Assembly (NCBI GenBank): GCA_024398125.1
Contig: JAKSJO010000023.1
Location: forward strand, 1-38,567
Direction: 5' to 3'
DNA from: Bacteroidales bacterium
GTDB lineage: Bacteria; Bacteroidota; Bacteroidia; Bacteroidales; UBA932
Length of the DNA: 38,567 bases
Part shown: positions 1 through 38,567 of the stretch, piece after piece
How positions within the stretch are numbered: the first letter of the stretch is position 1
Layout: each line of letters begins with the position of its first letter
Program-made: the position numbers and the translations under genes
Notes under the pieces: model-generated
Told to the model about the DNA's origin: nothing
Database searches by the model: none
The model's input: only the letters and a program-made list of their open reading frames with translations

Positions 1-36
1 CTGCCCCACCAGGTGGGAGAGTAGGTAGCTGCCGTT
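1..36 (+). rRNA. rrf: 5S rRNA, 3' end (partial)
   Basis: The first bases match the conserved 3' arm of bacterial 5S rRNA: a CCCCACC..GGTGGGAGAGTAGG loop E/helix IV-type segment followed by a closing GCTGCCG strand. The 5' part lies outside the window. A terminator follows directly, as expected for the end of an rRNA operon. The 3' boundary is approximate. Confidence 0.82.
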
Positions 37-45
37 CTTCGAATT

Positions 46-82
46 CCTGATCATCCTTTGATGGTCAGGGATTTTTGTTTTA
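46..82 (+). terminator. rRNA operon terminator
   Basis: A 9-bp stem (46-54 with 61-69, one G-T wobble) has a 6-nt loop and is followed by a T-rich run at 71-81. It sits about 10 bases after the 5S rRNA end, so it most likely ends the rRNA operon and separates it from atpD. Confidence 0.7.
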
Positions 83-111
83 TGCCGGTTCTGACGCATT
101 TTGTTCATTTT

Positions 112-147
112 TTTGATTCACTTTCTACTTGAAATTTTGTAGATTTG
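112..147 (+). promoter_or_regulatory. Putative promoter of the ATP synthase operon
   Basis: TAGATTTG at 140-147 fits the Bacteroidetes -7 consensus TAnnTTTG exactly. A TTTG at 112-115 could be the -33 element, but the gap of 24 bases is longer than the usual 19-21. It lies 20 bases before the atpD start and after the rRNA terminator, where a promoter is expected. Confidence 0.45.
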
Positions 148-158
148 AGTCCTTTTAG

Positions 159-1694
<1,536 letters not shown>

Positions 1695-1696
1695 TC

Positions 1697-1936
1697 ATGA
1701 AACTTACAGTCCTCTCTCCTGAAAAGACACTTCTCAACGAAGAAGTCAGTGCAGTGGAGCTCCCTGGTGCAAAGGGACGCTTCATGGTGCTTAAGGATCA
1801 TGCGCCTATGCTTACCCCGCTCGTTTCGGGTGTGGTGAAGTATGACGTGGTCGGTTCTGAAAACCGTCAGGAAATGGAGATTGGCGGGGGATTCGCAGAA
1901 ATCAGCAACGACGAGATTTGTGTATGCGTAGGTTAA
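1697..1936 (+). CDS. atpC: ATP synthase F1 epsilon subunit, short form
   Basis: Epsilon subunit of the central stalk, linking gamma to the c-ring. At 79 residues it holds only the N-terminal beta-sandwich (LSPEKTLL, KGRFMVLKDHAPMLTPL, GGGFAEI). The C-terminal helical hairpin that inhibits ATP hydrolysis in E. coli is absent, so that form of self-inhibition cannot operate here. Short epsilons are usual in Bacteroidetes. The 3' end overlaps the start of atpB by 13 bases, which suggests translational coupling. Confidence 0.93.
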   Translation: MKLTVLSPEKTLLNEEVSAVELPGAKGRFMVLKDHAPMLTPLVSGVVKYDVVGSENRQEMEIGGGFAEISNDEICVCVG

Positions 1937-3009
1937 GGGGATTCATTCTGGTTCTCTTCATGGCGATTGCCATGGTGGCTGCAGCTCCTGCTGCGGCTAT
2001 ACCTGCATCGTCCCATGACGCGACAGAAGAATCCGGAGAGCTCGATATGCACGAGTATCTTTTCGGTCATATCGGAGATTCATACGGATGGCACGTCACT
2101 ACCATAAACGGCCATCATGTCACAATACCGCTCCCCGTAATCGTGCATGGAAAGAGCGGCTGGCATGTATTCAGTTCTTCGAAACTGGCTCATGGTGAGT
2201 CCTACAAAGGATTCCGTGTTGCTGAAGACGGAGAAAAATATGCGGGAAAGGTTGTCGAGCAGGTCGGTTCGGACATCGTGAAGCCTTTCGACATTTCAAT
2301 AACGAAGAATGTATTCGGTCTCATGGTCAACAGCCTCGTGCTGGTGATTCTGGTCCTTCTGGGTGCACGCTGGTACAAGAAGCATGATGCACGGGAAGAG
2401 GCTCCAAAGGGATTTGCCGGAATCGTGGAAATGATGGTCATGATGGTCGAGGAAGATATTATCAAGGACTGTGTAGGCAAGGATTACAAGCGTTATTCTC
2501 CTTACCTCCTCACGGCATTCTTCTTCATATTCATCAATAACCTGATGGGTATCGTTCCGTTCTTCCCGGGAGGCGCAAACATTACGGGAAACATTGCCAT
2601 AACCCTGTTCCTCGCCGTATGCACCTTCCTTGCCGTGAATCTTTTCGGAAATAAGCATTATTACAAGGATATTATCTGGCCGGAAGTTCCTTCCTGGCTC
2701 AAGGTTCCGCTTCCTATCATGCCTCTGATCGAGATCATCGGCGTGTTCACGAAGCCTTTCAGCCTCATGATCCGACTCTTCGCGAACATTCTCGCCGGTC
2801 ATATCATGATTCTAGGCGTTGTCGCCGTGATATTTCTCACTGCAAAGATGGGAATTGCCATGAATGCCGGATTGAGCGTCATCGCTGTCGCCTTCGGAAT
2901 CTTCCTTGATGTGCTCGAACTCCTGGTGGCATTCCTCCAGGCATATGTATTCACAATGCTCTCGTCCGTGTTCATAGGTTTGTCACGACAGGAGCCGGAA
3001 GCAGAATAA
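1924..3009 (+). CDS. atpB: ATP synthase Fo subunit a
   Basis: Membrane stator subunit that forms the ion half-channels against the c-ring. The essential Arg lies in the FSLMIRLFAN segment at about residue 284. Several hydrophobic helices fill the region from about residue 130 to the end. The N-terminus is a signal-peptide-like stretch (basic MRRLRG, hydrophobic core, AAPAAA) followed by a roughly 100-residue His-containing periplasmic extension, longer than E. coli subunit a but usual for this phylum. I chose ATG 1924; a TTG at 1918 is in frame but would extend the overlap with atpC. No atpI-like gene sits between atpC and atpB. Confidence 0.95.
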   Translation: MRRLRGFILVLFMAIAMVAAAPAAAIPASSHDATEESGELDMHEYLFGHIGDSYGWHVTTINGHHVTIPLPVIVHGKSGWHVFSSSKLAHGESYKGFRVAEDGEKYAGKVVEQVGSDIVKPFDISITKNVFGLMVNSLVLVILVLLGARWYKKHDAREEAPKGFAGIVEMMVMMVEEDIIKDCVGKDYKRYSPYLLTAFFFIFINNLMGIVPFFPGGANITGNIAITLFLAVCTFLAVNLFGNKHYYKDIIWPEVPSWLKVPLPIMPLIEIIGVFTKPFSLMIRLFANILAGHIMILGVVAVIFLTAKMGIAMNAGLSVIAVAFGIFLDVLELLVAFLQAYVFTMLSSVFIGLSRQEPEAE

Positions 3010-3032
3010 CAAACAATTAAATTATAAAGATT

Positions 3033-3287
3033 ATGTTACTTTCTATGGTTCTTCAGGCAGCCGCTGGTGCTGCTCTTGGAAAGGCAGGAGCTGCCATCGG
3101 TGCAGGAATCGCAGCTATCGCAGCCGGTATCGGTATCGGTAATATCGGTAAGTCCGCTCTTGAGGCAGGTGCCCGCCAGCCTGAGCAGGCAGGTCACTAT
3201 CGTATGACCGCCATCATCATCGGCGCACTCGTCGAGGGTGCTTGTCTGTTTGCAATCCTTGTTTGTCTCCTCGGAATCCTCGGATAG
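3033..3287 (+). CDS. atpE: ATP synthase Fo subunit c
   Basis: 84-residue hairpin that forms the rotating c-ring. Helix 1 is a Gly/Ala-rich run (GAGIAAIAAGIGIG), the polar loop is ARQPEQ (R48-Q49-P50) and the ion-binding carboxylate is E68 in ALVEGACLF. Compared with Na+-binding c subunits such as that of Ilyobacter, the position of the ligand Gln32 is Ile here and the Ser after the Glu is Gly. This argues for H+ rather than Na+ coupling; that is inference from an alignment by eye. Confidence 0.97.
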   Translation: MLLSMVLQAAAGAALGKAGAAIGAGIAAIAAGIGIGNIGKSALEAGARQPEQAGHYRMTAIIIGALVEGACLFAILVCLLGILG

Positions 3288-3290
3288 CAT

Positions 3291-3797
3291 ATGTCTCTGA
3301 TTACGCCCGATTTCGGACTTCTGTTCTGGATGACGCTGATCTTCGCCACGGTCTTCTTCGTGCTGGCGAAGTTCGGATTTCCCATCATTACCGGAATGGT
3401 CGATGAACGAAACGCCAGGATAAGCGAGAGTCTCCGCAAGGCGCGTGAGGCTGAAGCTGCCCTGAACGAACTGTCGGTGCGTCAGAAAGAGATGATCGAG
3501 CAGGCCCGCCAGGAACAGGCTGCAATCCTCAAGGACGCCGCCCAGACCCGAGATGCATTGATTGCACAGGCAAAGGCACAGGCTTCCGACGAGGCGGCCA
3601 AGATCGTTTCCCAGGCACGTACACAGATCGCTGCCGAAAAGGAAAGTGCAATGGCTGAGGTCCGCAGCCAGCTCGCCGAGCTTTCGGTCGCTGTCGCCGA
3701 AAAGGTGATGCGTACCCAGCTTGAGAGCGACAAGGCACAGGTCGAGCTCGTGAACAGAATGGTAGAGGAACTGTCCCGCAACCAGAAGATGAATTAG
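3291..3797 (+). CDS. atpF: ATP synthase Fo subunit b
   Basis: Peripheral stalk subunit. One membrane helix near the N-terminus (residues about 9-28, LLFWMTLIFATVFFVLAKFG) is followed by a long charged Ala/Glu/Gln-rich helix expected to form the coiled-coil stalk that holds delta and F1. 168 residues, normal length. The start lies 3 bases after atpE and the stop is 1 base before atpH, so it is deep inside the operon. Confidence 0.95.
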   Translation: MSLITPDFGLLFWMTLIFATVFFVLAKFGFPIITGMVDERNARISESLRKAREAEAALNELSVRQKEMIEQARQEQAAILKDAAQTRDALIAQAKAQASDEAAKIVSQARTQIAAEKESAMAEVRSQLAELSVAVAEKVMRTQLESDKAQVELVNRMVEELSRNQKMN

Positions 3798-3798
3798 A

Positions 3799-4284
3799 AT
3801 GAACTCCGGAGTCATTTCTTCCAGATACGCCAAGACACTTCTGCAGCTGGTCATCGAGACCGGCCGCGGAGAGCAGGTGTACTCCCAGATCAGCAGAATC
3901 CTTCGTGACCCGTCCCTTCTCGAGAACGGCACGCTTCAGCTGGAACCCGATCTGGAGAGGTTCATTGCATTTGTCGTTTCAAAGGGCAGGACAGAGTACA
4001 TGAAGTATATTCTCCATTCATTCTGCTCCCAGTACAATGCCTTTATGGGCAGGAAGCTGGTGCGCCTTACCACAGTGGTTCCCATACCTGGTCTGGAGGA
4101 AAAGCTGCGCCCGGTTCTTGCCAAGGCCCTGGACTCCGAGATTCTCTTCGAGACTGCCATCGATGCAGGACTTATTGGAGGCTTCCGTGTGGAAGTCGAA
4201 GATCTGTTGCTTGACGCCAGTGTGCGCAGGCAGATAGATGACATCAAACGTCAATTCGTTGACAATAATCGTAGAATAGTGTAA
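3799..4284 (+). CDS. atpH: ATP synthase F1 delta subunit
   Basis: Delta (OSCP-type) subunit that joins the b stalk to the top of F1. Recognised from the N-terminal [12 protein letters not shown] segment, the [10 protein letters not shown] strand and the C-terminal [22 protein letters not shown] motif typical of the family. 161 residues, slightly short against about 177 in E. coli. The gene lies between b and alpha, as in most F-type operons. Confidence 0.93.
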
Positions 4285-4289
4285 TTGCT

Positions 4290-5879
4290 ATGGCGAACAA
4301 TATCAAACCAAGTGAAATTTCTGAAATACTTCTCAGCCAGCTGAAGGGAGTTGACAATTCCCTGCATTTCGAAGAAGTAGGCAAGGTGCTCCAGGTCAGT
4401 GATGGCGTGGCTCGTATCTTTGGCCTCTCGAATGCCGAGGCCGGTGAGCTGCTCGAGTTTGAGTGCGGCGTGATGGGAGTGGTGATGAACCTCGAGGAGG
4501 ACAATGTCGGTGCTGTCCTTATGGGACCTACCGACAGGGTCAAGGAGGAAATGACTGTCCGCAGGACCGGCCGCATCGCGTCCATTCCTGTCGGCGAGTC
4601 TATGCTCGGCCGCGTGGTCGATCCTCTTGGCAATCCCCTTGATGGACTTGGAAAGATTGAAGGCGAGCTGGTCGACATGCCGCTTGAGCGCAAGGCCCCT
4701 GGCGTTATCTTCCGTCAGCCTGTGAAGCAGCCGCTCCAGACCGGTATCAAGTCTGTGGATGCGATGATTCCTATCGGCCGCGGACAGCGTGAGCTCATCA
4801 TCGGCGACCGCCAGACCGGAAAGACCGCCATTGCAATCGATACCATCATCAACCAGCGCGACGCCTATCTTCGTGGCGAGCCTCTCTACTGTATCTATGT
4901 CGCCATCGGCCAGAAGGGCTCGACCATCGCGAACATCGTGGAGGCTCTGCGTGCCCGCGGTGCAATGGAGTACACCATCGTTGTCGCTGCGACTGCCGCC
5001 GATCCTGCGGCTCTCCAGTACTATGCTCCATTCGCTGGTGCGGCCATCGGCGAGTATTTCCGCGATACCGGCCGTCACGCGCTTGTAATCTATGACGACC
5101 TGTCAAAGCAGGCTGTCGCTTATCGAGAGGTTTCCCTTATCCTCCGCCGTCCTTCCGGCCGCGAGGCATATCCTGGAGACGTATTCTACCTGCACTCAAG
5201 ACTTCTCGAGCGTGCTGCGAAGATCATCGAGCAGCAGGATGTGGCAGAGCAGATGAATGACCTTCCTGATTCGCTCAAGGGCAAGGTTAAGGCAGGCGGT
5301 TCACTTACCGCGCTCCCTATCATCGAGACTCAGGCAGGCGACGTATCCGCGTATATTCCTACCAACGTGATCTCCATCACCGACGGCCAGATCTACCTTG
5401 AGTCGGCATTGTTCAACCAGGGTTTCCGTCCAGCCATCAATGTCGGCATCTCGGTATCCCGTGTCGGCGGCAGCGCCCAGGTGAAGAGCATGAAGAAGGT
5501 TGCCGGTACCCTTAAGATGGACCAGGCTCAGTATAACGAGCTCGAGGCATTCTCCAAGTTCAGCAGCGATGTCGACAAGGTCACTGCGATGACACTCGAC
5601 AAGGGCCGCAAGAACAACCAGCTGCTCATCCAGCCACAGTATTCGCCTGTTCCGGTAGGAGAGCAGATCGCCATTCTCTACTGCGGTACCAAGGGTCTCA
5701 TGAGAGATATCAGCGTCGGCGACGTGAAGGAGTTCGAAAAGAATTTCCTCGACCGCATGCGCGTGTCGCATAAGGATGTCCTTGACAGCCTCGCATCAGG
5801 AAAGATCGATGACAGCCTTACCTCGGTGATCGAAAAAGTTGCAGCCGAAGTATCCGCATCCATGACCTGTAACGCATAA
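4290..5879 (+). CDS. atpA: ATP synthase F1 alpha subunit
   Basis: Non-catalytic nucleotide-binding subunit of F1. The P-loop GDRQTGKTA is at residues 172-180, followed by the [11 protein letters not shown] segment and the VSRVGGSAQ motif that carries the arginine finger completing the catalytic site of beta. 529 residues, full length. Starts 5 bases after atpH and is followed 6 bases later by atpG. Confidence 0.98.
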
Positions 5880-5885
5880 TCCATC

Positions 5886-6767
5886 ATGGCAACCCTTAAG
5901 GAAACAAAAGACCGCATCAATTCGGTGAAGACTACGCTGAAGACCACTTCCGCCATGAAGATGGTCGCTTCGGCGCGTCTCCATAAGGGTCAGTCCTTGA
6001 TCGAGAACATGCGTCCATATGAGCAGCGCCTTTCAAGGATGCTTCAGGCTGCTTTGGCGTCAGTTCCAGACAGTCCGGAGCTCAGTGCCCTCTGCCGTCA
6101 GCGTTCGGAAGACAGCCATGATCCGGAAAAGGTAGCAATCGTCGCAATCAGTTCCAATTCATCGCTTTGTGGTGCGTTCAATGCCAACGTTATAAAGGAA
6201 GTGACCAACAGGGTTGCCCAGCTCAAGGGAGAAGGCGCGGAAATCACCGTGCTCTCTATTGGACGCAAGATGGCTGAAGCCATGAAGAAGATAGGCCAGC
6301 CGACCCCGGAGGACTTGAATTCACTCATCGCCCATCCGGAATACGAGCCCGTTGCTGAATTCGCCCAGAAGCTTACCGATGCCTTTCTCGCCGGTATCTA
6401 CGACCGCGTGGAGATCATCCATAATCATTTCGTCAACACAGCCAGCCAGAAAGTCGTGACGCGCTGCTATCTCCCTATGGAGCGTCCGCAGGTCAGTGGC
6501 GCAGATGCCTTGAGTGACGATTATATCATGGAGCCTACGGCGGCGGAGCTTATCTGTGCGCTTCTTCCAAGGGTATTGAGGCTTGGCGTATATACAGCAG
6601 TCCTTGATTCCAACGCAGCAGAGCATGCAGCCCGTACAGTGGCGATGCAGACTGCGACTGACAATGGAGAGGATCTTCTTCATGAACTTACACTCGAGTA
6701 TAACAAGGGCCGTCAGCAGAAGATCACTGCCGAAATCCTTGACATCGTCGGCGGCTCGCTGAGTTAG
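5886..6767 (+). CDS. atpG: ATP synthase F1 gamma subunit
   Basis: Central shaft of F1. The N-terminal helix (KETKDRINSVKTTLKTTSAMK) and C-terminal helix (NAAEHAARTVAMQTATDNGEDLL, then KGRQQKITAEILDIVGG) form the coiled coil typical of gamma; the Rossmann-like middle holds AISSNSSLCGAFN. 293 residues, full length. Last gene of the operon, with a strong terminator 21 bases after the stop. Confidence 0.97.
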   Translation: MATLKETKDRINSVKTTLKTTSAMKMVASARLHKGQSLIENMRPYEQRLSRMLQAALASVPDSPELSALCRQRSEDSHDPEKVAIVAISSNSSLCGAFNANVIKEVTNRVAQLKGEGAEITVLSIGRKMAEAMKKIGQPTPEDLNSLIAHPEYEPVAEFAQKLTDAFLAGIYDRVEIIHNHFVNTASQKVVTRCYLPMERPQVSGADALSDDYIMEPTAAELICALLPRVLRLGVYTAVLDSNAAEHAARTVAMQTATDNGEDLLHELTLEYNKGRQQKITAEILDIVGGSLS

Positions 6768-6788
6768 CAAGCGAGTCGAAAGAAATAT

Positions 6789-6826
6789 GAAGAGGTGGCC
6801 TTCTGGTCACCTCTTCTTCATTTTTA
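6789..6826 (+). terminator. Terminator of the ATP synthase operon
   Basis: A 12-bp stem (6789-6800 with 6805-6816, one wobble pair) closes a TTCT loop and runs into a T-rich tail (TTCATTTTTATG). It follows atpG directly and no other gene is near, so it is a clear intrinsic terminator. Confidence 0.88.
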
Positions 6827-6896
6827 TGATTTTTCCGTTTTTTTGTCTTCTCCATGCAATACTTTAAGATTTTTTCCGTTTATTGTGTGTATACTA

Positions 6897-6904
6897 TTGA
6901 TTTG
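6897..6904 (+). promoter_or_regulatory. Possible -7 box of the radical SAM cassette
   Basis: TTGATTTG matches the Bacteroidetes -7 consensus TAnnTTTG at 5 of its 6 fixed positions and ends only 5 bases before the ATG at 6910. A transcript from here would have almost no leader. No good TTTG -33 element is seen at the right distance, so this is weak. Confidence 0.25.
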
Positions 6905-6909
6905 CAGTT

Positions 6910-7980
6910 ATGTCAGCACTATCATTCCGTCAGCGAATAGGCCTGTTCGCCTTCAACAAGGTAGTTGAAGAACAGACACGCCAGCATCCTATGAGGCAGC
7001 TCTTCTGGGAATGCACGCTGCGTTGCAATATGAAGTGCCAGCACTGCGGCAGCGACTGCAAGGTATCTGCGATACATCCCGACATGCCTTTCGAAGACTT
7101 CGAAAAAGTGTTGATGCGCATCAAGGAGTCATACGATTCGCATCACATAAGCGTTGTCGTGACCGGTGGCGAGCCTCTTATGAGGCAGGATATCGTAAAG
7201 TGCGGCAGGAGGATGTACGATCTTGAGTTCCCTTGGGGTGTGGTGTCCAACGGTCTATTGATGTCCGACAGAAAGATCGACGAACTGCTTGGTGCCGGAA
7301 TGCGTTCTGCGACCATCAGCCTGGACGGACTCGAAGAAGAACACAACTGGATGAGAGGAGTGCCCGGAGCGTTCAGGAATGCCTCTCACGCGATCGAGAT
7401 ACTGGCAAAGGAACCTTCAATCGGCTTTGATGTGGTGACCTGTGTCAATCAGCGCAACTTCGGCCAGCTTGGTCAGCTCAAGGAATATCTGATCAGCCTG
7501 GGATTGAAGAGATGGAGGATATTCACAGTCTTTCCTGTCGGTCGTGCCGCCAGCAACCCGGAACTTCAGATAAGCGGTGAGCAGTATCGTCAGCTGATGG
7601 ACTTCATCATTGCGACACGCAAGGAGGGACGTATTATCGTCAGTCACGCCTGCGAAGGTTTCCTGGGCCCTTACGAAGGAAAGGTGAGGGATCATCTGTT
7701 CAGCTGTCAGGCTGGTATCAGCGTCGCCGGCGTGAGGATTGACGGCTCGATCTCAGCCTGCACCAGCATACGCGCAAACTACGATCAGGGAAACATCTAT
7801 ACCGATGATATCGTGGATGTTTGGGAGAACCGCTTCGGGAACATGCGCGACAGGACGTGGATGCGCAACGGCGAATGTGCCGATTGCCAGTACTGGAAGT
7901 ACTGTCATGGCAATGGGCTCCATCTCCGGGATGACGACGGAAAGCTTATTCAATGCAACCTGAAAAAACTATCGATATGA
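6910..7980 (+). CDS. Radical SAM/SPASM enzyme of the rSAM/lipoprotein system
   Basis: 356 residues. The radical SAM motif CX3CX2C is at C39, C43 and C46, which hold the SAM-binding 4Fe-4S cluster; GGEP at 86-89 helps bind SAM. A SPASM-type C-terminal region has C266, C284, C323, C326, C332 and C349 (CX2CX5C inside), expected to hold one or two auxiliary 4Fe-4S clusters as in enzymes that modify peptides. Similar enzymes beside a small lipoprotein form a named family pair in Bacteroidetes (as I recall, TIGR04133 with TIGR04134); the reaction is, to my knowledge, unknown. The stop overlaps the next start as ATGA, so it is coupled to the 61-residue lipoprotein. Substrate and chemistry are not known; action on one or both neighbouring lipoproteins is inference. 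Confidence 0.88.
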   Translation: MSALSFRQRIGLFAFNKVVEEQTRQHPMRQLFWECTLRCNMKCQHCGSDCKVSAIHPDMPFEDFEKVLMRIKESYDSHHISVVVTGGEPLMRQDIVKCGRRMYDLEFPWGVVSNGLLMSDRKIDELLGAGMRSATISLDGLEEEHNWMRGVPGAFRNASHAIEILAKEPSIGFDVVTCVNQRNFGQLGQLKEYLISLGLKRWRIFTVFPVGRAASNPELQISGEQYRQLMDFIIATRKEGRIIVSHACEGFLGPYEGKVRDHLFSCQAGISVAGVRIDGSISACTSIRANYDQGNIYTDDIVDVWENRFGNMRDRTWMRNGECADCQYWKYCHGNGLHLRDDDGKLIQCNLKKLSI

Positions 7981-8162
7981 AAAAAGGATTTCTTAGACTC
8001 TTGCTGCTGATCTGTGGACTCAACGTCTTCACAGCATGCTACGGTATGCCTCCGGGCGACTGGGAGGATGAACTTCCTGATCAGGAACAGGAGGGTACCA
8101 AGGCTCCTGCAGACACTCTGGAAGAAGAGGCTGAAACTGAAGATACCACCGTCAATCAGTAA
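7977..8162 (+). CDS. Small acidic lipoprotein coupled to the radical SAM gene
   Basis: 61 residues. Lys-Lys start, hydrophobic core LLLLICGLNVF and lipobox FTAC predict cleavage before C21 and lipid attachment there. The mature peptide starts CYGMPPGDW and continues as a short, highly acidic, unstructured tail rich in Glu, Asp and Thr. ATG 7977 overlaps the stop of the radical SAM gene by 4 bases (ATGA); an upstream in-frame ATG at 7953 would only add eight residues before the signal peptide and is unlikely. The YGMP motif recurs as YGFP in the next lipoprotein. It is a candidate substrate or partner of the radical SAM enzyme; no function can be read from the sequence itself. Confidence 0.72.
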   Translation: MKKGFLRLLLLICGLNVFTACYGMPPGDWEDELPDQEQEGTKAPADTLEEEAETEDTTVNQ

Positions 8163-8180
8163 CCATCATATCTGACGACC

Positions 8181-8606
8181 ATGAAACATACACCTGTAAC
8201 GAAACTCTGCAATTATATTCTTGTGGCACTTGGTTTCACGAGTACGGCTTCGTGCTCGGATGATCCGGGACTCGAAATACCTCAGATGTATGGCTTTCCT
8301 CACGTTGAGTACAGGGTATCGGGTAAGGTTGTTGACCAGGAGTCCAATCCTATTCCAGGCATAAGGATACATGCCTTAGGTAAAAGTGTCAGCAGTTCCT
8401 CGGCAGAGGATGGGTCATTCAAGGTCACTGGATATGGGTCGGAAGCGACGTTGAAGTTTGAAGACATCGACGGAGAGGAAAATGGAGGTGAGTTCGCCTC
8501 AAAGGAGGAAAAGGTCAAGCTCGAGAATGCTGTTTCTCCGGAGGGTTACGTCTATCCTGACGTCTATGTCGCCACCGACGTCACCATCACCCTTGAGAAA
8601 AAGTAG
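8181..8606 (+). CDS. Radical SAM-associated putative lipoprotein
   Basis: 141 residues with a signal peptide and lipobox TASC (lipid on C25). The next residues are S-D-D, which resemble the Bacteroidetes lipoprotein export signal that sends lipoproteins to the cell surface. YGFP is at 37-40, then a beta-sandwich of carboxypeptidase-regulatory type from about 44 to 95 (VSGKVVDQESNPIPGIRI, DGSFKV) and a tail with FEDIDGEENGGEF. The layout (lipobox, YGxP, VxGKVxD, FxDIDGxxNG) is that of the lipoprotein family found beside this radical SAM enzyme in Bacteroidetes. It starts 18 bases after the small lipoprotein and probably shares its transcript. Confidence 0.82.
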   Translation: MKHTPVTKLCNYILVALGFTSTASCSDDPGLEIPQMYGFPHVEYRVSGKVVDQESNPIPGIRIHALGKSVSSSSAEDGSFKVTGYGSEATLKFEDIDGEENGGEFASKEEKVKLENAVSPEGYVYPDVYVATDVTITLEKK

Positions 8607-8878
8607 ATTCCGAGGGAAAAATGATGCGAGGCTGACCAACGGTCCCCCTTTCTATATGAGACTCGACCTTAAGATGACCTTTCTTACGTATTACGGAATA
8701 GTCAAATATCTAACTTTCTATGTCATATTCTCTTGATAATCAGCGTTGCTTCAATAATAAATCTAATCATCGTTACAACTGACGCATTCCTCATATTTGT
8801 GGTAATAAAACACTGCTGTGTTTCAAGTATTTATTATTATAATAGTAAAATCCACACTTAATTATAAAAGCCTTTTCT
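8607..8878. other. AT-rich intergenic region
   Basis: These 272 bases hold no convincing gene. The base composition becomes strongly AT-rich after about 8690. A weak hairpin (AAACAC/GTGTTT, about 8808-8823, 4-nt loop) could end the radical SAM transcript but has no clean T-run. CATATTTG near 8792-8799 is one base off the -7 consensus and could serve the next gene. Nothing stronger is seen. Confidence 0.4.
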
Positions 8879-11050
8879 ATGTGTAGTTTTATTCCTTGTC
8901 GTCGTTGTGTATTGTGGTTGACTATTCTTGTCTACAACTTAATGTTGATCTCTTTGGTGTCTTCTTGTCAATCCATCGAGCCAATCTCTGGTGAAAACGC
9001 CAGTCACTCAGCGTCATATCTGACTGAATCGTCAGGGAAAGAGTTAGATATTCCATTGAAGATTTCCGGCAAGGACATAGAATACACTAAGACTATTTCA
9101 GTCAATAGCGAAAGCTGGCCTACAGTTTCATATTCGTTTGATTCATATGAAACAGGCTTGCTCTATCTATCAATCATTGCAATGCCTGCTGATGATGCTG
9201 CATTTTCCGTATTCGTCAATGGAAAGAACGCCGGTACTATGAGCTCAGAGGGATATGGCTGGCAGATCATGGGACTAGATGGAGATGGGTCGGTATCCCA
9301 GCCAGTTCACATTAGAAGAGGAGCGAATATAATCGAATTTGTTTCCTCTGCATATGAAGTCCCTCAAATCCGCGACATTGTTCTGTCACGAAGGGAAGAT
9401 GATTGTGCATTGTCGCTGGATAATTATCAACGATACTTGCAGAATATCGCTGCGAATCTGTACAATAATGACATTGTGCAGCATGTGTCCTCGCTAAATG
9501 CTACTGGGTATATGTATAATCTGGCATGCCCAGTGTTATACAGTACAACAATGGACATGGTGATTGCAAATAATCGTAGTTTTACCATCAGTGTGTCAGG
9601 ATTCAGTGAACCTGTGGTCGTAGATGTCTATAAGGACGAAGTTTTCACCATATCTTACTATCTGACCCCAACCTCAAATGAAGCTTCAGATAGATTGCCC
9701 AATGGACACTATACAGTACACCTTAGGAAGCCCTATCAGGAAGACAGCCAAATAGGAACAATAACGCTGGAATTCAATGAGTATGTAGAAAGTTATGGTA
9801 ATAGTGTCGCTTCCGGTTATTATATAAAGCCCGAAGATGATGACATTAGGTCCATTTATCCATCTGGTGATGTGAACTATTTTACTTGCAACGAGACCAA
9901 TGGATGTAATCCCGCCCTTTATTTGTGCGAGGGAGACACTGAACCGTATTTGGTGAGATATGCGAATGAAGATTATACCGGCCCTGGTGATTTCAACTGG
10001 GGAGTAAATGCGAGATCTACATTTCCATTTAATAATAGAGTGGACGTTATTCACCTGTCTTCATCTAATCCGAGGAATCCAGAGGGAGAGTGTGATGTCT
10101 ACCAAAGAATGCAGTTTATTCCTATTACTACCCCTCCTACTCCTCTAGAGAATATGCCTATTTACAATTGGAGCCGGTTCAATAGTCAATTCCAAATCCT
10201 GAAGTATAATGATGCTATCGTTACTGATAAAATGTCGTTCGATTACAATTGTTTCAGTTGGGCGGGCGATATTACGATGTATTCTGAGGTGCCGACTTGC
10301 GAATCTTCAAGCTATTACATTGAGGGTGATCCTCTAGGGTCTTTCGACAATTTCTATGAGATGTGTGGATACACAAGAAATGGAGCAAACGCTTCCAATG
10401 CGGCAGTCGCTCTCTGGGCAAACGAAAATGGTATCACTCATGCCTCGATAAGGAACAATAGAATGAGCATCCATCTCCATGGTTATGACTGGGAAAGTAA
10501 AGTGGGCAATTGGGAACGAATCATGCATCCAAGAGACGCCTTGATGTCAACTGCTTATGGCCGGATTGTATACTACTATAGACCAAATCCCAATAGAATC
10601 ACTACCAATCCATCAACAGACAATATAGAACCATTAATATCCTTGGATTATGATACCACTATCATATCCTCCTATATTAATAGCAATATAAGTGAAGATG
10701 TCATAGAGTCTTACCGCGGCCTATATGATAATTGGCTTGAAAGGTGCCATAGACCAGATATCAGTGTCCATAGCAATCCTTTCTTCTATAAGCAGAATGA
10801 GGAATATGAAAAGCTTCATAGTTATTGCACTGGATTAAGAGACACTGTTTTACCTCTCATTTATGAGAAGGTATGTGAAGGGGATTTGCTCACAATGTAT
10901 CTAATGGAAGATCTTATGAACGACGAGGATAAGACCTTCATGGTAGAAATCAAGAAAAAGAATGCCGAGCCAGGTCGACTGCGTGCTCCAATATACAATG
11001 CAATGTGCTATTCAGTCGGGGCCTTTGAGAGAGACTATTTAAAGAAATAA
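8879..11050 (+). CDS. Large lipoprotein with a papain-like C/H domain
   Basis: 723 residues, not a protein I can name. A basic start, a hydrophobic core and lipobox LVSSC predict lipidation at C30. Residues about 85-170 look like a beta jelly-roll of galactose-binding type (FSVFVNGKNAGTM, then RRGANIIEFVS and IRDIVLS). Residues about 455-570 hold a papain-like or NlpC/P60-like pattern: YNCFSWAGD with C458, then GITHASI with H521, HGYDWESKVG and YGRIVYYYRP. This suggests a cysteine peptidase, amidase or transferase fold; the third catalytic residue is not assigned. The last 130 residues are helical and charged. The gene is AT-richer than its neighbours and uses many A/T-ending codons. The lipoprotein gene 27 bases downstream is probably cotranscribed. 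Confidence 0.7.
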   Translation: MCSFIPCRRCVLWLTILVYNLMLISLVSSCQSIEPISGENASHSASYLTESSGKELDIPLKISGKDIEYTKTISVNSESWPTVSYSFDSYETGLLYLSIIAMPADDAAFSVFVNGKNAGTMSSEGYGWQIMGLDGDGSVSQPVHIRRGANIIEFVSSAYEVPQIRDIVLSRREDDCALSLDNYQRYLQNIAANLYNNDIVQHVSSLNATGYMYNLACPVLYSTTMDMVIANNRSFTISVSGFSEPVVVDVYKDEVFTISYYLTPTSNEASDRLPNGHYTVHLRKPYQEDSQIGTITLEFNEYVESYGNSVASGYYIKPEDDDIRSIYPSGDVNYFTCNETNGCNPALYLCEGDTEPYLVRYANEDYTGPGDFNWGVNARSTFPFNNRVDVIHLSSSNPRNPEGECDVYQRMQFIPITTPPTPLENMPIYNWSRFNSQFQILKYNDAIVTDKMSFDYNCFSWAGDITMYSEVPTCESSSYYIEGDPLGSFDNFYEMCGYTRNGANASNAAVALWANENGITHASIRNNRMSIHLHGYDWESKVGNWERIMHPRDALMSTAYGRIVYYYRPNPNRITTNPSTDNIEPLISLDYDTTIISSYINSNISEDVIESYRGLYDNWLERCHRPDISVHSNPFFYKQNEEYEKLHSYCTGLRDTVLPLIYEKVCEGDLLTMYLMEDLMNDEDKTFMVEIKKKNAEPGRLRAPIYNAMCYSVGAFERDYLKK

Positions 11051-11077
11051 AGATAATCTACTACAAACAGCATAATT

Positions 11078-12064
11078 ATGAAGAAAGTTCTAGTAATAGC
11101 TGCGGTTGCTGCATTCATCGCAATACTGGTGTCGGGATGCGGCAAGATAGAGAATGATGAAGTCCATGATTTCAAGATTGTAACAAGGGCCACTGATTAC
11201 TACACGAAGGAGGTTTCGGTCGACACGCTGTATCTAGAAGACATAGACGATTATGTTATGCATTACAGCCCCGAGGAGATTCTTACTTGTGAGCATTTTG
11301 CTGAAATCAGATTCAAGAAAAAAATAACTTTCTATAACAGTATCGATGCAACTTTCGACTTTCTTATAGATGGAGAGAATGTGCTGAAGGCGAGATTTGT
11401 TACTGGTGCTCAAAGTATTCCGGTTTACGATGAGTTTGTCGTGTATTCTTCTTCGGAGTATTCATTGCATCTTTTATATGAATACCAAACTCATCAGTCC
11501 CTCCCGGTAACTTCAATAGATCGGAACGAGTATGAGGCATTAGAAACAATCAATTCCATATTGAACCGGCATATGCGGGAACAGGCTGAACGACAGTTAG
11601 GGAAAAATGTCTGGAAGGGCTTTAAAATCGTTGTTAAAGAATTTGATTATACAGGAGCATTTACCTTCCAGTCTGTTGATAAAGAGGATATCGAATCATT
11701 TATTGTCAAAGTCGAGCCTGAGTATAATGAAAACAATGAACCTTGTGCCCGGATGAATCTCAAGAACGAAATAAAAGACGCGTATAAGAACTCAGTCGCC
11801 AGGTTTGATTTTTATCTGGAAGGAGAGAGGATAATGGCGGCTTACAGGATTATTGGCAATGGGACTATTGATGCCGATATAAGGTGGAGATTTGTTCTCT
11901 TGCAGTCCGAACAGAATAAGCGTAGTTACGATATTGTCTATGAATACTATGGTGAAGAGGTACGTGCAAGGCATGAGATATACGGGATACCATTGAAAGT
12001 AAACAGAATAAAAAACAGCCAGAAACTGGCGCTTGAAACTATCAATGCATACCTGAGGAAGTGA
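11078..12064 (+). CDS. Lipoprotein made of two repeats of one domain
   Basis: 328 residues of unknown function. Signal peptide with lipobox VSGC (lipid on C21). The mature protein looks like an internal duplication: about 32-168 and about 185-328 each begin FKIV, contain an F-D-F strand followed by (I/E)GE and a five-residue-spaced A-R/Y-R strand, then a YEY strand, and each end with ALETIN(S/A) and a Leu. The two halves are diverged but align over their length by eye. Composition is AT-rich like the preceding gene, and it starts 27 bases after it. No catalytic motif is visible; binding or structural work at the envelope is a guess. Confidence 0.7.
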   Translation: MKKVLVIAAVAAFIAILVSGCGKIENDEVHDFKIVTRATDYYTKEVSVDTLYLEDIDDYVMHYSPEEILTCEHFAEIRFKKKITFYNSIDATFDFLIDGENVLKARFVTGAQSIPVYDEFVVYSSSEYSLHLLYEYQTHQSLPVTSIDRNEYEALETINSILNRHMREQAERQLGKNVWKGFKIVVKEFDYTGAFTFQSVDKEDIESFIVKVEPEYNENNEPCARMNLKNEIKDAYKNSVARFDFYLEGERIMAAYRIIGNGTIDADIRWRFVLLQSEQNKRSYDIVYEYYGEEVRARHEIYGIPLKVNRIKNSQKLALETINAYLRK

Positions 12065-12115
12065 ATTTCCTGATTTGCAGGTTCCCAGGTTCCTGCGGAA
12101 AGATGATGAAAAAAA

Positions 12116-12144
12116 TGGCGCAAGGGGTCAGACCCCTTGCGCCA
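12116..12144. terminator. Bidirectional terminator; palindromic repeat copy 1
   Basis: A perfect 14-bp inverted repeat (12116-12129 with 12131-12144) lies between two converging genes. On the minus strand it is followed by TTTTTT, a good intrinsic terminator for the M3 peptidase gene; on the plus strand the tail CTTTATT is weaker. A diverged copy of its right part occurs at 38100-38123. Confidence 0.8.
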
Positions 12145-12166
12145 CTTTATTGATGGATTCGATGGA

Positions 12167-14263
12167 TTACTCGATGATGCCGAGTTTGCGGAGGAGTGCC
12201 TCAGGCTCAGGGTCGTGGCCGCGGAAGTTGCGGTAGAGGACTGCCTCGTCCTGGCTGCTGCCCTTCGAGAGGATGTTCTCACGGAATGAGTTTGCGACCT
12301 CCTTGCTGAAGATGCCCTTCTCGGTGAAGAGAGAGTAGGCGTCAGCCTCGAGCACCTCTGACCACTTGTATGAGTAGTATCCGGCGCTGTAGCCGCCGCT
12401 GAAGATGTGGCTGAACGCTGTAGAGATGCATGCTCCCGGATCGGAAGCGATGACATTGGATGCCTTGAGGGCGGCCTTCTCGTATGAGAGGCAGTCCATG
12501 TCAGGCATCTGGCTGATATTGTGCCATGCCATATCGAGGATGCCGAACTGGAGCTGGCGTACCTGGAGGTAGCCTGAGAGATAGTTCTTGGTCTCGACGA
12601 TCTTGTCGATGTACTCGGCAGGGAGAGCCTCGCCGGTCTGGTAGTGCTTTGCGAAACCATTGAGGTACTCAGGCTCGTATGCCCAGTTCTCCATGATCTG
12701 TGAAGGGAGCTCCACGAAGTCGCGGCTTACGCTGGTACCGGTCATTGATGCGTACTTGCCTTCCGCGAGCATGCCGTGGAGTGAGTGGCCGAACTCGTGG
12801 AGGAATGTTGTCAGCTCGTCATGGGTAAGGAGTGAAGGCTCCGAACCGGTAGGCTTGGTGAAGTTGGTGACGATGCTGATGAAAGGACGCTTCTCGACAC
12901 CGTCGGCGCCGATGCTCTGCTCGCGGAATGAGGTCATCCACGCGCCGCCGCGCTTGCTGGCACGAGGGAAGAAGTCAGCATAGAAGAGGGCCATGTGGCG
13001 TCCTGATGCATCCTTTACATCATAGACCTTCACGTCCTTGTGGTATCCAGGGATGTCCTTGCGCTCCTCAAACTGGAGTCCGTAGAGCTTGGTTGCGAGA
13101 CCGAATACTGCGTCGATGCAGTCCTCAAGGCGGAAGTAAGGCTTGAGAAGCTCGTCGTTGAACGAGTAGTTGGCATCCTTGTACTTCTCGCTCCAGTAGC
13201 TCCAGTCCCATGCCTTGAGCTCGCTGTCCTCGAAACCGTTCTCCTTTGCATAGGCATAGATCTCGGCAACCTCCTTCCTTGCTACAGGGAGGGTCGGCTG
13301 GAGAAGCTTGTCAAGGAATTCTACGACATTGGCGCTGGTCTTTGACATCTTGTTCTCTACGCTGTAGTCAGCGTGGGTGGCATATCCGAGGATGTTCGCG
13401 ATCTTGATTCGCAGATCGGCGATCTTGGTGCATACTCCGGTGTTGTCGAACTCTCCGCCGAGAGCCTTGCTGTTGTATGCCTTCCAGATCTGCTCGCGGA
13501 GGTCGCGGCGTGAGCTGTACTTGAGGAAAGGAGAATAGCTTGGAGCGGACAGGTCGTATGCCCATCCCTCGAGGCCTTTCTCTTCTGCTGTGGCCTTGCC
13601 CATCGACTTTACGAACTCAGGGAGACCTGCGAGATCTGCCTCGTCAGTCAGGTTGAGCACGTATGCGTTGGTTGCGGCGAGGACGTTCTTGGAGTACTCG
13701 AGCTGGAGGAGAGAGAGTTCCTCAACCCATGCGCTGTACTGCTTCTTTGCCTCGTCGTCGAGGTTTGCACCGCTGCGGACGAATGACTTGTAGCTGTCCT
13801 CAAGAAGTTTCATCTCCACTGGATCGAGTCCGAGATTGTCCTTGTCGGCATATACGGCCTTGATGCGCTCGAAAAGCGGAGCGTTGAGGGACACGTACAT
13901 CGAATACTCGGTCATGATAGGGGAGAGCTCCTCGGCGAGGGCCTGCATATCGTCATTTGAATCAGCCTCCATGAGGTTGTAGAAGATGGACGAGATGTCA
14001 TTGAGCTTGCCGCCGGCACGCTCGAGAGTCTCGATGGTGTTGGCGAAGGTAGGAGCCTCGCTGTTTGAGGTGATGGCGTCGATTTCAGCCTTTGCCTCCT
14101 CGATCGCTGCGAGGAATGCAGGCTTGTAATGCTCGGTCTTGATCTTGTCGAACTGCGGTGCACCGTATGGAAGCGGTGACTCTACGAGAAGAGGATTCTC
14201 ATTCATAGGGGTGCAAGAAAGCGCCACCGCACAAAGGGTGGCGCCGATAAGTGTTTTCTTCAT
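12167..14263 (-). CDS. dcp: M3-family metallopeptidase lipoprotein (peptidyl-dipeptidase type)
   Basis: 698 residues. Zinc-dependent peptidase of family M3: HEFGH at about 489-493 with the third ligand Glu at about 518 in the FVELPSQ segment. Length and the WAYEPEYL and FSHIFSGGYSAGYYSYKW segments fit Dcp/oligopeptidase A, which split small peptides. A signal peptide with lipobox ALSC (C17) marks this one as an envelope lipoprotein, so it probably trims peptides in the periplasm. I chose ATG at 14263 because the 34 residues upstream in frame have no signal-peptide look and run into the previous gene. Starts 8 bases after the aldo/keto reductase gene, as third gene of a minus-strand operon. 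Confidence 0.93.
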   Translation of the reverse strand: MKKTLIGATLCAVALSCTPMNENPLLVESPLPYGAPQFDKIKTEHYKPAFLAAIEEAKAEIDAITSNSEAPTFANTIETLERAGGKLNDISSIFYNLMEADSNDDMQALAEELSPIMTEYSMYVSLNAPLFERIKAVYADKDNLGLDPVEMKLLEDSYKSFVRSGANLDDEAKKQYSAWVEELSLLQLEYSKNVLAATNAYVLNLTDEADLAGLPEFVKSMGKATAEEKGLEGWAYDLSAPSYSPFLKYSSRRDLREQIWKAYNSKALGGEFDNTGVCTKIADLRIKIANILGYATHADYSVENKMSKTSANVVEFLDKLLQPTLPVARKEVAEIYAYAKENGFEDSELKAWDWSYWSEKYKDANYSFNDELLKPYFRLEDCIDAVFGLATKLYGLQFEERKDIPGYHKDVKVYDVKDASGRHMALFYADFFPRASKRGGAWMTSFREQSIGADGVEKRPFISIVTNFTKPTGSEPSLLTHDELTTFLHEFGHSLHGMLAEGKYASMTGTSVSRDFVELPSQIMENWAYEPEYLNGFAKHYQTGEALPAEYIDKIVETKNYLSGYLQVRQLQFGILDMAWHNISQMPDMDCLSYEKAALKASNVIASDPGACISTAFSHIFSGGYSAGYYSYKWSEVLEADAYSLFTEKGIFSKEVANSFRENILSKGSSQDEAVLYRNFRGHDPEPEALLRKLGIIE

Positions 14264-14271
14264 ATATAGGA

Positions 14272-15627
14272 TTAGAGTTTGTCCTGCTTGAGGTTCTCGA
14301 CGTACCTGTCGATTCTCTGAAGCTGCTGCGGTATCCTGATGTGCTGAGGACAGTGCGACATGCACTGGCCGCAGTTGATGCAGTGATCGGCCTGGCGGAC
14401 GGTGTCGATTGCCTTGCTGTAGCTTGTCAGGTACTTCTTCTTCAACTCCTTGTAGTTTGCCTGCTCGGTGCTCTCGGCAATCTCACCTGTGTTGATCGCG
14501 TTGTTGTAGTGACGGAAGATGCCTGGGATGTCGATGCCGTAAGGACAAGGCATGCAGTACTGGCAGCCGGTACATGGAACAAGCGGATAGTTGCGGATGA
14601 GCGAAGCCATGTCATCGAGAAGGGCGAACTCTTCGTCGTTGAGCGGCTTGAAGTGAAGATATGAGCTGAGGTTGTCCTGAAGGTGCTCCATATAGGTCAT
14701 GCCGCTGAGGACAACGAATACTCCAGGATGTGAGCCTACGAAACGGAACGCCCATGAAGCGATGCTCTTTGATGGCTCGTGAGCCTTGAGAGCGTCGGCA
14801 ATCGCGTTTGGAACGTTGCTGAGCTGGCCTCCGAGGAGCGGCTCCATGATGACAACAGGAATGTTGCGGCTTGTGAGCTCGTTGTACATGTGCTCGGCGT
14901 CGCACTCTCCTGCAGGATGATGCCAGTCGACGTAGTTCATCTGGATCTGTACGAAATCCCAGTGATACTGCTCGTGGGTTGCCATCATGCTGTCGAAACC
15001 TTCCTTGCTTCCGTGAAAAGAGAATCCAAGGTTGCGGATTCGGCCGGCCTCTCTCTCCTTGAGAAGGAAGTCGATCAGTCCGTTGTCGACGAATCTCTTC
15101 TTGAATCCGTCGTAATCAGGGAGGGAGTGGAGAAGATAGTAGTCAAGATGGTCGGTCTCGTAGTTGGCGAGAGAGGTCTTGTACATGTTGTAGCCGGTCT
15201 CGAAAGAGGTGTCTCCGAAGTTCGAGAGCTTCGTGGCGATGTAGTAGCTGTCGCGTGGGTAGCGGAGGAGCGCCTTTGCGGTTGCGCGCTCGCTCTGGCC
15301 CTGGAGGTATACCGGAGCGGAGTCGAAATAGTTGACGCCGTGCTTGTATGCATAGTCGACAAGCTCATTGACGCTGTTCTGGTCGATGATGTCCTTGCCG
15401 TTCTCGTCTTTGGTCATCTGCCAGCGCATGCAGCCGTAGCCGAGGAGGCTGCACTTGTCGCCGGTGTTCGGATTGGTTCTGAGAGGCATCTCTTCAGGTC
15501 CGAGTTCCTCTGCGAGACCTGTGGTCTGTGCTCCCTTCGGACCGCATGCAACGGCCGCTCCGATAGCGATGGTGCCGGCTCCGGCAGTCTTGAGGAAGTC
15601 TCTTCTGGTGATATTCTTGCTTTCCAT
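14272..15627 (-). CDS. Tat-exported aldo/keto reductase with ferredoxin clusters
   Basis: 451 residues. The N-terminus has a Tat signal (RRDFLK at 8-13, hydrophobic stretch, AVAC at 25-28), so it is probably exported folded, possibly lipidated at C28. The aldo/keto reductase barrel carries the usual tetrad: D102, Y107 (FDSAPVY), K133 (ATKLS) and H167 (YLLHS). The C-terminal part has two cysteine sets, CTGCQYCMPCP and CINCGQCMSHCP, for 4Fe-4S clusters. The combination suggests that electrons come through iron-sulfur clusters and not only from NADPH. It starts 4 bases after the membrane polyferredoxin stop, which is the likely electron donor. Substrate unknown. Confidence 0.9.
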   Translation of the reverse strand: MESKNITRRDFLKTAGAGTIAIGAAVACGPKGAQTTGLAEELGPEEMPLRTNPNTGDKCSLLGYGCMRWQMTKDENGKDIIDQNSVNELVDYAYKHGVNYFDSAPVYLQGQSERATAKALLRYPRDSYYIATKLSNFGDTSFETGYNMYKTSLANYETDHLDYYLLHSLPDYDGFKKRFVDNGLIDFLLKEREAGRIRNLGFSFHGSKEGFDSMMATHEQYHWDFVQIQMNYVDWHHPAGECDAEHMYNELTSRNIPVVIMEPLLGGQLSNVPNAIADALKAHEPSKSIASWAFRFVGSHPGVFVVLSGMTYMEHLQDNLSSYLHFKPLNDEEFALLDDMASLIRNYPLVPCTGCQYCMPCPYGIDIPGIFRHYNNAINTGEIAESTEQANYKELKKKYLTSYSKAIDTVRQADHCINCGQCMSHCPQHIRIPQQLQRIDRYVENLKQDKL

Positions 15628-15631
15628 GGTG

Positions 15632-17023
15632 CTAGTCGTTGATGTGGGTTGAAAGTCCGTCTACGTGAATTGCGCTGAGAGGGCGTGCAGGGCAAAGGAA
15701 TTCGCACTCGCCGCAGCCGATGCAGCGGTCCTCGATGACGGTAGGAATCTTTGGAGATCTAGGGTCGTTCGCGTCCTTTGGAACCATGCGGATCGCTCCG
15801 GCAGGGCAGTGACGTGAACAGTTGCCGCAACTTACGCCGTCAGTGTTGACAACGCAGAGGTCGTAATTTACAGTAGCATGACCGATATGGATAGCAGTCT
15901 TCTCTTCAGGGGTGACAGGAATGATGGCGCCTGCCGGGCATACCTGTGAGCACTCTGAGCACTCTGGACGGCAGAAACCGTTCTCGTATCCCATCTGTGG
16001 CTGCATGAGGTGGCTGAGGTCAGTCGATGGACGGAGTACTCCGTTTGGACATGCGCTGACGCAGAGCTGGCATGCTGTACAGTGGTCGTAGAAGCTCTTC
16101 ACGCTCTTTGATCCTGGAGGTACGAGTCTTTCGCTGCGCTCAGGATTCTTCTTTGGAAGGACGTCTGCGAAACCGCCGTCAACCTTGGTCTGAGCCTTGG
16201 CCTCGATGGCTGAAGCGCCTGCGATGATGGCTCCTGCCATGAAAGCGCGCTTGCCCTTGTCAACGTCATCGGCAGTCTTCTCGGAAGCCTTTGTGTATGC
16301 GTTGCCGTACTTGATGGCGCCGAACTTGCAGTTCTCGATACAGTCACCGCAGGTAACGCAGCGGCTGTAGTCGATCTTTCTGTTGTCAGAATCGATGCAT
16401 GATGCCTTGCACATCTTCTCGCAGCCGTGGCAGCCCTTGCACTTGCTTTCGTCGATCATAGGACGGAAGATGCTGAAGCGTGCGATCCAGCTGAGGGTGG
16501 TTCCTACAGGACAGATAGTGTTGCAGTATGTACGTCCGCCCATCCATGCGAGCACGGTCACAACGACACAGGTGACGCCTGCAATCACAGGGACGAGTAC
16601 TCCGTGAGGGTGGAAGATGCTGCCGACGATACGTCCCCATGCGCTGTATGGTGCGAGGAGGGCGATGATCATCTGGAGGCCTGCGATGAGGCAGATGATG
16701 TAGGCTGCAAGGATGCCGTTGCGAAGCCACTTCTTCTCAGGAGAGAAGCTGAAGCGGCGCTTCTTGCCCTTGCGGAGGGAACTGATCTGGTTGACGATGT
16801 CCTGCCAGATACCCATGGGGCAGATGACTGAACAGTAGATTCTGCCGAAGACGAGGGTGAGGACGCAGAGAGCTGCGACTACAACCACGTTCAGGGCGAG
16901 AAGCGATGGGAGGAACTGGATCTTGGCCATCCATCCCCACCATTCGTGGCCGATGCCGACGAAGAGAAGGGTCACACCGATGAACATGATGGCGGCCAGG
17001 ACGATTCTGATTTTCTTTAACAT
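15632..17023 (-). CDS. NapH/NapG-like membrane polyferredoxin
   Basis: 463 residues. The N-terminal half has about four membrane helices and two CX3CP motifs (C64/C68 and C167/C171), the mark of NapH-like quinol-oxidising subunits. It is followed by two 4Fe-4S ferredoxin sets (C195-C205 and C222-C232). Residues 258-275 (KRAF then an Ala/Gly-rich hydrophobic stretch ending AKAQ) look like an internal Tat-type or membrane segment, after which come about four more cluster sets (C315-C325, C351-C362, C390-C406, C434-C444). This reads as a NapH-NapG fusion carrying electrons from quinol across the membrane. First gene of the operon with the aldo/keto reductase. Confidence 0.88.
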   Translation of the reverse strand: MLKKIRIVLAAIMFIGVTLLFVGIGHEWWGWMAKIQFLPSLLALNVVVVAALCVLTLVFGRIYCSVICPMGIWQDIVNQISSLRKGKKRRFSFSPEKKWLRNGILAAYIICLIAGLQMIIALLAPYSAWGRIVGSIFHPHGVLVPVIAGVTCVVVTVLAWMGGRTYCNTICPVGTTLSWIARFSIFRPMIDESKCKGCHGCEKMCKASCIDSDNRKIDYSRCVTCGDCIENCKFGAIKYGNAYTKASEKTADDVDKGKRAFMAGAIIAGASAIEAKAQTKVDGGFADVLPKKNPERSERLVPPGSKSVKSFYDHCTACQLCVSACPNGVLRPSTDLSHLMQPQMGYENGFCRPECSECSQVCPAGAIIPVTPEEKTAIHIGHATVNYDLCVVNTDGVSCGNCSRHCPAGAIRMVPKDANDPRSPKIPTVIEDRCIGCGECEFLCPARPLSAIHVDGLSTHIND

Positions 17024-17049
17024 AACTCGGTTGTGATTTTATCGAATCG

Positions 17050-17057
17050 CAAATATA
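17050..17057 (-). promoter_or_regulatory. -7 box for the polyferredoxin operon
   Basis: On the minus strand the sequence reads TATATTTG, a full match to TAnnTTTG, 26 bases before the polyferredoxin start. No TTTG is seen at the expected -33 distance, so only the -7 element is supported. Confidence 0.5.
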
Positions 17058-17163
17058 GGAAGTGTTTTGCAATAAATGCCCTATACCGTAGGTATATTGT
17101 CCTTATTTATGACGCTTGATGAATTAGTCGGGCATTTCAAGGGAACTTCTCAATAAAATATAT

Positions 17164-17171
17164 TAACTTTG
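17164..17171 (+). promoter_or_regulatory. -7 box for alaS
   Basis: TAACTTTG is a full match to TAnnTTTG, 38 bases before the alaS start in the divergent intergenic region. The -33 region has ATTTC rather than TTTG, at a slightly long distance. Confidence 0.5.
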
Positions 17172-17209
17172 TAAGTTAAAACGAATAAGAAATACAAAAA
17201 CACAACATA

Positions 17210-19828
17210 ATGACTTCAAAGGAAATCCGCCAGAAGTTTCTGGACTTTTTCGCATCGAAGGGACATACCGTTGTACCTTCGGCGCCGATGGTCGTTAAGG
17301 GCGACCCGACTCTCATGTTCACCAACGCAGGAATGAACCAGTTCAAGGACATCTTCCTCGGCAACACTGCCAAGAAGTACGACAGGGCTGCAGATTCACA
17401 GAAGTGTCTCCGCGTCAGCGGCAAGCACAACGACCTCGAGGAAGTAGGACACGATACCTACCACCACACAATGTTCGAGATGCTCGGCAACTGGAGCTTC
17501 GGTGACTATTTCAAGACCGAGGCTATCGACTGGGCATGGGAGCTCCTCACCGAGGTTTACGGAATCGACAAGAATATCCTCTATGCGACAGTGTTCGAGG
17601 GTTCGGCCGAGGACGGCACTTCGCTTGACGAAGAGGCAAAGCAGGCTTGGCTCAAGTATCTTCCTGAGGACCGCATCCTCCTTGGAAACAAGCATGACAA
17701 CTTCTGGGAGATGGGCGACACCGGCCCTTGCGGCCCTTGCTCGGAGATCCACGTCGATATCCGTACTCCAGAGGAGAAGGCAAGCGGCATCCCTGGCCGC
17801 GACCTCGTCAACAAGAGCGACCCTCATGTCATCGAGATCTGGAACATCGTGTTCATGCAGTACATGCGCATGGCAGACGGCCATCTCGAGAGCCTTCCTG
17901 CAAAGAACATCGACACCGGGATGGGCTTCGAGCGCCTCTGCGCCGTGCTTCAGGGCAAAAACTCGAACTACGACACAGACGTATTCTCAGGAATGCTCGG
18001 CAAGATCGGCGAGCTCTCGGGACGCAAGTATGGCGAGGACCAGAAGACAGACGTGGCAATGCGCGTGATCGCAGACCACATCCGTACAATCAGCTTCGCA
18101 ATCGCTGACGGACAGCTTCCTTCAAATGCCAAGGCAGGCTACGTCATCCGCCGAATCCTCCGCCGCGCCGTACGTTACGGATACACCTTCCTCGGTTTCA
18201 ACGAGCCGTTCCTCTGCAGACTCCTTCCTCAGCTCATCGCCGACATGGGAGAGGCTTACCCTGAGCTCCCTGCACAGCAGAGACTCATCGAGAACGTCAT
18301 CCGCGAGGAGGAAATGGCATTCCTCAAGACTCTTGACCGCGGTATCTCGCTCATGGACGAGTATATGGCAAAGTCAAAGGAGACCAAGGTCATCGCTGGC
18401 GAAGACGCATTCAAGCTCTATGATACCTTCGGCTTCCCTATCGACCTCACAGAGCTCATCGCTACCGAGAACGGATACACAGTCGATCTCGAAGGTTTCA
18501 AGGTTGAACTCCAGAAGCAGAAGGACCGTGCGCGCAACGCAACTGCCAACGAGTTCGGCGACTGGGTTGAATACCACGCAGGCGAAAGCGAGTTCGTGGG
18601 ATATGACAATACTTCAGTAGAGGGTGCCCAGCTCCTCAGACAGCGCCAGGTCAAGCAGAAGAACAAGGAAATGCTTCAGCTCGTATTCGACCAGACTCCG
18701 TTCTACGGAGAGATGGGTGGTGAGGTCGGCGACACCGGCTACATCGTATCGGAGAGCGGTGAGAAGATCGCCATCACAAACACTGTGAAGGAGAACGGTC
18801 TTACAGTCCACATCGCAGAGAAGCTTCCTTCAGACCCTACCGAGACATTCACTCTCGTGGTTGACGCCGAGCGCCGCCAGAAGATTGCAAACAATCATAC
18901 CTGTACCCACCTCCTTGACGAGGTTCTCCGTGAAGTTCTCGGAACACATGTCGAGCAGAAGGGTTCATACGTATGCGACGGATACCTCCGCTTCGACTTC
19001 AGCCATTTCGAGAAGCTCACCGAGGCTCAGGTACGTGAGGTCGAGCACAAGGTGAATGCCCTCATCCGTGCAAACTATCCACTCGTGGAGAAGAGAGACG
19101 CTACCATGGACGAGGCAAAGGCCATGGGCGCAATCGCGCTCTTCGGCGAGAAGTACGGCGACCGTGTACGCGTAGTCAACTTCGGACCTAGCACCGAGCT
19201 TTGTGGAGGTTGCCATACTTCCGCTACCGGTAACATCGGCTACTTCCAGATTACCGGAGAGTCGGCTATCGCAGCTGGTATCCGCCGTATCGAGGCTGTT
19301 ACCGGCGAGGCCGCAGAAGGCCATTCAGAGGCTGCCCAGGACGCACTTCGCGCTGCAAAGGCATTCTTCAACAATGTCCCAGACCTTACCGGTGCCATCC
19401 AGAAGCTCATCAACGAGAACGCCGAATACAAGAAGATGGCGGACGAGCTTGCAAAGCAGAAGGCTGCAGGCTTCGCACAGGAGCTCAAGGACATGGCCAA
19501 GGAGATCAACGGCATCAATGTCATCAGTCTCTGTCAGTCAGGCGTGAACTCCGCTATGCTCCGCGACGCTGCAATGATGCTCCAGAAGGAACTTGCCAAT
19601 ACCGCAGTTGTAGCTGCAATCGAGGCTGACGGCAAGCCACAGCTTCTCGTAATGTACACAAGCGACCTCGTCGCTGCAGGAAAGAACGCCGGCAAGGACA
19701 TCCGCGAGGGTGCAAAGTTCATCCAGGGCGGCGGTGGCGGCCAGCCGGGATTCGCAACCGCAGGCGGACGTAACGCCGAGGGTCTCAAGGACGCTCTCGA
19801 GGCTCTTGTCGCTGCTGCGGCAAAGTAA
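17210..19828 (+). CDS. alaS: Alanine-tRNA ligase
   Basis: 872 residues, the usual length. Charges tRNA-Ala. The N-terminal class II core starts [16 protein letters not shown] and holds the [14 protein letters not shown] motif 2 region and the [10 protein letters not shown] segment. The editing domain has the zinc ligands HTCTH and CGGCH. The C-terminal DHHA1 domain ends in the glycine-rich [14 protein letters not shown] segment. It probably starts a long plus-strand transcript; the next gene begins 27 bases later. Confidence 0.98.
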
Positions 19829-19855
19829 ATCATACCTCAAAAGGACTGCATACAA

Positions 19856-22303
19856 GTGAAGAGACTTGACCGCTTCATATTGAAGAACTTCACGGTGGCG
19901 TTTCTCGCCATCCTCTTCGTCGTGGTCTTCATCATGATGATGCAGTTCCTCTGGGTATATATCGACGAACTGGTCGGCAAGGGACTTGGACTTAAGGTCA
20001 TCCTTGAGTTCATGGGATGGGGAGCGTGCATCATGCTTCCTGTCGAGATTCCGCTTGCGACCCTTCTCGCCTCGATGATGGTCATCGGCCAGATGGCCGA
20101 GAACGTCGAGCTCACTGCGATAAAGGCTTCGGGCGTGTCCCTGCTCAGGGTCATGGCCCCGGTCTTTGCGGCTTCCGTCATCATCTGCATCAGCGCCTAT
20201 TTCGTGTCGAACAACCTGGTTCCCGTGGCTTACAACAAGGTCTACACCCTGAGGGACGACTTTGGCAAGACCAAGGACGAGATCAAGATTCCGACAGGCA
20301 TCTTCTATGACGGAATCGACGGTTATGTCCTCAGGGTTGATGACCGCGACGATGACAAGGGCATGATGTACGGAGTGATGGTCTATGACCACAGCTCGCA
20401 TAAGGGCAACATCAGCCTGACCATGGCCGATTCGGCAAGCCTGAGGATGTCGAAGGCCAAGGACTACCTTACCTTTACGTTGTATTCCGGTACAAATTAC
20501 CAGGAGGACAACGTCATGGAGCGCAGGGATACATCCCTGGAGCTCAACAGGACCAGCTTTGACAGGCAGGAACTTCTCATCATGCTGGAGAATTATGCCT
20601 TCGAGAAGTCTGATTCCAGCAGATTCGGAGATCAGGTCAAGTCAAAGCGCAATGGTCTGCTTATACACGAAAGGGATTCGCTTTCGCTTGTTGCCCAAGA
20701 GGCCAGGGAGAAGCATTACCGCAACCTGATGACCATGGAAGGACTGAACCGTCCGGCACAGCTGGACACCTCCTGGAGTCAGAAGGGTCTTGCCGACTTC
20801 CATGACGATGAGTTCCTCGTATGGGACAATCTGGACCATAAGCTCGGCTCGATGCGTCTTGCGGCAGGCAGGGCAGAACAGCTGGCTGCCAGACTGGAGG
20901 ATTACAACAGGGAGGTTTATGACTGCATGTATTTCCTTCCGAAGATGAGTCTGGATATCATGCGAAAGTTCGCAGCGGCTTTCGCCTGTCTTATCCTGTT
21001 CTTCATCGGAGCTCCGCTCGGTTCATTTGTGCGGCGTGGAGGTCTGGGCGTGTCGGCAATCATCTCGGTGCTGTTCTTCGTCCTTTATTGGGTAATAGAC
21101 ATCTCTGGCCAGAAGATTGCACGTGATGGAGGAATGAACCCTGCCCTGGGGGCCTTCATAGCGTCGCTGGCCCTGATGCCTATAGCAGGCTTCCTCGTGT
21201 GGAAGGCAGTCCACGATTCATCCATGTTCAACTTCGACCAGTTCAAGATGGCGTGGAGAAAAACAAAAACAAAGATAATGTCAGTGTTCAAGAAACCTAG
21301 AATCGTATACATGGGTACGCCGGACTTTGCCGTCGCACCTCTCGATGCCCTCATCCAGAAGGGCTATGACATAGTGGGTATCGTGACCGTGGCGGACAAG
21401 CCTAGCGGCCGCGGACTGAAGATGAATGAAAGCGCAGTCAAGAAGTATGCTGTTGAACACAATATCCCTGTGCTCCAGCCTGTGAAACTCAAGGATCCCG
21501 AGTTCCTTGAGGCACTTGCAACTTGGAAGGCCGACCTCTTTGTAGTCGTGGCGTTCCGCATGCTTCCGGAAGAGGTATGGCGCATGCCTCGCCTCGGAAC
21601 CTTCAACCTGCATGCAGCGCTTCTGCCTCAGTACCGTGGAGCCGCGCCTATCAACTGGGCCGTCATCAACGGTGAGCGCATAACAGGAGCGACTACGTTC
21701 ATGATCGACAAGAATATCGATACCGGCGGAATCATTTTCCGTCAGGATTACAGGATAAAGGACAGCGACAACGCCGGCGATGTGCATGATGCCCTCATGG
21801 AGATCGGCAAGAGGCTTGTATGCGATACTGTCGAGGGCCTCATTGAAGGCAATGTCGAGACACGTGTACAGCGCAGCTTCATCCAGGGCTCCGAGGAACT
21901 CCGCCCTGCACCGAAGCTTACACGCGAGCTCTGCAACCTTGACTGGAACGACACCGCTGTCAATGTCCGCAACCTCATACGCGGCCTTTCACCATATCCG
22001 ACTGCATACACTGAGATTGAAAATGCATCCGGAGAGAGACTCAGCATGAAGATATTCCGCGCCGAAATCGCGTCGGAAAGCCAGTATGACGCTGCATCGG
22101 CGCCGGGAGCCATCATGAGCGACGGCAAGAACTGGCTGACTGTCCGTACAGCCGACGGCGCACTCCGCCTCGAGGACATCCAGCTCTCGGGCAAGAAGCG
22201 CATGGAGATCGGCGCATTCCTTCTCGGCTTCCGTGAACCACAGTCATGGAAGGCAATCTGCGGTACATCCCGCGCCGTGAAGGAGGCAATAGGAACAAAC
22301 TAG
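19856..22303 (+). CDS. fmt: LptF/LptG-type permease fused to methionyl-tRNA formyltransferase
   Basis: One open frame of 815 residues joins two proteins that are normally separate. Residues 1-474 are a YjgP/YjgQ (LptF/LptG) lipopolysaccharide-transport permease: N-terminal membrane helices with RFILKNF and MPVEIPLATLLASM-like segments, a soluble middle domain, and three further helices at about 355-465. Residues 475-815 are Fmt, which formylates the initiator Met-tRNA: MGTPDF, N584, H586 (NLHAALLPQYRGAAP) and D622 (IDTGG), plus the LSPYPTAY segment. Start is GTG 19856. The join is a Lys-rich WRKTKTKIM; the Met codon at 21278 has an A-rich upstream region and could start Fmt on its own. In the +1 frame the same bases read TAATG, so a single extra A in the A-rich run would turn two coupled genes into this fusion. 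Confidence 0.88.
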   Translation: MKRLDRFILKNFTVAFLAILFVVVFIMMMQFLWVYIDELVGKGLGLKVILEFMGWGACIMLPVEIPLATLLASMMVIGQMAENVELTAIKASGVSLLRVMAPVFAASVIICISAYFVSNNLVPVAYNKVYTLRDDFGKTKDEIKIPTGIFYDGIDGYVLRVDDRDDDKGMMYGVMVYDHSSHKGNISLTMADSASLRMSKAKDYLTFTLYSGTNYQEDNVMERRDTSLELNRTSFDRQELLIMLENYAFEKSDSSRFGDQVKSKRNGLLIHERDSLSLVAQEAREKHYRNLMTMEGLNRPAQLDTSWSQKGLADFHDDEFLVWDNLDHKLGSMRLAAGRAEQLAARLEDYNREVYDCMYFLPKMSLDIMRKFAAAFACLILFFIGAPLGSFVRRGGLGVSAIISVLFFVLYWVIDISGQKIARDGGMNPALGAFIASLALMPIAGFLVWKAVHDSSMFNFDQFKMAWRKTKTKIMSVFKKPRIVYMGTPDFAVAPLDALIQKGYDIVGIVTVADKPSGRGLKMNESAVKKYAVEHNIPVLQPVKLKDPEFLEALATWKADLFVVVAFRMLPEEVWRMPRLGTFNLHAALLPQYRGAAPINWAVINGERITGATTFMIDKNIDTGGIIFRQDYRIKDSDNAGDVHDALMEIGKRLVCDTVEGLIEGNVETRVQRSFIQGSEELRPAPKLTRELCNLDWNDTAVNVRNLIRGLSPYPTAYTEIENASGERLSMKIFRAEIASESQYDAASAPGAIMSDGKNWLTVRTADGALRLEDIQLSGKKRMEIGAFLLGFREPQSWKAICGTSRAVKEAIGTN

Positions 22304-22312
22304 GATTACGAT

Positions 22313-23329
22313 ATGTCCGAACACGAGAAACTGCATCTTGACAAGTACATGCTCAATCCGGAGACTCTTATGTATGAGCCTCTGGAGAGATCGCTCAAGA
22401 CGCGCTTCCTGAAGACCATACTGGTCATTCTGGCAAGCGTGGCCTTGGCGTGGCTGTACTTCTGGATCTATGTTTCCGTGCTTGGCAATGATTCCCCAAA
22501 GCTGGCGATGCTGAAGAAAAACAACGCCCGCTGGGAGTCGAAGCTGGAACTCCTGAACCACAGGATGGACAGATGCGAGGAGATTCTCGATGGTCTCGAG
22601 CTCCGTGACGAAGGCGTCTACCGTTCCATTTTCGGTCTTGGAGAGATATCTTCGGACCTGAGGCATGGCGGCCTTGACGGCGAGGCTAGCTTTGCCGGTC
22701 TGGATCGCAGCGTTGCCGGAAGCAAGCTTGTCGCGACCTCGGACCGTCTGGATAATCTTCTCAAGAGCGTCTCGGTCCAGAGCAAGTCTCTGGATGAGAT
22801 TTCTCTGCTCTCCAAGAGGGCTGGAGACATGGCTTCCAGCATACCAGCGATTCCTCCGATGAATCCGGATCCGAAGCTATATACCTTCACCAGCCGTTTC
22901 GGCTACCGTTCAGACCCTCTCGGAGGCCATACGGCTTTCCATTCAGGTGTGGACTTCTCGATGAAGAAGGGCAATCCGGTCTATGCCACCGGCGATGGCG
23001 TGGTAGAGCTGGTAGACTTCAAGTTCACCGGCTACGGCAATGAAGTCGTGATCGACCATGGATTCGGATACAAGACCAGATATGCCCACCTCAGTGTCAT
23101 AAATGTGGCTGAGGGAATGCAGCTGAAAAGGGGAGACTGCATAGGCGAGTCCGGCAATTCAGGCAAGACTTCCGGACCTCATCTCCATTATGAAGTCTAT
23201 TATCGCGGAGCGGCGATCAATCCTGAACCTTTCTTTGACCTGGACATGTCTCCGGAGGAGTACAAGACCATGGTCCGCATGAGGGATGAATCATCGGTTG
23301 CCGTCCTGCACAAGACAAAAAGACGTTGA
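22313..23329 (+). CDS. M23-family (LytM) peptidase, membrane anchored
   Basis: 338 residues. A cytoplasmic N-terminus of about 30 residues is followed by one membrane helix (about 33-57), a coiled-coil region and a C-terminal M23 domain. Zinc and catalytic residues are complete: H210 and D214 (FHSGVDF), H290 and H292 (GPHLHYEV). M23 enzymes cut peptidoglycan cross-links or activate other hydrolases in the periplasm. It starts 9 bases after the fusion gene and ends just before a second M23 gene of similar design. Confidence 0.94.
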   Translation: MSEHEKLHLDKYMLNPETLMYEPLERSLKTRFLKTILVILASVALAWLYFWIYVSVLGNDSPKLAMLKKNNARWESKLELLNHRMDRCEEILDGLELRDEGVYRSIFGLGEISSDLRHGGLDGEASFAGLDRSVAGSKLVATSDRLDNLLKSVSVQSKSLDEISLLSKRAGDMASSIPAIPPMNPDPKLYTFTSRFGYRSDPLGGHTAFHSGVDFSMKKGNPVYATGDGVVELVDFKFTGYGNEVVIDHGFGYKTRYAHLSVINVAEGMQLKRGDCIGESGNSGKTSGPHLHYEVYYRGAAINPEPFFDLDMSPEEYKTMVRMRDESSVAVLHKTKRR

Positions 23330-23333
23330 GGCT

Positions 23334-24224
23334 ATGTGGAAGCTGGTAAAGAAAATACTTGGCTATCTGGCCGTCACGATATCGCTCGCCATATTCTACT
23401 ATGTGGTGTTCGCATACTTTGTCAGTACGGATACTGAAAAGCGTCTCATTGCCGAGAACCGCATGTATGCCGAGGCACTCCCTAAGCTGGTCGAGGAAGC
23501 AGCACTCATTGAAGATGCTGTCGAGGGCCTGACTCTGCGGGATGACCATATCTATCTTGAGGTGTTCAATGCGAACGCCCCGATTCCGGATCCTGCCAAT
23601 CCTAACGAGTATGTGAATGTGGCGGACAGTGTAGCGGAGCACAGGATTGCAAGATATACCGAGCGTAAGCTTGACAAGGTGTTCGAGAATGCCTCCGCAG
23701 TGGAAGCAAACTTCATAAAGATAATGGAGAAGCTCCAGCATGGTGCGGATTCCCTCCCTCCACTGAGCCTTCCGCTGAAGGATGTTTCATACGCCCAGGT
23801 GGGAGCATCCCTTGGAAGCAAGGTGAATCCTTTCTACAAGGTTGAGGTCCAGCATGACGGTCTGGATCTGCTTGCACAGCAGGGAGCACCGGTGTATGCA
23901 TCGGCAGATGGCGTTGTGACGGATGTCATACGTTCAGCCAAGGGCCGCGGCAATCAGGTCGAGATCACTCATGACGGAGGATACGTGACCCTCTATGCAC
24001 ATCTTGGCAGCATCAAGGTAACGAGAGGCCAGAGAGTAAGCCGCGGAAAGGAAATCGCGACCGTCGGCATCAGCGGCAGCTCGTTCGCTCCTCACCTGCA
24101 CTATGAAGTGCACCATAACGGTGTGGTTCTCGACCCTGTGAACTGTCTCTTTGCGTCACTTGACGCCAATGAGTACGCGAACTTTATGTATATGGCATCC
24201 AAGATTGGTCAATCCCTGGATTAA
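23334..24224 (+). CDS. Second M23-family peptidase, membrane anchored
   Basis: 296 residues. One membrane helix at about 8-29, a helical spacer and a C-terminal M23 domain with all residues present: H174 and D178 (QHDGLD), H254 and H256 (APHLHYEV). I chose ATG 23334, four bases after the stop of the previous gene, because the 16 residues upstream in frame overlap that gene and precede the membrane anchor. It is a paralogue of the preceding peptidase, with the same layout and a shorter N-terminus. Confidence 0.93.
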   Translation: MWKLVKKILGYLAVTISLAIFYYVVFAYFVSTDTEKRLIAENRMYAEALPKLVEEAALIEDAVEGLTLRDDHIYLEVFNANAPIPDPANPNEYVNVADSVAEHRIARYTERKLDKVFENASAVEANFIKIMEKLQHGADSLPPLSLPLKDVSYAQVGASLGSKVNPFYKVEVQHDGLDLLAQQGAPVYASADGVVTDVIRSAKGRGNQVEITHDGGYVTLYAHLGSIKVTRGQRVSRGKEIATVGISGSSFAPHLHYEVHHNGVVLDPVNCLFASLDANEYANFMYMASKIGQSLD

Positions 24225-24233
24225 GATATATTT

Positions 24234-24551
24234 ATGGCAAAGACATTCTATACGATCGGAGAGACTGCAGAACTCCTTGGACTCAATGTGTCGATGGTTC
24301 GATACTGGTCAAATGAATTCCCCAGGTTCGTCAAGCCTGAGCGCAATGCAAAGGGCAACAGACTTTACAGGGAATCTGACATTGAAGCGCTTAAGCGTAT
24401 CGATTACCTTGTGAATGTAAGGAAGATGACTCTGGAGGGCGCCCGCAAGGCTCTTGGAGCCGAGAGAACTTCAGTGGATAGGGAAGGAAGGGTTCTTGAG
24501 ACGCTCAAGGACATCCGTGAGCAGCTTCTTGAGGTACGTAAATCACTCTAG
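24234..24551 (+). CDS. MerR-family transcriptional regulator
   Basis: 105 residues. The N-terminal winged helix-turn-helix has the MerR pattern (YTIGETAELLGLNVSMVRYW, then NRLYRESDIEALKRI), followed by a short dimer helix. There is no C-terminal ligand domain and no cysteine pair for metal or redox sensing, so the signal is unknown. It sits between the M23 pair and nif3, an order I know from other Bacteroidales. Confidence 0.92.
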   Translation: MAKTFYTIGETAELLGLNVSMVRYWSNEFPRFVKPERNAKGNRLYRESDIEALKRIDYLVNVRKMTLEGARKALGAERTSVDREGRVLETLKDIREQLLEVRKSL

Positions 24552-24552
24552 C

Positions 24553-25332
24553 ATGAAAGTAAGGGAAATCGCATCGGCAGTGGAGTCGTTCGCTCCGCTC
24601 GGCCTCCAGGAGAAATGGGACAACAGCGGTCTTGCAATAGGCTCGCCTGATGCCGACGTGCATGGTGTGCTGGTCGGATTCGACTGTACTCCTGAACTCA
24701 TCGAGGAGGCAATCCGTGTCGGCGCAGACATGGTCATCACACATCATCCGCTGATCTTCGGAGGACTGAAGAAGATCTGTCCGGAGGACCCTGTCGGCAA
24801 GGCGGTGATGATGGCTGTATCCAATGGCATCTCTGTGTATGCCGCGCATACCAATGCAGACAAGGTCATAGAAGGAGTCAGCGGCGCCATGGCGCGCCGT
24901 CTTGGACTGAAGGACATCAAGGTTCTCGATGATGACGGAGCCGGCCATGGACTTGGTGCCGTCGGAGTCCTTCCATCTCCCTTGAGCTTTACCGAGGCTC
25001 TGGAACTTGTCCGCTCGGCCTTCGGGCTGTCCGTCGTCCGCTGTTCCCGTCCTCTTGACTGCAAGATCGAGAAGGTCGCCATGTGCGGAGGTTCCGGCTC
25101 GTCCCTTATCACTGCGGCCCAGGCTGCCGGCGCGCAGCTTTATCTCTGCGGAGATGTGTCTTACCATCATTTCTTTACATCCGGTGACTTCATGATCATG
25201 GACATCGGACATTTTGAGAGTGAAGTCGAGATAGCCGAGATTTTATTTTCTCTGATAAGGAAAAATTTTCCTAACTTTGCCGTTCATATGAGTTCCGATA
25301 TTCGGAACGCTAACCCGATATATTATTTCTAG
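24553..25332 (+). CDS. Nif3-like dinuclear metal centre protein
   Basis: 259 residues of the DUF34/NIF3 (YbgI) family, annotated as GTP cyclohydrolase 1 type 2 homologue. Metal ligands are visible: H64 and H65 (ITHHPLIFGG), D103 (HTNAD), H220 and E224 (DIGHFESE). The cellular role is unsettled. ATG 24553 is one base after the merR stop; longer in-frame starts overlap merR and are not credible. Confidence 0.93.
   Translation: MKVREIASAVESFAPLGLQEKWDNSGLAIGSPDADVHGVLVGFDCTPELIEEAIRVGADMVITHHPLIFGGLKKICPEDPVGKAVMMAVSNGISVYAAHTNADKVIEGVSGAMARRLGLKDIKVLDDDGAGHGLGAVGVLPSPLSFTEALELVRSAFGLSVVRCSRPLDCKIEKVAMCGGSGSSLITAAQAAGAQLYLCGDVSYHHFFTSGDFMIMDIGHFESEVEIAEILFSLIRKNFPNFAVHMSSDIRNANPIYYF
25247..25279 (+). 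promoter_or_regulatory. Internal promoter before the zinc-ribbon gene
   Basis: TAACTTTG at 25272-25279 fits TAnnTTTG exactly, with TTTC at 25247-25250, 21 bases upstream, in place of TTTG. It lies in an AT-rich patch inside the 3' end of nif3, 59 bases before the next start codon. Confidence 0.5.
25292..25308 (+). repeat. Perfect inverted repeat in a short leader
   Basis: GTTCCGA and TCGGAAC are perfect 7-bp arms with a 3-base spacer. The repeat is just downstream of the TAACTTTG box and about 30 bases before the start of the zinc-ribbon gene, while also coding for the end of Nif3. It could be an operator or a leader hairpin. Confidence 0.5.
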
Positions 25333-25338
25333 AAAGAT

Positions 25339-26151
25339 ATGGCAACCAAAAAAATCACTAAAGTCGAGACTCCGATCGACCAGAGGGAAACCTTCGTCTC
25401 CCTCCAGAAGACCTTTGCTGACTCTGATCTGAGCGTAGAGGAGAAACTCAAGACTCTCTACGAACTCCAGAAGGCCGATACCGAGATCGACAAGATTCTC
25501 CAGCTCCGTGGCGAACTTCCTGGTGAAGTAGCTGCGCTTGAGAAGGAGATCGCCGACATGAAGGAGCAGATTGAGAAGGAGTCCGCTATGGTAGAGGGCT
25601 TCACTGCCAATATCGCTGCTGCAAAGGAAGAGATCGTTGAGCTTGACGCTCAGATCGTAAGCTATCGCAGCCAGCTCGAGAACATCTCAAACAGCCGCGA
25701 ATACGATTCGATCAGCAAGGAGGTTGAGAACCTTGACCTTCTCCGCCAGATTGCCGAGAAGAAGATCAACGAGTCCAAGAGCGCCATCCTCGACAGAAAG
25801 ACAAGGATCGAGGATATCAAGGACAGAATCTCTATGCGCGAGGAGGACCTTGACGCAAAGAAGAAGGAGCTTGAGGTGATCGTTGAGTCTACTTCCAAGG
25901 AGGAGGCTACCCTTCAGGCTCGCCGCAAGGCATGTGCAGACAAGATCGATGCACGTACCATCAGCGCATACGACCGTATCCGCGCCAGCGTACACAACCG
26001 TCTTGCAGTCGTTTCTCTCTACAATGGCGACAGCTGTGGTGGCTGCTTCAGCACCGTCACCCCACAGCGCCGTGTTGAGATCGCATCGAACAAGAAGCTC
26101 ATCATCTGTGAGCATTGCGGAAGAATCATCGTAAATCCGGACTTTGAATAG
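25339..26151 (+). CDS. Coiled-coil protein with C4 zinc ribbon
   Basis: 270 residues. A long charged helical region (about 30-215, with heptad-like Leu/Ile spacing) forms a coiled-coil hairpin. It is followed by a zinc ribbon with C233, C236, C257 and C260 (CGGC and CEHCG). This is the CT398-like/zf-RING_7 family often found next to Nif3. Binding to RNA, DNA or protein partners has been proposed for relatives; the exact role here is not known. Confidence 0.92.
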   Translation: MATKKITKVETPIDQRETFVSLQKTFADSDLSVEEKLKTLYELQKADTEIDKILQLRGELPGEVAALEKEIADMKEQIEKESAMVEGFTANIAAAKEEIVELDAQIVSYRSQLENISNSREYDSISKEVENLDLLRQIAEKKINESKSAILDRKTRIEDIKDRISMREEDLDAKKKELEVIVESTSKEEATLQARRKACADKIDARTISAYDRIRASVHNRLAVVSLYNGDSCGGCFSTVTPQRRVEIASNKKLIICEHCGRIIVNPDFE

Positions 26152-26162
26152 GAGACCGGTAT

Positions 26163-27701
26163 ATGCCTGAAGACAAGAAACGGAATACCCGTAAGAAAGA
26201 TCAGGCTGTCAATCTCGATACTATAGGGCTTGAGGTGGGAAACAAACCGCCCCAGGCTCTTGACGTCGAAGAGGCAGTCCTTGGCGCCATGCTTGTAGAG
26301 CCCGCCTGCATAGACGAGGCTATGGAACAGCTTGACTCCGGATGCTTCTATGAAAAGCGCAACGGGATGATCTTCGAGGCGATGAGCCGCCTCGTCCTGG
26401 AGCACATAGCCATCGATACCCTTACCGTCAGTTCCAAGCTGAACGAGCAGGGCAATCTCGAGGCTGTGGGCGGACGCGTACGTCTTGCCGAGCTCAGTGC
26501 AAGGATAGGTTCCGCAGCGCATATCGAATACTATCTCAAGATTCTCAAGCAGAAGAAGATCCAGAGAGATCTCATCACTGCTTCATACAGCATCCTCAAG
26601 GACTCGTACGACGATTCTGTCAAGGTGGACGACCTCGTCGATAACGCCCAGAGCCGCGTCTACGATGCCATCCAGAGCAATGTCAAGAAGGATGTCCAGG
26701 ATATAGGCTCGCTCATCAACGATGCTCTGGCCGACATCGAGAAGCAGCAGAACAACAAGGGCTACAGCGGTGTGCCTTCGGGTTACAACTGCATCGATCA
26801 GGTGACCCAGGGCTGGCAGCCGTCAGACCTCATCATCCTCGCGGCCCGTCCTTCTGTGGGAAAGACCGCATTTGCGCTGAACATCGCCAGGAATGCGGCC
26901 GTAGACCATCATATGGGCGTGGCTGTGTTCTCTCTTGAAATGTCCGCCATCCAGCTGACCAAGCGACTCATCACTTCCGAGTCGGAGCTCGAGGCTGACA
27001 AGATAAAGGGTGGAAAGAAACTGGATCCGGAGGACTGGCAGCGTCTCGAGGACAAACTCAAGGCATTGTCAAAAGCCCCGATCTACATCGATGACACCCC
27101 TGGCCTTCCGATCACCGAATTCCGCACGAAGCTCAAGACTCTTGTGAAGAACAAGAACGTAAGGCTCGTTGTCGTTGACTACCTCCAGCTCATGCAGGGC
27201 CCGGCGGATCTTCGAGGCATGCGTGAACAGGAAGTCGCAGCGGTTTCACGTACGCTGAAAGCTACGGCGAAAGAACTGAATGTTCCTATAATCGCCCTGT
27301 CCCAGCTGTCACGAAACTCCGTGCAGCGTCAGGCTGCCAGTGGAAAGCCTATGCTGAGCGACCTGCGAGAGTCAGGTTCAATCGAGCAGGATGCCGACAT
27401 GGTTATTTTCATCCATCGTCCGGACTACATCGGAATGTCCGAGAACCTGGAGGACCGAGAGAAAACCCAGATCATCATCGCAAAGCACAGAAACGGTGAG
27501 ACCAAGGATATCGATATGGTGTTCAAGAGCAATCTCATCCGCTTCATGGAACCGGACGATCAGCTCTATACCCAGGCAGGCAAGCCTATCATGTCCCGCA
27601 TGAACCAGGATATGCCTCCTATGGATCAGCCTCAGTACAATCCTTTCGAAGGAGATCCGTTCTCCGGAGGTGGATCGATGATGCCAAACAATGAATTCTA
27701 G
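26163..27701 (+). CDS. dnaB: Replicative DNA helicase
   Basis: 512 residues. Unwinds DNA ahead of the replisome as a hexamer. The N-terminal primase-interacting domain (PQALDVEEAVLGAML) is followed by a RecA-like motor with P-loop ARPSVGKTAFAL at about 228-239, EMSAIQLTKRL, the Walker B strand VVVDYLQLM and LSQLSRN. The C-terminus has a Pro/Met-rich tail. It is not in a replication operon: rseC begins 2 bases after its stop. Confidence 0.97.
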   Translation: MPEDKKRNTRKKDQAVNLDTIGLEVGNKPPQALDVEEAVLGAMLVEPACIDEAMEQLDSGCFYEKRNGMIFEAMSRLVLEHIAIDTLTVSSKLNEQGNLEAVGGRVRLAELSARIGSAAHIEYYLKILKQKKIQRDLITASYSILKDSYDDSVKVDDLVDNAQSRVYDAIQSNVKKDVQDIGSLINDALADIEKQQNNKGYSGVPSGYNCIDQVTQGWQPSDLIILAARPSVGKTAFALNIARNAAVDHHMGVAVFSLEMSAIQLTKRLITSESELEADKIKGGKKLDPEDWQRLEDKLKALSKAPIYIDDTPGLPITEFRTKLKTLVKNKNVRLVVVDYLQLMQGPADLRGMREQEVAAVSRTLKATAKELNVPIIALSQLSRNSVQRQAASGKPMLSDLRESGSIEQDADMVIFIHRPDYIGMSENLEDREKTQIIIAKHRNGETKDIDMVFKSNLIRFMEPDDQLYTQAGKPIMSRMNQDMPPMDQPQYNPFEGDPFSGGGSMMPNNEF

Positions 27702-27703
27702 TC

Positions 27704-28123
27704 ATGGCAAAGGGAACAGTTGCACATAAGGGCCGTATCACGGCGATCGATCACGAGAAGACAACCGTCGAGATCATTTCGGAGTCTGCATGCGCATCAT
27801 GCCATGCGGCTTCACTCTGCGGCATGTCGGAAGCTAAGAAAAAGATTGTCGAGGTCCGCACCAACCCGTACGTTGTATATGCAGTAGGCGAGGAGGTGAA
27901 TGTCAGCCTGAAGGCCACCATGGGCCACAAGGCCGTGTGGATGGGCTATGGTGTTCCTCTGGTCGTGCTCATAGCGGGAATACTCATCCCTACCGCTCTC
28001 GGAGTGGCTGAACTGGCATCCGGCCTCATTGGTCTGGGTGCCGTTGCATTGTATTATGTGGCGCTGCGCCTGCTTCGCGACGTGCTCAACAACGACTACG
28101 AATTCAACATCAGCAAAATATAA
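27704..28123 (+). CDS. rseC: RseC/MucC-family membrane protein
   Basis: 139 residues. A small N-terminal domain has C30, C33 and C39 (CASCHAASLC), followed by two membrane helices (about 78-98 and 103-123). Relatives are linked to SoxR reduction and sigma-E control in Proteobacteria; in Bacteroidetes the gene commonly precedes rnf, which suggests a part in assembly or maintenance of the Rnf iron-sulfur complex. Starts 2 bases after dnaB, and rnfB follows after 16 bases. Confidence 0.88.
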   Translation: MAKGTVAHKGRITAIDHEKTTVEIISESACASCHAASLCGMSEAKKKIVEVRTNPYVVYAVGEEVNVSLKATMGHKAVWMGYGVPLVVLIAGILIPTALGVAELASGLIGLGAVALYYVALRLLRDVLNNDYEFNISKI

Positions 28124-28139
28124 TTAACCACTATAAAAA

Positions 28140-29078
28140 ATGACAACAACAATTATCTGGACCATCGTGATCCTCGCCGCCCTCGGACTGGTGCTGTCAC
28201 TCATCCTCTTCTTCGTTGCGAAGAAGTTCAAGGTTGAGGAAGACCCACGCATCGACGAGGTCGAGAAGGTGATGCCGGGTGCGAATTGTGGAGGTTGCGG
28301 TTTCGCTGGCTGCCGTGCGTTCGCCGATGCAGCTGTCAAGGCTCCCAACCTCGACAACAACTACTGCCCGGTAGGAGGAAACGACGTGATGAAGAAAGTT
28401 GCAGCCATCCTCGGCTACGAGATGAAGGAGAAAGCTCCTATGGTTGCAGTTGTGCGTTGCAACGGAACCTGTGAGAACCGTCCTCGCACCAACATCTATG
28501 ATGGTGTGAAGTCCTGCAAGGTGAAGGCTGCCCTCTACAGCGGCGACACCGGCTGTGCATACGGCTGTGTCGGCTGTGGTGACTGTGTGGCTGCCTGCCA
28601 GTTCGGCGCCATCTCAATGGACCCTGCTACAGGCCTTCCTGTTGTGGACGAGAACAAGTGTACCGCCTGCGGTGCATGTTCAAAGGCATGTCCTAAGCAT
28701 GTCATCGAGATCCGCAACAAGGGACCGCGCAACATGCGCATGTACGTAAGCTGCATCAACAAGGACAAGGGCCCTGTTGCAAAGAAGGCTTGCGCAGCTG
28801 CATGTATCGGTTGCGGTATCTGTGCAAAGACCTGTACACATGACGCTATCACTGTCCAGGACAATGTAGCCTATATCGATTTCGGCAAGTGCAAGCTCTG
28901 CCGCGAGTGCGAGGCAATGTGTCCTACCGGAGCAATCCACGGAATCAACTTCCCTAAGCCTCTGGACAAGGATGCAGTGAAGGCAAGAATCGCTGAGCGC
29001 AAGCGCAAGGCAAAGGAGGCAGAAGATGCTGCCAAGGCTGCTGCTGCCGCTGCAGAAACTAATAAGGAGGAAGCATAA
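28140..29078 (+). CDS. rnfB: Rnf complex subunit B (polyferredoxin)
   Basis: 312 residues. Receives electrons from reduced ferredoxin. One N-terminal membrane helix (about 5-27) is followed by the RnfB four-cysteine site C50, C53, C58 and C76 (GANCGGCGFAGC). Next come cysteine groups for several 4Fe-4S clusters: C143-C153, C174-C184, C222-C232 and C251-C261. It ends in a charged Ala/Lys/Glu helix. The stop shares one base with the rnfC start (TAATG), and a strong Shine-Dalgarno-like AAGGAGG lies inside its last codons. Confidence 0.96.
   Translation: MTTTIIWTIVILAALGLVLSLILFFVAKKFKVEEDPRIDEVEKVMPGANCGGCGFAGCRAFADAAVKAPNLDNNYCPVGGNDVMKKVAAILGYEMKEKAPMVAVVRCNGTCENRPRTNIYDGVKSCKVKAALYSGDTGCAYGCVGCGDCVAACQFGAISMDPATGLPVVDENKCTACGACSKACPKHVIEIRNKGPRNMRMYVSCINKDKGPVAKKACAAACIGCGICAKTCTHDAITVQDNVAYIDFGKCKLCRECEAMCPTGAIHGINFPKPLDKDAVKARIAERKRKAKEAEDAAKAAAAAAETNKEEA
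29064..29070 (+). promoter_or_regulatory. Strong Shine-Dalgarno-like site before rnfC
   Basis: AAGGAGG lies 7 bases before the rnfC ATG. Most starts in this window have only A-rich upstream bases, as is usual in Bacteroidetes, so this full anti-16S match stands out. It fixes the rnfC start at 29078. Confidence 0.65.
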
Positions 29079-30466
29079 TGGGCAAGAGAACATTTTCAAT
29101 CGGCGGAATCCATCCGCACGACAACAAGATAGCTCGCGGTTGTGCAATCGAGGTACTTCCTCTTCCACAGACCGTCTACATTTCAATGGCTCAGCACCTC
29201 GGTGCGCCTGCAAAGCCTGTTGTGGCCGTAGGTGACAAGGTGAAGGCCGGCCAGGTAATAGCCGAGCCAGGTGGATTCATCTCCGCTTTCGTTCACTCAT
29301 CTGTAAGCGGTACAGTCAAGTCCATCGCACCTCGCCAGGACATCGCAGGCAACTGGATGACCCATGTCGAGATCGCGGTAGAAGGCGACGAATGGGTTGA
29401 GGGCGTCGATCTCAGCGACACTCTCGTCACCGAGATTCCTGAGGACCGCAACGCCATCCTCGAGAAGATCAAGGCCTGCGGTATCGTAGGTCTCGGCGGC
29501 GCGACCTTCCCTGCACACGTCAAGCTCAATCCGGCTCCGGGCAGCAAGACAGAGTGTCTCATCCTCAACGGTGCGGAGTGCGAGCCATTCCTCACCAGCG
29601 ACTACCGCATCATGCTCGAGAAGACCAAGGAGATCATCGTCGGAGCAGCCATCATGCAGAAGGTTCTCGGAGGATGCCACACCGTGATCGGTATCGAGGA
29701 GAACAAGCCTGAGGCCATCGAGGCTATGCAGAAGGCCCTCGCCGAGCTCAAGTACAAGAACATCGAGGTGATGTCCCTCATGAAGAGATATCCACAGGGT
29801 GGTGAGAAGCAGCTCATCGACGCTGTGATGCACCGTCAGGTCAAGTCAGGCGGTCTTCCTATCAGCGTAGGCGCAGTAGTCCAGAACGTGGCTACCTCGC
29901 TCGCTGTATACGAGGCTGTCCAGAAGAACAAGCCGCTGGTCACCAACACCATGACCATTACCGGCGACTGCCTCCCTGTCGAGAAGCAGCACAACTACCT
30001 GTTCCGCATCGGCATGCCTCTGTCATACATCGCTGAATATGCCGGCGGTGTTCCTGAGAAGGCTGCAAAGCTTATCAGCGGCGGTCCTATGATGGGAAAG
30101 GCCATCGCCAACCTCGACGCCTGCACCGTAAAGGGATCTTCATCCATCCTTTATCTCTCTGAGGAGACGACCAAACGCAAGGAAGAGACCAGCTGTATCC
30201 GCTGCGGCCGCTGCGCCGACGCCTGCCCTATGGGTCTGGAGCCACATCTCCTCCGCAGGCTCGTGAATGCCGGTGACGTAGAGGGTCTCGAGGCTAACGC
30301 AGTCCAGGACTGCATCGAGTGCGGCTGCTGTCTGTACAGCTGTCCTGCATACATTCCGCTGCTTGACATCATCCGTCCTGCAAAGGGTCAGGTGATGGGT
30401 ATCATCCGCAACCGCGCCGCAGCCGCAAAGGCTGCCGCCGAGGCTGCAAAGGCACCACAGAAATAA
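29078..30466 (+). CDS. rnfC: Rnf complex subunit C (NADH-binding)
   Basis: 462 residues. Peripheral subunit that exchanges electrons with NAD(H). It has the N-terminal barrel-sandwich region, the nucleotide-binding segment GLGGATFPAHVKL (138-150) with LILNGAECEP, an SLBB-like part, and two 4Fe-4S sets, C373-C383 (CIRCGRCADACP) and C412-C422 (CIECGCCLYSCP). The tail is short and lacks the long repeats of E. coli RsxC. Confidence 0.97.
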   Translation: MGKRTFSIGGIHPHDNKIARGCAIEVLPLPQTVYISMAQHLGAPAKPVVAVGDKVKAGQVIAEPGGFISAFVHSSVSGTVKSIAPRQDIAGNWMTHVEIAVEGDEWVEGVDLSDTLVTEIPEDRNAILEKIKACGIVGLGGATFPAHVKLNPAPGSKTECLILNGAECEPFLTSDYRIMLEKTKEIIVGAAIMQKVLGGCHTVIGIEENKPEAIEAMQKALAELKYKNIEVMSLMKRYPQGGEKQLIDAVMHRQVKSGGLPISVGAVVQNVATSLAVYEAVQKNKPLVTNTMTITGDCLPVEKQHNYLFRIGMPLSYIAEYAGGVPEKAAKLISGGPMMGKAIANLDACTVKGSSSILYLSEETTKRKEETSCIRCGRCADACPMGLEPHLLRRLVNAGDVEGLEANAVQDCIECGCCLYSCPAYIPLLDIIRPAKGQVMGIIRNRAAAAKAAAEAAKAPQK

Positions 30467-30484
30467 TCGAAAAACAACAGAATC

Positions 30485-31468
30485 ATGGGAAAATATCTGG
30501 TATCCCCAAATCCACATATCCACGCCAAGGAGTCGACCTCGACCCTCATGCGTGACGTGGTAATCGCGCTGCTGCCGGCTGTGATCGTCTCTGTGGTCTT
30601 CTATGGCCTCGGAGAACTCGTAGTCCTCGGTGTCAGCGTCGCTTCATGCGTGCTGCTGGAGTATCTTATCACCCGCTACATGCTGAAGAAGCCATCGACC
30701 GTCTGCGACTGGTCTGCAGCCGTAACCGGTCTCCTGCTCGCCATGAACCTTCCTGCAAGCACCCCTTGGTGGGTTGTAGTGATGGGCGCCATCTTCGCTA
30801 TCGGCGTTGCAAAGCTTACCTTCGGCGGTCTTGGCCAGAATGTATTCAACCCTGCAATCGCAGGCCGCGTGTTCCTTCTGGTATCATATCCTACCTACAT
30901 GACCTCATGGGCAATGCCGCAGGGTCTCTTCGGAGCTGATGCAGTCAGCGGTGCGACCCCTCTCGGTGTCATCAAGGAGGGCCTCATGCAGGGCGCAAGC
31001 GTTCCTCAGCTCATGGCTGAGAACGGCTGGTCATACGGAAGCATGCTCTTCGCCAACATCGGCGGATCGGCCGGTGAGATCTCTGCAATCGCACTTCTCG
31101 CAGGCTTCGTTTACCTGCTCGTGCGCGGTGTCATCAAGCCTTACATCACCCTCAGCATCTGGGCGACCGTATTCGTATTCTCAGGCCTCATGTGGCTCAT
31201 CAACCCTGCACAGTTCACCGACCCTATCTTCAACCTCCTCACCGGTGGTATGATTCTCGGTTCATGCTTCATGGCGACCGATTATGTAACCTCTCCTATG
31301 AGCAACAAGGGCGGTATCCTGTTCGGTTTCGGAATCGGTCTCATCGCAATGCTGATCCGTTACTTCGGATCATATCCGGAAGGCGTTTCCTTCGCAATCC
31401 TCATCATGAACATGTGTGTTCCGCTCATCAACAGAGCGTTCCACCAGAAAAAGTACGGGAGGGCATAA
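30485..31468 (+). CDS. rnfD: Rnf complex subunit D (covalent FMN)
   Basis: 327 residues, a membrane protein of about ten hydrophobic segments. The flavinylation motif SGAT is at 155-158, with T158 expected to carry FMN through a phosphoester bond. It passes electrons within the membrane and is thought to take part in ion pumping. rnfG follows after 3 bases. Confidence 0.96.
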   Translation: MGKYLVSPNPHIHAKESTSTLMRDVVIALLPAVIVSVVFYGLGELVVLGVSVASCVLLEYLITRYMLKKPSTVCDWSAAVTGLLLAMNLPASTPWWVVVMGAIFAIGVAKLTFGGLGQNVFNPAIAGRVFLLVSYPTYMTSWAMPQGLFGADAVSGATPLGVIKEGLMQGASVPQLMAENGWSYGSMLFANIGGSAGEISAIALLAGFVYLLVRGVIKPYITLSIWATVFVFSGLMWLINPAQFTDPIFNLLTGGMILGSCFMATDYVTSPMSNKGGILFGFGIGLIAMLIRYFGSYPEGVSFAILIMNMCVPLINRAFHQKKYGRA

Positions 31469-31471
31469 GAC

Positions 31472-32029
31472 ATGGCAGCAAAATCATCTCTCAGGAACAT
31501 GGCTCTCTGCCTTACCGCAGTATGCCTTATCTGTTCATCAGTGCTCGCCGGTGTGTATGCACTTACCTTCGAGCCTATCAAGGCTGCCAGCCAGAAGGCT
31601 CTCGAGCAGTCTATCTCTGCAGTGCTTCCAGAGGGTCTTGAACTCTCCGAGGCTGCAGTTGCCAACCAGGGCGGACAGACATACGAGTACTATGCCGCAA
31701 GCAAGGCTGGCGAGACCGCAGCTTATGCAGTCAAGTCTACAGTAATCGGCTTCGGCGGCCCTCTGACCCTCATGGTCGGCATTCTCGCTGATGGCAGCGT
31801 ATACAACACTTCAGTCCTCTCACACAGCGAGACTCCTGGTCTCGGCGCAAAGTGTACTTCAGACGCGAAGTTCATGGAGCAGTGGAAGGGCTTCCCTGCA
31901 AACGCCAACTTCTCTGTGAAGAAGGACGGAGGCGACGTGGATGCAATCACCGCTTCGACCATCACCTCGCGCGCCTACACTCTCGCAGTTAAGAATGCGG
32001 TAGATGTCGTTAAATCACTCAGCAAGTAA
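31472..32029 (+). CDS. rnfG: Rnf complex subunit G (covalent FMN)
   Basis: 185 residues. One N-terminal membrane helix (about 10-32), then a periplasmic FMN-binding domain. The flavinylation site is TASTIT at 160-165; T163 takes the place of the Thr in the usual S/T-G-A-T motif, with Ser instead of Ala before it. The GLGAKC segment (C128) is also typical. An ApbE-type FMN transferase, not in this window, would be needed. Confidence 0.95.
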   Translation: MAAKSSLRNMALCLTAVCLICSSVLAGVYALTFEPIKAASQKALEQSISAVLPEGLELSEAAVANQGGQTYEYYAASKAGETAAYAVKSTVIGFGGPLTLMVGILADGSVYNTSVLSHSETPGLGAKCTSDAKFMEQWKGFPANANFSVKKDGGDVDAITASTITSRAYTLAVKNAVDVVKSLSK

Positions 32030-32034
32030 GGAGG
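32028..32034 (+). promoter_or_regulatory. Strong Shine-Dalgarno-like site before rnfE
   Basis: AAGGAGG overlaps the rnfG stop codon and lies exactly 7 bases before the rnfE ATG at 32042, the same spacing as the site before rnfC. Confidence 0.65.
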
Positions 32035-32041
32035 ACATACA

Positions 32042-32626
32042 ATGAGCAAACTTTCAATAATCACCAAAGGTTTCATCAAGGACAACCCTACATTCGTGCT
32101 TGTCCTCGGTATGTGTCCTACACTGGCTACAACCACATCTGCGATGAACGGTCTCGAGATGGGTCTCGCAACCCTCTTCGTTCTCGTTCTCTCCAACATG
32201 GTGATCTCAGCCATCGCTCCGCTTGTTCCGGACAAGGTTCACATCCCTGTATACATCGTCGTCATCGCGACCTTCGTTACCGTACTTCAGTTCGTGATGC
32301 AGGCCTACACCCCTGGAGCTTACCAGACCCTGGGTCTGTTCATCCCGCTGATCGTGGTCAACTGTATCGTTCTCGGACGTGCAGAGGCATTCGCAAACAA
32401 GAACGGCATCGTTGATTCAGCACTCGACGGAATCGGCATCGGACTCGGCTTCACCGCGTCCCTTACCGTGATCGGCATCGTGCGCGAGATTCTCGGAAGC
32501 GGATCCATCTTCGGATGGAAATTCATCTCGGGAGACGGCATCCTCGCCTTCGTGATGGCTCCAGGTGCGTTCCTCGCACTCGGCTATCTCATGGTATTGT
32601 TCAACAAATTCCTTAAAAAGAACTAG
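32042..32626 (+). CDS. rnfE: Rnf complex subunit E
   Basis: 194 residues with about six membrane helices. C25 (LGMCPTLATTTS) and C108 (VVNCIVLGRAEA) match the cysteines that, with two from RnfA, hold an iron-sulfur cluster in the middle of the membrane in known Rnf and Nqr structures. It forms the ion-pumping core with RnfA; the two proteins are paralogues. Four bases separate it from rnfA. Confidence 0.96.
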   Translation: MSKLSIITKGFIKDNPTFVLVLGMCPTLATTTSAMNGLEMGLATLFVLVLSNMVISAIAPLVPDKVHIPVYIVVIATFVTVLQFVMQAYTPGAYQTLGLFIPLIVVNCIVLGRAEAFANKNGIVDSALDGIGIGLGFTASLTVIGIVREILGSGSIFGWKFISGDGILAFVMAPGAFLALGYLMVLFNKFLKKN

Positions 32627-32629
32627 GCT

Positions 32630-33229
32630 ATGGAGTATTTGATAATCATCATTTCGGCGATTTTCGTCAATAATATCCTGCTGGCCCAGTTCCTGGGCAT
32701 CTGTCCTTTCCTCGGTGTATCGAACAAGCTCTCCACCGCTACCGGCATGTCCGGAGCCGTATGCTTCGTCATCACCCTTGCGACAGTGGTTACCTTCCTG
32801 CTGAACAAGTACCTCCTGGTTCCATTCGGACTTGAGTTCCTCCAGACCATTTCCTTCATCCTTGTGATCGCTGCACTTGTGCAGATGGTGGAGATTGTTC
32901 TCAAGAAGATCAGCCCTTCAATGTACCAGGCTCTCGGTATCTTCCTTCCGCTCATCACCACCAACTGCGCCGTTCTCGGTGTTGCAATCACAGTGGTGAC
33001 CAAGGAGTTCACCTTCGGTGCCGAGTCACACATGCTCAACCTTGCACAGGCTGTTGTTTATGCACTCGCTACCTCTGTAGGCTACGCTATCGCGATGATT
33101 CTCTTCGCAGGCCTCCGCGAGCACCTTGCAGGCAACGATGTCCCTAAGTCATTCAAGGGCCTTCCTATCGCGCTGATCACCGTCAGCATCATGGCGATGG
33201 CCTTCCTTGGCTTCTCAGGCATGGTTTAG
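32630..33229 (+). CDS. rnfA: Rnf complex subunit A
   Basis: 199 residues with about six membrane helices. C25 (FLGICPFLGVS) and C113 (TTNCAVLGVA) are the partner ligands of the intramembrane iron-sulfur cluster shared with RnfE. Last gene of the rnf operon; a terminator follows 23 bases after the stop. Confidence 0.97.
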   Translation: MEYLIIIISAIFVNNILLAQFLGICPFLGVSNKLSTATGMSGAVCFVITLATVVTFLLNKYLLVPFGLEFLQTISFILVIAALVQMVEIVLKKISPSMYQALGIFLPLITTNCAVLGVAITVVTKEFTFGAESHMLNLAQAVVYALATSVGYAIAMILFAGLREHLAGNDVPKSFKGLPIALITVSIMAMAFLGFSGMV

Positions 33230-33252
33230 TATTGAGATTACATATTGATATG

Positions 33253-33287
33253 GCCGGCTGGATTTCCAGTCGGCTTTTCTTTTTTTT
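33253..33287 (+). terminator. Terminator of the rnf operon
   Basis: A 9-bp GC-rich stem (33253-33261 with 33266-33274, one wobble) with an ATTT loop runs into TTTTCTTTTTTTT. It is a strong intrinsic terminator between rnfA and manC. Confidence 0.92.
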
Positions 33288-33329
33288 GCCATGAAATACT
33301 TGTAAAATGAAAGCCACATTAGGCAAATA

Positions 33330-33350
33330 ATAGGTATATTTGTAACCTAT
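33330..33350 (+). promoter_or_regulatory. manC -7 box inside an inverted repeat
   Basis: TATATTTG at 33335-33342 fits TAnnTTTG exactly. It is framed by the perfect 6-bp arms ATAGGT (33330-33335) and ACCTAT (33345-33350), the second of which overlaps the ATG at 33349. A transcript from this box would be leaderless or nearly so, and a protein on the repeat would block both promoter and start. No TTTG -33 element is seen. Confidence 0.5.
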
Positions 33351-34395
33351 GGAGAATCATGTCGTCATAATGGCAGGAGGCATCGGCAGCAGGTTCTGGC
33401 CGATGAGTACCCCCGAATATCCAAAGCAGTTCATCGATGTCCTCGGCTGTGGCCGCTCACTCATCCAGATGACCGCGGAAAGGTTCAAACCGATCTGTCC
33501 GATAGAAAATATCTGGGTCGTTACATCGGCTCAGTATGTAGACATCGTGAAGACACAGCTGCCTGACATCCCGGAGAGCAATATCCTGGCAGAACCGGCT
33601 GCACGCAATACCGCACCATGCATCGCATACGCTACCTGGAAGATCCAGAGCCGCTGCAAGGATGCCAATATAGTAGTGACCCCGTCGGATGCTCTCGTGA
33701 TGGATGTCGATGAGTATCGTCGCGTGATATCCAAGGCCCTTGCATTCACTGCTGCCAGCGATTCCATCGTTACCATCGGCATACGCCCGTCACGTCCTGA
33801 GACCGGATACGGCTATATATGCTGCTCATCCGAGAACGCTGGCGACCCTGAGATCGTCAAGGTCGACACCTTCAAGGAAAAGCCTGACGTGGAGACGGCG
33901 AAGAACTATCTCGCTGCCGGAAACTATCTCTGGAATGCCGGTGTGTTTGTCTGGAACGCCCGTACCATCGAATCTGAGCTTCGCCGGCATGTGCCGGTCA
34001 TCGCATCCGTGATGGACGAAATTGCGGTGGCGTTCGGCGGTCCTATGGAAAAGGCTGCCCTCCAGAGACTCTTCCCGATGTGCGAAAAGATCAGTATCGA
34101 CTATGCGGTCATGGAACACGCCGAGAGCGTCTATACCATTCCATCCGAGTTTGGCTGGAGCGACCTTGGAAGCTGGGGCTCGCTTCGCCAGAATGCCGAG
34201 AAGGACGAGGCGGGAAACGCTTCGGTCGGAGCTGACATACGCATGTATGACTGCCGTGGCTGCGTTGTCCATACCTCCAGCCTGCGCAAGGTGGTCCTCG
34301 AAGGTCTGAGCGACTATATCATCGCCGAGAAGAACGGTGCCCTGCTTATCTGCAGGCTCGAGGATGAACAAAGAATAAAAGATTTCAATAAATAA
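33349..34395 (+). CDS. manC: Mannose-1-phosphate guanylyltransferase
   Basis: 348 residues. Makes GDP-mannose from mannose 1-phosphate and GTP for polysaccharide and glycan building. The nucleotidyltransferase signature GGIGSRFWP is at 10-18, followed by YPKQF, then FKEKPD and NAGVFVW. It has only the transferase domain, with no C-terminal phosphomannose isomerase as in fused enzymes. First gene of a tight four-gene group. Confidence 0.95.
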   Translation: MENHVVIMAGGIGSRFWPMSTPEYPKQFIDVLGCGRSLIQMTAERFKPICPIENIWVVTSAQYVDIVKTQLPDIPESNILAEPAARNTAPCIAYATWKIQSRCKDANIVVTPSDALVMDVDEYRRVISKALAFTAASDSIVTIGIRPSRPETGYGYICCSSENAGDPEIVKVDTFKEKPDVETAKNYLAAGNYLWNAGVFVWNARTIESELRRHVPVIASVMDEIAVAFGGPMEKAALQRLFPMCEKISIDYAVMEHAESVYTIPSEFGWSDLGSWGSLRQNAEKDEAGNASVGADIRMYDCRGCVVHTSSLRKVVLEGLSDYIIAEKNGALLICRLEDEQRIKDFNK

Positions 34396-34403
34396 GACAT
34401 ATT

Positions 34404-35669
34404 ATGATCATCAAGTCCCTGATATTGGACAGGAATGCTGCTGCAATCCTTCCAGAACTCAAGAAGAGAAGTGAAGGCAACTGTGCTGTCATTGTTTCTC
34501 CAGGTGAAGAGGTTTGCGCCATCTTCTCCGCAATGATCGACAGGCAGCTTGTCAAGAAGCAGGATTCAACTGCCGAGATGAATGAGGCAATCGCCTGGTT
34601 CAATTCACTCGGTGCCGGCGAAAATGCAGAAATCAACGAGGGCATCGACCGTCTTCGCCACTATCTCGTCGAGAGTATGCCTTTCCGTTTCAGCGGAAAC
34701 TCTCTCCAGGACTATATCTTTGCCGAACTTTCGGTGCTTTGCGCGAAGTATGTCGCAGCCGTGATGAATGCCGACTCCTGCCAGGACGGCCGCAACCTGA
34801 TGATATGCGATGACAGTGCATCTGTTGTTGACGCAAAGGCTGCCGCTGCCGCTATCCAGGCAAGCAAGTTCAATGGTCTCGCTATTCTTTCAGGAGGCTA
34901 TGGCCGTACACTCTCAGGATATTCAGTGAGCCTTGGCCGAGGTGGTGCGGAGCTTACCGCTACCACCCTCGCTTCAGTTCTTCATCCAGATCGCATCGAA
35001 TTCCTTACCGAACAGGATGGTATCCAGGGTATCCCTGAGCTTGAGTACAACGAGGCTGCGACTCTCCTTTCTGGCGAGGACAGCCCTATATTCCCTCTTG
35101 CCCTCCTTCCTGCAACACGCGAGGATATTCCTATCCGTGTATGCAATATCAACGACCTTGACGCTCCGGGAACCATGGTTACCCGCAAGGGCGGTGACGG
35201 AGCTCCAGGCATCACCGGTCTGACCAGTGACACCAAGCTTGAGCTTATTACGGTGTACGGTGCCGGTCTTCTTGGCAGCGTAGGTCTCTCATCAACACTC
35301 TTCAATGCACTTGCTGCCGCAGGTGTGAATGTACGTTTCATTTCTCAGGCTACCGCCGAGTTCAGTATCAGCTTCGCTGTCAACAGTTCGGACTCAGCAA
35401 AGGCCATCGAGGCTATTTCGGGGATGGTCAAGGGTAAGACTGATGCAGATGTGCTTTATGCTTCAAAGGCTGTTGCAGCCGTATCGGTTTGCGGAAACCG
35501 CATGCGCAGCGTGCCGGGAATCTCCGGAAAGGTATTCACTGCACTTGGAAACGCAGGAGTAAGCATCGTTGCGGCATCGCAGGGAGGTGAGGAACTTACA
35601 ATCTCCGTCATTGTTGATGCCAAGGATGCAGATACAGCAGTAGAAGCACTCCGTCCACTCGTAGGATAA
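34404..35669 (+). CDS. Aspartokinase-like protein with two ACT domains, kinase site degraded
   Basis: 421 residues with the layout of aspartate kinase: an amino acid kinase fold (about 1-250) followed by two ACT domains (about 277-345 and 350-420; FISQATAEFSISFAV and VSIVAASQGGEELTISV match the aspartokinase ACT pattern). The usual opening KFGGTSV is replaced by KSLILDR, and GRGGSD(Y/F) reads GRGGAE (178-183); the segment TEQDG still resembles TDVDG. Loss of the Lys/Gly-rich phosphate loop makes normal kinase activity doubtful. It may be a regulatory or amino-acid-sensing relative, or an enzyme with a different substrate. It lies 8 bases after manC and 13 bases before the GTPase gene. Confidence 0.8.
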   Translation: MIIKSLILDRNAAAILPELKKRSEGNCAVIVSPGEEVCAIFSAMIDRQLVKKQDSTAEMNEAIAWFNSLGAGENAEINEGIDRLRHYLVESMPFRFSGNSLQDYIFAELSVLCAKYVAAVMNADSCQDGRNLMICDDSASVVDAKAAAAAIQASKFNGLAILSGGYGRTLSGYSVSLGRGGAELTATTLASVLHPDRIEFLTEQDGIQGIPELEYNEAATLLSGEDSPIFPLALLPATREDIPIRVCNINDLDAPGTMVTRKGGDGAPGITGLTSDTKLELITVYGAGLLGSVGLSSTLFNALAAAGVNVRFISQATAEFSISFAVNSSDSAKAIEAISGMVKGKTDADVLYASKAVAAVSVCGNRMRSVPGISGKVFTALGNAGVSIVAASQGGEELTISVIVDAKDADTAVEALRPLVG

Positions 35670-35682
35670 TAAGATTTAGAAC

Positions 35683-37008
35683 ATGACCGCAGGAACCCCA
35701 ATACTGCTGCTGACCGGCTATCTGGGCAGTGGCAAGACAACATTGCTCAACAGAATACTCTCGAACCGCAAAGGAATTAGATTTGCGGTCATCGTGAACG
35801 ATATCGGAGAAGTCAACATCGACGCCGACCTCATCCAGAAGGGCGGCATAGTCGACCAGAAGGATGACAGTCTAGTCGCTCTCCAGAACGGCTGCATCTG
35901 CTGCACGCTGAAAATGGACCTCATCAAGCAGATCGAGGACCTGGTAGGCATGAAGGCTTTCGACTACATCGTAATCGAGGCCAGCGGCATCTGTGAGCCT
36001 ACCCCTATCGCCCAGACCATCTGCAGCATACCTCAGCTCGGCAAGGACTGGAGCCACGAAGGAACAGCATATCTCGACTGCGTCGCGAGCGTGGTCGATG
36101 CACTCCGACTCCAGAGCGAGTTCTGCTGCGGCGACGACCTCAAGAAGGAAAACCTCGACGAAGAGGATATCGAAAACCTCATCATCCAGCAGATCGAGTT
36201 CTGCGACATAATCCTTCTCAACAAGGCATCCGAGGTCAGCCTAGAGGAACTTGGCCGCATCAAGGCTGTCATCCGCGCCATCCAGCCTATGGCCGAGATC
36301 ATCGAGTGCGACTATTGCGACGTGGACCTCGACAAGCTCGTCAACACCCACCGCTTCAACTTCGAGAAGGCCGTTACATCGGCTACATGGGTGCGCGAGG
36401 TTGAGGCTCCTGCCACCGAGGAAATGGAGATGGAGGCCCATGGCATCCATTGCCACCATGGAGAAGAAGAGGAGGAACATCATCACCATCATCATGATGA
36501 TGAGCATGAATGCCATTGCCATGAGGAAGGTCATGAGTGCCACTGTCACGACCATGATGATGACGATGACCACGAGGAACATGAGCACCACGGACATCAT
36601 CACCACCATCACCATCATCATCACGATGAGGGCGAGGCAGAGGAGTACGGTATCGGTACATTCGTGTACTACCGCCGCCGTCCGTTCGACATTAACAAGT
36701 TCGACTGGTTCATCAGCAAGCGCTGGCCGAAGAACGTGATCCGCGCCAAGGGTATCTGCTGGTTCGACGACCAGCCAGACATGTCATACATCTTCGAACA
36801 GGCAGGCGTCCAGAAGCAGCTGAGCGAGATCGGCCAGTGGTTCGCTTCCGCACCGGAAGATGAACTCCTTGAGATCATCAAGCAGAATCCTGACGCTCTC
36901 CGCGACTGGGATCCCGAGTACGGCGACAGAATGCAGAAGCTCGTTTTCATCGGCCGAAGCATTGACAAGCAGCAGCTTGCTGCCGACCTTGACCTTTGTC
37001 TTGTATAG
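35683..37008 (+). CDS. COG0523/CobW-family GTPase with a His-rich metal-binding insert
   Basis: 441 residues. A G3E GTPase: P-loop GYLGSGKTT at 12-20, the family metal motif CICC at 71-74, a SGICEP switch segment and NKAS at 180-183 in place of NKxD. Between the GTPase and CobW C-terminal domains, residues about 253-314 hold about 31 His and 5 Cys, including runs of six and ten His and HECHCH repeats. Relatives move zinc, cobalt or other metals to client proteins; the insert probably buffers or loads zinc or nickel. The client is unknown. No Zur box was identified. thiL follows after 2 bases. Confidence 0.93.
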   Translation: MTAGTPILLLTGYLGSGKTTLLNRILSNRKGIRFAVIVNDIGEVNIDADLIQKGGIVDQKDDSLVALQNGCICCTLKMDLIKQIEDLVGMKAFDYIVIEASGICEPTPIAQTICSIPQLGKDWSHEGTAYLDCVASVVDALRLQSEFCCGDDLKKENLDEEDIENLIIQQIEFCDIILLNKASEVSLEELGRIKAVIRAIQPMAEIIECDYCDVDLDKLVNTHRFNFEKAVTSATWVREVEAPATEEMEMEAHGIHCHHGEEEEEHHHHHHDDEHECHCHEEGHECHCHDHDDDDDHEEHEHHGHHHHHHHHHHDEGEAEEYGIGTFVYYRRRPFDINKFDWFISKRWPKNVIRAKGICWFDDQPDMSYIFEQAGVQKQLSEIGQWFASAPEDELLEIIKQNPDALRDWDPEYGDRMQKLVFIGRSIDKQQLAADLDLCLV

Positions 37009-37010
37009 TC

Positions 37011-38039
37011 ATGGCGGAAAAAGTTGCATCTCTCGGAGGTGAGTTCGGCTTCATCAACCTTATCCGTTCCAGGATAACCGATCCTGCGGGAATCCGTGGA
37101 ATCGGGGATGACTGCGCCGTCCTCCCGATGAACTCCAAGTCCGACCTGGTCGTAACGACAGACCTCCTCATCGAGGATGTCCATTTCATACTTGACGACA
37201 TAACGGCCGCCCAGCTGGCATACAAGAGTGCCGCTGTCAACCTTAGCGACATCGCTGCCATGGGAGCCAGACCTATCGGTTGCTTCCTCAGCATCGCCCT
37301 TCCGAAGGACATTACCGCAAGGTGGGCAGACCAGTTCATAGAGTCATTCATCGCTATCTGCGACCGATTCGGTGCGACTCTCCTTGGAGGTGACACGACC
37401 TCGTCCAAGGGCCCTCTTGCCATCAATGTTGCTGTACTTGGAAAGGTGCCATGCGGTCGCTCAAAGCTTCGCAGCAGTGCACGCGAGGGCGATATAATCT
37501 GCTGCACAGGCACATTGGGAGACTCAGGAGCCGGACTTGATGTTGTCCTGTCCCGTGTCTCTTCAGCCGGCAGCACAAAGCTTGATGCCGATGCAGAGTG
37601 GTTGGTACGCAGGCATTATGAGCCGACCCCGCGCATCCAGGAAGGTCTGCTTCTCGGAGAGCTTGAGGGTGTGCATGCAATGATGGACATCTCCGACGGC
37701 ATAGCCTCTGACCTGAACCATATACTGAAAGCATCATCTACGAGCAGCGTCCAGCTGGGTGCCGACATCCATGTCGAACAGCTGCCGCTTTCTTCGAAAC
37801 TGCGCCGCTGGAGCGCCGCAAACGGCAAGGACGCAAAGATCATCGCTCTGACGGCAGGAGAGGACTACGAGCTTCTCCTGACCCTGGATCCAAAGGATTT
37901 CGACCTTGCACGCAACCTTCTTGCTCCGCTTTGCTCATTGACAGCCATAGGCGAGATAACTGCCAGCCACAAGGGCATCCGCTATATGGACGGCGACCAT
38001 GAACTGAATCAGGAGATATCCGGCTTCACCCACTTCTAA
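37011..38039 (+). CDS. thiL: Thiamine-monophosphate kinase
   Basis: 342 residues. Phosphorylates thiamine monophosphate to thiamine diphosphate, the last step of cofactor formation. Marks are GIGDDCAVL, the DLLIEDVHF segment, NLSDIAAMGARP and GGDTTSSKGP, plus MDISDGIASDL and AGEDYELL near the C-terminus. ATG 37011 was chosen over an earlier in-frame TTG that overlaps the GTPase gene. Last gene of the manC group, with a terminator 15 bases after the stop. Confidence 0.96.
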   Translation: MAEKVASLGGEFGFINLIRSRITDPAGIRGIGDDCAVLPMNSKSDLVVTTDLLIEDVHFILDDITAAQLAYKSAAVNLSDIAAMGARPIGCFLSIALPKDITARWADQFIESFIAICDRFGATLLGGDTTSSKGPLAINVAVLGKVPCGRSKLRSSAREGDIICCTGTLGDSGAGLDVVLSRVSSAGSTKLDADAEWLVRRHYEPTPRIQEGLLLGELEGVHAMMDISDGIASDLNHILKASSTSSVQLGADIHVEQLPLSSKLRRWSAANGKDAKIIALTAGEDYELLLTLDPKDFDLARNLLAPLCSLTAIGEITASHKGIRYMDGDHELNQEISGFTHF

Positions 38040-38054
38040 ACGTTGAAATAAATG

Positions 38055-38091
38055 AAAACAGGTCAGGAATGATTTCCTGGCCTGTTTTTTT
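38055..38091 (+). terminator. Terminator after thiL
   Basis: A stem of about 14 bp (38056-38069 with 38074-38087, one wobble pair) has a 4-base loop and runs into a stretch of seven T. It closes the manC-thiL group. Confidence 0.9.
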
Positions 38092-38099
38092 GGGGTGTA

Positions 38100-38123
38100 A
38101 AGGGGACTGACCCCGTGCGCCAC
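38100..38123. repeat. Palindromic repeat copy 2
   Basis: These 24 bases match 12122-12145 at 21 positions, including the core GACCCC and the end TGCGCCAC. In copy 1 the segment is part of a perfect hairpin; here only the short GGGG..CCCC core can pair. Both copies lie between genes, near terminators. Confidence 0.55.
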
Positions 38124-38211
38124 GACCAGGGAGTACTATTGCCTATCCTCCCGAACTTCAGCTGGAGGGTGCAGTTCTAGTGACACGGATGGTCTGGCCC
38201 TCGCCATATAC

Positions 38212-38245
38212 GAAATACGGAGACCCAAATGAGCCTCCGTATTTC
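38212..38245. repeat. 11-bp inverted repeat after the Rpn-like gene
   Basis: GAAATACGGAG and CTCCGTATTTC are perfect arms with a 12-base loop, lying 24 bases beyond the minus-strand stop at 38269. There is no T-run on either side of a quality that makes a classic terminator, so it may be a weak terminator or an mRNA-end hairpin. Confidence 0.5.
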
Positions 38246-38268
38246 ATCATCTTTATATTATTTGTCCT

Positions 38269-38567
38269 CTACAGTGATTTCACTGTCTCGATATCGAGGC
38301 CGGTGCACTCTGCAATTGTATCGAGGGCGATGCCAGCAGCCTTTAACTTCTTTGCTGTTTCAAACTTTCCCTCGGCTTTGCCTTGCTGGAGACCTTGTTC
38401 AAGCCCCTGTTGAATGCCTTGTTGAATGCCTTGCTCGATACCCTGCTCGAGTCCCTGCTTAATACCTTGCACGATACCCTCTTCAAGGCCCTCCTTGTGG
38501 CCTTCCCTGTGGCCCTGAATACGGCCGTACCTGATCTGGTTTCTTATGTCGCGTTCTGATGCCATGG
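38269..38567 (-). CDS. C-terminal part of an Rpn/PD-(D/E)XK-type nuclease or transposase-like protein (partial)
   Basis: The frame reaches the right edge, so the N-terminus and nuclease core are outside the window; the Met near the edge is probably internal. What is seen (about 99 residues) begins SERDIRNQIRYGRIQG, continues as about ten four-residue repeats of Gly-x-x-Gln/Glu type and ends with KAAGIALDTIAECTGLDIETV, a short helix-turn-helix-like end. This tail is typical of the Rpn recombination-promoting nuclease/PDDEXK_2 transposase-like family, which is abundant in gut Bacteroidetes. The repeat is also visible in DNA as a 12-base unit. Confidence 0.75.
   Translation of the reverse strand, partial: MASERDIRNQIRYGRIQGHREGHKEGLEEGIVQGIKQGLEQGIEQGIQQGIQQGLEQGLQQGKAEGKFETAKKLKAAGIALDTIAECTGLDIETVKSL

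Follow-up and report, generated by a model that had tools for sequence, protein, structure and literature searches.

The PlpX/PlpY system acts at X-Tyr-Gly, with MYG and LYG named as natural sites, and a tag derived from PlpA2 reads LYGLP (PMC10533398). PlpX has been assigned to IPR026482 and is partnered by the RRE protein PlpY (PMC11002830), and several splice sites are possible per precursor (PMC10373908). The locus analysed here resembles these spliceases in that a radical SAM/SPASM enzyme is accompanied by partners carrying X-Tyr-Gly (CYG and MYG in the window, by which we mean the whole 38,567-nucleotide stretch of Bacteroidales DNA that was analysed), some of the partners at other loci having more than one site. 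We take PlpX to be a member of the TIGR04103 family. The locus differs from PlpX/PlpY in that the window enzyme stays below the TIGR04103 cut-off and in that no conserved PlpY-like neighbour was seen by BLAST with ORFs of at least 55 aa at 19 representative loci, a search that could miss a short or very divergent RRE. Moreover, whereas the PlpX/PlpY substrates carry Nif11 or nitrile-hydratase leaders, the partners here are pre-lipoproteins with a signal peptide.

The mycofactocin maturase MftC likewise acts on a tyrosine (PMC8326336). The window enzyme is related to this SPASM enzyme, scoring 102 bits against its family, TIGR03962. MftC targets a terminal Val-Tyr; in contrast, the tyrosine here precedes Gly near the N terminus of longer proteins, and an MftC-like action on a C-terminal tyrosine was rejected on account of this position.

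Two lipoproteins follow the enzyme in the window (Table 1). The enzyme scored 534.6 bits against the TIGR04133 profile (cut-off 425) and the larger lipoprotein 72.8 bits against TIGR04134 (cut-off 39.8). Both thus exceed the curated cut-offs of a gene pair named by NCBI (NCBIfam rSAM_w_lipo and lipo_with_rSAM), and the original prediction that they form a family pair was borne out. The pair does not extend to the small lipoprotein, which falls outside TIGR04134 (cut-off 39.8 bits) and gave no NCBIfam or Pfam match at E ≤ 1; 37 of the 84 partners collected below also lie outside TIGR04134 at E ≤ 0.01. The names of the two families say nothing of an X-Tyr-Gly site, of a leader-like signal peptide or of minimal lipopeptides. 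In the literature searched, the coverage of which was partial, no published description of the TIGR04133/TIGR04134 pair was found, and a prior description is possible; nor did searching on lipoprotein spliceases bring one to light.

Radical_SAM and SPASM were the only Pfam domains above cut-off in the window enzyme. Its cysteines 39, 43, 46, 266, 284, 323, 326, 332 and 349, comprising the CxxxCxxC motif and the SPASM cysteines, were invariant across 45 homologues (alignment A1: 44 enzymes of the first set of loci described below plus the window enzyme; L077 was removed). The start codon of the small lipoprotein overlaps the enzyme stop codon as ATGA. Its length in Table 1 assumes this start, and the ORF list gives a longer frame starting at 7953; the 61-aa protein reads MKKGFLRLLLLICGLNVFTA-CYGMP, or at greater length MKKGFLRLLLLICGLNVFTA-CYGMPPGDWEDELPDQ... 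In the larger lipoprotein, the lipobox cysteine is Cys25 (8253-8255) and MYGFP lies 11 residues downstream of it; a weak carboxypeptidase-regulatory-like domain was also found (CarbopepD_reg_2, 27.2 bits, below the cut-off of 32.2). The residue positions originally given for YGMP, directly after Cys21, and for YGFP proved correct on the translated frames. From the lipobox, we infer that both proteins would be processed by signal peptidase II.

Table 1. Positions of the enzyme, the two lipoproteins and their motifs in the window.
Feature	Position	Strand	Basis
TIGR04133 radical SAM/SPASM enzyme, putative modifying enzyme	6910..7980	+	356 aa; TIGR04133 profile, Pfam
CNMKCQHC, CxxxCxxC radical SAM cluster motif (enzyme residues 39-46)	7024..7047	+	translation, Cys invariance
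Small lipoprotein precursor, proposed substrate	7977..8162	+	61 aa counted from the ATG at 7977
Signal peptide of small lipoprotein, proposed leader	7977..8036	+	CGLNVFTA preceding Cys21
CYGMP motif of small lipoprotein (Cys21, predicted lipidation site; YGMP, residues 22-25)	8037..8051	+	sequence
Larger lipoprotein, TIGR04134, proposed substrate	8181..8606	+	141 aa; profile
MYGFP motif of larger lipoprotein (residues 36-40; YGFP, 37-40; context QMYGFP)	8286..8300	+	sequence

Pairing of the enzyme with YG lipoproteins

Two sets of loci were examined. The first comprised 80 loci from a scan of genome contigs (MAGs and uncultured Bacteroidales and relatives), which together with the window made 81. 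When ORFs within 1.3 kb of the enzyme were screened by rule for lipoprotein-like products with YG among the first 75 residues of the mature part, a YG lipoprotein was called in 72 of the 81 loci. Three were added by eye, two of them adjacent to the enzyme with a lipobox missed by the rule (L038 and L073) and one about 2 kb upstream (L063), giving a partner in 75/81 loci. Three of the six loci left without a partner call are interrupted by contig ends (L032, L061 and L068); in L064, L067 and L070 the enzyme is present and no YG partner was found. Across the 80 loci, YGx(1,2)P occurred in the first 80 mature residues of 41 of the 96 same-strand lipoprotein calls lying within 2.6 kb of the enzyme, compared with 4 of the 123 calls elsewhere; any YG was present in 48/96 and 22/123, respectively. 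The 96 calls are rule-based and contain ordinary neighbours and spurious ORFs.

The second set was drawn from a profile search of 247 Bacteroidales genomes, 55 of which carried TIGR04133 (68 genes, E ≤ 1e-80). With the genes of the window and of L084 excluded, 66 loci remained. Because 62 of the 66 enzymes were less than 60% identical to any first-set enzyme (one was at least 95% identical), this set is largely new sequence, and some of its members are close to each other. A YG lipoprotein was called automatically in 56/66 loci (YGx(1,2)P in 53/66), and inspection by eye added L155 (EYGTP), L181 (AQYGAP), L190 (AQYGSW), L205 (CYGTP, truncated where the contig begins) and L220 (KYGAP and KYGSP), for a total of 61/66. 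Two further loci are cut (L173 and L217), and L175, L177 and L195 have the enzyme with no partner. One clade of this set is remote: its enzymes share 38-51% identity with whichever of three query enzymes is closest, and 23 CYGxP partners belong to it. The smallest partners of the set have mature parts of 22 residues (L188, KYGPP) and 23 residues (L185, KYGVP).

The original prediction would have fallen had orthologous loci failed to conserve YGxP. This check did not refute it, most loci of both sets having a YG lipoprotein next to the enzyme, and sharing of the motif by chance was rejected in view of the frequency of YG beside the enzyme. What is shared beyond the window is the Tyr-Gly; the Pro follows it in most partners, not in all. 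Consistent with this pairing, a comparison of genome lists showed that 32 of the 33 genomes (among 247) with TIGR04134 over its cut-off are within the 55 that carry TIGR04133. The exception, G734, has a TIGR04134 protein over the cut-off and two YG proteins (AQYGA and CYGSP), and no TIGR04133 match at E ≤ 1e-80 was found in its assembly, which is stated to be 94% complete. When the TIGR04134 threshold was relaxed to E ≤ 0.001, 75 genomes were matched, many in long frames, and such weak matches are therefore not specific.

The arrangement of the partners varies. Among the neighbours at 19 loci chosen to represent the 56 that have flanks, the family found most often, apart from the enzyme, was a YG lipoprotein group (5/19), followed by CysS (4/19). 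The idea that the locus always includes the larger lipoprotein was rejected, given its absence from L001: window positions 8129-12105, which include it, are missing there, and the flanks align at 92% and 95%. The small CYG protein is retained in L001-L003, and its relatives are placed upstream in other loci. In L004, a MYG-bearing relative of the larger lipoprotein sits upstream instead.

Composition of the YG motif

The motif was analysed in 84 partners from 76 loci (75 first-set loci and L084), five spurious YG ORF calls (L005, L015, L017, L044 and L047) having been removed beforehand with a genuine partner remaining in each locus. At E ≤ 0.01, 47 of the 84 matched TIGR04134. The 84 proteins carry 110 YGx(1-4)P motifs, in which the residue X before Tyr is Met (64), Cys (22), Glu (11), Lys (5), Val (4), Leu (2), Asp (1) or Pro (1); wherever it is Cys, this is the predicted lipid cysteine. 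YG occurs twice in 26 partners and three times in 3. Six additional YG are without Pro, and eight motif copies read MYS in place of MYG. The residue after Gly varies widely and can itself be Gly. When the 84 partners were aligned, identity of at least 90% was confined to the Cys, Tyr and Gly columns, and the mean column identity was 16%. Given that the partners had been selected for Cys and YG, the constancy of these columns is partly by construction, and the informative part is therefore that nothing else is constant. A shuffling test of the motif (84/84 observed, mean 4.4 expected) was biased by the same pre-selection for YG and was given no weight.

Three readings were rejected. Pro as a constant target was one of them, several YG in both sets being without it; in the second set, 9 of 73 YG calls had no Pro within two residues, some of the nine being non-partners. 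A requirement for Cys before Tyr, as the other end of a cross-link, was also rejected, since X is Met, Glu, Lys, Val and others as well. The third was that the pairing depends on lipidation: the L133 partner has lost its Cys and yet keeps LGF and EYG, and the partners in L181 and L190 carry AQYG without Cys. The original prediction had named Tyr or Pro as a possible site of modification. Pro is to be dropped from it; since the constant part is X-Tyr-Gly, Tyr is the likely target of a modification that we infer from sequence. We consider it very probable that both window lipoproteins are substrates of the TIGR04133 enzyme, and probable that the motif tyrosine is the residue it modifies.

The residues downstream of the motif bear on the kind of bond that may be made. 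Among 149 partners, the fraction of aromatic residues after the Pro was 0.22 at P+3 and 0.51 at P+4, against a background of 0.045-0.073, and YGx(1,2)P-x(2-4)-[YFW] was present in 116 partners and absent in 33; L018 and L020 are examples of partners with no aromatic shortly past the motif. In short partners, an aromatic residue after the first motif was observed 41 times, whereas 300 shuffles of the tails gave an expectation of 11.4 and never more than 21. SPASM enzymes commonly form C-C, C-O and C-S cross-links, and both this precedent and the aromatic enrichment would suit an enzyme that joins the tyrosine by such a bond to the Pro, to X or to the aromatic residue often found 3-4 residues past the Pro. 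However, Tyr and Gly alone are constant, a fixed second bond partner is absent in about one-fifth of the partners, and both X and the residue after Gly (Gly among them) vary widely; for long TIGR04134 partners, the aromatic could be no more than the beginning of a domain. Such a Tyr-centred bond is the main rival to splicing and, in our judgement, the less likely of the two. Splicing leaves the downstream aromatic residue unexplained; it may serve recognition or, in long proteins, mark where a folded domain begins.

Signal peptides as putative leaders

The signal peptides of the partners were compared with those of other lipoproteins. The pattern [x]G[aliphatic], no more than 7 residues from the Cys, was present in 83/84 first-set partners but in only 19/149 lipoprotein calls without YG, and in 7/50 when the non-YG calls were strictly canonical. 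In the 22 CYG lipoproteins, signal peptides showed a mean identity of 63.1%, compared with 26.2% for mature parts. At 12 loci, the signal peptides of YG proteins were 64.9% identical (mature parts 53.3%), whereas those of neighbouring lipoproteins were 49.3% identical (mature parts 58.6%); at five loci, the CYG signal peptides were 89.5% identical, and those of a FAD-type lipoprotein close by were 47.7% identical despite 94.6% identity in the mature part. In the second set, a slightly wider pattern was found in 44/64 signal peptides, and its CYG clade has, by eye, a conserved run of its own (GGLSF...FQA), further from the Cys. The claim that the signal peptides are leader-like is accordingly strong in the first set and looser in the second. 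The combination expected of a RiPP precursor (conserved leader, variable core and fixed residue) was seen in the 22 CYG proteins and was weaker in other groups.

The leader-like constancy of the signal peptides shows selection on recognition elements, and it would also suit an enzyme that modifies the lipoproteins elsewhere, with YG serving merely for docking of the enzyme or of a later factor. Against such a role, YG occurs up to three times in a short protein and is the sole feature common to the partners outside the signal peptide, and no other residue in the 84-partner alignment is constant enough to serve as the target. Docking as the only role of YG is therefore improbable.

The genes, the motif, the pairing and the conservation pattern are established, and they suggest that, ahead of export, the enzyme remodels the lipoprotein at a tyrosine and may do so by excising a part. 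A constant Tyr and Gly, a variable X, a conserved leader and a variable remainder together favour a Tyr-directed modification of pre-lipoproteins, for which tyramine splicing is, tentatively, the most likely form. The enzyme would meet the unlipidated lipoprotein precursors in the cytosol and recognise the signal peptide, which would double as a RiPP-like leader. It would then act on the Tyr of X-Tyr-Gly, at or near the mature N terminus, and would excise tyramine, leaving an α-keto-β-amino acid; the modified precursor would subsequently be exported, lipidated and displayed. By analogy with PlpX/PlpY, excision of tyramine is the chemistry we predict, with some reservation. More tentative still is the full proposal that the signal peptide of the lipoprotein acts as leader for a splicease-like enzyme, which excises tyramine beside the membrane anchor, so that the lipid cysteine of CYG proteins, that of the small window protein included, would become a β-amino acid, and that the lipopeptides of 22-23 residues have no evident purpose other than displaying this reactive group. 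Any role of the displayed group, an electrophilic ketoamide that could for instance trap proteases, is speculative.

For a gene pair of undefined chemistry, the analysis yields one testable statement, namely that the enzyme targets the Tyr of X-Tyr-Gly in a pre-lipoprotein, with the signal peptide as its leader. If tyramine splicing holds true, proteins containing β-amino acids would be exported and surface-anchored on gut bacteria, signal peptides would double as RiPP leaders, and animal guts would commonly contain surface ketoamides, which might trap proteases or offer a handle for labelling. If another bond is made instead, this would be a new modification of tyrosine.

Kinship of the enzyme

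Profile scores and phylogeny were used to place the enzyme among its relatives. The window enzyme scored higher against TIGR04053 (131.9 bits), AhbD (126.5) and NirJ2 (122.7) than against TIGR04103 (106.4) and TIGR03913 (102), and the same order was obtained in the best E-values of the 45 members. These scores, in which the AhbD, NirJ and TIGR04053 profiles surpass the peptide-maturase profiles, favour an enzyme that makes something else, such as a cofactor, in the manner of AhbD and NirJ, with the pairing reflecting a function that the lipoproteins have in common, YG being a motif for surface binding, but this is very improbable, given that no conserved cofactor-pathway gene was found near the enzyme at the 19 representative loci, that mature partners of 22-23 residues leave little room for anything beyond carrying the motif, and that all but one of the 33 genomes with TIGR04134 over cut-off also have the enzyme.

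The window enzyme stayed well below the splicease-type cut-offs (TIGR04103, 725 bits; TIGR03913, 591.75 bits). Because of this, and because a PlpY-like partner gene was not seen, the enzyme is not classed as a splicease; it is proposed to work like one, not to be one. In the reverse direction, when five TIGR04103/TIGR03913-type enzymes were searched, TIGR04133 was the next-best profile after these two families in four and the fourth in one. Moreover, 13 residues kept in 15 TIGR04133 enzymes (E34, L37, G47, S48, T177, L187, L194, W202, F232, I233, G250, E256 and S286) were the same in at least 60% of 11 TIGR04103/TIGR03913-type relatives and in at most 30% of 10 other radical SAM/SPASM enzymes, four of which are AhbD-like. 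In a tree with outgroups, TIGR04133 joined the TIGR04103/TIGR03913-type relatives to the exclusion of the AhbD-like and four other sequences with support of 99/97; this tree has few outgroups and contains long branches. Forcing TIGR04133 together with the AhbD-like rows gave a log-likelihood difference of -15.35 and was rejected only at p-AU 0.038. Only the outgroup tree bears on kinship, because another enzyme tree, with three groups only and no further outgroups, cannot place the root and is silent on the matter; one earlier tree had very long branches (L121). Residue sharing and one tree thus speak for kinship of TIGR04133 to the splicease enzymes, and the raw heme-family profile scores speak against it.

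Enzymes of the TIGR03913 type, which accompany GDL-motif/DUF1843 peptides, appear to be close kin of the TIGR04133 enzymes. They are about 475 aa long with a C-terminal extension, compared with 356 aa for the window enzyme, and no signal peptide was seen in their peptides, unlike in the lipoprotein partners. No short YG peptide was found beside the enzyme at the other TIGR04103-like loci inspected (L125-L129 and L131). For four near-identical relatives (L086, L092, L093 and L094), from four genomes of one genus, the enzyme adjoins peptides that start with LYGV, PYGV or MYGV, and the two peptides tested, both at L086, matched DUF1843.

Strain-variable segment of the window

When the window was compared with a close relative (L001), approximately 4 kb of sequence, corresponding to positions 8129-12105, was found to be missing from the latter, and the flanks aligned at 92% and 95%. 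This portion of the window is thus a strain-variable segment.

Genes located within the strain-variable segment 8129-12105
Feature	Position
Larger YG lipoprotein	8181-8606
DUF7689 lipoprotein-like protein, 723 aa	8879-11050
Further lipoprotein-like protein	11078-12064

Enzyme or YG protein seen without its counterpart, and enzyme copy number

The TIGR04133 enzymes of three loci (L064, L067, and L070) carry WESTLRC in place of WECTLRC, and a YG lipoprotein was absent beside these enzymes. Perhaps their substrates are encoded elsewhere, or their function has changed. The G734 assembly encodes two YG proteins of the partner type (L221 and L222), and a profile search of this assembly (E up to 1e-80) did not find the TIGR04133 enzyme. 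Two TIGR04133 genes per genome were present in 13 of the 55 positive genomes; usually, one scored above the cut-off and the other scored near or below it.

TIGR03913/TIGR04103-like relatives

In four loci of one genus (L086, L092, L093, and L094), which we infer to belong to class Flavobacteriia or a sister, TIGR03913/TIGR04103-like enzymes adjoin short peptides having LYGV, PYGV, or MYGV close to the N-terminus. Both of the two peptides tested matched DUF1843. It is possible that these enzymes are spliceases.

Variation among partners

The partner at L133:4771-5244, which is encoded in the genome of a distant member of the Bacteroidota (G160), has lost its lipobox Cys but retains LGF and EYGVREP. 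The partners in L181, L190, and L221 are also without a lipid Cys, and have a signal-peptidase-I-like end, AQYG. In L178, L182, L165, L168, and L170, where the partners are charged, coiled-coil-like lipoproteins, VYGSP, VYGPP, or LYGTP lies deep inside the protein rather than at the N-terminus. The mature lipopeptide comprises only 22-23 residues in L188 and L185, and several short paralogous YG lipoprotein genes form runs adjoining the enzyme in L174 and L184.
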